Below are positions 1 through 64,000 of a stretch of DNA of 64,000 bases, one piece after another. Made by a program: the position numbers and the translations under genes. Origin of the DNA: Lepraria neglecta (lineage: Eukaryota > Ascomycota > Lecanoromycetes > Lecanorales > Stereocaulaceae); the NCBI GenBank assembly GCA_033220425.1, contig CM065651.1, positions 3,100,001 to 3,164,000 of the forward strand, read 5' to 3'. Positions within the stretch are counted from its first letter, which is position 1. Each line of letters opens with the position of its first letter. The notes under the pieces are model-generated. The model searched no databases. It saw only the letters and a program-made list of their open reading frames with translations, and was not told where the DNA came from.

Positions 1-249
1 GGTGGCCCGCAGTGTTGACATCCTTGAGTTCCTTGATGGCTTGTTGGAGCTTATGACTTCAATGGTATTATTGTTCGTTGCTTGAACAGAATCTTGAACA
101 TATTGGATTCCGGTGTCTGGTAACATGGCCCAAGCGTATTCCCTCTCCAAGCCTAGATTTGGGTTGTTGTATTGAACATGTTTTTCCGAACCCCAGTTAA
201 GGTGTTCCAGAATGGGACGGACCTCTTCGCCAAAGTGATTGCAACTGTC

Positions 250-3200
250 AGACAGTCAATAGAATTCCTTTTATCTCTTTCGCAACGTCAAATATCATAG
301 AGTCAAGGGTAACTCCCGATAGGAACATCCTGAAGGGGGGGAGCCTGGTTTCCTCTGGGGCGTCTGAAACGATGCCGATCTGACCTCTTTCTGCACACCT
401 GTCACGCATCCCAATGATGCTCTGCATCTTTCCAATCATCTCGTCATGACGGCCAAAGAAATGGGTCTGATATAGTGTATTGAGATTGTTCAGGAGTTTA
501 TAAATCTAATTCGGCGTATCGTGGATCATTCGGTAAAAATTCTGAATCATTACCGGGTGGGTTGGTGCCCATTCCTTGTAGTTGTGCACTTTTTGATGCT
601 GCTGCTTGCAGCGAACGAGCTTCTCGCTCGAGTTTCTTACGCGCTTTGTGGATGCTGTCAAGCTCTAGCCAGGTTCCGAAGATGGATGCCATGGCTATCT
701 ATGAGAAGTGTAGAGGAAAAATGTTGGGTTCATTGTGCGATCCAATGGCTAGTGCCCGTGGAGCCAATGCTCGTGGAGCCAGTCATAGCAGCAGTTTGAT
801 AATTGCATCTGGATGCACCTTGGCAGCTATCGAGCTTGATTTACGAAGCTCGCCGAAACAGGTATTCTTTTGTCTTGATCACGAGGCGTATACTTTTGTG
901 CCTGACCTTGTATCGATTGCTGTACGAAGTCTCAATCAAAGCAGAAGATTTGAAAAATCGATGACGGCCGTTTTTGGGCGCCTGCGACTACACCGTTTTC
1001 GTCGAGAAAATGATTGATGCCTTGAGTGGTTGGCCAAAGTTGTTCAAGCGTCCACTCTCCACGACTCAAGATATTGAACCACACAGGACCTCCTGCGTAG
1101 GCTTTTGTGTTTTGATGGTTATGTGCGAAGACTGAGGATCTGGAAGGTATCAAATGAGTGTCAGGCTGATATAGAAATCGGTTCTAACTTTATTCCCGAG
1201 CTGACTCCTTGCTCTCAGCCTCTCAATCTCACTCGTCCTTCTCGTCGCTTGGGCATGGCCCGTACTGAACACGTTTGGCTCTGGTCTCCACCAGTAATCT
1301 TGAGCATCTTACAACAGGGACGATTGATGGTCATGAGACGTTTCGATAATGAGCCTCCGAGCCACTTGTGGGCTGCATATTTTTTGATATATGTAGAAAC
1401 CGTCGAACAGGTGAGTGATTGGGCAGCTCTTAACCATATCAGCTTGTGAGTCTGCTTGAAACCAGATTAATGTGCGACTTGCAGTACATGATTTGTCTGC
1501 GTCCTCGTGATGACTGAACCAGTAGGATGTCATCCAAAGCTTGCTTGAGTTCGTCTGATTTTCAGTTGCTTGTTCCGATCATCAATCTTTTTCTTCCTCG
1601 ACTCGAGATCTTTCTTAGTCTGCCAATGCTTTCTTGGCTTTGCATTTTGTACGCTAGCAAGCTGCTTGGCCGTGTAATTGCCGCAGGTGTAGGGTCTTTA
1701 TCGATTGGCACATAGGCTTAGCTACTGTCAGCTGAAGCAAGTTCTCTGCAACTTTTCTGCCCTTTTCATCGTGTCCTGTCATGGACGGCTCTGATGATCA
1801 TGTCCGGACCCTACTGGTCGGCCGATCTTGCGCTCTTGAGGCGGAGAGGCTAGCTTCGCCTCGGTCTCTTTGAGAATTGTGCTGTGTTCGAAAGAATCTG
1901 GTAGGGTCCAGTCAAACTTGATGGACATTTCGCAGTATACCTTCCGAACTGAATAGATAAAGTCAACAGACTCAACTTTCAAAAATTCCTCCATGAAACT
2001 TTTCCAGTTTCCGCTTTCGGAGGTCTGATGCAAGGGCTTCGAACTCCCCTTCAAAAGGGTTGAGGTTGTTGTGCTGACCATCGCAGGTGACCAAAGGGTG
2101 CCCTTTGCACGAGCCGAAATTCTTATATAGCCGAGTAGATGCAGTTCCTGCGCAGTCGTCAAGATTGAGAACTCTGAATCTAGGCAAATCAACGAGAGCG
2201 CGAGTGAGGACCTTCTTAGCGACCAACGTGTTCGAGTTCCCCCCTGATGGGAGTCAAAGACCCTCCCAGCTGGATTTGATGAAGCGCATGCGGGATCTGT
2301 TTTTCATATATACTTACATCGAACACAACATCCGCGAACCTAATCTGACACCAATGTGTGACGATATAAGTTGAGGGAGCTCGCGTTTTTGACATCGTAC
2401 ATCAATAGTGCGCAGTCGGTGGCGAGGCCTTTGAGCCCTTCGTCTGCTCTGACTTGGTTCAGATATGTATTACCATTGAAGATATGCAATGAGACATCCG
2501 AGGACTGTAGAGTGATCTGGACATATTTGGTGCTCGCATGGCCCAGAGGAATTGTGAAAGCGTGTTTCCACCTTCTTAGAACACCTAGAGCTCTTATGCA
2601 CCGAAATTCAACATCTGGCCCCATTTCATCGGTGGTAATCACCTGGCGGCAGTGCGTAGGAGTTGTTATCGTACTTCATCAGATGATGTTCTTGATAGTC
2701 ATGATTGGAAAAGGGAGTGTTTGTAAAGGATGAAGGGTATGATGATGGCAGAAGTGAGTTGAAAGTGCTTGCTCCGCGTCCATACAAGAGCCGAGATGGT
2801 GGGTGTCATTGTGTCTTGCACCCAAACCCTCATATTACAATTGTGTACGTAACCTTTGATGCGAGGAAGCAAAGCAATTCTCATGGTCTTGTGTTCAAAG
2901 ACGATGATAATCGAGACCTCGTATGCCGGCTTTAGTCATTATGTCAACGTGCTGGCAATGATTCGGGATTTGGGCACGCGTATTAGCCACGCTACTTCTC
3001 GGCGGTCGGCTGATGCTGAGATGGACGTGCGTAGTATAAGTGTAGTGTGTGTGAATCTTGAAAGTGGGGAACGATATGTGAAGGACCCGTTTGGTATCAT
3101 AGAGACACTCTCTTTCGACCGAAGATAGGTAGTGAAAGGTTCGATATGGAGTTGTATAGTAATGATTTGGGGTTCCAGGAATGGCTGGAATGGTTCAATC

Positions 3201-3995
3201 AGTTATAAGGATAGCCCGGTAGGCATTGCAGGTTTCACAGAGTAGATGGGACTTTGGGACTATTCTTGGATACTCTTTCAGTCCGTCTCAGAGGATTTGG
3301 GTGTTTGCCCATTCTGAGGTGCTTCGTTTTATATGTTGAGGTCGATCTTCCGTGAAGGCTTCGATGGTGGTATAAGAACATGGCTTGATAACTATAAGTG
3401 TATCGGTGTCAGAAGCACCTCATCTGGGAAAGTCGGGAAGTTCGTTATCCCTGAAAATGCTCTCTTTTGCTGTGTGTTTATACCAATTCAGCGAGGCTGG
3501 GGACTAGATAGGGAGACCACACCAGCATAACCTGCCCTTCTAGGACATTGAAAAAAGAGACGATAAGGGTGCCTGCCAAAGGGAGCATGAGATGAAGAAG
3601 CTGGTTTAGTAAGAAGCCAGCCAACAAGAGACACACAAGGCTGTATATTAGTCTGGACATTGAAGATCAAGCGTCGGAGAGTAGGTAACGAAGTATGTGA
3701 ACTCGATTGAGAACTTGGAATTATCCAGCTTCTAAGGTAGTATAAACGTTCGAGAAAGTGAGTTTGGATATTAACAATGCCGACGCGTTGTTTATGTACT
3801 AAACTCACAAGTGCCGGGCGGCAGGTGTGATCTACTAGCACGCTCAGATTTCTGTATTACTCAGCATGCTGAGGCAACGGTTTGAGGCCTGGTGCCGGCT
3901 GGATTTGCTTTCTGCCCGTGTGTTCGAGCTTCTCTGCCATTCGTTGAATGACGAGAACCGTTTGCTTATGACAGTTTTGTAGATTCTCGAGCATG
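250..3995 (-). pseudogene. decayed coding-like region, family not recognised
   Basis: The minus strand holds a string of protein-like pieces in changing frames, none with a complete gene structure. Examples are 3994-3857 (45 codons starting MLENLQNCHKQTVLVIQ), 2642-2340 (containing GVLRRWKHAFTIPLGH), 2226-1972 (RALVDLPRFRVLNLDDCAG), 2192-1779 (overlapping it in another frame), about 1680-1530 (lysine-rich, ESRKKKIDDRNKQLK), 1153-932 (AYAGGPVWFNILSRGEW) and 692-498 (a basic helical stretch ending NDPRYAELDL). Some frame changes could be introns, but several neighbouring pieces abut or overlap without splice sites, which suggests frameshifts. Between about 2700 and 3130 either strand could be read. 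I do not recognise a domain. It could be one long dead gene or two. The 5' limit and the left end are not defined. Confidence 0.3.
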
Positions 3996-4269
3996 CGATG
4001 AGCTTTTGCATTGGGTCAAAGTAATACAGTATCAAAGAAAACTTCGGCAGGACTTGTTCAAAAACCCGTCACCTATCTTAGCAGTCAAAGCGTCTCCAAG
4101 AGCCGGCCCTTAAGGTTAGCGGCAGTTCGATGATTCTTGAGCTCGCTCCTTCTGCGGGCAATGCTCATTGTTAAAGTCCCACACATCTGACATAACGGCT
4201 AGAGTGAAAAGAGATTGATCAAATGATTAGTATGTCTGTAAATTATAGAAGTGAACGTGCTCGGGAAAT

Positions 4270-5560
4270 ATGAAATGTATCTTCTTGTGGTATACCGTCT
4301 AGCTTCACCTCCCTAGCCTAGAATGCTGTTGCGCTGCTGACCAGAGGCTCATCTTCTTGCGAGTCGTCCTCCAGCTTTCGCTTGGTCAGATGGAGGGACT
4401 TCGTCATCTTGCCAGTCTTACCACTATCCTTACATTGAACGTCTCTGATCGGGTCTGGATCGTCACATGTATCCAGACACTCCGTTATGCAGCGCTTGTC
4501 TGCGTCCTTTGGGATTTTAACATTGATACTGGTCGGCCATTAACACGTCGTCATTGCCTCCTACAAGTTGTATAGCGATGATAGGCTCATCGCCGTAGCC
4601 AGCAAATCCTCCACCGTCCAGATCTCGCTTCTTAGCTGATGACGTTGTTAAAACAATGGACATAGGATGGGTGGGGCAATAGCCTCGCGTTTCGAGCCCA
4701 CAAATTGCCTCTCTAACTCTTTGTGTACCACATTGGCGATGGACTTCAGCCCATAAATGGCGTGTACCGGTTAGGATCTTCGTGGGACTCTAGCAGTAGG
4801 ATCTGTCGTTGAGGCTTACCGGAGTCACCAATCTCTTGCTTATTGTCGGCTTTCACACGCAGGAAACTCCAGAAAGGACAGGTGAACAGGCATTCCTTGA
4901 AATCACTAGCCTCGTTTCAAGGGTGAAGAAATCCATTCAGCATTCTATTGTCAATGCACCCTTATCGCGAAGCACTTAGACAAGCGTATCGACAGGGTCC
5001 GTGTATGCGATAGTGAAGTAAAATGAGCCCTCGAGAACCTGGTACTCTCCTTCAGAAGCAAGCTTGGCATCAATAGCTTCATCCCGCGCCTTCAGTGCCT
5101 CATCCACGCGCTCCTGGAGAGTCTTGAACTGGCTCTTGAGAGCGTTGACCTTGGCATTGGCGCCGGCAAGATCGCCATACGTAGTTGTCAGATCCTTGCG
5201 TACTTGGTAGAGTATGTCCTGGCTGTCACTGGGAACAATAGAGTTTGAAGACTACTTGCCGGCTGGGTTCATTATGTTCGTTGCTATGTTGGAATGCTTG
5301 CTAATTCTCAAGCATGTCACCACGAATCTTGTCAGCGACGTCTTCACAAGTATCCAGTACAATGACAGTTGAAGTCATGGTCGTAAAGCTCACGTTGCTA
5401 GGGAGAGCTCCCTCGAAGATTCCAGCTGTAGTGGATTCCCTGGCGGCGACTAGGCGCTGGGTGACCTCCTCCGCTCGTTCCCACTGGTTAGTCACGTTGG
5501 GCAACGAATGGGCCTTCTCCATCTTTCAGACCGCCGTGAAAAGAACGTGTATATGTATAT
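4270..5560 (-). pseudogene. broken coiled-coil gene, family not recognised
   Basis: Minus-strand fragments keep strong protein character but change frame several times. In order they are: 5522-5301 (RAEEVTQRLVAARES, then TVIVLDTCEDVADKIRG); 5245-4985 (a clear coiled coil with KVNALKSQFKTLQERVDEAL); about 4923-4760 (FKECLFTCPFWSFLRVKAD and QILLLESHEDPNRYTPF); 4790-4670 (HAIYGLKSIANVVHKELER); 4665-4530 (LTTSSAKKRDLDGGGFAGY); and 4545-4330 (IPKDADKRCITECLDTC, then a charged tail). A TAG lies just before the coiled coil and a TAA just after it. The frame changes at the joins near 4920, 4790 and 4535 have no matching splice sites that I can see. Some stops fit C-to-T changes of CAA or CAG codons, as RIP would make, but this is not proven. 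It ends about 150 bases from the kinase gene's stop and shares its strand. Function unknown. Confidence 0.45.
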
Positions 5561-5704
5561 AATTTCCCTAATGCGCAGATCATCGTCTCTAGACCTTGAC
5601 ACCTCCACGCAGCCTTCCCGATAATACCCATATGTTCAGCGAACATGGTGAGAATCCCCTGGAGCATACGATGCGTCCCCAAGCGACCTAATGGTACTGG
5701 CCGC

Positions 5705-7736
5705 TTACGGCCGATTTCTAGGTTGAAATCTTGTCTTACGGGTTGTCTTTCTTATCGCCTTTCGACGTTTGGCGCCGTTACGTACCGGAACCCGAGCCCG
5801 AGCAGGAGTTGGAGCCGGTGCTAGTGCTATTAATGGGACCGTGGCTTGTAGGGCCATTTGCTCCGCCCGTCGAGCTGCCTTCTTTACTAGAGGTTCGTTG
5901 CTGTCATCTTCCATGTCCCTCTTCCTCTTCGGTGGTCGAAGAACGAATGTGCTCTCTTCGGATGATTCAGCTCTTATCTGGGGTGGAGAAGGCAATACGC
6001 CGTTGCCTTTTGCTGCGGTGTTTGTTACACCTGGCATCTCAAGCGATCGTTGCGGCTGAGCATGATCCGCGAGCCAGGGTAAATGAAAACACTCGGAGAG
6101 GGTAGGCCTATCTTTGGCGTCAAAGGCCCCCATCCTACGTGCCGTTCCGAAGGCCTTTCTAAGGTCTGAGTCATTTGACTTGGCGAGCCTAGAAGCAATG
6201 GATTTGCCAACAGTCGCGTTCCAGCTTTCCTGAGTCCGTGGCGTGTCGGAGGGAAGCTTTATTCCTAGCAGAACCAGCAGCACCATTCCCGTGGAGTACA
6301 CGTCCACTTTGGCGTCATATGCGCCGTCGTGCTTCGCAGCATACACTTCAGGTGCCGAGTATGCATGCGTGCCAACAGAGGAATCTGCTGAAATCTTAAA
6401 CAAAGAAGCACAGCCAAAGTCGGCAAGTCTTATCCTCAGCGGATCTAGGGTATCCATTATTATGTTACCGAGTTTGGCATCTCGGTGGATGATTGATTGG
6501 GCATGGAGACATTCGAGGGCCTTGAGGATCTGATGTACTATGATTTTGACCTTTTCTCTGCTGAAGTGGCCCCTCTTTTTCATAACTGACATCAAGCTTC
6601 CCCGTTCGAACAACGGCATGACTATCGCGAAGCCATCTGGATATTCGAAAACATCGAGAATGGGAAGTAGGTTTTCCTATGAGGTATCAGATTTTGCTGC
6701 TTCAAGGTGAGAAAGAGGCTCATGCACTTACATGCTCTGCGACTTGCGGCGATACGATCGCTTCTCGATCCATGTATTTGTTTTTACCAGCTGCTCCCTC
6801 CTCGGAGGGGTCGCGGTAGGATAAAATTTTTACTGCAAACTTCTGTCCTGACTTAGGACAGACCCACTCACAGACAAATCCAAAGTTGCCGTGGCCGAGC
6901 TCCGGCAAGCCTTTGAAGCCCTTTAGTGAGCCTGGCTTTGCTTTGTTGAAGATCGTGAGAGGTCGACCCGGATGATTCGGTACTTGGCTCCTGCAGGCCG
7001 GAAGCGCTGGCGTTTGTGTGATCACTTGATGCCGCTTGAAGCGAAATGTCGAAAAGATTGTCCGTGCGCAAAGATCTGACTGGCGTGAGTCTGAACAACA
7101 TGTCGTGTAGCTGTATTCGCGACTCCTGCAGAATTTGTTTTGACCTACGTCCAATGGCAGCATTGTTCAGACGTACTTTACTGTCAAAACACTCCAGGTA
7201 GACGCTAGGCTCATGGTCGAACAAGTGAATCTCCAATGACTTCGGGCTGTTATGGGGGCATGGTATGATAATGTGGCACTCATCACCACTTCCAATGGTG
7301 TAGGAAGTGCCCGTGCTGCGGAAGACTATGACAGGTTCTGTCAGACGCGAAGGGACCGCGACCTGGTCAGCAGTTTCATTGGCTTGGGCGACGATCTCAA
7401 GCGTGTTGGGTGCGCCTCCAAGTACAATGTGAGCCAGCCATTCTGGGGAAAGGCTCCGTACGAACTCGCGAGACTTTGGGGAATCCGGAATGAGCGCCTA
7501 TGGATTTTCGAGTTAGCATTTAGTATGGAAGTAATCAGGTTATCCCGCAAGTGGGAACTAGAGAGTGAGCTAGAATTTGAGCGCAGAGCTGATCAAAGAA
7601 AACACGACTCGGAAATTTTAAGTTGGGCATGAGAGGGTATGTCGGATGGACGGAGCATCCAACAAAATAGAAGCTAGAAAATACTTACTGCGGTGATTTC
7701 TGGGTCTTCACAGGTCAATACCACGTACGAGCCCAT
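5705..7736 (-). CDS. FHA-domain serine/threonine protein kinase
   Basis: Predicted 577-residue kinase in four exons: 7736-7689, 7497-6984, 6931-6732 and 6676-5705. The ATG at 7736 gives MGSYVVLTCEDPEITA before a GTAAGT donor. The first intron (191 nt) ends after a TGCTAAC branch site. Residues about 60-130 look like an FHA phosphothreonine-binding domain (RSTGTSYTIGSGDECHIII, then LEIHLFDHEPSVYLEC). Residues about 190-455 form the kinase: glycine loop ELGHGNFGFV, VAIK-type lysine in FAVKIL, catalytic loop HRDAKLGNIIMD near 318, ADFG near 340 and SAPEVY. The C-terminus is basic and disordered. FHA plus kinase recalls the Rad53/Chk2/Dun1 checkpoint kinases, but the catalytic loop is divergent (HRDAKLGN, not HRDLKPEN) and the tail has no second FHA. 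I therefore call the family, not the orthologue. The 52-nt intron between FHA and kinase is the least certain border. Confidence 0.88.
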
Positions 7737-8659
7737 CGAAGCAACGAGTATGGCTGATCAATGGGCGAATGCGAGCGGTAGAGCGGAGTGGTGGGTATCG
7801 TGAGATATGTTGGTATGGGGAGTATGCTGATGTTGTGTACTGGTATTGTGTTGTGTTGGGTTGATTGTGAAAGATCTGTAAGACGATGATGCATGGAGAA
7901 AGGGGATAGAAGAAAAGCAGGGGAAGCGAGTTGGACGATCATAAGGTACCCTCAATGGTCATTGACACAAAAGTGTTAGCGTGCTCATTGTGTGTTGCTC
8001 AAGGATGTGTGTGATGGGAGCAGCTTGGTCAAATATGATCAATGACACTGAACACCATCACGGAAACCTTGTGCCATCAGAGTGAAGACCATAGCAAGAC
8101 CGCGGATCCTGACCATGAATGTTGGGTAACATGTCAGTTCTCGACACACCAGTTCACTGTAACCTAGACCTAGTTCAGTGATAGATGTGGCAAGAAATGG
8201 AAGCCTGGCGGTAGATCATGTGCCATGTTGTCCACCTTCGACGCATATCAACGTAGCTGTATCAGCTGTGAGTGAAGAAGATGACAAAGGCACTACTGTT
8301 AGTCTGTGGCTTGAATAACACATGCATCAGTTATCTTCACCTTAAAAGCACTTCGAACTCCCAATCCTCCTAGTCACTTACATACCATAACTCACTCGTG
8401 ATCCTTCCAACACCTTCACATTGTCATGCCAGGCTTGCATACACTCAAGGTTTAGGATACTCGTTATCTCAAGCAAAGCAGTCCTTCAACTCCAAGTCAT
8501 CCACCCGAAGAAATCAGACTTCAAGCTGTCATTGAACGGACTCTAGGCAGAGCTGTCATCATTCGCCATTCTCAAGTCTGATCCAGCATTCTCGAACAAG
8601 AACAGCATTCAAAACGCTTATAACACACCTCTTTCACATTGAAGAACAGGCAGACCACA
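7737..8659. other. intergenic region between divergent genes
   Basis: About 920 bases separate the kinase start (minus) from the three-module gene start (plus), so it should hold both promoters. The first 220 bases are rich in CA/TA on the minus strand and give two overlapping short minus frames with low-complexity Ser/Pro/His translation, which I read as 5' leader rather than coding. I see no RNA gene. Confidence 0.5.
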
Positions 8660-9830
8660 ATGGCCACGAGATATCACCCGTACCGTCGTCCAGCTTCCTC
8701 TTCCACTCCCAGGTCTAGTCCTCGTCAATCGCCTCGTGACCAAAAGTACAATTCCGCCCTGACTGCAAAGAGTTCGGACCCAGCCGGGAACGCAGTGGTG
8801 ACTTCACTGCGAGCAGAGGAGGCGGCTAAGGTCAAAGAGCCCGACTGGAATGATTTTGATGCTGCTAGGTACTGGCTTGAGCAGCGCTACCGTCCAGGCG
8901 ACGCTGAACTGGGCTCTCCACTTTTTCAGTACATAACCAAGCTGCAGATGAAACTCCAGCGGAACCGCAAGATCCCGAACCCTTGGTTGGGACCATATTA
9001 TCTGGGCACGATGTTGTCCGATAGGGAGTTGGACAGGTTCATTCATGAGTATCCCAAAGCGAAATATGTGCATTCCCCAACAAGAAGCCAATTTACCAAG
9101 ACCCACCACTAAGCCCAACACTTACTTGGTGTGACCCATCTTGTTCGTTCATCGACCTCGATACAGCTAAACTTATCAAAGAACCCAACTGGAAGGATGC
9201 TGAGACTTCAAGGGCATGGCTTGAACAGCGTTATTGTCCAGATGGCGCACATCTCGGGTCTCCCCTTTTTCGATACATGACGGATTGCTTTTGCGGTGTG
9301 CGGCCCTCGTACTTTATCCCGTCCTTGTGGTTAGGCGAGCTAATCTCATGGGAGGAACTCAAGAGATGGAACTACGGACAGAATGAGAGCAAGTGCACAT
9401 GGGTTCTCGACAAAACAAAGGAGCCCTTGTATCCAGACCCTCCGCTAAGTGACGGCCCGGAAGACACCCGTCACACTCACTGGTCGCAGCTAAATTGGGC
9501 TGATGGGTCCTCTCCTTTTCAGGACCTTGGTTCAGCGGGGCTCATAGTAGAGCCCAGATGGTGCGACAAGGAAGCCTCGAAGGGATGGTTGGAACAACGA
9601 TATGGTGCGGGCGACGGCTCTGCGGGTTCGCCACTCCTTCAGTACATGATGGACCTGTACAATGGTCCCCACTTTCGACACATTCCGCCATCGGGGCATT
9701 ATAGCTATATGCTTTCTTTCGACGAAATGGGTCGTTTCTCGGGTGAATTTGGTCATGCCATGCATTGGGACGAAAATATGAAGCCTCTATATCCGGACGG
9801 GAGTTCACCGTTTTCATCCCAGTCATGAGG
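8660..9830 (+). pseudogene. three-module repeat gene with an internal frameshift
   Basis: The first ATG is at 8660 (MATRYHPYRRPASSS). After a Ser/Arg-rich head come three copies of a module of about 115-123 residues, starting near 8834, 9178 and 9547. Each copy carries EPxW, then WLEQRY with a following GD or DG pair, then a GSPL-aromatic-or-Leu-QYM-like line, then an acidic/aromatic stretch ending in (L/I)YxDPPLS-like text. Copy 1 is in one frame and stops at 9112. Its continuation (NKKPIYQDPPLSPTLTW) lies in the frame of copies 2 and 3, which stays open to 9830. The switch falls between about 9068 and 9090, next to a run of four C. I found no intron that repairs the frame, so this is a real frameshift or a sequencing error. 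A basic tail (SQTPKRPKRTNTEKR) follows at 9824-9968 in a third frame. I do not recognise the module; no catalytic motif is evident. Confidence 0.55.
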
Positions 9831-9984
9831 AATAGCAGTAATAGTAGGAAGCCCAGCCAGACACCAAAGCGTCCAAAGCGCACAAATACAGAGAAGCGGC
9901 AGGACCAAGAAGCAAGTGTGGGAAAACTCCGCTCCGGAATTGCTAAACGCAAACACAAGAAGCCAGGTGTGTAGTACTTTCACA

Positions 9985-10690
9985 TGACCAAAACGCGCAG
10001 ATGACTAACATATTACAGAACTCGTATGTCTTGAATTCAAAGGTCGAAAAGGAGTACAAGCGAAGCAGGCCAAAGCCGGCGCGAGCCGCTAGAGAGTGTC
10101 GACAGGCAGCAGAGGCTGTAGGGCAGAGGGTTCACCACACTGAGGATGCAGCTCCTGGCGTCAGGCAAATGGCTTCTGGTTCTGGACCGAAACCCGAACT
10201 CGGGGCATCATCATAGGTTTCGCGAAGGATGGAGGTGGCAAGGCAGCTGGTATACGTCCACTAGCTGTCAAGACGCAAGCGGTCAACGTAACAAGGATCA
10301 TGCTCGACGACATCGAAGATCGGCGGAGATTTCCCACGATAGAGAGACGAATATTTCAGTGGTGGCGAGAGAAAGAAGTGATACCATCGGTGGAGCATAA
10401 GGCCAACGTCGTACCAGACATTGGGTGAAGGGACCACAATGGATGGTGGAGACCCGCTGCCGAGCATCAGCAGGTAAAAACGACAGGCGTGAGTGGAAGT
10501 TGCACATGGGCAAGCTATGTGGCGGGCTATCGAAGCGAAGATTTGAGAAATCTGGTTATTGTCTCCTTCGAGAGGAGAATCGAAGAGGAGACTCGAAGAA
10601 GGCGGGCGGTCGATGGGCGAGCTACTGGTGCGGCTTGATCGACAACGGGAAAGGCTATGAGGGGGTCAGCACTTCTTACAGTGGACGATT
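9985..10690 (+). other. coding-like scraps downstream of the three-module gene
   Basis: A possible intron (donor GTGTGT near 9966, branch CTAAC, acceptor TTACAG at 10019) leads into a basic open frame ending at 10216 (VEKEYKRSRPKPARAARE). Another plus frame from about 10164 to 10429 reads well as protein (GIIIGFAKDGGGKAAGIRP, then TRIMLDDIEDRRRFPTI and RRIFQWWREKEVIPSVE). It meets one TGA and continues open to about 10654 (YRSEDLRNLVIVSFERRIEE). These may be 3' exons of the frameshifted gene or a separate broken gene. No domain recognised. Confidence 0.3.
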
Positions 10691-11042
10691 TGACCAGACC
10701 TAATTGAAAGAAGTGATGTGGTAGCGAGAGAGTGCAAGGTTGGATTTGCTCTGGAGTACCTTCATGCGGTTCTGTTCAGTTAATGCAAGGGTTTCTGACG
10801 TTTTCTGGCGTTTAAAAGTTTCTATTGAATGCAAGAATTTGTAACTATTATGTCTTGAAGCCTGATACTCGTCGCTCAATTGCATGATGTTCACTGAATT
10901 CGGTCATTTTGGACCTTTCTGCTCAAGAAATTCAAGCACGTGGCTTATTCTCCACTCCTTGAGTGTGATGTGTGTAATATTAGCAGCTAGCTGAGCATGT
11001 CATTCGGCAAAGTAGTAGGAGAAGTCCAGCCCTTACGGTAGT

Positions 11043-11122
11043 ACTGCGAGGGCATACCACTGTGAGGTCACATCACTGTGAGGGCTTACCGCCGCGAAGG
11101 CTTACCACTGTGAAGGCATATC
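11043..11122. repeat. minisatellite, five 16-bp units
   Basis: Five consecutive 16-base units resemble ACTGTGAGGGCTTACC, with one to five changes per copy. The array lies in the spacer between the coding-like scraps and the 3' end of the F-box gene. No function is implied. Confidence 0.85.
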
Positions 11123-11273
11123 GTTATTGATACAACCCCATTTGTGCTTCGAATGCTTCCGACATTGACACGCTGGTCAACTGCTGAAATTCAAGTGCTT
11201 TTGATCTTGCCTCTTCGCAGCGTTTCAATAGCATACCACTACATAGCTTCTTCTGCATGGCGCCCAATATCTT

Positions 11274-12269
11274 CTAGGCTCCGTGACACTCTTGAAAATG
11301 GGGTAGTATTTCCTTCTCAGGGTACAGGAGCTGCTTCTTCCAATACAGCCAGGATGTCCTTGTCTCGCCTTTTCCCCGGAGCGATTCATTGTGTTGAGCA
11401 TATTGCCTTCTTATCTCAAGTGGTAGGTCATGCTCGTCCAGATATTCCCGGCCATACAAAGTGAATGCTTTCAGGCAGCCCAAGCAACGTAGTCCGGCAT
11501 CGATGGTGGTTGCAATGAGATCTAAGAATGGCAGCGGAGCTAGATACAGTTCTGGAAAGCGGAAGTGGACTCGTTGTTTTCCCTTTGGAGCCTTTCGCCC
11601 GGATTTGCTAGCTTCTCCCCTACTAATAAGATACCGCACCTTCGTCGATGTTTGCTGGCTGTAAGGATTCCGAGGGTCTTCCGACAAAACGTTGAGCTTT
11701 GGCAGCTTCTCCAAGTCCTTCGGTCGCACTCTATATCGATTGCTCGCGTCGTTTTGTGTAATCGGTAGGAACTCAAGCTTCTCTGCACCACACCTCAAGC
11801 AGCAGCGCTGCAGCCCGGATAGGAAAACGTAACCGCCGAATTGCATGCATGTGGTACATGAAGGGCTGACGAGGACACTATGGATACGGGAAACTGAGAA
11901 GTATGGCGTTAGCTCTCCGTACTGGAGGAGAGCAATGAGACTGTGGGCGTAGCTGAGAATATGGTTGTACTGAGGCAGGGACTGAATCAGGAGGGTAGCG
12001 CGGGAGGTTGTTGCCTTACTGTTTCGTAGAGATAGAACGTCCAGCTCAAGAAGGATCATATGTAGTATTTCAAGTGGCAGTTCCTCCAAAGCTCCGAGGG
12101 ATGACTTGAAATCGGGAGAGTATGGTTTCCGATCGTCGGGATCGGGTTGTGTAACTTTCTGATATCTAGAAACATCGCCCTCGCCACCTTCGATGTGAGC
12201 AGTCAGCCACTTCAGTTTGAGAATGTCAGGGACATCCGTAGAGCCAAATAGGCTGGCTATGTCTTTCAT
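11274..12269 (-). CDS. F-box domain protein
   Basis: Intact single-exon gene of 331 residues. The F-box is at about residues 63-110: ALEELPLEILHMILLEL opens it, then VLSLRNSKATTSRATLL, the usual Leu-Pro-x-Glu-Ile core. F-box proteins are the substrate adaptors of SCF (Skp1-cullin-F-box) ubiquitin ligases. Downstream sits a cysteine group (CTTCMQFGG, then CCLRCGAEKLEF; Cys-x2-Cys pairs about 20 residues apart) that could bind zinc, as in several fungal F-box families, and an RPKDLEKLP stretch. No LRR or WD repeats are visible, so the substrate cannot be guessed. The ATG at 12269 follows an AT-rich leader and no earlier in-frame ATG extends it. Confidence 0.85.
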   Translation of the reverse strand: MKDIASLFGSTDVPDILKLKWLTAHIEGGEGDVSRYQKVTQPDPDDRKPYSPDFKSSLGALEELPLEILHMILLELDVLSLRNSKATTSRATLLIQSLPQYNHILSYAHSLIALLQYGELTPYFSVSRIHSVLVSPSCTTCMQFGGYVFLSGLQRCCLRCGAEKLEFLPITQNDASNRYRVRPKDLEKLPKLNVLSEDPRNPYSQQTSTKVRYLISRGEASKSGRKAPKGKQRVHFRFPELYLAPLPFLDLIATTIDAGLRCLGCLKAFTLYGREYLDEHDLPLEIRRQYAQHNESLRGKGETRTSWLYWKKQLLYPEKEILPHFQECHGA

Positions 12270-12690
12270 TTGACTGAGGGAAAGAAGGGCCCGATTAGGG
12301 GTGGAGGATTGAGGGTGCAGCGCGTTGATACAAACTTGCGGTCTAGGTCATGGTGGGTATATACTTGAATAGCCGTACAAAGTCTGTTCCGTAGCAATTG
12401 AGGTGTCGAAGTTGGGTGTTGGCATATTTGTATTGATGCCAAGCCTTTGATGCTCTGACCAATCATCTTTCCCTGGCGATCTGACTGTTCTATTCATTTA
12501 AAGCCAAGGTTTCTGCCTGGCCTGCTGGACTAAGAAAGCTCCCTCCAGCAGGTCCTTCCTCTACAGCTCGCAAGTACTCATTGTTTTGGAAGGCTTATCC
12601 TACCGGTTCTGCGATATTGATATTAGAACTACTAAGAGATATTCCCTTTTCATACTAATTGTTTCAGATCCCTCTGTTCTAGGATCAACC

Positions 12691-13140
12691 ATGGCAGAAT
12701 CAGCTACCCCAGAAGTCTGGTACGAAGCAAACTGCCATTGTGCAGCCATTAAATACAAAGTCAAACTTCCCTCGCTCGACAGTCTCGAAATCATGATCTG
12801 CAACTGCTCCATTTGCACCAAAAATGGCTACTTCAATGTCTACCCCAAGCGAACAGACCTGGTCTACATCCAAGGCGAGGACTCCGTCAAGGGTTATCTC
12901 TTTGGCAAAAAGGCGCACATGCATAAGTTTTGCCCGACGTGCGGCTCTTCTCTCTTTGTGGAACCGGAAATGGATGATGTTGAGGGGATGGCACTCAATG
13001 TAATACTCTTGATCATATTTTGCGCCTGGAGATTTGCTGACACTGTGAAGGTTCGGATGATCAAGGACATTGACCTGGACATGCTCAAGTACAAGAAATT
13101 CGATGGGAAGACGAAGCTGCAACCTCCATACAATCCTTGA
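12691..13140 (+). CDS. GFA/CENP-V-type zinc protein (glutathione-dependent formaldehyde-activating family)
   Basis: Predicted 132-residue protein starting MAESATPEVWYEANCHC. The zinc-binding cysteines of the GFA fold are present: C15 and C17 (NCHC), C37, C39 and C42 (CNCSIC), and C81 and C84 (CPTCGSS). Family members condense formaldehyde with glutathione or have unrelated roles, so the substrate is open. I place a 51-nt intron at 13000-13050 (GTAATA ... GTGAAG): it removes a hydrophobic insert and restores the family-like LNVRMIKDIDLD. This intron is a multiple of three without a stop, so unspliced RNA would still encode protein. Upstream in-frame sequence from 12586 lacks family similarity and is probably leader. 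Confidence 0.85.
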   Translation: MAESATPEVWYEANCHCAAIKYKVKLPSLDSLEIMICNCSICTKNGYFNVYPKRTDLVYIQGEDSVKGYLFGKKAHMHKFCPTCGSSLFVEPEMDDVEGMALNVILLIIFCAWRFADTVKVRMIKDIDLDMLKYKKFDGKTKLQPPYNP

Positions 13141-13943
13141 TGTATGCGATTTGAAGGTTTTCAACATGTTCTGGAAAAACGATGGCTCAACTCATTGAAT
13201 AAGTTGTTCCATTTCGCTTTTCCCTGCAACACATCTGTCCGTAAGCGGTTTCCAAGACGTGCAGCAACTATATGTACTGCCACCAGCAACATAGTCTCGA
13301 GCCTTAATGTATCTTGTCGTGAATTAGTTATAGATTAAAAGTCTGTGACAACGCTAGCCTCCGCTCTAAGGATAAATCATTATTTCACGCAGCCCGTTGG
13401 AAGCACATAGCTGCGTGGGTGTGCAGGCTTCCATAACGTTCCTAGCGGCTTCTAGCGGCGGGTCCTGCGCCACCTCGAATGGCCCCCAAAGCGTCAACCA
13501 TGGAACTTCCAGGGGCCCAAAGTCAATCAAGCATACCGCTCCCAACCTTTGTTCAACGATCTGACAGCTGTGGGACTGTGAGTCGCCTCAAGAAATCTAC
13601 AAATGCTATGACTTAACCCTGAGAACCCTATAGGGCGTCCTGCGGGCTATCTAAGGAAGACAGGGTTCGCCAAAGGAGGTATGTTGGCCCGAGCTCTCTA
13701 CAACATCCCAGTCGTTGTTGCGCGTCTGTAGGAATCTCGCCGTAGCTTGCATCGAATTTCATTCAGCAGAATCTTTATAGGAAACACCTCTCGCCTAATC
13801 TTCCTCAGCACAAAATCTCGTCATTGATTCTGCACCACCTCCATCCTTGTACTACTTGCTTCAGAATACCTCGAATCTCACCAAGCTAGCAGAGGCCCAA
13901 TGTATACCAACAAGCGGTGAGGCGGATTCCCACCACCGCCGAC
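13141..13943. other. intergenic, upstream region of the sugar transporter
   Basis: About 800 bases with no convincing open frame on either strand and no RNA gene that I can see. A GC-richer patch lies at about 13400-13560. The last 100 bases before the transporter ATG form its probable leader and include an upstream ATG at about 13899 whose frame stops after six codons, a possible tiny uORF. Confidence 0.45.
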
Positions 13944-15905
13944 ATGGAGCACATCCATAAATGGAATGTGGTCCACCGGTTAGAGAAACGCCAGCTTCTC
14001 GGCGCTATTAATTGCGTTGCGGGTCTCGCAATTTTCTTCTTTGGGTATGACCAAGGGATGATGGGCGGCGTCAACAATGCCGAGAACTACTACGACACTA
14101 CAATGCACTTCGGACATAAAGACCCGCAGACGGGAGCTGTTGTTGTTACTAATACTGTACTTCAAGGTGGAATCGTAAGTAAGACGGCAACAGAAGAACA
14201 AGGAAGGATGCTGATTCTAGACAGGTCTCTGCGTACTATTTCGGCACCTTGGTTGGCTGCTTGATCGGAGGCTCCTTCGGAGATCGCTACGGAAGAATCA
14301 AGACTATCGGCCTAGGATCTGGATGGGCCGTTTTTGGAGCTTTACTGCAGACTACTGCCCAAAACTCCAAATGGATGATATACGGTAAGCTTCTCATTTC
14401 TCCCCTGTAATCCAAGATCCTCTTACCAACACCCCCACTGACCCTCATACCTTCCAGCCCGCGTATTCAACGGCCTCGGAACCGGCATGCTCAACGCCAT
14501 CGTCCCCGTCTGGGCTACTGAAACAGCCGAACACACCTCACGCGGCCAATTCGTAGCCATAGAGTTCACGCTCAACATCTTCGGTGTCGTTTTCGCGTAC
14601 TGGATCGAATACGCGTGTTCGTTCTACGGTGACGGCACCAGTGCTTTCATCTGGCGCTTTCCGATTGCTTTTCAGATAGTGCCGCTGCTGGGACTTTTTG
14701 CAATTGTCTGGTTCTTTCCTGAGAGTCCGCGGTGGTTGACGAAGGTGGGGAGGGAGGCGGAGGCGAGGTATATTCTTGGAAGGTTGAGGGGAGAGGAGGG
14801 AGAGGATCGGGGCAACGCGGAAACGGAGTTCCAGGATATTAGGAGTATTGCGGAACTAGAGCGGAAGACGAGTCATTCCCAAAACTATGTATACATGCTA
14901 TTCGGCATTGGCAGCGGCAAGCTGCACATTGGGAGACGCGTTCAGTTGGTAATCTGGCTGCAGATCATGCAGGAGTGGATCGGAATCGCGGGCGTGACTA
15001 TCTATCAACCTACAGTCTTCAGGATTGCAGGCATCAGCAACGCAGACAGTGGCTGGGTTTCTGGCCTGAATAATACTATTTACATGGTGAGTATCCCGGC
15101 CTCGGCCCTGAGTCCTTTTTTATTGTCCAATCTTTTGCGCACACCCACTCGTCACTCGAAGCCAATTCTGACAGAACCGCAGCTCTCAACCCTCGTCTGC
15201 GTCTTCACCCTCGACCGTATCGGCCGTCGATGGACGTTGTACTGGGGCTCCGTCGTCATGGGCCTCTCAATGTTCCTCGCCGGGGCCTTCTCCCGGCTCG
15301 GTATAGAACATACAGGCGACGCAGCTAAGCTCTATGGCGGCGCAGCCGTATTCTTCGTCTACCTGTTCACCGCGACCTTTGGAGCAACGTGGCTTACAGT
15401 CCCTTGGCTTTATCCGGCTGAGATATTCCCGCTGGAGGTGAGGGCGAGGGGTAATGCGTGGGGGGTTGTGGGGTGGAGTATTGGGAATGGGTGGTTGACG
15501 CTTTTATGTCCTGGTGGGTGGTGTCTCTCCACTGTCTACTTTGCAATGTTGGGCTTGGTTTGTAGGTTGAAGGATTGGGCTGATGGGAGAAACGCAGTGA
15601 TGTTCGACGCTTTGGACGAGAAAACCCTCTACATCTTCGGCGCATGCAATGTTCTCGCCATCCCAATGGTCTACTGCTTGTATCCTGAGACCAATCAACG
15701 CACACTTGAAGAGATAAATATCGTTTTTGCTTCGGACAGTATCTGGACCTGGGAAGCTGAAAGAAATTTCAAGATTTTGAAAGAGCGGGATGCTAAGCTA
15801 GTGCAAGCGGCTGAGGAGGCTAGGATGTTGGACGATCATCATAACAATAGTAGTGGGGGTATCGGTGATAAAGAGGAGAAGCCGGCGGATGTGGAGATGA
15901 AGTAG
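13944..15905 (+). CDS. MFS sugar transporter (hexose-transporter family)
   Basis: Predicted 552-residue plasma-membrane sugar porter in five exons: 13944-14174, 14225-14384, 14458-15086, 15183-15513 and 15598-15905. Family marks are FFFGYDQGMMGGV in the first helix, GGSFGDRYGRIKTIG after helix 2, PESPRWLTKVGREAEAR before the central loop, the DRIGRRWTLYWG signature, PWLYPAEIFPLEVRARG and YPETNQRTLEE near the end. Twelve hydrophobic segments are visible. The C-terminal tail is acidic and lysine-rich. Introns 3 (96 nt) and 4 (84 nt) are multiples of three and free of stops. Removing them restores alignment with the paralogue at 33.4 kb, giving LTLLCPVMFDALDEK at the last join. The two genes share the exact positions of introns 1 and 2. 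Substrate cannot be read from sequence; glucose, fructose, xylose and quinate transporters share these motifs. Confidence 0.92.
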
Positions 15906-16892
15906 GTGGTCCAGTGCATTCCTTTAGGAGTAGGCTTGGAGAGCTAACGTTAGGCTGCTGTAGGAGATTAGGAGGCGCGGAGGAGGGGCAGTGGTTACTT
16001 GAAGATGATGATCTGTGAAGATCCTGTTCGCCTGATGGACGAATACGGCCAGGAGGCCTGCAAAAGGGAGCACTTGAAGATGCTGGTTAGTGAGCACGAC
16101 GGCGAACGTACATGCAACGCAGGCTGATTTTTGGGTTCAGATCCGAGCCACCCCATGCACACCTCCAGATTCCAGAGTCAACATCGCCCTTCGGGGAGAA
16201 CAAGTCTGAGCCGAGAGACCGGTCTCAGGAGCAGAGGATATGGCATAAAAGGCTACCTAGTAGCAGAACTGGTGTCAAGGAACATGTCTCAGCAGAAAGC
16301 GGTAGTCCAAGAGCTTTCTTGGAGCACAATTCTTGCCAAAAGACCTATCTCAGGAGCAGTGAATAGATGGATTGAGAGGTTACAATCCCGACGAGTACGC
16401 TACGAATGGGGCCGAGGCTGCCATAAGGATTTGATTCTTGAGTGCATTTCGATAGTGGCAGGTTGTATGAAGCCTGCTCGGTCGATTGGTGTTCCTTCCG
16501 AGGCGCTTGGAAGCAAGACTGGGATGCAACGGTCACTGGGCTTAAGAGCATATTGTTCATTGTAATAGCGAGACACTTTTTCAACTCTTTTTACTTGCAT
16601 TAAGCATTTAGTAGCTTCTATAGAAACATGTTTAAGTCTTTGCATAAAAGTGACGTGGGCCATGATTGAAGCTCGTCATGTCCTACGTACGTAGGATAGT
16701 CCGAGTGCTACCTAGAAGACCTTCCCCGGCTACATATAGAGCTGTCATATTTGTGCCCCCTCAGTATTGCAATCCTCCGTTGTAAATAGGCTCGACGCCA
16801 CCTCAAAGCTGAACACAGATCTTATGTAATCATCGAAAGCCTATGGGGTCTTATCCCCTGATATGTGAGGGGTTCGGAATACATTAAAAGCT
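15906..16892. other. intergenic region, no supported gene
   Basis: Nearly 1 kb downstream of the transporter. A 144-codon plus frame (16131-16565) has no domain, biased composition and no splice context, so I do not call it. No repeat or RNA gene noticed. Confidence 0.4.
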
Positions 16893-17500
16893 TCAAGCAT
16901 AATTCAATATCAAGATTTGCCGTGGCGAAGAATGACCTGCAGAGGTTGAGGATGGCCAGTGCCAAAGCTCGGAGCCTTGTGGTCGAAGCGTTGAAGCTGG
17001 GCTCTCCCTACCACAGCCTATTTGAGATATGTCTGTCTCCACCGTGCTGCTCATCCTCGCAAAGTCTCTCCCAGTTTGTATTTGTGACTTGATTCGAACA
17101 ATTTCTCCCTTCTTCCACGAGGCCGGTGTGGCAGCAATGGCGGTTTCAAGCGGAAAAGACACAACGTGCCTCATGCTCCAGGCCTTATGCTCCGGGTGCT
17201 TGCTCAGTGATTTTGCCAAGGGGCCTTCAGCGTAGGATTCAATTTGCATGGAGACGGCAAGTTTCTTTCACTAATGTGGCGTTGGTGTACCTGAGACTGC
17301 TGGCAAACACGGAGTCCTGCATCAAAGGAATTCCTAGAAGGAGAGATTTTTCCCACTCCTATTTTGTTTTTGACAGAGACGTAGCCTTCACTGCTTGTTT
17401 CTTCACTTGCCTTCAGATCACTTTTCGGTTGCTCACCGCCCTTCTCCTTTTCGACGAGAAACACAACAGTTCCAGAAGCAGCCTCCGACATCAAATTCAA
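16893..17500 (-). CDS. possible small two-exon gene, unrecognised
   Basis: Two minus-strand frames look like exons of one short gene. Exon 1 starts at ATG 17500 (MNLMSEAASGTVVFLVEKE) and reads to a CAG|GTACACC donor near 17285. Exon 2 carries HPEHKAWSMRHVVSFPLETA and WKKGEIVRIKSQIQTGRDFA and stops at 16893. An acceptor just before HPEH keeps the frame with an intron of roughly 107 nt, but other acceptors are possible. The product would be about 165 residues, soluble, with no domain I know. It would be transcribed away from the coiled-coil gene at 17808, sharing a 300-base upstream region. Against it, there is no known family and the end is weakly defined. Confidence 0.35.
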
Positions 17501-17807
17501 CGGGTTTTCCTGGGAAGCTGCATCCCGCTAAGCCCTAGGAATCCCTTAATTTGCGCGAAAGTGAGGAAGCAGCGACATTTATTGGTGGGAAATGGCCGAG
17601 TCCACGTCGTGGCTTCCCTCTAACCAAAGAAAAGCTAGTTCCAAACCTTATTCATGAGTTAACGAAATTAGCGCATAATCTTAGCGCATCAGTCATCTTG
17701 TCACAAAATCGATGGGAACGCGTAATAAATCATATTTTCGTTAAAGTTGCTCCTTTCTTCTCTACAAATCTCCATGTACAACAACTCGAGGAGCTGGAAT
17801 AGGAAGG

Positions 17808-20800
17808 ATGGGGGTTACGGAGAAGCGAAAACGCGCCATAGCTGAGAACTACTTCGACGACAATAGGAAACGAGCAAGACCAGAAGGTGAGAGAGAGGCA
17901 GGAGATGAAAGCTCACCTGAACAACCTCGAGAGCGTGAATATCACGGCAGCCCAGAAGATTCACCCTTAAATCTCCACGATCGTGACTTCCCCAAATCTC
18001 CCGCCACCCGGGAGTCACTTCCATCAATACTTCATCCTAATTGCCGTCCACAATCTGGCAAAAGACATCACTCCTACAATAATAGAGACTATCCTCTCAG
18101 TCCTGTATCACGAAGCCCTGAGTACCTACCAGAGGAACTAACAGAGCAAGAAAGCAAATGTAAGTAAATAAACAACAGTTGAGCTTGAGTGGCGTCACCT
18201 CAACTGTTTGTTGATATCTCCCCCCGCGGACGTTGCTGATCATCACAACAGCAGATACCTACAATCCTCGCCAACCTTCATGGACCTCTACTACTACAGA
18301 ACGGGCACGAGATTTACGCATAGACACCGTTCGCACTATCAATAAGTTGGATCCAAGAAGTCCAGAGTACAACCCACGGGAGATGGCTTATGGGACTGAC
18401 AAAGGTAAGATTGCCACCTTCACCTCCAAGTCAAAGCGGGGACTCGATTGCCTCTAGTGTTCCTAAGTAAGCGTTGTTACTGACAAGATCTAGAGGATGA
18501 AAGGGCCCGTCGTCATCCACTTAAAGGTACTCGAAGAGATTCATACGATAGCTACCGGCCCGAGAGGGCCATATTATCTCGTCGAAAATCTGAGGCAATG
18601 GCTCCGCCACCCCAGAGCGCGACCATGAAGCCTACTCCATCAGAGAGCTCGACTCCGAAGACAGCTCTGCCGGTCGTCAGCAAAGAGATCTCGTTGCCAA
18701 GGGGTCCAAGTACATCCCAGACATCCGTCCTAGATGGCTTGACCAAATTTGCCCAGTCAATCACCTCAGCAGCGACGTTGTCCGTGAAACAGGACTCCAC
18801 AAAACAGCAAGCTACCGCTCAAGAGCGACAACGTGATCGACAGCGAAGACACAAGCAGCATTTCATCACGCTTATCGAAGACAGCGAGTTGAGAGCAGAT
18901 GGTCTAACCAGATCCGTAAGCCGGCTCGAAAAGCAAATCCAGTACAACTCCGGTAGCCAGGCCATCATCGCCAGCAAATTAGCATCAAGCATGCAGCAAA
19001 AAAGTGCGTCTCTTGGTAAACTTGATCCACTAGATGACACCAGCGTCAACAGAGATATTTCAAGATTACGCGCTGAGCCTAGGAATCTTGGTGAGGACTT
19101 TCGAGACCTCAGAAGAAAATCCCATAGGCACGACGACATAGATACACGACGACTGATTACAAAAGACGACCTCCGAAGTCACGTCGATGATGCCCTTATA
19201 CCCACGAGAAGAGAGCTTTCTAAGCAGTCTGATGATTTCTCCAGTCTAAATCAGAAGCTCTCCGACCTTGTGGGCGTCTATGGGCAGCGCCACCAACATG
19301 GACAAGAGAAAGAGACTAAAATTGCCAAGCGCCTTGATGACCTAGACGGCGGTGTTGGCGAGATCCAAGCGAGAATCTCGAGTGTAGAAGACACTTTAAA
19401 GAGACTTGATATCGGTGTCAGCGAGACACAGACGAAGCTCTCAGGTTCAGACGAGACTCTAAAAATCCTGGAGGCTTTCGTGCGAGGAGACGATGAAGTT
19501 AACGAGCCCGGCTTAAGCACACTCATCCGGGAAGAAGCTAGCCAAACTTCAAGGATGCAAGGCCTTATTGGTAAGCTCAATGAGCAGATACAAGGGCTTG
19601 AGTCGAAATTAGCAGAGGTGAACAGCAAATTGGCACATATTCCAGAAACAGCTCAGAACAACCCTACCTCCTCGCTGGACATGGACAGCATCCGTGAAAA
19701 TAACAATGCCCTAGTGCAAGCCCAACAAGAACATGGGAGTTCCACACTATCGGAGGAAGTCGCGACCATCCGAGGACATATCGAGAGTCTTATAGAACAG
19801 CAAGATGGCAAGGATACATGTATTGCCTCTGATTATGAGAGATTAGAGAATCGTGTGGATCAACAAGCGGAGGAACTTAAAGCTCTAAGGCAGTCTCAAA
19901 CATCCAATGCTCGGATCAATCCACCCAATCCACCCCCGACGCCTCCTTTGGCAACTATGCCATTCAGGGCGGAGAACCCAAGCCATCAAAAAGTTCAAGA
20001 ACTCGAGACAGTTCTGCGGCATCTGGCCAATCGAATCAATGCCCTAGATACAGTTTTTAACGCCCAGCAACAGAAGTTCGACGGCCTAACCTCTGATCAT
20101 GTACTTTCAAGCATGATACTCCACTTGCGGAATATGTATCCCAACCTCCCTGCAAACGTGGCCATCTTAGTCGCCGACGTTGCCAGAGGCCAGATCAGTC
20201 TTGATGCTAGGCAAAAGGCGCTTGAAACGAAGCAGAACCACGTCGATTTTTTCATTACTAATTTACGCCCAAGTCTGAATAACATGGAGCAAGGACTTAC
20301 GGCAGCTACGAATGCCTCGGTCGAGACTAGGACTACTCTCGCAAAGCAAGCAGCTGATCTTGGTAGCCTACAGCAAGAAATATCAAGGCGCAAAGAGACC
20401 ACAGTTGATGACGAGACTAGAAAGCGCCTCTCCAGCCTTGACGAAAGGATCGTTGACATCTCAAAAAAGGTCGCAGATGTGGAGAGAGAGTATGCTACTA
20501 TGTCGGCAAGTTTCTCTACTAAGGTGAGCGCTGTAGCGTCGGATGTCAGCGCCTTGAAAGTTCAGTACAACTCAGTCAAATGGACAAAGGAACGACTTGA
20601 AGGAAAGGAGAAAGCCTTCCTTGCAGAGGGGAACATCAAGAGCATCCAATCTGACGGGGACGTGCAGCCAGGATCCTTAGTTACGTCGGACTCGGACACG
20701 CCACTCGGTGCACGAAGAGCCGGAAATAATTCGCGTGTACAAGAAAGCCCGATGTCAGAGCGTAAAAGGAAGCGAACTTCGGCTACCAGACTTGAAGATG

Positions 20801-20865
20801 AGGGTGTGGGTGCTCTTGAAGATCGACGTGCCGCTGGAAAGGGTCAACGAAGAGACAAATCTTGA
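17808..20865 (+). CDS. long coiled-coil protein, unrecognised
   Basis: Predicted 958-residue protein in three exons: 17808-18159, 18252-18404 and 18494-20865. The first 200 residues are disordered, rich in Arg/Ser/Pro/Glu, with nuclear-signal-like KRKRAIAEN and NRKRARPEG. From about residue 230 on, heptad patterns dominate (LTRSVSRLEKQI, IAKRLDDLDGGVGEIQARI, LNEQIQGLESKLAEVNSKL), interrupted by a proline-rich hinge (PPNPPPTPPLATMPF). The tail is basic again (SERKRKRTSATR). The pattern is that of a structural or scaffold protein, such as a spindle, nuclear or septal one, but no family signature supports a specific call. The ATG at 17808 follows a stop-containing leader. Both introns have GTAAG donors. 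Confidence 0.8.
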
Positions 20866-21604
20866 GAAATCGTCTTTGGGTGGAACAAATCACTACTCTG
20901 AAGACCTAGCAAGCTGGTGTCTTCATCGGTGGAGGTGAGGGAAGGGGCGAAGGATGTCTGGTGGCGTAGACAGGGCGGGGGCTACGTCTTGGCTTGCTAT
21001 TGGCAAGCATACAAGTATGGAAGGCCTTGGACTTGCATGGTTGGACGGCTTGGAGTTTGAACACCGAGCTGAGGAAGGACTGCTATTCCAGATACCCAAT
21101 TCGGCTCATTTTACGGCTCGCGTAAGAACGCTCAGTTCTCTGGGCTTTGTATGCATCATTAGCGATTTGTAATTAGAACAAGGAAAGCACAAACACATTC
21201 ATCTACATTCAATATTGCCGGAGTCTTTCAGATCGTAAATGCAAATAAAGTGATTTGGTAGTCTAGCTGCTTCGGGAAAAATCCTTGGCAAAGGGAGTCG
21301 TACCTTCCCCGAGCTTTGTTTTCAGTTTGTTTTCCCTTACTTCACTTCATAGGACTGAGAGATTCACCGTGTAGCGGTCTACTGACGTGTCTAATGTCCA
21401 CATCCTTTCTCATTCCATCTGTCAATGACCACTTACTTTAATTACACGGGCATTATCTAAGATCAGTAGCCACTATTTGAGATACGTTCCAGCTAGAAAG
21501 TCAGCCAGAGAGGGATGTTATCTCTCAATAACTTCATTTGAAGAAAATCCAATCTATATTTCTTCATCTTACTCTACTCGTTGAAGTCTACTTCCTCAGC
21601 CAAA
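20866..21604. other. intergenic, upstream of the chromodomain gene
   Basis: About 740 bases of spacer. The 3' part (21300-21600) is pyrimidine-rich on the plus strand, as common in fungal promoters and leaders. No gene or repeat supported. Confidence 0.45.
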
Positions 21605-24600
21605 ATGGCTAATACCCACGACATCGGCGAGTCCGGATCCAGCGATGACGACTCAATATCCCTTGCATCAACTGTGGCCAGCACTCACGCGGAAGACGAT
21701 ATCTACGAAATCGAGACCATCGTAGCTGAAGAAACTATCGATCAAGTCACATGGTATCTCGTCAAGTGGAAAGGGTATTCCGAGGACCGCAATACTTGGG
21801 AGCCCAAGGAGCAATTTAACTCGGACGAGATCTTTAAAGAATGGAATGAACGTCAGACGCGTATTTCGAGAGGCCGGGAGAAGCCTTTTGACGTTGAAGC
21901 CTGGCTTGAACGGCAAGTCCAGCTTGAGCAGGATGCTGAGAAACGGAAGTGGAGGCGTCAGAGGAGGAGGCGGAGGAGGAGAAGGCTGAATTTAGATCCA
22001 GATGCCCGACCGTCGAACTCTAAAGATAACGATCAAGCATCACCAGATAAGGAAATCAGCAGTTCTCTCCATCAGTACTCATCATCAAGCGCTTCGACTA
22101 GCAGTCCACCTACGGCACAGGCTGCTCAAAGACCAACAGCCTCATGGACCAATGAGGAGAAAAGCATGCTCGAGAAAGGCCTTAAAGAAGCGCGAAGGCC
22201 TAAGTTCAACGAGATACTCGGATGGTATGGTAATCGGGGTACGATAAACCGCGTCTTGAAGGGCAAAACCCCAAGAGACCTACGCCAAAAGACGGAAGAG
22301 CTCCGGCAAGAGTTCGTCATTGTAGGGAAAGAGCCGCCGGATTATTACCTTGATACGCTTCCTCAACCCCTAAGAAGAGCGAAGGCTAGGGATAGTAGCC
22401 GCCATAGTGACCGTATCTCCGGGGAAGAGGCCTCCAGCGATAGTGAGAGAAAGATCGACTCAATGTTGGAGGAGATCAAAGAGAAGGCCCTCAAGAAGAG
22501 ATCAACCTCTAAGCCGAAGGCTACTCCGAAGAAGATGACGATGACGCCCGCACTTCCTAAGGAAGCCAGGAAGGAGACTTCACCCCCGAAGAAGCCTGAT
22601 ATCACCAGTAAGGAGCCAGGTGCAAGCACTTCTCGTCCCGACGCGCCGAACAAGAGCAAAGCTCCTCCCAAGAACCCTATTACAGAAGCAAGGATCAACA
22701 GCCCTGAGAAGCCAACACGAGATCCTGTGCGAACAGACACGTCTGATCGCAGGGCAATTGAGCCCGCGAAACAAGCGAATCCCCCGGCTCAGGGCCAGAG
22801 AGCACCAAATACTGCTCGGATGGGCGCCATAGGAAGCGGGCCTGCACGCCTACCTTCGGCCAAAACAGTTGCGAATCCCGCTGAGAAAACCCGAAAGCCT
22901 GGTGTCGGCGGGATTGATCCCGGGATTAGTTGGAAAACAGAGCCTAAGCGGAGGAAGACTTTGCCAACCGCAAACACAGAGGAGCCCGGAACCCGGTTCA
23001 CGAAGCTCTCGATCCAAAACACGGTGATGAAGTCAAGACGCAATGAGCCAGCGCCCAACCGGGATAATCTGATTTTTCTGGATCCGAAAACCGGTAAAAC
23101 ACTAAAACCAGAGTCCAAAACCAGCGCTGTAGTAGAAAGAACGAAGACACCGTTTCAAGAATTCCAAGAGAAACTTGATGCTGAGAAGGCTAAAGACCGG
23201 CGGATCAAGGAGTCTCAAGGGGAAAGAACCGATGGTGATGCCATGCTTGTGGATGAAAACCGTCAAAACAGGGATAATCGTGGGCCAGGAATTGATAGCG
23301 ATGCCATTCTTGTAGATAACAACCGTCAAACTAGGAAGTCTCAAAGGACCGGAATTGGAAAACTTGCTGATGAGAAGGCTAAAGACCGCCAGACCAAGGA
23401 CTCTCAAGGGGCAGGAATTTATGGTGATACCACCCTCATGGATGAACCTGAGGAACCTGTTGCTTCAATCAAGGGTCCTAAATCGAGTGAAGCTGACAAG
23501 TCTTCACGAGCTTCCCAAAATATGGAACCCAAATTAGGGCCATCACCGCCGCCGGTCACAGTGAAGTTTCGTCAACCTCCTAAGGCTCACACGTTCTCGG
23601 ATCCAGCCCCTGAACTTCCACTGGATGCGCCAACGGCCCCAAAGAAAAGCACGGAGAGATCAGCCAAGTTGCCCTTACAAGGCTACGTTGAGCGCTCGAC
23701 GCTGTCTACTTCTAGTACCACCGCTAAGTCAAATCCCTCACTTGCACCATACGACACTGCATTCGCCCTGATGAACAATCCTTCGATAGAGCAAAGACAC
23801 GTGTTGGCGTCATTGTGGGACCAGAACTGTATCATAGGAGATCTGCGGCTTGGAGCAGTTGGAAGCCAAGGCGTGGAGAAAATCAATGTGAAGTTCCTGG
23901 GTCTTAACTTCGAGATGCACAGATTGCTCTTGACTATCAAGATCGAGCCTAGGACGATGTATTTTGACTTCACGAAGTCATGTCGGGCTAGCGAATGCCA
24001 GAATTACTTCCTCACGGTCAGTACAGAGCAGCGGTTGCGTCCCCTGCTTGCTGTGTTCCAAGGGTATGCTGACCTAGACTATATATCAGGATCCCTCTAA
24101 GTACCTTGGCTCGGGGTTTATCGTCCCCTATTCATACACTGAATATGCTACCGAACGACTAGCAGAGAATCTAGCGATGACTCTGTCCTGTGGCCTTTTC
24201 TTGGCCCGAAACTTCACTATGATCATGTATCCGGCTGGGGCCAGTGCTTGGGGTTTTCTGGATAGGAATTTGCCAGCAGTACCCGAAGGCACTCTCTTGA
24301 GATTTATCATTCGTCAACCTCTAGCAGAGCAACTGGCCGGTGAAGACTTGATCATTGATCGGCTTGCAACCCAGAATTCTGACCGCCTGGCTGAGATCAG
24401 GACCCACGTCAGAGATAACCCAATCCAAGCCGATGAGAAGAGCATCAATGTGGTGTTCCGTGATATGTTTGAGATTGAGTACGACCGTCTTGTTGCACAG
24501 AATGGCCAGCAGAGGTACTCCGCAGCAGGTACGTACATTTTGGGGCGCAAGATGTGTTTTGGAATTAATCATGGGGATCTTCCCCCTTTTCCTTACAAGT

Positions 24601-26589
24601 TGGGAGGCATCTATCCTGTTGTATGCAACCATTTCGTGGTCCGAAGACATGTCTTTGGAGTAAAAGGCGGGACCTTGCCCTCTTTCCTATGAATTTTGGA
24701 GGCATCTGTTCTATTTGTATGCAACCATTCCGTGGTACTAAGATATGTTTGCAACACAAGGCGGGAGTTTGCCGCCTTTTCTGCTCCTAACAGCTGTCTC
24801 GCATCATAGAGGACTTACCTCGAAAGGGTATGCTGACATACAAACCTGCTGCAGACATCTTCTTCCTGTGTTTCATTCCGCAAGGCTGCGAGCTTTACGA
24901 GCCAGACCCTGCGAAGCGTATGGCACTACGAACGCGGACTTCAGAAGAGCATGACTGCTTCATTGAATATCTTGAGGCAAACGGAGCGGAAGAAATATAC
25001 AGTATGTACATTTTCGTTATAATTGAGGGGAAAGGGCATGTTTCGGGAGCAGTTGTAGGGAATTTGTCCCTTATATGCTCCCAACCCCTGTCTCTTAACC
25101 CATCCACGAACTTGCAAAGGAGATTTTGACTCCAACATATCTACAGGTATGCAGGATAAAGGCTCCATTGACGTACAGAATAATGGCGCGTGGAACTACT
25201 TTATCAACAATGTCAAGGCTGGCCAGGTTATAGTAAGTCCTTTTCTGGTCTCAACCGTCTGCAGTTCCAAGCGCCTAATCAATCTGCCAGTTCCATGACG
25301 CCTGTATCCGTATAGATCAAGTACCAAACCTAGCCAAATTTCTCCGCGAAGGCGCCATCAATGTCTGGAAAACATCCCTTTCACCTATGCATCCGGCAGA
25401 GAAACATCCTCACCTCGTACGCCTGTTTCCTCACGGTGGCGTCATCCTTCTGACCGGGTCTCTTATCCTCTATCGGCCGTACGAAGCCCTTAGGATCCTC
25501 ATGTGGTTCCGACGCATCCAGCTCCCAATGAAGCCATCTGGAACATGGAAGATTGCAGCGCGACCGCGCATTCGAGAGTGGCTACTAGACCTCATGGACG
25601 TCTGTGATGATACTAAGAGAGATATGTTCGGCCACGGTATACAGATCATTGCGGACATCTACACTGAGATTCTTTGGCTCTTCGAAACACCGGACCCTGA
25701 GGACAATGAGTTGATGTGCTATGACTATGATTATGAAATACCAACAGATGACGCACCGATTGTGACATCAGCCAGCCTGCGCGCTCTCCAGGAGCGTAAG
25801 GAATGGAAGGGCGATTCGCCCGAGAGCACAAAGATCGACCATGATAACATTAGACAGAATGATGACCTGCTCGTGCAGTGGTTTGCCGAATGGGCTGTAG
25901 TCAATCTGGAATCTTTCCGCAAATTCCACGCCGTACTTGGATACCCCAACGGCGACGAATTCGGCGACAAAGCGCTCAAAGCATATGAAAGAGGCTGGGG
26001 TCATATCGAAGTCCTTACAGCAGAAGAGTGCTTCAAACGACACAGCGTGACTTCACAAGAGAAACTCGACAAGATGGAGGCGGAGCGTCGACGCAAGGTC
26101 AGGGAACAGATTCCCATCAAGAAAGAGGAAGCACGAAAGGCACAGATAGAGGAACGACGGGCTGCTAAAGAGGCTCTCGAAATTCATTTGCAAGTGTTCA
26201 GGGATGCCGGGGCAATGGAGGGGGAGGTCACGGCGGCAGGACGTCAGTATCTGAGAGCCTCCGGTGCTACGGATAGAGAGGTCGATGACCGTGCCATCGA
26301 TATGGAGAGGGTGCTGGTCCCGAACCATTGGGATGAACCATATGAGGGCCCGAAAACCAACAGGGACGACGGAGACATCCCGATGAATGATCCTGATATG
26401 GGCGGCAAAGGTGGTGGTGAAGCCATTTCACGTCTAAGCAGTGCAATGGACACGGCAAGCGAAAGCGGCGGGGGAGGGAAGAAAAGGAGGATCGAACCTT
26501 CTCGGCATCGAAGGACGCAGAGTCGTTCGGGAGCGAGGATGAATGCGGGAGCAACCTCGGCGAATCAAGGCAAAGGAGCGAAAGGTTGA
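21605..26589 (+). CDS. chromodomain protein, possible Chp1-like heterochromatin factor
   Basis: Predicted 1460 residues in five exons: 21605-24016, 24090-24528, 24855-25001, 25147-25232 and 25291-26589. Residues about 34-85 are a chromodomain (YEIETIVAEETIDQ, WYLVKWKGYSEDRNTWEP) with the aromatic cage Tyr/Trp/Tyr that reads methylated lysine, usually H3K9me or H3K27me. A polyarginine stretch (RRQRRRRRRRR) near 120 and a helical block around 185-260 (LEKGLKEARRPKFNEILGW) follow, then about 400 disordered residues with two related repeats (AEKAKDRRIKESQGE and DEKAKDRQTKDSQGA). The C-terminal half is globular (IIGDLRLGAVGS, FLGLNFEMHRLLL, LSCGLFLARNFTMIMYPAG, then VIFHDACIRIDQVPNLAKFL and HLVRLFPHGGVILLTGSLI). 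The layout recalls S. pombe Chp1 of the RITS complex (chromodomain, then SPOC- and PIN-like folds), but that is inference. The tail is charged and glycine-rich. The ATG at 21605 is the first in frame. Confidence 0.85.
24535..24790 (+). repeat. degenerate tandem repeat inside an intron
   Basis: The second intron of the chromodomain gene (24529-24854, 326 nt) is several times longer than its neighbours because it holds about three decayed copies of an 85-95-bp unit. Each copy includes TGGAGGCATCT..TGT, then TGTATGCAACCATT.CGTGG, then AAGG.GGGA.CTTGCC. Copies 2 (from about 24605) and 3 (from about 24695) are clearest; copy 1 (24535-24600) is partial. Confidence 0.7.
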
Positions 26590-27271
26590 AGGATAGGTTA
26601 TATGGTATGGTTTGAGCTGAAAAGATGTCCCACGGGATTTCTTAGTAGTGACGAGATGATCTCAAAGCAGCTGTAGGATAGGATGGGATGGGATGGACAC
26701 AGATAGCATAAGCAAGGGCACTGAATGAAATGATTTCTATTACGAAGACGCATTCAGATGCTTCAGATGAAAGGCGACCACACAATCGTAGACTAACAGC
26801 AAAATGGTTGCAAAAAATGTCTCATCAGATTGTCCATTCACCAGCCACACAAGATTGCCTCAAGACCAACGCCTAGTGCCATTCCCGCGGCGAGTATGCA
26901 GTTAGAATTGTTAAGTGAGGGATGATCCACGGATTCGTGGGTGGAGGTTGGCCGTGGTGCCAGATGGAAGGCAAGAACCTGTGGATATCGCCCAATTTTT
27001 GGGAGCCAACAAGGGTAATTGCCTCTCGAAATGCCTCTTGACGAGCTTCTAACTTGCAAATATCTTCAAATCAGGGAGCCATGTCGGCGCAACTTCTATG
27101 CAAGAAAAGGCATTACATCTGAGTTGAAGGAAGTAAATTCGAGCGCATAGCCAGAACGGATCTCGCAAATCATTTTGAATAATCTTGAAGATGGTCCTCT
27201 AGATGGGGTTCGTGTCTAGCTATGGAGCGGTCACATCCCGGTACTCGTACTCTCATGGGCATGGCGAGATT
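26590..27271. other. intergenic between convergent genes
   Basis: About 680 bases between the 3' ends of the chromodomain gene and the phosphatase-like gene. It holds the two 3' UTRs. A short GGGAT/GGGATGGGATGG run lies near 26680. No further gene supported. Confidence 0.45.
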
Positions 27272-28899
27272 TCAGCAATCCACGCAGAAATCCAACCCTT
27301 TGCTCGTCCCCATCCCACTATCAACAGATGACGACGCTGCACACAGCCCCGGCACCTTGCTTGCCCCCACCCCAACCAGCTCATCGAAATATCCCAGCAG
27401 CGTTTCCATAGGTAGCATATCCACGACCCCAAGGGCTGGGTATGAACTCCGCAGCACGACTCCACCCCATAATACCCTCACGAACCTCTCTTCCCCATCT
27501 CCACTTTTGTAGATCTCAAAGACGATTTCAGACCCAAGACCAGGCCATACCATCTCGTCTACTTGTAGTATCGATAGTAACATCGCTAAGCTGCCATCAT
27601 GCGCGACGTTGTGGCGGTATTTCACTGGACTAGCGGCGCTAATGCTGTCTCTGATGTTTTGCGCCAGTTCGGCGATAAAGACGCCATAGGAGAGGGTGGC
27701 GGCTCGGAGGCTGTAGGGTGAGGAGCGGTAGAGGTAGTCGTATTCGTAGAGACCGAGGCGGAAGACTGAGGAGGCGAGGTCGGGGGTTATGCAGAGGGTG
27801 GGGTTGGAGATCTGTGGGGTGTCAGTGCTGTAAAGGATTGAGGGGATGGTATGGGGGAACGGACGTTGCATGGTAGCGGCTTGTTGTGGCAGAGACGGGA
27901 GGAGAGATTGTCGAAGTAGTGGTCCCAGGATTGGTGGAAGCCTGGGTCGGTGGGTGGGACGCCTGAGATACTGTCGAGTGTGGAGAAGAGGGGTTGGGAG
28001 GCTGTTAGGTGGGCTGTCCAGTTGGGACTTGTACCGCCCACGCCGTAGGAATTGTATAAACCGGTCCCGGCAGCGCAAGTATAGGTAGGCTCAAGGGAAT
28101 CAACGCTAGCTGGCTGAATCGACAGTGGAACGTCCGTAGTTGAGTTGTACATCGCATCCACAACCATACCAGCCACTTGAGAAGTAATAACATTGTTCGT
28201 AACCCTGTATGTAAGCTCGTCGCCAGGCTCATCCGGCAAGAAACCAAGCAGGTCGTGATATAAATCGTAAAGGTCCTTGCCATGCTGCCAGCTATCGTCC
28301 AGCCCTCCTCTCGTGATCTGTGGGAACTGACAAGTGCCATTGAAGCCTTGTGGAGCGAATGGATTTGAGGGACTTGTATAGACAGACCAGTATACTGAGG
28401 CTGAGCCGTTGCCGACTAGGTTTAGAGGTTTGCCATAGTAGAAGAGTCCTTCGTCGCTACAGTCCCATGTGTAGGATTCTCGGGGGAATGTGTTGGCTGC
28501 ATAGGGGGTGCGTTTATGGTGTCTGTGGATGACTTCGACGTATTTCAGCGTGTAGTTTTCCGGAGGTTTCAGATATTCTGCCCTGTTCACATGTGGCATG
28601 TTGCAGTAGTCATATCCTCCATAGTAGCCGTTGCTTGCCGGCGCATACGAATTGTTGAATATGAAACCGTACACGTCGTTGCCATTGATTACGGTGTCGA
28701 GGTCGTTGATTTGGTTTAGGGTAGGAGGGTGCCATAGGGTGTCAATACTTGAGAAATTTTGGGCGTCAAGAACGGTCAGGTAGCCGAAGGTCGGTAAGAT
28801 CCACTGGTTGATGAGCATACCGATGCTGACAATGAGATACAGTGACGACCCAAGGGCAAGGAGGAGCAGGAGCCAGGCGAGAACAGGGACATGGTTCAT
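27272..28899 (-). CDS. membrane-anchored histidine-phosphatase-superfamily (acid phosphatase-like) protein
   Basis: Predicted 524 residues in two exons (28899-27865 and 27811-27272), joined across a 53-nt intron with an unusual GTCCGT donor. Residues 6-30 are a hydrophobic helix (VLAWLLLLLALGSSLYLIV) acting as signal or anchor. The branch-2 histidine phosphatase motif is at about 127 (EVIHRHHKRTPYAANTF): the RH..R.P core is kept, with His replacing the usual Gly after the catalytic His. The second active-site element is the HD pair in VAHDGSLAMLL at about 415. Many Asn-x-Ser/Thr sites (NYTL, NGSAS, NGTC, NSTT, NWTA, NLSS) and cysteines fit a secreted or lumenal enzyme. The family includes phytases, acid phosphatases and lysophosphatidic-acid phosphatases; the substrate is unknown. 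It is transcribed divergently from the gene at 29514. Confidence 0.85.
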
Positions 28900-29513
28900 C
28901 GCTTGTGAGGCCTGTGGCCATGATAATCATGTGAACAGTGGGAGAGAAGGTGATACAAGTTGTCAAGAATTGCTATCAGCTAGAAGGTCAACGTGCAGCT
29001 CTGACTGGCTGAGCATATCGCTCCCAATTGCGGTGCCATTGGAGGCTATTGGGGAGTGTATAGCCCACAAGGCAGTAGGTTGAGGTCGTCTCTCTCCGGA
29101 CCGAAGTTTCTTTTGTTTCGGAGAGCCTCAAGATTATTGTGACACACTTTCAAGAGCATCGGGCCAGTCCTCTCACTAAGGTAGCCCGTGAAAGCTGACA
29201 AAAACGGGTAAAGCGTTGATCGAAATGCCAAGATATTCTTCATGAGGACATATTCGCGAGATCTGCAGCTGTGCTCCTGAGACTATCAGACATCCAGAAG
29301 ATGGCGTAGTGGGGTTGACGTCTCCTGTGCAAAGGTATAAGTAGAGCTCTCTTGTACCCAAATCTCTCCATCCAACCTTTCTCTATCAGCTTATCGAGAT
29401 TTCGATATTGTATTTACCTAATCTCAAACAGTAAATCGTTTCTTGTACCTACAAACTCTCTCAATTGAAGCAATCCATACTCTAGTCTATCCATTGAGCT
29501 TTAACTGCCCACC
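28900..29513. other. shared divergent promoter region
   Basis: About 610 bases between the phosphatase-like gene (minus) and the gene at 29514 (plus). A pyrimidine-rich plus-strand leader (29360-29510) precedes the 29514 ATG. A TATAAG-like box lies at about 29336. No other gene supported. Confidence 0.45.
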
Positions 29514-31114
29514 ATGGGACCCGTCGTGAAACTCATCGGCTCGGGCATTGGCCTCGTCTCGGAGGCCATGGCAGCACGCAAGGAACGGAAAGAAAGGTCA
29601 AAATCCCCTGCACCGAGGCAACCGAGCGCCAGCGGCGAGAACGTCCCTCTATACGCGCCGCCTTCCTACAACTCTTTGGATCCGAACTCCACACAATACG
29701 GGCTTGTCGAAACGGCCAACGAACAGCAAGCCAGAGAGCTCATTGAGAAGGGCCAAGCCGTGCCGGTCGACAATGCGTATGAAAGGCAGGTTGAGGAAGG
29801 TGAAGTTGATCAGGATGAGACATACTGGGAGCTTGACGAAGCTGTGGGGACCCTACAAGACCCAACATCAACTATTCTAGACGAGCAGCAACAGGGTGAT
29901 CATCAGAAACCCGACGTTCGTAAAATGGTGCAGAAATTCTTGACTGCACACCCAGCTCCCTCAATTCCTACACCGAAGGGGCCCCTACCATGTCCTGTCA
30001 TCCTCCCTCAACGGAGACCGCACACCAAAGCCCGTGGTTTCGTGCGGGCTTATGCCCCCGTACTGGAGGATGCTAGCATCGACCAAGATACATTCATGGA
30101 ATTCCTCAAGGTCTTTCATAGGGCTCAGCAGGTAAAGACCCGTCTCTGGTTCAAATTCCCCGGTTCAGATCCCCAAATGCACGGCTGTGCTAATCAAATG
30201 ACCCCTTTCAGGCCTCACCCGTCTTCTCTGTCATCTTCGTCGCCGGCCACCTGATCGGCTACGTCCCCTCCGTAACAGCAATGGCAGCCGCAACTAGTAT
30301 ACAAGTTGCTGCCGGAACTGCTATAGGCCTCCAACGCATTCATAGGTACGGTCTCTTCCCCTTTCTCCATATGATTATACTCTAACCTTCCTACAGAACC
30401 AACACCTTCCTCGACGAAATAAACGACCATTTCTTCCACCCCCGTGGCGTCCACGCCCTCCTAATGTCTTACAAACCAGAGCGTTCTACCTTCTCCTCCG
30501 CCCAAGTCGACATCTCGCACACCATCACGTCCTCGGTCACTAAACCTGAAAGCATGGGCGGCAAGATAAAAGATAACATGAAGTTCACAACGGGAAAGAC
30601 ATACACAGAGATGGAACTACCAGCTTCCGCGCCCCTCATCTTCCCCGATCTGGATGCTGCGGCTGATGCCGACGAAGACACCGAGGATGCCAAGAAGAAA
30701 CAGAACTTCTTCAAAAAGGGCAATAAATTCGTAGGCGAATACATGGACCGCCGCGCCCAAGCCGAATACGGCTACGAAAACCCCAACTCCCAACTCTCAG
30801 TCCCCGACCAAAAGCCCTTCGCATCTCGCTATTCAGACCCAACACATCCTGCCAGCAGCGGCAGCTTGATTAGCTTGGTCACGGGTGGCAAAGTCGATCC
30901 TAAAGGCATACGTCAGGGAAGGAGGCAGGCGAAGGGGCCTAGGGGGCCAGTGGGGAGACTGAGAAAGGCGACGGGGACAGATAAGCCGATTAAGAAGTTG
31001 ATTAGGCAGAATGTGGTTTATTTGATGATTGTTAATTTGCCGAGTGAGGAGGAGATGGCTGCTGCGAGGGCGGAAATGGAGAGGGAGAAGATGGAGAAAG
31101 AGAAGAGCAAATAG
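29514..31114 (+). CDS. conserved-looking fungal protein of unknown function
   Basis: Predicted 489 residues in three exons (29514-30131, 30212-30345 and 30397-31114). The N-terminus is helical and amphipathic (VVKLIGSGIGLVSEAMAAR). A proline-rich part follows (PLYAPPSYNSLDP), then GFVRAYAPVLEDASIDQDTF. Exon 2 encodes the only clearly hydrophobic stretch (FSVIFVAGHLIGYVPSV, then AAATSIQVAAGTAIGL). After it come SYKPERSTFSSAQVDIS, YTEMELPASAPLIFPDLD and a basic, charged C-terminus. I believe this pattern recurs in filamentous fungi but cannot name the family. Both introns are short (80 and 51 nt) and keep the frame. Confidence 0.75.
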
Positions 31115-31659
31115 AAGTATTTGTAGGGTGCTGGTGAGCTATATTCGCATGTACATAGAAGGCGTGGATTTACGACAGTTCCTGTCTAGGCATCTTCGCT
31201 ATATAGTGTCCCCATTTGACTACCAGATTGAGTGATATGACTGCTACAGTCATCACAAGTCCCCGGCCGCTTCTGCCAGCGTGTGCCAGAAACATGGAAT
31301 GCGGCTTTACAACTACGTCACTGGTGGCCAACACTACTCCCGATTAAACCAGCTCTTCCAGCTCTGGCCTCATACTATACGCCGACTGATTTCAAACAGG
31401 GGATTTTGAAAGGCAAGATACCCTTTGAACAATGCAAATTTTGCTCAGACAGAGCAGCGAAATTGGCAAATCATGCTCTGATCATGTTTACAATGGCGAG
31501 TTCGAAGGGTAAGATACCTATTGAATATAGTAACTTTCGCTCAGGCATCGATCTTTTTGCCTACTTAATGATGGATTGCATTAGTGGGTAGACGGCATGT
31601 CTTCTATCTAATATGGAATAGAGGCTAAGGAATGCATAGCCGCCATGTAAGCAACAACG
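31115..31659. other. intergenic with a degenerate direct repeat
   Basis: The plus frame 31283-31591 contains two copies of a ~45-base unit near 31411 and 31508 (translated KGKIPFEQCKFCS and KGKIPIEYSNFRS), about 97 bases apart. The frame is short and lacks a recognisable domain; I read it as a relic. Confidence 0.4.
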
Positions 31660-31664
31660 AGACT

Positions 31665-32112
31665 CCCAGGCACGCGGGGGAAAAAAAAATTGGCACCCCC
31701 TAACTGAAATGCGGAGAAGCTTTCCCGAGTAGGGAGTAAATTGCGATGTCTTCTCCAATTCCACCTATTCCACCAATATACCATACAAGGCTGCTCCGCT
31801 AATGGCTCAAGCCACCGCCCAAATTATATGTATGTCCAAACCCTAGAGGAGCGCCCTAGCACTGACCCATGTCGACGCACCTAATAACTTCCCTAGCCCA
31901 CCGCCGCCCAGGCGATAACAACACAGTAGTAGAACGCCCAAGCGATACAGCTCCGAACGTAGTTGAGCTTGCACTTCGCGACCTGCAGGGTTTATTTCTG
32001 GGGTGGATCCGTTCTGGCGAAGCCGCAAATAGACGTGCTTCTGGGATCCTTTGGTGGAGTCGCTTAATTTTAGTGAGGGGTGCCAAGTTTTTTCCCCCCC
32101 GCGAGCCAGGGT
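31665..32112. mobile_element. candidate MITE-like element with ~45-bp inverted ends
   Basis: The left end (CCCAGGCACGCGGGGGAAAA onward, then TTGGCACCCCCTAACTGAAAT) is matched, inverted, by the right end (reverse complement CCCTGGCTCGCGGGGG, then CTTGGCACCCCTCACTAAAAT). The interior of about 350 bases has no transposase frame. No clear target-site duplication could be fixed. The size and structure suggest a non-autonomous DNA transposon. Confidence 0.6.
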
Positions 32113-32343
32113 AAAAATTAGTTTGCCGTTCTGGGAACTGCTTCAGCACATAATAACTCCTCGACAATAGATCTTATCAAGAAATCTTTGATACATAAAT
32201 TATAGCTTGATTGATTTTGAGTAGTCTGCTCTGCGGTTGCGGGTTTATAACTCTATTATTCGTGGTGTTATTTAAGTACGCGATTAATTGCTCGCCCTTC
32301 CAGATCGGCAAACTTATTTTTACCCCGCGAGAGCCAGACTGAT
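32100..32343. mobile_element. second candidate MITE-like element abutting the first
   Basis: The left end (GCCAGGGTAAAAATTAGTTT then GCCGTTCTGG) is matched inverted by the right end at about 32300-32343 (CCAGATCGGCAAACTTATTT then TTACCCCGCGAG). The element is about 240 bases, AT-rich and non-coding. Its ends share the CTGGCTCGCGGGG-like and GG(G)TAAAAA-like words with the neighbouring element, so both probably belong to one family, possibly nested or arranged in tandem. Confidence 0.55.
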
Positions 32344-32364
32344 GGTATCGAGGATTGATTCAAT

Positions 32365-32575
32365 CAAGCTTCTTCGCATATTCTGGGATCCCGCCTTCTC
32401 TGCACGAGGCTTCAAGGGATGCTCTATCTATCCAATCGCGACCAATTGATGTCTAGATAGAGCCAGGGATGACAATTAACCTTCTTCTTCGCATCTTTTA
32501 TGCAGATAGAATCCTTCTCTGTACTCAAAAGGCATCTACCCACCCAATCGCAACCAAATTGCTTGGCTAAACTTG
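32365..32575. repeat. degenerate direct repeat of about 80 bp
   Basis: Two copies begin CTTCTTCGCAT near 32370 and 32488 and share CCTTCTCTG, then AAGGGATGC/AAAAGGCATC, then CTATC/CTACCC and CCAATCGC(G/A)ACCAA. The spacing is about 118 bases. No coding potential seen. Confidence 0.5.
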
Positions 32576-32579
32576 TTAT

Positions 32580-33395
32580 CGAAAGTCGTCAATAGCTGAT
32601 CGACAACATCGAAGGATCAATAGCCAGTGAAGTTGCGGCGGATGGATGATATCGCTGCTCGTAACATTCGTTCCGAGCAGGGCACACGGGGACCGATGTT
32701 ACTGTCTCGGTCTGCAAAGTTTATAAGCGACGAGACCTCATCTATCTCTAGCATTATTGACCACATACGCACAGGATCATAACATTTGTAAGTACCTGTG
32801 AACACTTCACTCCGAATATCCGACACAACGTGTCGCGGGTGGCCTCGGCATGCATCTAGAAAGAAGGTTGGGTATAAGCGTAACGATGTGAGTGGTACGT
32901 TCCTTTGCTTCGGTACGCCACTAAAACCACACCGAAATCCTCTCACAAAAGCTGATTCGACATCACCCATACAGATTGCCCAATTGATGACCGTTTCGAA
33001 CCGGGTCACCGCCCACGCAACATGACCATAGCGGCTACAAGGGCACTAGATCGTCCGCTATAATAGCGCTAGAAACGTCATGGAAGCAAAAAGTGGACAT
33101 GTTCAGATGCATTGCATGCTGAGTCCGAGAGATCTGCAATATACATATGCTAAGGGCTGTGGACTTGCATCCTTCAACAACTCATGTCTGACGCGTGGCT
33201 CTCGAGTACATAACGTAGTAGCCGCTCCTATTATTTTCCAACGTCTTTGGAAGACCCCGCCAGCTCTTTCAGTCCCATATGTGCCCTCTGCATTAGTTTC
33301 TAGTCGCGAGGGAATACATACATCCATATAAACCAGGCTCTCAGCCTGATCCCATTCTCTCAATATCTCCATCAAGAAAGAGCTGAGCAGCAATC
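32580..33395. other. intergenic, upstream region of the second sugar transporter
   Basis: About 800 bases without a supported gene. A minus frame (33009-32617, 130 codons) has no domain and I do not call it. The last 60 bases (AACCAGGCTC to ATCAAGAAAG) form the probable leader of the transporter. Confidence 0.4.
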
Positions 33396-35544
33396 ATGGA
33401 CAAAATCTCAAAATTCAACGTCGTCCACCGCTATGAGCGGCGGGCCTTGCTCGTCGCTATTAACTGCGTGGGCTCTCTCGCTATCTTTTTCTTTGGTTAC
33501 GACCAAGGTATGATGGGCAGTGTCAACGTTTCCATCGATTATGCGGTCAATGTAATGAAATTCGGTCATGTCGCGCCCAACTCTACTCAGGTTGTCGTTG
33601 ACAATACTTTACTTCAAGGCGGTATCGTAAGTCTCTTCCTCACTGCTCACCTATGATTGCAAGGGAAATCTAACTAGTCTGAAAGACTTCTGTTTACTAC
33701 CTTGGCTGTCTCGTCGGATGCCTACTTGGCGGTTGGATCGCCGAGAAAGTCGGCCGTATCAAGGTCATCGCGCTCGGTTCCATCTGGGGCGTGTTTGGCG
33801 CTAGTTTGCAGTGTTCGGCTCAGAATTCTGATTGGATGATATGCGGTAAGGAGTTATTATATTTAACAAACGTGAGTATACATGTGCTGATGAAAGTCAT
33901 CAGCTCGTCTCATCAATGGAATTGGCACTGGGATGCTGAACGTCATTGTCCCTGTCTGGGTACGCTCTCCCCTTCCGCATGGTAGCGCAATGTTTACTGA
34001 TATGGTGTACTAGTCAACCGAGACGGCTCCGCACACTTCTCGTGGCATGTTTGTGTCAATCGAATTCTTTTTGAATATTTTCGGTGTCGTCGTCGCTTAC
34101 TGGCTAGGCTTGTGAGTACCCTTATCCTCTTACACTTCTTCCAATACTGATCAAAACCAGTGGATGTTCCTACGTAGGAGGCGGCTACAGCCCCTTCGTC
34201 TGGCGCTTCCCCGTCGCCTTCCAAATCCTTCCCCTCCTCTTCCTCTTCGCCATCGTCTGGTTCTTCCCCGAATCACCCCGCTGGCTCGTCAAAGTCGGCC
34301 GCGAAGACGAAGCCCGCTATATCCTTGGCCGTCTCCGTGGTGAAACCGGCAATGACGACTTAGCTGAAGCAGAGTTCCAGGATATTCGCAATGTGGCAGA
34401 ACTGGAGAAGAAGAGCGGGAAGCTGAATAGTTATTTCCATATGCTTTGGGACGTTATGCCCAAGGCTATTGGGGGCGGATCTTCTGGCGCACTACATATT
34501 GGACGACGTGTGCAGCTTGTTATTTGGCTTCAGATCTTACAGGAGTGGATTGGTATTGCTGGCGTGACTATCTGTAAGTGGACTCCATCTTCTTGATTGT
34601 TGGTCTTTTCAGAACGTACTGATCACCTTCACATCAGATGCGAACGACATCTTCAGCCAAGCCGGCTACTCAGGCCAGAAAGCCCGCTGGATTTCCGGTG
34701 TCAACGACATCACATACATGGTACATACCCAATCGCCCCCACCCCTACCAACCAACAATACTAACCTATTGGACTTCAGTTCTCAACCCTAATAGCAATC
34801 TTCACACTCGACCGACTCGGCCGCCGCGTCTCCCTCTACTGGGGCGCCATCGTCATGGGCGTCTCAATGTTCCTAGCCGGCGGTCTCTCCCGCGGCGCAG
34901 TCAACAACCCCGAAAAAGCAGCCCAATACGGCGCCGCTGGTGCAGCATTCACCTTCATTTTCACCGCCGGCTTTGGCGCTACCTGGCTTACTATCCCGTG
35001 GCTCTACCCTGCTGAGATATTCCCATTGCAGATTCGCGCTAAGGGAAACGCATGGGGGGTTGTCGGGTGGTGTATCGGCAATGGATGGACTGTGAGTACC
35101 TACCTACCTACCTACCTTTCCTCCGTCATTATCTGAAGTTCGCGCTTACTGATCTAACTAATTCCCTCGCTATAGGTCCTCCTCCTCCCAACAATGTTCG
35201 CCCACATCCACGAAAAAGTCTTTTACATCTTCGGCGCCGTCAACTTCTTCACCCTCCCCATAGTCTGGGCATTCTACCCCGAATCCAACCAACGTACCCT
35301 CGAAGAGATGGATCTCCTCTTCGCCTCCAATAGCTGGTGGAACTGGGACGCCGAAACCAACTTCGCGCGCCTCCGTGAAGAAAACCCTGAGCTTGTGCAG
35401 GCTGCGCAGAGGGGCGCGAGTGTCGTTGATCCGGAGACGGGGGTCAGGAGGAAGAGTGTTAGGGGACCGAGTCTTGTGCCTGGGCAGAGGGATGAGAGTC
35501 CTACGGACTCGGACGAGAAGCCAGATGTGCAGTTGAAGAATTAG
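33396..35544 (+). CDS. MFS sugar transporter, paralogue of the 13.9-kb gene
   Basis: Predicted 573 residues in eight exons: 33396-33626, 33686-33845, 33904-33959, 34014-34111, 34161-34573, 34638-34720, 34780-35091 and 35176-35544. Sugar-porter marks are FFFGYDQGMMGSV, GGWIAEKVGRIKVIALG, PESPRWLVKVGREDEAR, DRLGRRVSLYWGAIVMG, PWLYPAEIFPLQIRAKG and YPESNQRTLEEMD. The tail carries likely regulatory serines (RRKSVRGPS, DESPTDSDEKP). It is closely related to the 13.9-kb gene over its whole length (shared HIGRRVQLVIWLQI, QEWIGIAGVTI, RGNAWGVVGW or KGNAWGVVGW). Introns 1 and 2 sit at identical coding positions in both genes, after 231 and 391 nt. Three further introns here are absent from the paralogue. 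Intron 7 has a short ACCT tandem run. Substrate unknown. Confidence 0.93.
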
Positions 35545-36142
35545 GCGGATGGTGGGAGAGATGTGGATGACGGGTTGCGAGGGAGTGTGTGGTTACTGCG
35601 CTGCGCTGTTTGGTGGTTGATATAAGCCTTTTGGTAGGCTGGTGAACCGTTTCGTGAGCGTAGAGTGCGTTTGACTTTTCGATGATATGACGCCTTTCTG
35701 GGGAAAAATTACCACAGTTACGACGTAGTCATAGCTTTAGGATCGAGTTATGTCAATCCTTTGGATAGTGATGCTGTCATGAAAGTTCAGAAGCTCTAAA
35801 ACCTGCGTAGTTGAGGGGCTTTTAGTTTGCTGTGAAGTCTGCTTGCTATGTGAGAAACAAGATCAAATCACATCCTTAGGGAATAGTCGTCCCGCTGGCC
35901 GATGCCGAACTCAATGACACAAGAGTGACTGACTTTGTTCATTCGATTCGCTATTGCACATACGGCTGGTATGTACAATCTTCTTATCTATCTATCGTAC
36001 ACACAATGCAACGGGATATCACAGATGCATGTTCCTCTTCTCGTTGGGGTATCTCCACATCACATACAGCAGTATCTCAATAAGGCGCTCCATCATCGAT
36101 CATATCATCATCAACTCATCTCTCTCCCCTACATCCTCGATA
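35545..36142. other. intergenic between convergent genes
   Basis: About 600 bases between the 3' ends of the second transporter and the Snt1-like gene. Nothing beyond 3' UTR-like AT-rich sequence is visible. Confidence 0.45.
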
Positions 36143-39100
36143 TCATCGCCTCTCCTCATACCCACGACCCAATCCCCGTCCCTGAACACCATGTTCATCT
36201 CCACCCCCACCACTGTAATATTGCCCACCAAGCTGCGCTCTCCTGTCCCGTTCTTCCATCTCCCTCCGCTCCGTACGTTCCCTTATCGCAGCCTGCTCCT
36301 GCCTCATGACCTGTTCCTGATATCTTTCCAGTTCTTGTCTCCGCCTAGCCTCCTCTTGTTCCCTCTGCATGTGATGTTGTGCCTGCTGCTGCATTTCTAT
36401 TTGGCGTGCCTGGCGCTGCTGCTGCTCGAGCGCTTGTTGCATATGCATATGCTGGTGGTGTTGCTGCTGCTGCTGCTGCTGTTGCTGTTGATGCTGGTGG
36501 GATTGTTCACGTGGGTTGAGGGATGCGTAGGGAGAGGGGCGGATGTTTGGTTCTGCAGGCCCAGATGGCTGCTGCTGATGGTGATGAGGTTGTGACTGCT
36601 GATGTTGAGTGTACGAACCGGTTCTGGAGTGTGAGAACGGAGGAGGGCTGGGTACATGGCTTCGTTGTTGTAGAGCATGCATGGAATTTCTCGACGAGGG
36701 AGGTATGAACGAGGGTTGAGGTGGAGGCGAGACAACGGACTGCGCTTGCGCACTACGCTCTTCCATCCAAGAACGCTGGGGCATTTGCTGAACAGCTGCT
36801 GGCCAATTTCGGCCGAGCTCTCGAGCAGGTGTCACCTGCTGCTGCTGGTGACTCTGCTGAGAGAAAGAAGGTCGCTGCTGCTGTTGCATTTGCAGGGTTG
36901 GCTCACTTGGCGTTTCACGTCTCTGGATCTGTTGTTGAATTGGCTGGGCGGCGGGCTGGTAGGCAGACTGCTGAGGAGGTGGTGTAGGAGCAGCAGGACG
37001 TTGATCACTTAGCCTCTTCCTGGGCGCTAGCTCAGGGGCATCACTGTTCAGGAGGTCCATGATGCTCGATTTCTTCGGTGGGCCAGGTGGAGGCGGAGGT
37101 TGAGCGGACGCGCTCACAGGCACAGAACTCGGTCGCAACATCTCACCCTGAGGCGACATGGGTGGCAGACTCGCACTTGCAGGCGATTGGCTTGGGGTGA
37201 ATTGATTGGGAGCATTACTGAACGCGCCAGAACCTATGCGGCGCATTGCAGAGGAAGTGTCGAGTGGCTGGCGCTGCTGTAGTTGCTGCAATGGGGTTTG
37301 CTGCATAGCTTGCTGCTGTTGCATGGCTCGTTGTTGTGCTTCCTGTTGCTGCTGTTGTGCTTGCTGTTGTTGAGCCTGCTGCTGCTCCCGGAGTTGCTGT
37401 TGCTCGAAATGAAGCCGAGCCTTCTCATCCCATTTGACTTCGATAGGCGTAGTACTAGCCTGTGTGGTTGAAGTAGGCTGTTGACCTAGTAGCGACGAAT
37501 GTAAGGCATTCGGCATGAGACTTGGCGCATGCTGCTGCTGGTAAGACTGAACTGGTTGCTCATTCTGCTGCTGCGAAACGCTATGCCGGTGATGCGCGTG
37601 GCTACCGCGCTCTTGTTGCCGCTGGAGGAGCTCTCTATCCTGTTGGGCGTCGTGCGATTGCTGCCGAACCTGCATCTCTCGCTGTTCCTTTTCTTTGACT
37701 GTATCTCTCGTCGAAAAGACAGCTCGAGACCGGTCCTCAGGAGTAAAGGTACCCAAATGCGGACCAATGACTTGCTGTTGAAGTTGCTTCTGCAATGAGA
37801 TTGTGATGCGGTTCTTTGTTGTTTCGTATCCCTGTAACATCATCTGCGCAGATACCTGAGCCGCTCCTTGGTCGGCTGACGCCAAGGTAGTAAACTGTGG
37901 ACGATGATGATCACCCTTGTACCGCCCTTGGGGTTGCGACTTTGTCGGCTGGAGCTTTGGCGACACGGCATCAATCTCAATGACGTCTCCACTCGGTGCC
38001 AAGGGTCTCTGGGATTCTCTCGGGAGATTATGGAAGTGGCGCCGTTTTTCGCCGGTCTGCGTTGGTGGTGGCAGTGGGCCAGTGTCCTGACCGTTCGCTA
38101 TCATTTCCTCGGCTCGCAGAGCGTTGAGCTCCATCTGCTTGCCATTGTCCGTTTTCTTCAAAGTCTCTCGGTTGTAGTAGTTTTTGATCTAATGAGGTAG
38201 TCAGCAAACTTGTGTTCGTGTTCAAGGTTGCAAACTACAAACCATGGTGTGCGTCTTGGTTTTCATAGTTGCAGCAATGGCTTGCCAATTGGTCCCAAAA
38301 TGGCTGAGGTAATTTTTGAGATCCTCTATTTCAGGCACAGACCAGTAGCTCGACGTAGTAGGCTGACCGCCAGCCTTTGTCTGAGGCGAATGCGACTGAT
38401 CTTGAAGGAACTGCTGTGAATGCTTTTGCATTGGATCGATGTTCATCGCCGATGGTTGCTCAGGCGTCCAACCCTCGATGGAGCCTGACCTGTATACGGA
38501 CACATTGTAGAGTTGGTTGCCATTGAGCCCAGCCAGCGCTTGCGCCCCTTCGATATCTTCAAGACGTTGCTCATTCTCCAGCTGTGGTTCCCTGCTTAAT
38601 CCTCGTACATCCTCAAGAAGACCTTTCTGGGGAGAAGGACCAGGAGCTGCCGCCAACAATGGCGCCTTCCCCTTTCTGCCGCCCTTTTCCTTCGCAGGAG
38701 CCGTCCTTGTTCGCTTGTTGGCAGGCTTCTCAGTGCTTGTATTGCCATTCAGATTCTCTTTGCCAGCGGCGCCGCGTCGTGCTGGTGTCACAGCTGGGGC
38801 GGGCTCAGGTTCAACAGTATCTCCAAAGGTTGGTGCTGCAGCACGTCTGGGCCTTCCTTTCTCTGTAAGAGCTACAGTCTGGGTGTTGTAGTCCATCATC
38901 CCATCAAACGAAGAAATCAAGCCCGTTGACCTGGGTCGGATCTGGCCGCGCATCGACGCAGCGATCTTCTTGCCTTTCCTAGTCTTCATGAAAGCTATCT
39001 CTTGATCCTTGTACTTCACCAAAAGCTTAGTAGAATAGTAATGCTGAACACAATCCCGGAAATCCCGGCCGTGTAATGCATCCGCAATAACTCCAAACCT

Positions 39101-42100
39101 TTTGGGATACAGGAGGTAATTGTATAAGAAGGTTTCATGCTCTTCGGGAGTAAAGTCGTCCTTTTTGGGTATAAATTCAAGAGCTTGCAGCCCAAATTCT
39201 CGATCAACCAAAGTATTCATATCGGTGAACAAGGATGCGTCTTTCTCCTCTCGGCTGAGCATATTAGGAACCTCGGCTTCTCTCTCAGGATTGAATGTTT
39301 CTGCAGATTCGTAGACCGGCTGTTCTCGCTCGCGTCTGGCTCGTTCCTCTTTCGCTGCCGTCTCCTGGGACACTCGTATCACCTCTTGCATGTCTAGCTC
39401 GCTAATGATCTTCCCTCGTCTGCCCACCACTGGCGGAGTCGGTGTCACTAAGGGCACGTCGTCTGGTGTAACCGAAACTCCTATAGCATCCTCTGCTCTT
39501 CGGGAGTCCTCAAAGGCTTCGACATTCTCTCGCCAGAGCTTATAAAGCCTCTCGAAAGTGTCTCTCGCTTCATAATTCTCGGCTTCTTGGGTCTCACGCT
39601 GTCTTGTAAGCCTCTCTAGGAGAAGAGCCTCGATCGCATCCTGTCTTTGAGAATCCTCCTGTAGTTCGTCAATCTGCGAAAACGGTGTCGGTGGTCCGGA
39701 GGTTAAGAATGGAAGATTTTCGAGGAGGGGTGTCTGCGGGCGCGCCTTGACCGAAAGGGAGGGACTGCCAGATTCTCGTTTGAAGTCCATCTCATCTTCC
39801 TCCTCTGGTTTTGGTGATGGTAAGCCTAAAGGTACAGGCTGGGCTGCCGGAGGCTCCTCTGACCCTGCCATCTTGGTCTTCTCCTCGAGAGCGCTGGCTA
39901 AGGCATCAAGTTCTTCCAATAACTCCAGAATGACCGGATTGTTTCGCGGAGTGAGAGGTCTCTTTGCTTCAAGGGCCTGCATTTCATGATTGAACTTCTT
40001 TTCAGCTTCGGCGAAATCTTCCTCATCCAAATCCATCTGACCTTCTCCGGCACCAGCTTCATCGGACTCGTCCTCCTCCTTCTCCTGATCTGGAACCATT
40101 GTCCTGGGCTTAAATTCTCCAGCACCAGGCTCTTCGACTTTGATATCATCACCAGTGAATGCTTTCTGCCGCGTCTCCGGCGATAAATTGGAGGAGCTTG
40201 TGTTTTGGATATTTTCTGCTTCAGATCGAGCTGATGTGCCCCCAGACGGTGCGTTGTTGCGACGCCATTTCTCAATCGCAGACTCGGCAGACTCAGTACT
40301 CGGTGGACCAGCCCTCACTCTCTCTTCACCAATGGAGTCTCTCCTCGTAGGCATTGTGTTCATTATAGACGGCCCGCGTGGAGGATTTCGAGATGGGTTC
40401 ACCCAAGACCAAGTGGCGCCCCCGCGTCCTCCTCGTGCAGGCATCATGGACGGTCCTCTATTCGGAAGCCCACGCACAGTGGGAGGAGCTGGTTGTCTGA
40501 TTGAGGGTGGACCACGCTCTGCACGAGGCCCAGTCGGAATCTTGACAGGTGAGCCTTGGTTAGACATATCACCCGAAGGATGCCTAAGATGTGAGGCTGA
40601 GCCTGCTGTGGAAGGAGCATTGCCATTGCGACCTTGTTCTTCGACTGCCTTTCTGACCGATGGCTGTGTGGATTCGAAAGAGCCCGGAGTTGACGGTATC
40701 AACGATCGAAGAGGCGAGGTCTCGCCCTGCGAGAAGCGTTTCGAGATGTTGCGGACTTGTTCGAAGCCAGCTTCTTTCGCAGCAGGGTTTGGAGGTGCAG
40801 CAAACGATTGACGCTGGAACCCGAACCGATCCACATCATTATCAAGCACACGCCTGGTAGTGTCTTGAGTCTCATCGGGTTGCCATCTCCCTAAAGCTTG
40901 CTGTGCTTTAGGTCCAGTAGGTGCACTGTTGAGAATGTGGGACTTCGGCGCTGACGGTGCATCGATCGAGGGATCTAATAGCTTGAGTCTGGACGGATGA
41001 ATCAATGGAGATGTGTCTCGTCGAGGTTCTTCTTTTAGTGGAGGCCCTTGGATAGTTGTCGATGCTCTTTGAGGAGGTATTGACCCGAAAGCTGGGACTG
41101 GAGGAGCTTGCGGAGGTGGCGATGCCGTTCGTGATTCGAATCGATCGTTATCTGCGCGTTTAGGATAGACATCTCCTCTTTCTGAGTCTCTATCACCGCT
41201 GCCTATCCTTATATCAGGATTGGAGCCCTGCAGCCTTGGTCTCTGGTCCAACGACTCTCGAGCATCACGGGTGTTCTGGGTGTAGCGGTCTAAATTAGCT
41301 AGGTGCACTGAAGTCGTGGACGTTGAGCGAGAAGTAATAGGTGTAGATGGCGCGCCTGTAGAGTTCCTAGAGGCTGGACGGAAGGGTGGTGGCTCTCTTC
41401 TGAATCGATCCTCCCGCTCATCTCGCTCTCTTCTTGGTTCTTCATCTCGCCTGCTGTCGAAATTACGATCGTGATCTCTGTCATCGCGCATTTGTTGCTC
41501 CCAATCTCGGTCACGAGAACGACTTCTGGGCCTAAGATTGTCCCGATCATCGGGAAATCTGCCTCTCCAATCCCCTCTGCCTCTACCTCGGAAAGCCCCT
41601 CGACCACGAAAAGGGAATGGATCTGGTGGCCCTGAGAGGGAACCCTCCCTAAAGTCTCTCCTAGGTTCATCCCTTGGCGGTAACTCCCTCAGATCTCTCG
41701 TATCTCTGAAATCTCTTGAAAGTGGTGATCTAGATCGATCACGGCCTGCAGGTGAAGCTCTCCTATCTCGAGTACCAAATCGGTCTCTAGGGCCCCAATC
41801 TTGGCCACGTCCACGCCTGGGAAATGGCTCATCTCTTATATCACGAAAGTCCCGATCCCTAGCATCCCCACGGCCTGGGAATCCCCCTCTGCCCCTTGGT
41901 ATGAATCCCCCTCTTGGTGCATCTAGCAAAGCCTTTGGACCTCTAGGCGGCTCTCTCGGAGGTTCGCGACCTCGACCCTGGTATCCATAGCCGTCATTTG
42001 GTCGATAGCCTGGCTCATTTGGTCTCGGATCCAGGCCCCCGTCGCTGAATTGTGCTGATGTACGTCTGTCAAGTTGTCTTGGCGGTGAACGATCTCGCGG

Positions 42101-42145
42101 GTAGCGAGGATCGCTGTTGTTTGTAGGTGGAAAGCGTGAAGACAT
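36143..42145 (-). CDS. snt1: Snt1/N-CoR-like SANT-domain co-repressor (Set3 complex subunit)
   Basis: Predicted 1982 residues in two exons (42145-38243 and 38188-36143; 54-nt intron with GTTTGT donor and TTGCTGAC branch). The first ~270 residues are Arg/Asp/Gly-rich and disordered with RG boxes (GGFIPRGRGGFPGRG). SANT 1 is at about 985-1040 (DFTPEEHETFLYNYLLYPKR, then RDFRDCVQHYYSTK), the deacetylase-interacting type. SANT 2 is at about 1267-1312 (YWSVPEIEDLKNYLSHFGTN, then NYYNRE) and is split by the intron. Two spaced SANT domains plus the MNTLVDREFG block match the Snt1/SMRT/N-CoR scaffold. In yeast Snt1 sits in the Set3 histone-deacetylase complex with Hos2, Hst1 and Sif2. The C-terminal third is glutamine-rich with several Q runs (longest at 36461-36490) and ends GRGYEERR. 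Repression of transcription in the nucleus is inferred from the family. Confidence 0.9.
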
Positions 42146-43319
42146 AGAACATCATTTAGGAAGTCTTGGTTTAGGAACCGAGTGTTGGATGGGGGAAGGG
42201 GTTGCGGAGGCGGTCGGATTGGTAAACAGCAAATGGTCTGGGGATGATCGTAAAGCAGGATTGGGCTCGGTAGATCTGGATCTAGGGTTCAATATTCAGT
42301 GTGCTCAGCCGTCCACCAGATCCTTCGTCCTTGGATCTCGAAGCAATCAATCGATTGGACGGGCCAAGCCGATCCTGATTTTGTAAACAGAGAGGCCTCA
42401 AACTCGCTATGCTGGTGCACAGCACGGCAGAGGGGAGGTTTTTGATATCGACAGATCGATTAGTATGCCCGAGAGGCCTCGAGTGTGTGCAATGATCATT
42501 AAATGCAGGGTTGAGGCTCAAATGATTGGCGATGATCCCGCCTCATTAGCGCCAAATTCAATCTCGCGATTGCCTAATATCTGTCACCGAGGTGCAACCT
42601 TTCGACATCATCAAGTTGCAACAACTATGCTAGTCGTCTTTTCAAGCAGGTTCGCGCGCGGCGAGCTCTCACATACGCCTTGCAGAAACAGCGGCGTGCC
42701 TCCGTGATAGTTTCAGATTATAGCACCACAGCAATAATCCTATCTCGTACAACTCCATCACGGTGAAATGGTTACCCCCGAATGAGTTAAGAAGCGTCAG
42801 TGTACATCTGGCCTTATGAGCATTGATTATTAGTTGGTTCACGATACAGTCGGAGGGATCTTCTTGGTCTTTGGAAATAAGAGAAGGAGCGAAAGGAATA
42901 TATACGAAGATCTAGTGGAGATGCTCAGCAGAAACCTTTCGGCGAAGTTCTCTACAATTTGGATGTTCTCACATGCTAATTTTCTATGAATCAGGCGTGC
43001 CAGAGCTTAGGCTCCTCAAGCACCCGGAGTAGAGCCTAAACTACAGCAACGCCATCGAGTAGACCAGCGCCATGGTACACCTCCCCAAAGGACTCAATCG
43101 GAGCTCGCCTGTCCTAGTTTCACATCTATAGTGGGGTTTAAATCTATTAATGGCTTACAAACGCCATATCCTGCTCAAAGGGAGCCACAGTGGGCCTCAG
43201 TGGCGCCTCGGAGGAACCACATCTCCAGTGTATGAAGAGACTAGCAAGCACTTCTGAAAGTTAGATAAGGCACGATTCTGCTACGGAGTTGGCTCTTGCC
43301 CTTGGCATATTTGACTGAG
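42146..43319. other. intergenic, upstream region of the Snt1-like gene
   Basis: About 1.2 kb with no supported gene. The first 250 bases upstream of the Snt1-like ATG are probably its leader and promoter. Short frames present have no domain. Confidence 0.4.
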
Positions 43320-44090
43320 GCCTAGTATTCTTAGACGTTCCGAATCGACTCAGAGAAAATTTGAAATTCGTTCTCAAGCGCACTCACCACAAGAACAAGT
43401 ATGATTCGTGGAGATGTCAATAACTCTATGTTTCGATTTGCATGCATGGTGTTTGCTGATCAATGATTACAGCCAACACGGATAGTTTACCTCTGTTAGC
43501 ATATTGGGACTCTGCTCTGTCATATTCCTCACAACAAAAACTTCTGAACTCCGTTCCCAAGCGCACTCACCACACTGATCGTTTTTGCCGAAAGAGCTCC
43601 AGACCGAGGTTGTTTCGTTGGGAAGTTTATGGCTTCGTTACTTCAGCTGCATCTGTTGGTTCACTAATCTACAACTCCAACCCAGATCGTCTACTCCCAT
43701 CCCATCTAGTCTCTGTATTCCCAACCGACAAACCTCTAAAATCTGTTCACAGCAGGGCTCACCGCATTGAATATTTCTTGTTGGGCGGATCTGAAGCACG
43801 AATGCAGAATCCGTACACCAAGAAGCTAGTAAGACATTTACCATCCTGGTATGGAAGTTATATATATCCATGGAGTACTCAACTCGAATCTACCTTTCCC
43901 TCATTCTCCGCATGGACTTGAAAACCATGATTTTGTTCTCAAGCGCACTCATCCTATTGATCGTTTCGGGTGGATAAGCCCAAGAATGAGCGTGGCTCGT
44001 TGGGATATGTGTCGAGACTTTCAATTGATAGAACTTCCTAAATACGTTGCGAAGTGCACTCAACACTGAGATTTCCCCTACATGGTAGAT
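43320..44090. repeat. degenerate tandem repeat, about 185-190 bp period
   Basis: The word CTCAAGCGCACTCACCACA or a close variant recurs at about 43372, 43557, 43750 (strongly altered) and 43936, giving a regular period of 185-195 bases. The copies at 43557 and 43936 also share TGATCGTTT and TCGTTGGGA about 60 bases downstream. Translated in one frame they give KRTHHTDRF and KRTHPIDRF followed by RW(E/D). This is either an old minisatellite or a dead repeat-protein gene. Confidence 0.5.
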
Positions 44091-44291
44091 AAGCACGAGC
44101 ATATAGTCCATCTTGATTGGTATGGCATGGTGTTCATGGTCTAACAATGAATATGCTTTGGCAAGCTATTACTTCGATGACCTATTCTCACACAAGCCCT
44201 AACCACCCAACAATGAACATTATCCTCTTCAAGACAAGCAGTCTGGGTATCTCAACGCGCGACAATTTCACCTCCTCAATCATGTTTAATC

Positions 44292-45728
44292 TCATCCCCC
44301 GTAGTCCCACTCCCACTCCCCTTCCCCACAATCTCCACAGACGGATTCTTCCCCATAATAATCCCCCCCCTTCTCCTCCCCCATCGCAATGCCCTCAATC
44401 TCTTTCCCCCTAAGCGGGCCCTTAACATACGCACTCGTCCCCTCCCCAAACACATACGCCTCCTCCCCATGACACGCATAATCCCCGACCAACAAATCCT
44501 CATCACTCATCCTCAACGGAACACGACACACATACTTAATAAAACACATTATCAGACTCGTCCAAACGACATTCCAGCCGACTACGAAGCAAACCCCAGC
44601 GATCTGATAGGCAACTTGGATACCATTTCCCTCGATAGCGCCGCCGGGGTTTGTGATCCCGAAGGCAGCGCAGCCAGAGATGGTTGCGAAGATGCCAGTG
44701 GCGCAGCCGCCGACGATGCCGGCTACGAAATGGGTGTGGAAGACGCCGAGGACATCGTCGACGGAGCGCATGAATGCAACTTTCTTGCCGAAAATGTTCA
44801 TGCTTGCCCAAGGCACGGTTCCAGATCCAAAACCTAGCGCGATGGCGCTCCAGCCGGCAATGACGCCTGCAGCGGGGGTGATGGCTACGAGACCGCAGAT
44901 CATGCCGTTGACGGCACCGATGACGGAGGGTTTGCCATAGTAGAGGACGTCGCAGAGGGTCCAGGAGAGCATGCTCATTGCTGTGCAGATATTTGTGTTG
45001 AGGACGGCGACGCCTGCGTCGGCGCTTGCTGCGTATGGATCTCCTCCGTTGAAACCGTTCCAGCCGATCCAGAGGATACCTGCGCCAACGAGCACGGAGC
45101 CGATGTTGTTAGGGCGGTTGTCTTCGCGGTCAGCGTCGATGCGGGGCCCGAGCCACCATGCGGCCACGAAGCCGGCGGTGCCGGAGGAAAGATGGATAAC
45201 GTAGCCGCCAGAGTAGTCGATGACGCCTAAGACGGCGAGGAAGCCGCCGCCCCAGATGGAGTAGGCGCTGATGCAATAGGAAAAGGTGAGCCAGAGCGGG
45301 ACGAAGAGGATCCAAGCGAGGAAATTCATGCGGCCGAGAAGGGCGCCCGCTAGGATGACAAGAGTGATGGCTGCGAAGACGAATTGGAAGTATACCATTG
45401 TTGACATGGGGAAATTCGCACTTATGCCGGAAGTGGGGAGGAGGGCTTGAGTGAGTTCGTATTCCATTGATAAGGCAGGGCCTGGTATGCCCGCGAATGG
45501 GAGCATGTGTTTTCCGAAGGCGACTTTGTAGCCCCAAATCACCCAGCAGATGAGGACGGATGCGAAGGCGTAGAAAGCCATGAAGGCCGAATTAATAGCC
45601 CACTTGCTCTTGACGATACCAGCGTAGAGGATCATGAGTCCTGGTATAGATTGCAACCCGACGAGGGTAGCCGCGGTCATCTGCCAGGCATTGTCGCCGG
45701 TGTCGAGCCATGGTGGATTGGTCGCCAT
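44292..45728 (-). CDS. mep: ammonium permease (Mep/Amt family)
   Basis: Intact single-exon gene of 478 residues. It has 11 membrane segments and all Amt hallmarks: NAWQMTAATLVGLQSIPGLM at the outside N-terminus, YAGIVKSKWAINSA, the DYSGGYVIHLSSGTAGFVAA signature, GILWIGWNGFNGG, the pore histidine in FHTHFVAGIVGG, and LRMSDEDLLVGDYACHGEEA in the cytosolic tail. The tail is the regulatory region in Mep/Amt trimers and here ends in a glycine/glutamate-rich stretch (EGEWEWDYGG). The protein imports ammonium at the plasma membrane. Fungal mep genes respond to nitrogen through GATA factors (AreA-type); the upstream region contains GATAAG at 46308-46313 and TTATC at 45946-45950, which fits but is weak evidence alone. 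Confidence 0.97.
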   Translation of the reverse strand: MATNPPWLDTGDNAWQMTAATLVGLQSIPGLMILYAGIVKSKWAINSAFMAFYAFASVLICWVIWGYKVAFGKHMLPFAGIPGPALSMEYELTQALLPTSGISANFPMSTMVYFQFVFAAITLVILAGALLGRMNFLAWILFVPLWLTFSYCISAYSIWGGGFLAVLGVIDYSGGYVIHLSSGTAGFVAAWWLGPRIDADREDNRPNNIGSVLVGAGILWIGWNGFNGGDPYAASADAGVAVLNTNICTAMSMLSWTLCDVLYYGKPSVIGAVNGMICGLVAITPAAGVIAGWSAIALGFGSGTVPWASMNIFGKKVAFMRSVDDVLGVFHTHFVAGIVGGCATGIFATISGCAAFGITNPGGAIEGNGIQVAYQIAGVCFVVGWNVVWTSLIMCFIKYVCRVPLRMSDEDLLVGDYACHGEEAYVFGEGTSAYVKGPLRGKEIEGIAMGEEKGGDYYGEESVCGDCGEGEWEWDYGG

Positions 45729-48700
45729 GCTGTCGAATTGATGGTGAGGATGGAAAGGCTGCGAGTAGCTCAGTGAATCAAAAGAGAAGTGTTGAAAGAA
45801 TTGTCGACGGGAACTTGCATAACTTTATAGCTATTCGCCGCAAGGCCGCAGCTGCAGGCGATTTTTGCCAAGAGGGCTGTCACTGCTACCGAATTCTGCA
45901 TCCTGTATCGGAGTTGGGGTGGAGGGCAAATGAGAAGCTGAAGCGTTATCGGTGCCTTTTTGCACTGTCAAACATAAGGCACATCGCGCCACGAGTTCTG
46001 GAATGTTGGGGGTCATCATGATCGACGCTGGCCAATGAGAGGGTGGGTAGGCGAAGAGGAAAGGTAGGGCGCCATAATCTGCTGGTGAAAGGATCCTGAA
46101 GGTTGTCATCAAAGACAAAAGATTGCGCTGATTGCGAACATGCTACTTGGCTAGCGAGATCGAATCAAAATGCAGGGACGTTCCCGGTCCGCACGGAACA
46201 CGACTAAAACCGACCTTTGCAGGCCCCCACAAAGCTTAGCGAAGATGCTTTGGCCAACTCAAAAAGCCACCATAACGGGGCCGCCGCTAAGGCCATCCCG
46301 GGGATGCGATAAGAGATGTTCCTACCAGCGAGGCACGGGGATCTTACTGTCACCACGAGTACAAATCTGCAGCACTTTGATAGACACCAAATCAAATCAC
46401 TCATATATCTGCATGTATCCCACGCCCAATATCCGTGAAGCGAGTCCATAACGTCAAAGGTGTCAGCTCACCGGTTATATCCGGGGCCCGCGTGCACATC
46501 GCAATCTTTCCTTACGTGGCAACAGACGCCTAAAGTATTTTCAGCACAACGCACATCAGCTTGGCATTAACAATCATAACTCTCGCCCTCGTCTTCCTTT
46601 GATTCCTTTCTTTCTTTCTGCAAGATGAGCTGGCATTAACAATGAAGATACTCCCCCACCTCTGCAGCTAGTTAAAAACATGTAGCAACGCCGTCTTGGC
46701 AGCAACGATTTTCCCGCCAAGCCCAAGCTCAGACGTTTGCTTTCGTACGTAGGCTTTGTGACTTCGGACAGCAACGCCACGACGTCTTTAATCTTACTGG
46801 GATGCCGCATCTGCGGGAGGTGGTGGCGATCAATTTGCAGCACGCATGAATAGGAAGATTAATGATATAAGGTAGGCCTATGACACGCGCAGGGCTGTTC
46901 TATTCTGGTCCAAATACAAGCGCAATCACCACGCTCAGACCAAATAGGCGACAAGATGCTGGTAGCTCTTGTAAAGTCGTGGGGTTCAGGCTGTGCGCCA
47001 AGTGTCATAGGGTATCTTGCCTTGGGTAGATTAAACCAGCAGGCTTCAGCGTGGCGGTGATAGCTTCTTCCTTGTGCACTCGAAATTTTAAACTGATCAC
47101 TTGTTAATTCTTTTTTTTTCGAGACCTAGCGGCCAACTCATGAGCTCCTGCGCCTCGTACGTATCCGTCCGCTCCTCAAACTGCAGGTGCCCGTCATTGG
47201 AGGAGGAAGTGGTCCGCGGACCTTACTGAATTGGATGTACGAGCGGAGAGGATGCAGTGTGGTTGCTCGCAGCGATGCTAACGGCAGGGAGCGTGAGGAG
47301 GAGATGAAGGCGGGTCTTGTTGTCTGGTTGAGCGTGTGGGTCAAGATGGTACATCTCCAGAGCGCGAGCCAGATCTAGAGGAGTGACTGTATAGTGATGT
47401 TGTCGCGTATGTTAGCAACCTTGATCTTCCGAGGCGTCCTTAGAGCGAGACAATATGGATTGTATTGAAGATTTCCAACTGGTAGCCAAAGCCTCCCCAA
47501 GAAGCTCAATTGTTACAGTACTGAACAGGCAAAGCCCACAAGCGGTGCCGTAGCACCTCACACGCGTGCTCAGGTTCGAAGAAGGTGACGTTGAAATTGC
47601 CTACATAGGTAATTAAAGCCAAGGTGTGACCAAGCAGATAAGACTTCCCTAACGGTTGGTTCAAAAGAGGTAGTGTAAACGTCACACAACGCCAAGAGCG
47701 CCTGCCGCCAATCTCGCGCTCCTATAGATAACACAGCCATGTCCTTGGAATTCCTGGATCGTGGTCCCAGAGCGGCAGCACTAAATCTTATGTGAACGTC
47801 AATGGAAGAAAGTTGGGGCCTTTTAGAGCAAGGACATTGCTCTAGCGAGCTGCAAGCGCTGTGTAAGGTAAAAGTGATTGAACGGCGTCTCTCGGCAAAA
47901 GCTTGTAGATAAGAAATCCTTCAGCGTGAGGTAGAATAGAAAAGCGAAACAAGCAGAAGCTCTAATGGCGGAGCCGGTGGGACAAGACGGCGTAGGTGCT
48001 GGCCAAAAAAACGTAGAATCCTTGTGTCTTTTCTTGAAGGAGATCGAGAGAGAAAGAAAGGAAGGAAGGAAGGACAGATGAAAATATGGAGAGCACCATT
48101 CGGAACAATCGGACACCTAATCTAAGTCTTAAAGAGTCTATCACTATTTGTCAAAAAAGGAACCCGATGGATGCAGGAAGGAGAGACCGAGCATTGCCAC
48201 TAGGAACCCAATCCAGAAAGTGAGCTCTACCCGCTTAGTCATTCAACACACTAGTCTAAATTGGTCCGATACTCAAAATTTTGAGAAAATTTGGTTTTCG
48301 ACTTGAGCCATACGAGACATATGAAGAGCGAATTAGTATTGTAATCGCTATTCAGCAATTTCGTTGCTTTCACAGCCGACTTGGATAGGGACAGCCCACA
48401 GGACATTCTCCCTTCGGACCAAAATCTGCCATCTCTTAACTGTGATTTAGCAACAGCCTATGACTGAAAAAGGCCGTTCTGGAGTCATAGATCTAGCTTT
48501 GTGTAGAATTTCTTTTAGAAAAAGCATTTAGTTGCAGCTGTTTCCTAGCTTTTTGGCCAAGCCAAAGACTGGATTTTTTACCCTCGGATAAAGATCTGAA
48601 ATAGGAACATTCGAAGTGTGACAATATTATCAGCATCAAAGCGCAGGATTGTCAATTTACTGGCCTCGAAGTGCGACAAACTCACAAAAGCGCTTCCCGG

Positions 48701-48945
48701 GAGACCATGGTATCAAGGTGGATTCTCTTCTAAGGAGAACTACAGAAAGAGGACCATCCCGTGTACTGGTTCCACGGCGACACTAGCTTTGTCACATTCA
48801 CTTGGGAGGAAGGCCGAACACAACAATCACAGCAACCTCGGTGGGCTAGCTGACACAAGGATCGCAACAGCCCTTATCTCTGTATTCCTCTTCTAGCCTT
48901 GGACAAAGCCTTTATTTTCCTTACCATTGACAAGTCGGCATCATA
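45729..48945. other. long intergenic region between divergent mep and deoxyhypusine synthase genes
   Basis: About 3.2 kb without a supported gene. It holds the mep promoter (GATA-type words at 45946 and 46308), T-runs at about 47109 and poly-pyrimidine at about 46600, and a GAAA/GGAA simple repeat at about 48052-48075. The plus frame 48618-48896 and minus frame 46843-46574 have no domain or splice support. The GC content drops from about 48150 on. The last 50 bases (TTATTTTCC, then TTACCATTGACAAG) are the leader of the next gene. Confidence 0.45.
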
Positions 48946-50090
48946 ATGGCAGACTCAACCACAAACGGTGTGCCCAACGGCCAAGCTCCAACCCGCTCCA
49001 CAGACGCTGTCCTGAAACCCTCCGACCCAGTCCCAGAAGGTGTCCATAAAGTCAGCGGCATAGAGTTCAACGATTACAAAGACCGAGACATCACCGCTAG
49101 CGAACTAGTGGCCAATATGACAAACATGGGCTTCCAGGCTAGCGCCGTCGCTGATGCTGCCCGCATCATTAACAATATGAGAGACTATCGCGACCCAGAG
49201 GAAGGTACAAAAACCACAATCTTCCTGGGCTACACCTCTAACCTCGTCTCCTCGGGTCTTCGGTCCATACTCCGCTACTTGGTCGAAAATAAACATGTTT
49301 CTGCCATCGTGACTACAGCCGGCGGCGTCGAGGAAGATCTCATTAAATGCCTCGGAGACACTTACATGTGCTCTTTCTCAGCTATAGGCGCAGAGCTAAG
49401 AGAGAAAGGTATGAATCGTATTGGCAACCTCGTGGTGCCGAACAGCAATTACTGCGCCTTTCAGGACTGGGTGATTCCGATCTTTGATGCTATGCTCGAA
49501 GAGCAGGAAGCTAGCAGGAACGATGAAGAGCCTCTTGTCTGGACTCCCAGCAAAGTCATCGCCAGACTTGGCAGGGAAATTAACAACGAAAGTTCCATCT
49601 GCTACTGGGCCTACAAGAACAATATCCCAATCTTCTCACCAGCCCTCACAGACGGCAGTATTGGTGATATGCTCTATTTTCATACCTGGAAGACCGACCC
49701 TAAAGTCCTGACCGTCGACATCACGCGCGATATTCGGCGCATCAATGACATTGCTATGAAAGCTCAGAGGTCAGGCATGATCATTCTTGGCGGCGGGCTC
49801 ATTAAGCACCACATTGCTAATGCAAATTTGATGCGCAATGGGGCTGAGCATGCTGTTTACATCAATACAGCACAGGAGTTTGATGGTAGTGATGCGGGTG
49901 CGAGACCAGACGAGGCTGTCAGTTGGGGGAAGATTGCTGCTGATGGCGAGTCGGTAAAGGTGGGTCACCATTAGAACATGGTACTTTAGACAAGAGCTGA
50001 TGACAGTAGGTCTATGCCGAAGCTACAGTGGTGTTTCCACTCATCGTGGCAGCTACGTTTGCGAAGGCCAGTCAGAAAGGCGAAGATTGA
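48946..50090 (+). CDS. dys1: deoxyhypusine synthase
   Basis: Predicted 364 residues in two exons (48946-49959 and 50010-50090). The enzyme transfers the aminobutyl group of spermidine to one lysine of translation factor eIF5A, using NAD, in the cytosol. Family blocks are clear: [110 protein letters not shown] and the active-site lysine in SWGKI (residue 329). The C-terminal exon gives [19 protein letters not shown], the last conserved helix, so the 50-nt intron is well supported. The N-terminal ~30 residues are poorly conserved. Confidence 0.97.
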
Positions 50091-50209
50091 GTTGGTCACT
50101 TCGACCTGAATGGTGTACGCCATCCATGCCCAGTTACACCAACATGCCTTCTGGTAAAGACCAGCTACCAAATTTTGATGTTCACTCTCCAAACATCTGG
50201 TCGCCATCG

Positions 50210-50560
50210 AGACCATCCTCTTTTGAGGTTTCCGATCTTCCAGCTTTCACTCTCTTCCGCTCAATGCCGCACCGAGACTTCTTTGACACCTTTCGGCCCT
50301 CCATAGCCGTTACCAGCCGTGGAAAGATCGCCACTATCCCGTCTTGAGGTTTCTGGGCTTCCGTCTTTGAGTGTCCTCCGGCCAGACCGGATATGGTTGA
50401 CTATTCTGTATTGAGGTTTTCAAATTTCCGAATTTGAGCATCTTCCAGACAAGCCGAGCACTAAGTCCTCTCCAACGGCTACTATCCTGCTTTGAAGTTT
50501 GAGGATCTCCAAGTTTGAGCGTCCTCCGGTGCTGCCGGACGGATGCTAGACATGAGAGTG
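50210..50560. repeat. degenerate tandem repeat downstream of deoxyhypusine synthase
   Basis: Four or so decayed copies begin near 50219, 50339, 50408 and 50490. Each has (C/T)TTGAGGTTT or TTGAAGTTT, then 8-10 bases, then CTTCC/ATCTCCA, then TTTGAG(T/C)GT(C)CTCCGG in the better copies. The period drifts between about 70 and 120 bases. It lies in the spacer between two convergent genes. Confidence 0.5.
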
Positions 50561-50849
50561 TTGGTATAATTGATGATCCTCTACCGAAGAAAGGAATGAC
50601 TGTGCCTATCATTAGAAAAACTATAATACAAAAGCGCCCATCTATCCATCCGAAGTCAGTCATCAAGGCATGTGCCTTTCCCAACACCGCCGCTCTCAAT
50701 GGATGATTACATAATGTATGAGTAGGATCGTAATCATCGTCTCGTCGTACCACTGCACCACAAAGCACTTCTCCTGCCACCCCACCTCACCTCCCTTCCC
50801 TTCCATCCATCCTCCCCTCTCTGTCCGTACACCTTCAGCGTTCCTCATC

Positions 50850-53800
50850 TTACGTCCTCCAAATCCTCACCACAGCCCTAACATTCCTCCTACAAACCGG
50901 ACACTGATCCACCTGCCTCGCACACTCCTCACAAGCAACCACATGCCCACAATCGTAAAACAGCGCATCCATCTCTCCCTCATAGCAAATCTTGCACAAA
51001 TGCGTCTCCTCGTCCGCAACCTCAAACACCATATACCCCTTCCCATGTCTCTTCCTCTTCTTGAACCCCCCTGTATACACGTTGCCAGTCTTCGCGTAGA
51101 CCATTTGCCCTTGCCCGTTGGGTTCGTTGGCTTTCCATTCGCCAGTGTAGGTGTCTCCGTTCGCGTAGGCCATGGTGCCTTGGCCTGACTTGTCACCGGC
51201 GGTGAAGTTGCCGGTGTACGCGTCGCCGGCTAAGGTAATGAGGGTGCCATCACCGTGAGGCCGGCCCATGGAGAGGGAGCGGGAATTGTAAGGGTGGCCG
51301 AAGTAGGAGCTTGTGACGTGGGTTTGGAAGTAGGTGGGGTTGTCGTGGCCGTGGAGGTATTGGAAATAGTCGATAGGGTTGGTGCACTTGCCCTCGGCTT
51401 CGAGAACGGCGACCCTAGAGATTTTAATTAGCGAAGTGCTCTCATTACCTCTAACTGAAGCTTACTGTGCAGCAGTTGGATGACGCTGAGCAATAATGAT
51501 ATTGCCGTCAGCGCCATCAAACTCGGTCTCGAAGGTCGCGTTTTGTTTCACCTGATCTTTGGGCCGGATCTCGAGACCTCGCTCATGGAAGAGGTCCCAC
51601 GACTCCTGGGCGTCAACTTTGAGTAGCTTCTTTACCTCTTCTACAATCTTGGCTTCGCTCTTGGCCAGATGTCCACATACTCCACGCAAGCTTTGGCTTT
51701 CAGTGTCAAAGACCTTGAGGAGGAAATAAGTCTTCTTGACAGGCGCAGGCTCGGAGCTTTGAGCTTCACTTCGTTGCTGCAGCAGTAAACGGGCATGGGC
51801 CTGCGCAGCGGCGAGTGCTTCTTCCATGCCTGGCGCATCAACGTTCTGGGCATTCTGTCGGGTTGCTTCTGTGGCTTCAGCCATCTCAGTGTCATCTCCG
51901 CTAGTCACCGCTTGGGACACTTGATCTATCGCAGCCTCGGAAGCTCTTATGGCAGACATCAGCGCAGATCTTCGGGCCGCTTCTTCATCAACCTGGGCAA
52001 AATCCTCCTCGGTAAGGAGTCGAGCAGTTGGTGTCGCAGTGGCTACAACAGGATCGGCTTCCCCAGGGATCAGCCAAAATCGAGAGCCTCCAGTGCGGTG
52101 GACTAGCTCTTCTAGTGACTCAGATTTGTGAGTTTCAAATGACAAGAGCTCTGGATACGTTTTCCTGCTAGGAGCTAATGTATTCATAGGCCACAACCTG
52201 ATGTTTTGGCCAAGTCCTTCAACTTCGACCAGGGCTTTCCTGAGTTCGTCAAGCGTGGTCTTGGGAGCAAATTTGAATTCTTTCACCCATTCCGCACCGT
52301 TCTGCTTCGCCCATGGATCACAGAGTCCTCGGCCTGTATAATCCTGGAAGAGCTCTGAGGAATAGATGCACACTGGCATACGTTCCATCATAGTTTCTTC
52401 AGTGTCTTTGCTCTCTAACGGACCATCCGCCTCTGACGCCGACGGGACTTGAACTTCGTCGGTACTCATCTTGGGTCCTCTCCGATGCTTGAAAGGAGTA
52501 CAGAGTACACTTGAGAGCAGGTCCTTCCGAACATACATTGCAATATATGCAACGGCTGCAGTCCCGTCTGCACTATCACCAGATCCTTCATGAGCTTGCA
52601 CTGCTTTCATCGTTGTCAAGATCTCGACTTTCCGAGGGCTGTTGTCACCGCCATACTTCACCCATCTTGTTCCAGGTCCCTCTGGTCGTATGACGGAGTA
52701 GTACTCCTTGGACTCCAAATCCCCTGAATGGACAATCATGCCATAGAGAGAGTACTCATGGGAATTGAAAATGATGTTCTCGTTCAGCTCAATTCTATGG
52801 GTAAGCTTCTTCCACTTTCTTACATTTGAAAAATAGCTTTGGCGATGGAGTTCGATCTGAAGAACAGGAGGACTTTCAACATGAATTTGGCTCTCGCCAG
52901 CAAAACTCCTCCATAATCGAAAGGCCCTCGAGAGCTCCAGGCCGGCCAAGTCGATCGTTTTCTGAACGCTGTTGGGCTCGGAATCGTAAATCTCCAACTG
53001 ATTATGACGGGGTGATGGCTGATATTTGACGCTCAAATTATCGTGATTGAATGGGTCAGGTTGCTTGAGAAGAAGGACATCGTTGAGCTCATTGTTATTC
53101 GGAGAGTTGCATTCGGCTACGGTATTGAGACCGGATGCTTCATAGTTGAGTATGCGCCGCAAAGTCTCCCAGATCATCACAACGTCCATCTTAGAATCAA
53201 CACCCGCACCATAGAAGTTCAGGATATTAAGGAAGTTGCTTAAGTAGAGCTCATGCTCTTCTGTCGAGGAGATGTGTTCATCTGCATCCACAATGTCTTG
53301 TAGCTCCTCAAACGCTGGTCTCTGCCGTAGTTTGGCTTCCCATACTGGATCTGGGATTTGCATGTTCCGGATGAGATCGACGACGGGTGACAAGTGTAGC
53401 CAGGAAGACAAGGCGGCAATCATGGCACTTGAATAATGACATTCGAAAGCCCGAACGCCAGTCATAGCCAGACAGTCCCATTCGGATTTATCCTTCGGAG
53501 GATGCCACCACAGGGCCTTAGTATCATCCTTTATCGTGCGGATATATGCAGTAAACGCAAGGGTATCGTTGCGGAGAAGTGCTTGTCGTTGGTATCGCTG
53601 GCGCTTGTGTATTTCGTCCCAAGGACCATGGAATCGGGTCCAACCCCAATCTGGGTTGTCATTGTAGTAACGATGGCAACCTTTCTGGCTGGCATTTACT
53701 CGGGGTTCGTCAGGATTGTAGATGACACAGCTTATTTGAGCGGCAATGCCCCACGGCTCTTCCTCTTTATGTTTGCTCTCCTTAGGTGGTGTTGGTGTCG

Positions 53801-55199
53801 CTTCCATGTCCTCCTCTGGTGCACTAGGCGCATCATTGACGCTGATTGACGAAGCAGGCTCGTCGGCCGCAGGTGGAGGTGGAGGTGGAGGTGGGTTGCT
53901 CGTTTCACCCTGCTCTGCGTCTGCTACAACACTGGGCCCTTGATCGGCATTCGAAACTTCTTTAGGGACTTCAGCCTTCTTTGCCGCAGCCTCGAGCTCC
54001 TCCCAGGGAGTAGGCGAGCACTCAATGTAGATACTCAATTGCTCAGTACCGTCGTTTCCATGCGGATAATATTTGATGTTCCAGTAGTATCCATCAATGA
54101 ACTCAGACGGGGACCTCATAATCTTTTCCCTGTTTGGCTTCTCCGGAGTTCCATGTACCCCAGTCACAGTCCAGGTAATACGATGGCCCTCGCTAGGGAC
54201 GTACTCAGGGTCATCAAGCGCTTCGAAAGCCTTCTTTTCCCAATATTCATGATCTAAAGCACTGACCTCTTCCACATTCTCCTCGATGATCTTAAGCTCA
54301 CGTTCGTCGGGTGCCGATGTATCTTCCTTGAGGTTTGCCCAGAAGGGGTGCTCTTCTTCATCCTCGGACTCGTCGCTATCATCGTCATCCCTCTCACCCT
54401 CGTCTTCTGCATGACGCTCCTCACGTCCCTCACGCCTCCTCTCTTGCCTCGCCCTGTCAGCCCTACGCATATCTCCTAGAGCTGCTAGCTCTCTCTCAGC
54501 AGCTCGTAGTCTTGCTTCTCGTTCCTCAGGTGTATTTGCTTGTCCTGCTGTATTGACAGCTTCCACAACTTGGACAGCGTCCACGTCGCTGGTCGGCATC
54601 TGCACATGTACAAGGCGGAGAGCAGTTGATTCTCCGGTGGCTTCGTTTGTGAGGATGTCTATACTGGTCTGCGGAGGTGTAGGAGGCCGTTCGTCAGTGG
54701 CAGGATTATCTGGAGATGTGTCCATTACTTCATCGTCTATTGGAGGTGGTGCGTTCTCATGTATCGGGGGTGATATATTGCCCGGGGCAATAGGGCCTCC
54801 CTCTGATGATCCAGCCTCTGGCGTATCTGCCTCTGGACCTGACTCCGAGTCCTCATCCTCTTCGTCTGTTTCCATTCTATCATGGTCTTGTCCCTCGACT
54901 TGTGGTGCCGGTGGTGGGCTGCTGGGGTGGTTAGCCCCACTGGGTGAAGCAATGATGGTTGGAGGAGGAGGCGGTGAGGCACTCATGTTTCGAGGACTTC
55001 GATGGGCGTTGGGAGGTGGCGGTGACCTCGAGTGTTGACTGCTCATGGCTGCTTCGAGGATGAAGTGAGGTGGAGGCGGTGTTGAGGCTTCGGGCGTAGC
55101 GTAACGAAGGTGTCGTCGTTGCTGGTGGTTGGGATTCTGGGGAGGTTGACCAAGCGGAGGTAGGTCGTCATCAGTACCACTCATGGTTGCCTCTTCCAT
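50850..55199 (-). CDS. MATH + USP-like + USP7-tail-like + MORN + RING protein
   Basis: Predicted 1432 residues in two exons (55199-51466 and 51414-50850; 51-nt intron). The start MEEATMSGTDDDLPP is the first ATG of the frame. Residues 1-330 are Pro/acidic and disordered. About 335-570 is MATH-like (RITWTVTGVHGTPEKP, DGYYWNIKYYPHGND, QLSIYIEC), split by a proline-rich insert. About 580-880 resembles a ubiquitin-specific protease: a Cys-box relic (GVRAFECHYSSAMIAAL) and the late strand pair (YSLYGMIVHSGD, EYYSVIRP). The usual GHY histidine is replaced (KEYYS), so it is probably not an active protease. About 1150-1245 resembles the USP7 C-terminal region (YFLLKVFDTESQSLRGV, GNIIIAQR). MORN repeats (YTGNFTAGDKSGQGTMAY, YTGEWKANEPNGQGQMVY) and a C3HC4 RING (CKICYEGEMD, CGHVVAC, CPVCRR) end it. 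The RING predicts an E3 ubiquitin ligase. Confidence 0.85.
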
Positions 55200-55664
55200 G
55201 GCGGTTGAGGACCGAGAGCAAAGAGAACAAGGAAAAGGAAAGCACCTCCGGAGTTGCAAAAGCAAGTCAATGATTGGTAGTGGTTTCTAGTTACGGCTTA
55301 AGCGGGAGACAGTTCTGGGTGAAGGTTGAAGAAGGCAGGCCTCAACGGATGTCGAATCTTTATGCGGGGTCATCGGCTTTTCAAAGATGAGGCTGCAGCT
55401 TATGCAAGGTTTGATATATGATTCAGAGTTGTGTCATACGTACTCAGCGTGCAGGCAGCTTCAAAGTTCCAGGGCGCAGTAGTAGCAGGAGCGGGCAGGG
55501 ATTGGCCCCTAAACGTGGGGGCTTGGAGTGACTTTAGGCGCCGATAGTGCTGATAGTAGTGTAAGGCTACCCGCTAGAGGCCGTTATTGTACATTGATAC
55601 ATAAAGATCTGCAATCACGAAGCAAGAAGGCATGTGAATGACCAAGCTTCAATTACGTCAATTG
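55200..55664. other. intergenic, upstream of the MATH/RING gene and 3' of Nop2
   Basis: About 465 bases. Both flanking genes are on the minus strand, so this is the promoter of the MATH/RING gene and the 3' UTR of Nop2. No other feature seen. Confidence 0.45.
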
Positions 55665-57770
55665 CTATTTCACTCTCGTAGTAGCTGCTTTCACAATTGG
55701 TGCTGAGCCCGCTGATAAATTTGCCTTGGAAACTTTGACCCCATTTGACTGAGCAGCATCTTCAGACTTCTTTTGGCCATTCGCAGGCCTCTTCCCGTTC
55801 ACTGCCCTAGGATTTATGCCCTTCCTCCTCATCCTATTCCTCTTTGCCTTTTCGATATACTTCTCATCCTCCGACTCATCGAAGCCGCCAAAAGCACCCG
55901 TTTCCTCTTCCTCATCCTCCGTAGCAATCGGTGTCCGGTCCACCATCACCACATCTTCACGATTCCTTGCCCCATTTGAGTCTCCATCCTTCACTATTGC
56001 TCCTGGTGAAGGAGCGACCTTCTTGAACTTGCTAACGAAAAAGCCATCGACGTTGTAAGCTTGCGGATAGAACCTCTTCGTCATCTTCATCTTTGGATCA
56101 AATTGCTTGCCCATGTAGCTCACGAATCCGTCCACACCAAATGTCAGGCCAGTATCGACAAGTTTGACATTAGGCCGCTTGGTGAGTGCGTATTGCACCA
56201 CCTGCTCGTTCTCCTCGACAGTGACGCTGCACGTTGAGTAGACAATATACCCTCCTGTCTTGCTCGTGTGATCTACCGAGTCGATGGCACAAAGTAGGAG
56301 CTGCTTCTGTAAGTGAGGTAGTTGCATGAAATCTTTCTCCATCTTGTTCGTCTTGACACTAGGATCTTTAGCTATCACCCCTGTACCAGAGCATGGGGCA
56401 TCCAGCAGTACGCGGTCAAAGCCGCCAATCACTCTCGGGAATTCTTTAGCGTCGTAGTTGCACACGATAGTATTTTTGACACCGAGTCGGTGAATGTTGC
56501 CTATCAGACCCTTCGCTCTGGACTTGTTGCTATCATTCGCAAATATGGAACCAGTGTTCTTCATCAGGGCAGCGATGTGGGTAGTCTTTCCGCCAGGAGC
56601 GGCGGCCATATCCAGTATTCGCTCTTGTTCTTGAGGCGCGAGGGCCATGACGGGAAGAAAGGAGGAGGCAGCTTGCAGAATATAATGGCCAGCAAGGTAC
56701 TCAGGCGTAGCTCCCAGAGGCACTTGACTCTCGAAGACCTGGAGGCCGACCTTTGACCATTTACCCACTGGCTCGATTGTCACGCCTCGGTTGATGAGTG
56801 ACTGTGCTAGTTCTCGACGATGAGTGCGGAGGGTATTTGTACGGATGACAACAGGACGGGCGGACTCGTTGGCTTCGAAAAACGCAAAGGCTTCTCGGGG
56901 CGGGAACAAGTTGAAGAGCTTTTCGGCGAGGTAGGGGGAGTAGTCGTAGTATAGGCATATGTCTTTGAGTAGTTGGGCTGTGTATTCTGCTCTTGATCGA
57001 CCTTCTTCGGCTAGTTTGGAGAAATCATCCAGGACACGGATGGTATCTGTGATCCGGGACCGTAGCAGTTGTAGGTCAGGTGCCAATCTTGAAGCTGCAC
57101 CTTCATCTTCGTCCTCATCTTCCAGCACCTTCGGTCTATCACCATCGATGTTCGTTTGTAGTGCTGCTTCTTCCAGCTCCAACTGTGCCTCAGCTGCATC
57201 CTCCTCTTGTTCCAGGTCCAATTTCCTTGACAATCCCGCAATATTTGCAGCAGTCAATTTCTCCTCAGCATCAGACTCATCTTCATCCTCAGAAAACCGT
57301 GCTCTTTCTTGTTGTGGGTCTGAATCGTATACTGAAGAACCAGATTCCAGAAATTCGTCTTGCGCATCTATGGCATCCTCGTCAACGCTACCTTCTGAGC
57401 CATCCAGTACACCTAATGGGAGCTCCTCGTCCTCGTCATCCTCTCCGCCTAGCAAATCTGCAGCATCATCGTCCGAGCTTTCATCTAGCAGTGCGCCTGA
57501 CATTATAGGTTCTTTCGCCAAGTTCCTCCCCTTCTGCGCCTGTGTAGGTTTGCCATTGGCGAAACTCCCTTTCGTAGACTTCTTGAGGCCTGAGTTCGAA
57601 GTGCCATTGGAGCCTTTCTTGAGTGGCGCTTGCGGCTTGATCTCGCCAGATGCTTTCCGCTTCTTCCCTCTTTTCGAGTCGTCGAATTCAGAAGCATTTC
57701 TCTTATTCGCTGATATCTTCCCAAGATCCGGAGGCGGGCCCTGCTTCTTCATGCGCCGGCCAACACCCAT
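55665..57770 (-). CDS. nop2: Nop2, nucleolar 25S rRNA (cytosine-C5) methyltransferase
   Basis: Intact single-exon gene of 701 residues; the ATG at 57770 gives MGVGRRMKKQGPPPDLG. The first ~230 residues are lysine-rich then very acidic (SSDDDAADLLGGEDDEDEE), typical of nucleolar proteins. The RsmB/Nop2 methyltransferase core follows: NTLRTHRRELAQSLINRG, the SAM-binding ILDMAAAPGGKTTHIAALM, LLDAPCSGTG with the motif IV Pro-Cys, and YSTCSVTVEENEQVV with the catalytic TC cysteine of motif VI. It ends with RFYPQAYNVDGFFVSKFKKV. The enzyme makes m5C in 25S rRNA and is essential for 60S ribosome assembly. The C-terminus is lysine-rich. Confidence 0.96.
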   Translation of the reverse strand: MGVGRRMKKQGPPPDLGKISANKRNASEFDDSKRGKKRKASGEIKPQAPLKKGSNGTSNSGLKKSTKGSFANGKPTQAQKGRNLAKEPIMSGALLDESSDDDAADLLGGEDDEDEELPLGVLDGSEGSVDEDAIDAQDEFLESGSSVYDSDPQQERARFSEDEDESDAEEKLTAANIAGLSRKLDLEQEEDAAEAQLELEEAALQTNIDGDRPKVLEDEDEDEGAASRLAPDLQLLRSRITDTIRVLDDFSKLAEEGRSRAEYTAQLLKDICLYYDYSPYLAEKLFNLFPPREAFAFFEANESARPVVIRTNTLRTHRRELAQSLINRGVTIEPVGKWSKVGLQVFESQVPLGATPEYLAGHYILQAASSFLPVMALAPQEQERILDMAAAPGGKTTHIAALMKNTGSIFANDSNKSRAKGLIGNIHRLGVKNTIVCNYDAKEFPRVIGGFDRVLLDAPCSGTGVIAKDPSVKTNKMEKDFMQLPHLQKQLLLCAIDSVDHTSKTGGYIVYSTCSVTVEENEQVVQYALTKRPNVKLVDTGLTFGVDGFVSYMGKQFDPKMKMTKRFYPQAYNVDGFFVSKFKKVAPSPGAIVKDGDSNGARNREDVVMVDRTPIATEDEEEETGAFGGFDESEDEKYIEKAKRNRMRRKGINPRAVNGKRPANGQKKSEDAAQSNGVKVSKANLSAGSAPIVKAATTRVK

Positions 57771-57906
57771 ATCTGCGAATGCGTCGTCGCCTTGGGTTAT
57801 GTAGCTGTGCAGACTAATTCTCCAAAATTTCAGCAGCGGATCTCAAAAAGTTCGTTGAACCTTGATAAGGCTGATTATCTTACCCTATTATTTTAAGGCT
57901 TCCCCT

Positions 57907-57970
57907 CAGCGTACACCCTGTTTCAGTAGGCGTACGCCCTATCCCACTAGGCGTACACCTTTGGCGCCTA
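57907..57970. repeat. three 21-bp tandem units at the edge of the inverted-repeat element
   Basis: Three consecutive 21-base units start with (A/C)(G/A)GCGTAC(A/G)CC: at 57907, 57928 and 57949. The last runs into the left terminal inverted repeat of the adjacent element. Confidence 0.7.
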
Positions 57971-59157
57971 CCCCAATTATTTTTCATCCGAAAATTTGGA
58001 TTTTTTTTCCGTAGCCCCCACCAAAATTTGGTGCAAACCCTACGCACCTGGATCCAACCACCATAAAAGCTCAAAAGACATCCCAAATTGGTAAATTTGA
58101 CGCTGGAACGATGTATGATTGGTCCATTCTTGGTGTAGCTACTCTACGACGCTTGCGCTGACATATTGCTGTCTCCAGTGCTCCGCCGCCGGCCCTGACT
58201 ATACCGCCGGCCCTCTTTACCGAATACAAAGATCGTATATAGCAGCACCTCTTTAACGGCTTATCGCCTATTACTATCGCCGATATCGAGGGGTATATAC
58301 CGAAGGCTGTCCGCAAATATAAGAATCTTATTAACACCTATGGTACCTATAGCCCTGAGAGCTATACTAAATAAGGTCCCCTATATTACGAACCTTGCGT
58401 GACAGGTATCGTATGGATCTTTTCTCAATAAGGAGAGGAGTATAATATATAAGAGGAAGCAGGCTTCGACAAGGTACTAGACGGGTCTGGTATATAATAA
58501 GATATGTTCAGTGCCTAGTATGAGATCTATTGCTAAAGTAAGTACGAAGTTAAGCACGATACTCCAATGTCATGGACCAACTTTGGTGCCAAGCCATTTA
58601 GGGCTGAGGCCCGCATAAGTCAGAATTTGCAACACCAAATCCTGCAACTCATATATATTATCTAACCAACCAATCAGAGCTCATAGAGAATCCGTCCATT
58701 TCGTGACATCCAAGTGATGAGCAGTGCTCTGCATATATAGACATAGGAAATCCCTGCCAAGGCAATGCTCGTCATGCTCAACCCATGAGCATAATAAGTA
58801 TTATACTCTCGCCATAAGCACGGTAAGTATTATACTCGCGATACTCGCTCCATAAGCATGGTGAGCAGCATACTCAATGCGCTTGGCGCACGAGCATGGT
58901 GCATAATAACTAATGTTAACGTGCCCGTATGCTCGCACCTCCGCGGTATCTTCTTCCATACCGTTCGACAATGGCTTCAGCAGTAGCACCAAGACCCTAC
59001 CTCATATTTGCCTTTTTGGGAAGCTTTTATAAGAATTCTAGCTTTTATAGTGGTTGGATCTAGGTGCGTAGGGTTTGCACCAAATTTTGGTTGGGGGCTA
59101 CGGAAAAAAATCAAATTTTCAGAAAGAACCACATGAAAAATAATTGGGGTAGGCGCC
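57963..59157. mobile_element. ~1.2-kb element with long terminal inverted repeats
   Basis: The left end (57963 to about 58100) and right end (about 59000 to 59157) are inverted copies of each other over roughly 130 bases. Shared words include GGCGCCTACCCCAATTATTT, then TTTCCGTAGCCCCCA, ACCAAAATTTGGTGCAAACC, CTACGCACCT and ATCCAACCAC. They differ by a few point changes and small indels. The interior has no intact frame. A plus stretch at about 58190-58370 reads protein-like with stops (EYKDRI, FNGLSPITIADIEGYIPK) and has many TpA dinucleotides, as RIP would leave. A ~35-bp short repeat (AAGTATTATACTC) lies at 58793-58880. I read it as a decayed DNA transposon, family unknown, with no transposase motif seen. 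Confidence 0.65.
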
Positions 59158-59336
59158 ATCTCCCTCACCTTGGCACGTGAAGGCGATAAAAATCTGGCAC
59201 CCGACTCATTTCGCGGATTTATGACTCTTTTTGTATCACTCCGACTTGTATACTTCCCCCTCAAAGTCTGTCATCAGCAGTACTTCATCTCATCAATTCC
59301 ACTTATATCTATCTTCGACAACTCTCAGCACCAGCC

Positions 59337-60329
59337 ATGGATCCATACCTTGATACCATTCCTGATGATCGCGGCGAAGAAATCAGAGAGCGTGTGAGAG
59401 AACGAGATGGCTCCGACAGCGAAGGACGCCCAATACAGCGTGCGAGAGCAGATACCAGCGACCTTTTACCACCAGGAGGCGATGGACAGGAGGTCGAAGA
59501 ACCTCCCAAGCCCGAAGACGACCTAGACAAGTACGATCGTGAGCGCCTCCAGAAGGGGCTAAGATATGTTCACGAGGCGGCAAAGCGAAAGATCACTCCT
59601 CGCACCCAGGAGTTCCTCAAGCTCCACAAAGACGCCTACAAGGCTGCCCTAGACGACGGGGCTCCAGAGAAAGCTTCTCGTGCAGTTGTGCAAGCTATGG
59701 ACGAGGTGTACTACTCTGCTGCGTTTTTCCTCAAGCTACGCTCATCAGAGGAGTATGATCACTTCATGCGATACGTGAAGCTACGACGACTAGAGCTCCT
59801 GGCCAATTATGGCGATTATCTCGGACAAGAATTGCAGGAAATTCGGGCGGATCTCAAGGCAGCAGCCACCGGCGCTGGTTCTGAGGTGCGAGAGGCAGTC
59901 CAAGAACTCGGACCACCAAAGACATGGCTGGCCATCGCGGACGAGCTGGCTGGCGCCAACATGGCTGACCTTCGCAAAAACGTGTATATCGCTTGCGGTG
60001 TCCTCGGCATCGACGCGATCCACATGTTATGGCTCATCAAGGAATGGGGGGAGAGAAACCGCATCTTCCACAACCAAATCCGCCAATACATCTCCAATTG
60101 CCACTGGGGCCGCCTCGCCGAGCAAGTCTGCCGCGATCTCAAGGAATTGCTCAATGTGGCGACTGATGCAGATACGGCGGCAAATTACGAAAAGGTCTTA
60201 CTCAGTATCCAGAACGAATACTTCGAGGCCAAAAGTCGTGATGATCCTCAGCATTGGTTTCCGAATAAGAAAGCCAAGAAGCTAACCGAGGAGAAACTGG
60301 CGAGGGAGGAGAAGCGGGCTCAGAAATGA
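59337..60329 (+). CDS. unrecognised soluble helical protein
   Basis: Intact single-exon gene of 330 residues, starting MDPYLDTIPDDRGEEIRERV. The first ~80 residues are charged and disordered (acidic, PPGGDGQEVEEPPKPEDD). The rest is predicted helical with RYVHEAAKRKITPRTQEFL, YYSAAFFLKLRSSEEYDHFM, NVYIACGVLGIDAIHMLWLI and HWGRLAEQVCRDLKELLNV, then a lysine-rich tail (KKAKKLTEEKLAREEKRAQK). No transmembrane segment or catalytic motif is evident. Codon use looks like that of its neighbours, and a pyrimidine-rich leader precedes the ATG. It sits just beyond the inverted-repeat element. Confidence 0.75.
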   Translation: MDPYLDTIPDDRGEEIRERVRERDGSDSEGRPIQRARADTSDLLPPGGDGQEVEEPPKPEDDLDKYDRERLQKGLRYVHEAAKRKITPRTQEFLKLHKDAYKAALDDGAPEKASRAVVQAMDEVYYSAAFFLKLRSSEEYDHFMRYVKLRRLELLANYGDYLGQELQEIRADLKAAATGAGSEVREAVQELGPPKTWLAIADELAGANMADLRKNVYIACGVLGIDAIHMLWLIKEWGERNRIFHNQIRQYISNCHWGRLAEQVCRDLKELLNVATDADTAANYEKVLLSIQNEYFEAKSRDDPQHWFPNKKAKKLTEEKLAREEKRAQK

Positions 60330-60941
60330 CCTGAACCTACTAATATCAGATCACACCTGCTTATTAAGTCGGGTTGGGAGTAGAGAGGAGGAGGGAGGAA
60401 GAAGGGGGAATACAGATTTGGAGATTTTGTCGTTGTGGTGGCGTATGCGAGGGGGGAGAAAGGGGGAAGAGTGGGAGGAATCGTCAATTCTAGACTAGAC
60501 GAGACTGCGGAGAGGGAGAACATGCAAGACTTGAATACTCCTAATAGAAATATCTTGCTATCCTTCACTGCTTCTGTCAAATCTCACTCTCTCTTGCTCG
60601 CTCGCTCGCAGTCCAAATTCAAGCGACGACTTCATCACAACATGAACCGCTACACGTCCCCTAGTTCTCCGAGGCCACAGGCGACACGGACGAACTCACG
60701 AGCTCTTCGTCCCAGGCAGAACTCGACACGTAATACTTTCGATCCTCTGATGAGAGGCTGGACTACCAAGCAGCAGCCCACCCATACCCTGGCGAGATGG
60801 TACCAATGATCACCCACGAATCACCCAGGCTCGCGCGAGCGTAAAGCGGCGCTCACCCTAGGCCCGGTGGGGGGTGAGGCCGGGGCAGGATCTTGTCTCC
60901 TTGGCATCAATCCTCCAGTCCATAAACCTCTTACACCAGCA
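60330..60941. other. intergenic/leader region of the Get5-like gene
   Basis: About 610 bases with a purine-rich stretch (60380-60480) and a CTCTCTCTTGCTCGCTCGCTCGC pyrimidine tract near 60590. An ATG at 60642 opens a 55-codon frame (MNRYTSPSSPRPQATRTNSR) that stops at 60809, before the Get5-like start; it could be a uORF or a separate short reading frame. Confidence 0.4.
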
Positions 60942-61658
60942 ATGAGCTCTGAAACCCTCTGGAGCAAATACAACCGCGCCTACCCATCCCTCACAATCAA
61001 CGGCAGAATGACCGAACTCTCCTTCGCGAAATCCTTCCTCTCATCCCTCGATTCCCGCCCCCTCAAGCTCCAACCAGATTACTCTTCCAATCCCAGGAAT
61101 CTGGAAATTACAGCTCCGTATACGCTTCCGCGTATGCCCATTGCTTTTAAGAAACAGAAAACTAGTGTGCAGGTTGATGAGGAGGCGAATAGGCCGAGTA
61201 CAATCAATGTGGTGTTGAAGAGCTCGCGGAATCCGGTTATGAGTTTGAGTCTGCCGGATACGGATTTGGGAACTAGTGTGTTGGGGCTGAAAGAGAGGGT
61301 TGGGAAGGAGTTGGGCATTGAGGGGACGGAGAAGATTAGGGTGCTTTATAAGCGGAAACCGGTGGGGGATGTTAAGACTGTTAAGGAGGTTGTGGGCGAT
61401 GAGGAGGTGGGGCGGGAAGTGGAGTTTGGGGCTATGGTTATAGGGTATAAGGAAGAAACAAAGGGGGAGGATACGCCTATGAAAGATGCGGAGGCAGAGG
61501 CGCCGGTTGCGCAGGGGTCGAGTGGTGAGGAGGTGTTGGGGAAGGAGGAGTTTTGGAATGATTTGAAGGGGTTCTTGGTGCAGAGGATTAGGGATGAGGA
61601 GAAGGCAATTGAGGTGTTTGATACGTTTAGGGGGAGCTGGAAGAAGAGTGGTGGGTAG
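60942..61658 (+). CDS. get5: Get5/Mdy2-like ubiquitin-like-domain protein
   Basis: Predicted 238 residues in one exon from ATG 60942 (MSSETLWSKYNRAYPSLT). The N-terminal block (LSFAKSFLSSLDSRPLKLQ, then YTLPRMP) resembles the fungal Get5 N-terminal domain that binds Get4. Residues about 85-165 form the ubiquitin-like domain (INVVLKSSRNPVMSLSL, VLGLKERVGKELGIEG, KIRVLYKRKPVGDVKTV). The C-terminus (EEFWNDLKGFLVQRIRDEEK, then AIEVFDTFRGSWKK) fits the Get5 homodimerisation helix. Get5 links Get4 to Sgt2 when tail-anchored membrane proteins are handed to Get3. In-frame sequence upstream of 60942 lacks an ATG and is not counted. Confidence 0.85.
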   Translation: MSSETLWSKYNRAYPSLTINGRMTELSFAKSFLSSLDSRPLKLQPDYSSNPRNLEITAPYTLPRMPIAFKKQKTSVQVDEEANRPSTINVVLKSSRNPVMSLSLPDTDLGTSVLGLKERVGKELGIEGTEKIRVLYKRKPVGDVKTVKEVVGDEEVGREVEFGAMVIGYKEETKGEDTPMKDAEAEAPVAQGSSGEEVLGKEEFWNDLKGFLVQRIRDEEKAIEVFDTFRGSWKKSGG

Positions 61659-62098
61659 TGATGAATGTTTAATTTATGAGGTGACGAATCCCTCTGCAGA
61701 CATCAAAAGATTGGCATTAGCGGCGTCAATCTGTACTTAGGGGTGCATCATAGCGCAGGGTTTCATACAAGTACACAAATGCAATTGCATATTTTGGGAA
61801 GTTGGCAAAGCATGTCGAAGTTGCACGAAATGTGGCATAGGTACTAGCCATCGTTCTGGGCATGGTGAGCCCGGAATGCCCGACGTATAAAAAATGAGAG
61901 ATATCCTAATGGCGTTCCCTGAACGATTGTCGTTGTAAGCAACGGATGAGTCCAGGCCTTGGGTATTCAGTATAAAGAAAGTGATATTGATGAGCACGAA
62001 TCTATGCAAGGCAACCGTCTCAAGCTATCCTGTCCGCCCAATCAACACTCGCTATCTGTCATATGAACCATCGCTTCTCTATCGTACTGATGCCTATT
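61659..62098. other. intergenic between convergent genes
   Basis: About 440 bases between the 3' ends of the Get5-like and cofilin genes. No gene supported. Confidence 0.45.
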
Positions 62099-62826
62099 CT
62101 AGCGCGTCCCTTTGCTAATGTCCTTCAGGATCGTTGCGTATTCGATCTCATCGTCTCGGTTGGCTTGTACTTCAGCGCCGAGACCGTTCAGTGCGTTCTT
62201 CAGAGACTCTTTTGATGATGCGTATGTCATTTTTGGCTGTGTAATCGGCGTAGTCAGTAAGCCGTGGGTGATCGAAGCGGTTTTGGTAGACTTACGAAGA
62301 CCAACGTTCCCTCATCGGGGCTCCATGAGATAAACACAATCTTCTTCCTACGTCGGGCATCAGGTCCTGACCTCACCCTTTCTTGGGGTTGACATCACAA
62401 ACCTCTTTCCCTCTCCACTCTCCATCTCCCACTCAAAATCATAAACCGCATATCGTGGCCCCTTGCCCTCCTTGCCCTTATGCGGGGCTTTTGCACTCAG
62501 GAGCTTGTTTTGGAAGGACTCCCAGTCCGGGTCGCTGGATGAGTCTTCAACGACGATCTCTTTGTAGTCGTCGGAGAGCTTGTAGATGATGTATTTGATT
62601 GATTTGCCGAGCTTAAGCTCGTTGAATTTGGAGACGCACTCGGGCGCTACGGAGACCCTGATTGCAAGTGGTCAGAAACTGCTGTGGCCAAGATTGGAGG
62701 TACTGTTTTTGCAGTATTTTGGGAGGAGAGAGGGGATTGGTCTCGCATACCCTGATTTACTCTGCAAGCCATGTTGTTAGCACGTGCACACTCCTCGCCA
62801 TAATGCAGTGGGAGCGAGCTTACCAT
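62099..62826 (-). CDS. cof1: cofilin (ADF/cofilin actin-depolymerising factor)
   Basis: Predicted 152 residues in five exons: 62826-62824 (only the ATG), 62761-62751, 62657-62403, 62347-62296 and 62236-62099. The product starts MSKSGVSVAPECVSKFNELK, then YIIYKLSDDYKEIVVED, SDPDWESFQNKLLSAKAP, GPRYAVYDFEWEME, KKIVFISWSPDEGTLVF, KMTYASSKESLKNAL and ends DDEIEYATILKDISKGTR. The Ser near the N-terminus, the long actin-binding helix (YASSKESLKNALNG) and the WSPD turn are family marks. Cofilin severs and recycles actin filaments and is essential in fungi. An ATG-only first exon and an 11-base second exon are typical of this gene in filamentous ascomycetes. All introns are GT-AG and the exon lengths total 153 codons with the stop. 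Confidence 0.93.
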
Positions 62827-63488
62827 GACTGCGTGGATTCGATGATATGGAGCGAGCGAGGGTAGCTAGGAGGATCAAGGAGCTGTAGATTCAACGGAGT
62901 GTCAGCGTTAGGGTAAGGAAAGTTTGTAGCCTGGCGCTGTTGATAACGGCGGCTGGGCGTTGCGCAGCAGATGACGTGGAGAGTGGGAAGGGAGGGAAAA
63001 GATATCATACCGAGCTTGACTAGCAACCAGTAACCAATCGATGAGGTGTTCTGAGCGGCGGAGTAGACAATGGGGTTTGTATGGTAAGGGAGAAGCTTCT
63101 GTGTAGCGTGTAGCAAATAGCAACAACTTTTTGGTGGGGGGCAACAAGCAACGTTCGTCGCTTGGCGGGGCCATCACTTCCGCATCCCTGCTAGTGCCTC
63201 GAGTCCTCCATGGACTCGCACCATGGGATTGAGGAGTACGATGTCAGAAATGTCTTCTATGAAAGCTATTTCTTCAATGTTTTGCATTATGATAGAAGCT
63301 ATGGACGCTCTGTACATATGTATTTTACAAGAAAAGGACCGCTTTTGCCATGCTAATACATAAAATGGGGAAATAGTCTGAGTGGAGTGACTCAAGGTGG
63401 GAGATAACGGCGTCTGATCAGAAATGAGAAGACATCCCATACGCCGGCTGGTGGTATCGAAGGCGAGAGACGAAGACGGTGAGTGTGC
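62827..63488. other. intergenic: cofilin promoter and Hsp60 3' UTR
   Basis: About 660 bases. Both neighbours are on the minus strand, so this holds the cofilin promoter and leader and the 3' UTR of Hsp60. No other gene supported. Confidence 0.45.
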
Positions 63489-64000
63489 TTAGAACATGCC
63501 TCCGCCACCCATTCCACCCATGCCGCCCATGCCTCCACCCATGCCACCGCCTGGCGGACCCTTCTCTTCTGGTGCTTCTGTGATGGCGACTTCAGTGGTA
63601 CCGAGTAGTGATGCAACTCCGCTGGCATCAACGAGAGCTGTGCGGACAACCTTGAATGGGTCGACAATACCGGAAGCGATCATGTCGACGTACTCGCCCT
63701 TGGCGCTGTCGAAGCCTTTGTTGAAGTCTGATCCGAACTCATCCATGAGCTTGCCGACGACAACGCTGCCTTCGGTTCCGGCGTTCTCGACGATGGTCCG
63801 TGCTGGGCGAGTGATGGCGCTCTTGATGATGCTGACACCGAGCTGTTGGTCAAAGTTCGTAGGCTTGACGGTTCCGAGACAGTTTGCTGCTGCTTTCAGC
63901 AGAGCTGTTCCACCACCTGGCAGGATACCTTCCTCAACGGCAGCACGTGTAGCATTTAGTGCATCAACGACGCGATCCTTCTTTTCCGAGACCTCGATCT
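63489..64000 (-). CDS. hsp60: mitochondrial Hsp60 chaperonin, C-terminal part (cut by window edge)
   Basis: The frame is open from the right edge to a stop at 63489, covering the last ~170 residues. Group I chaperonin marks are [68 protein letters not shown] and the Gly-Gly-Met repeat tail ([14 protein letters not shown]) ending GGMF. Hsp60 forms the double-ring folding chamber of the mitochondrial matrix, using ATP and Hsp10. The 5' part, including the import signal and most of the ATP site, lies outside the window. No intron is seen in this part. Confidence 0.97.

Follow-up and report, generated by a model that had tools for sequence, protein, structure and literature searches.

The gene that occupies positions 55199 to 50850 on the minus strand of the window (the whole stretch of 64,000 nucleotides that was analysed, positions 3100001-3164000 of contig 6 of the genome) raises the question of whether an enzyme that removes ubiquitin has been turned into one that attaches it. 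Because the active site is lost and a RING stands where an activating tail once stood, a tag remover has seemingly become a tag adder, and the reading that we favour, with some reservation, is that of a dead deubiquitinase body that was probably converted into a RING E3 ligase in a single chain. The spliced translation corresponds to a single two-exon fungal gene for a protein of 1432 residues with one terminal stop, and the open frame on the minus strand begins at 55265, has its ATG at 55199, and without splicing runs to a TAA ending at 51462. Judged by short GT-AG introns and gene content, the genome would be that of a filamentous ascomycete.

From the N- to the C-terminus, the protein is composed of a low-complexity region, a MATH domain that is split by a Pro-rich insert, a USP remnant, Ubl1-2, MORN repeats and a C3HC4 RING (Table 1). 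Pfam matches above cut-off on the spliced protein were found for MATH_2 (PF22486; 39.9 bits, residues 341-399), UCH (PF00443; 37.1 bits, residues 774-852, only profile positions 145-233 of 254), USP7_ICP0_bdg (PF12436; 39.4 bits, residues 1128-1266), MORN (PF02493; 28.0 bits) and zf-C3HC4_3 (PF13920; 48.6 bits, residues 1382-1425), and thus the order of MATH, USP7-like parts, MORN and complete RING that an earlier note had read from the letters is borne out. The second part of the MATH domain (PF00917, residues 476-552) reached 17.5 bits in exon 1, against a cut-off of 21.2 bits, and 23.7 bits, above the cut-off, when residues 336-556 were scanned alone.

Table 1. Features of the gene, with positions in the window.
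Feature	Positions	Strand	Description
Whole coding region	50850..55199	minus	ATG to stop, two exons, 1432 aa; spliced translation and Pfam
Exon 1	51466..55199	minus	1244 codons and 2 nt: N-terminal tail, MATH, USP remnant, Ubl1, most of Ubl2
Intron	51415..51465	minus	51 nt, GT-AG, GTAAGC..CTAATT..CTCTAG
Exon 2	50850..51414	minus	Last USP7-tail homology, MORN repeats, RING, stop
MATH, first part	54003..54197	minus	aa 335-399; PF22486; 0/500 shuffles reach the score against the canonical protein
Pro/Ala/Glu-rich insert splitting MATH	53769..54002	minus	aa 400-477, 78 aa
MATH, second part	53535..53768	minus	aa 478-555; PF00917; holds pocket Asp517-Trp518; 0/500 shuffles
Positional counterpart of USP thumb and fingers	52875..53534	minus	aa 556-775; unrecognisable as USP; holds Cys587
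Second half of USP fold	52485..52874	minus	aa 776-905; PF00443, 40.6 bits; E832 and G850 at catalytic places
USP7 Ubl1-like region	52038..52382	minus	aa 940-1054; 0/500 shuffles for 930-1060
USP7 ICP0-binding region (Ubl2 and start of Ubl3)	51351..51818	minus	aa 1128-1266, intron inside; PF12436; blastp 1160-1265
MORN repeats	51015..51266	minus	aa 1295-1378; PF02493; three clear YxGxF/W units at 1311, 1334 and 1358
C3HC4 RING	50892..50996	minus	PF13920; ligands C1385, C1388, C1400, H1402, C1406, C1409, C1416, C1419
C-terminal tail after RING	50853..50891	minus	Trp1430 aligned with the tail Phe of BIRC2/BIRC3

As to its descent, the protein carries a MATH domain, a USP fold (the second half only) and an ICP0-binding Ubl region in one chain, which assigns it to the USP7/Ubp15 family on the basis of sequence matches rather than a tree. 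A search of its own genome (42.0 Mb, 11 contigs) for the ICP0-binding family gave two matching stretches, the window gene with 39.5 bits and a second one on contig 2 with 281.5 bits. The latter gene (3215049-3211336, minus strand) was assembled from eight exons to a protein of 1106 residues, and as this protein has a MATH domain, a full UCH domain (206 bits), a full ICP0_bdg region (278 bits) and USP7_C2 (166 bits), it is an intact USP7/Ubp15-type protein, here called the canonical one. By blastp, the window protein matches it in the pieces 481-593, 767-1005 and 1160-1265, with a best E of 3e-13 and 25% identity in the top piece. PDB sequences matching exon 1 at E<=0.1 were USP7 in 26 of 27 cases and FAF-X in the remaining one, and phmmer related residues 776-1054 to USP7 chains with an E of 1.7e-10. 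The agreement of Pfam, phmmer and blastp upholds the proposed USP7/Ubp15 ancestry, and the window protein can be regarded, on its sequence, as a distant relative of the canonical one that shares its ancestry. With USP7/HAUSP (yeast Ubp15) it has in common the MATH domain with the Asp-Trp pocket, the second half of the USP fold, Ubl1 and Ubl2, all in identical order, but it lacks the His and Asp of the triad, a recognisable front half, the larger part of Ubl3, and USP7_C2 together with the activating tail, and it has the Pro-rich MATH insert and the added MORN and RING parts.

Other searches of the genome were less telling. The exon-1 protein retrieved only itself and no close second copy, and as the canonical relative was missed as well, only close copies are ruled out. 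The UCH family had 21 matching stretches, some of which belong to one and the same gene. MATH_2 detected the window gene only, below cut-off; the search was blind to the canonical MATH because that domain is split by introns, and MATH genes can therefore not be counted in this way. The MORN profile gave nothing at E<=0.001 and missed even the window gene, which makes this search uninformative. Among viral contigs, exon 2 had no relatives, and two pattern matches to exon 1 were not confirmed as relatives.

The catalytic triad of human USP7 consists of C223, H464 and D481 (PMC6335408). When the window protein is aligned to the canonical protein, Glu832 takes the place of His505 and Gly850 that of Asp522. 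Cys587 lies opposite the catalytic Cys261 by both MAFFT and blastp, in an alignment that leans on the neighbouring MATH domain, and the preceding Asn-Gln is missing. The alignment thus points clearly to a loss of two of the three triad residues, with an alignable Cys left. The earlier note had described the loss of the catalytic His motif (KEYYS), which holds and is joined by that of the Asp; its reduced Cys box (ECHYSS) is not demonstrable by sequence as part of a USP. The aligned Cys at the catalytic place, taken with the precedent of PAN2/USP52 (PMC10919355), is an observation that counts against the favoured reading of a dead deubiquitinase turned ligase.

The two halves of the USP region differ strongly. 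For residues 776-905, none of 500 shuffles reached the score against the canonical protein, the UCH match rose to 40.6 bits when this part was scanned alone, and hhalign gave a probability of 95.6%, with the single sequence as query against an alignment of ten USP sequences of the same genome, the canonical one included. Residues 556-775 are about as long as the thumb and fingers of the canonical protein. In the comparison with that protein 435 of 500 shuffles did equally well, neither Pfam nor PDB sequences gave a match at E<=10, and the hhalign probability against the same ten-sequence alignment was 0.2%. The proposed dead USP fold is hence recognisable in its second half, but residues 556-775 match nothing in any sequence test, and the front half as a proven USP was dropped in view of the negative shuffles, Pfam, PDB and hhalign results. 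Structure predictions that were made without an alignment had a mean pLDDT of 38.5 for residues 336-910 and of 38.4 for exon 2, too poor to inform on the fold. An unrecognisable front half of the USP domain also speaks against the ligase reading.

The USP7 homology ends early in Ubl3, and beyond this point follow the MORN repeats and an IAP/MYLIP-type RING. The MORN region consists of tandem units and has MORN1 as best PDB relatives (E 3.2e-35), the structures of which are dimers. The RING has all eight zinc ligands in C3HC4 order and is complete, as had been claimed, and its best PDB relatives are BIRC2, BIRC3, XIAP and MYLIP, which likewise carry a C3HC4 RING at the C-terminus. The alignment with BIRC2/BIRC3 reaches the aromatic residue of the tail (Trp1430), and as in these proteins an Arg (Arg1420) follows the last Cys; the equivalents of both residues presumably serve in dimer and ubiquitin contacts and as linchpin. 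The difference to the IAP ligases and MYLIP is that no BIR or FERM domain was detected in the window protein, the substrate-binding part of which is derived from USP7. USP7_C2, present in the canonical copy, has no Pfam match in the spliced window protein, and residues 1276-1432 score at chance level against the canonical tail (161 of 500 shuffles as good). On the sequence, the window protein therewith lacks Ubl45 and the activating C-terminal tail, which USP7 is reported to need for full activity (PMC6335408).

Taken as a ligase, the protein probably arose from a duplicate of the fungal USP7/Ubp15 gene that lost its peptidase centre, with His exchanged for Glu, Asp for Gly, and no Asn-Gln in front of the Cys. 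Behind Ubl2, MORN and the IAP/MYLIP-type RING would have replaced the greater part of Ubl3 as well as Ubl4-5 and the activating tail. A client peptide would be held in the MATH groove, the USP remnant would serve as a scaffold, and the C-terminal RING, which probably is dimeric, would take ubiquitin from a loaded E2 and transfer it either to the client or to its own chain. MORN repeats are known as spacers, for dimer formation and for membrane contact, and could act here in any of these ways. E2 binding, ligase activity, dimerisation and the choice of clients are thus what we infer from the assembly of parts.

It is less probable, yet worth consideration, that the dead USP7 copy is not mainly a ligase for clients but a regulatory scaffold, which binds USP7 clients or E3 partners and so controls USP7 pathways, with a RING that serves dimerisation or self-turnover. 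The match of the MORN repeats to the dimeric MORN1 structures would suit such a role, and scaffolding or allosteric roles have been ascribed to pseudo-DUBs (PMC10919355), but a RING that keeps its eight zinc ligands, together with an Arg behind the last Cys and an aromatic tail as in IAP ligases, speaks against it. It is rather improbable that the protein is a still-working deubiquitinase with a rearranged centre, for example of Cys587 and other residues, that is fused to a ligase and would act as an editing enzyme. The position of Cys587 in the MAFFT and blastp alignments agrees with this, and PAN2/USP52 has been reported to cleave ubiquitin although it lacks the standard triad (PMC10919355), whereas the missing His, Asp and Asn-Gln, the unrecognisable front half and the absence of the activating Ubl45 and tail stand against it.

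Equally doubtful is the existence of two genes, one for a MATH-pseudo-USP that ends at the TAA at 51462, and a small MORN-RING gene that starts with the ATG at 51269. Unspliced, exon 1 indeed runs into a stop, and an open reading frame of 139 residues begins at 51269. A scan of GT and GC donors from 51560 to 51401 gave 34 joins that stay in frame as far as the RING stop, among which the chosen one shows, by eye, the strongest donor and lets the USP7 alignment continue over the junction; its splice signals are a GTAAGC donor, a CTAAT-like branch site and a TAG acceptor. The USP7_ICP0_bdg match grows from 28.3 bits in exon 1 alone (1128-1241) to 39.4 bits after splicing (1128-1266), and because this match spans the splice junction, the RING belongs to the window gene. 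The homology extends about 20 residues past the junction, upstream of the ATG at 51269 (residues 1246-1276 alone against the canonical USP7 tail: 11 of 500 shuffles score as well), and with a MORN/RING exon that begins within USP7 homology a separate gene is hard to sustain. The codon score, which was trained on two neighbouring genes, is 0.085 for exon 2 in frame and below zero in each of the remaining five frames. From 51413 to 51270 the reading frame stays open and has a score of 0.126, as expected of coding sequence, a point that is weak alone since a frame of the reverse strand also has 0.102 there. The Pfam match across the junction, the alignment to the canonical protein, the shuffles and the codon score together led to two separate genes being judged unlikely, and the good 51-nt intron that had been said to join one gene is confirmed in coordinates and frame. 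As assembled, the canonical gene is uninterrupted at this position, which means that the intron is not common to both genes. If it were retained, the TAA at the donor itself (the match, when read through the intron, holds one TAA) would terminate a protein without MORN and RING. A functionless copy in decay, as one might suspect from the strong divergence and the lost triad, has the least to commend it, as the full frame is open, the RING ligands and the MATH pocket are intact, and the intron is spliceable.

If the protein is a ligase, its clients could in part be those of USP7. The MATH pocket residues D164 and W165 of human USP7, to which a role in client binding is ascribed (D164/W165 in PMC7419626, W165 in PMC4624675), are kept as D517 and W518. 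The Ubl2 pocket of USP7 is 758-DELMDGD-764 (PMC4457826), which corresponds to SEIQDGD in the canonical protein and to FDGADGN in the window protein. Of D758, E759, D762 and D764, only D762 is kept exactly (D1231) and E759 conservatively (D1228), whereas D758 became F1227 and D764 became N1233. D758 is named as a pocket residue in a figure legend (PMC7419626), and E759A, D762A and D764A are each reported to have abolished the binding of an ICP0 peptide (PMC4457826). The suggestion that former USP7 clients are bound through MATH and tail thus has a mixed outcome in the residue comparison, with the Asp-Trp of the MATH pocket kept and the Ubl2 pocket mostly changed; MATH-type clients could be shared with USP7, Ubl2-type clients less likely so. 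The Ubl2 pocket without D764 and D758 is a further observation that weighs against the favoured reading. Tentatively, one may go further and imagine a matched pair for the same clients, in which the intact USP7 removes ubiquitin and the paralogue, which would recognise the same MATH motifs, adds it, with a polarity reversed by the swap of tail for RING; retention of the intron might then switch the product to a decoy that lacks the RING.

Among known systems, A20/TNFAIP3 resembles the window protein in having a deubiquitinase-type fold and a ligase module in one chain, but the fold is OTU and not USP, both activities have been reported, and the ligase part consists of zinc fingers instead of a RING. 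PAN2/USP52 and USP39/Sad1 differ by the nuclease of PAN2 and the zinc finger of USP39, and neither is known to have a RING; what they share with the window protein is a USP fold that lacks the standard triad and forms part of a longer chain (PMC10919355). Some pseudo-USPs have later been reported to be active, which is a warning (PMC10919355), and other ubiquitin functions joined in single chains are known (PMC13061254). In the open-access literature, the matches listed contained no USP7-type pseudoenzyme joined to a RING and no such MATH/UCH/MORN/RING fusion, and the term 'MATH and UCH domain' yielded nothing. 'MATH and UCH domain protein' is a label used in Aspergillus databases, and orthologues are probably already deposited in fungal databases, unstudied. 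The table of deubiquitinases of M. oryzae has one UBP15 (PMC9599802).

USP7 is known to cooperate with RING ligases, among them MDM2 and ICP0 (PMC7419626, PMC4457826); in the window gene a RING is built into a USP7-derived chain. If the proposed conversion is true, an eraser of ubiquitin became a writer that kept its grip on the substrate, by replacement of the very part that activated the eraser. The choice between deubiquitination and ligation of common clients would then be testable with two paralogues of one genome, and man-made degrader fusions would have a natural counterpart in this protein.

The USP7-like/RING gene is flanked by two neighbours, a deoxyhypusine synthase gene and a gene for an RsmB/F-type rRNA methyltransferase that is Nop2-like, and three further ORFs of the window were assigned by Pfam (table); for three others (672, 755 and 330 aa) Pfam gave no hit at 1e-5. 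The 3' flank of the USP7-like/RING gene, on the side of the deoxyhypusine synthase gene, carries a 54-nt direct repeat in four diverged copies (50206-50528), of which the other three are 61-72% identical to the reference copy; Tandem Repeats Finder detected none.

Neighbouring genes and further ORFs (window positions)
Feature	Position	Strand	Remark
Deoxyhypusine synthase	48946-49974	+	neighbour of USP7-like/RING gene
RsmB/F-type rRNA methyltransferase	55665-57770	-	neighbour of USP7-like/RING gene
839-aa ORF with chromodomain	21581-24097	+	Pfam
1307-aa ORF with Myb domain	38225-42145	-	Pfam
Ammonium transporter, 478-aa ORF	44295-45728	-	Pfam

Within the third MORN repeat of the encoded protein there is a basic run, KKRKR (aa 1363-1367, window 51048-51062), which may act as a nuclear signal or contact lipid or nucleic acid.

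The length of the gene's intron (51415-51465) is divisible by three, and its donor forms the stop codon TAA, so that retention of the intron is predicted from the sequence to yield a shorter protein, which would end at the junction and lack the MORN repeats and the RING.
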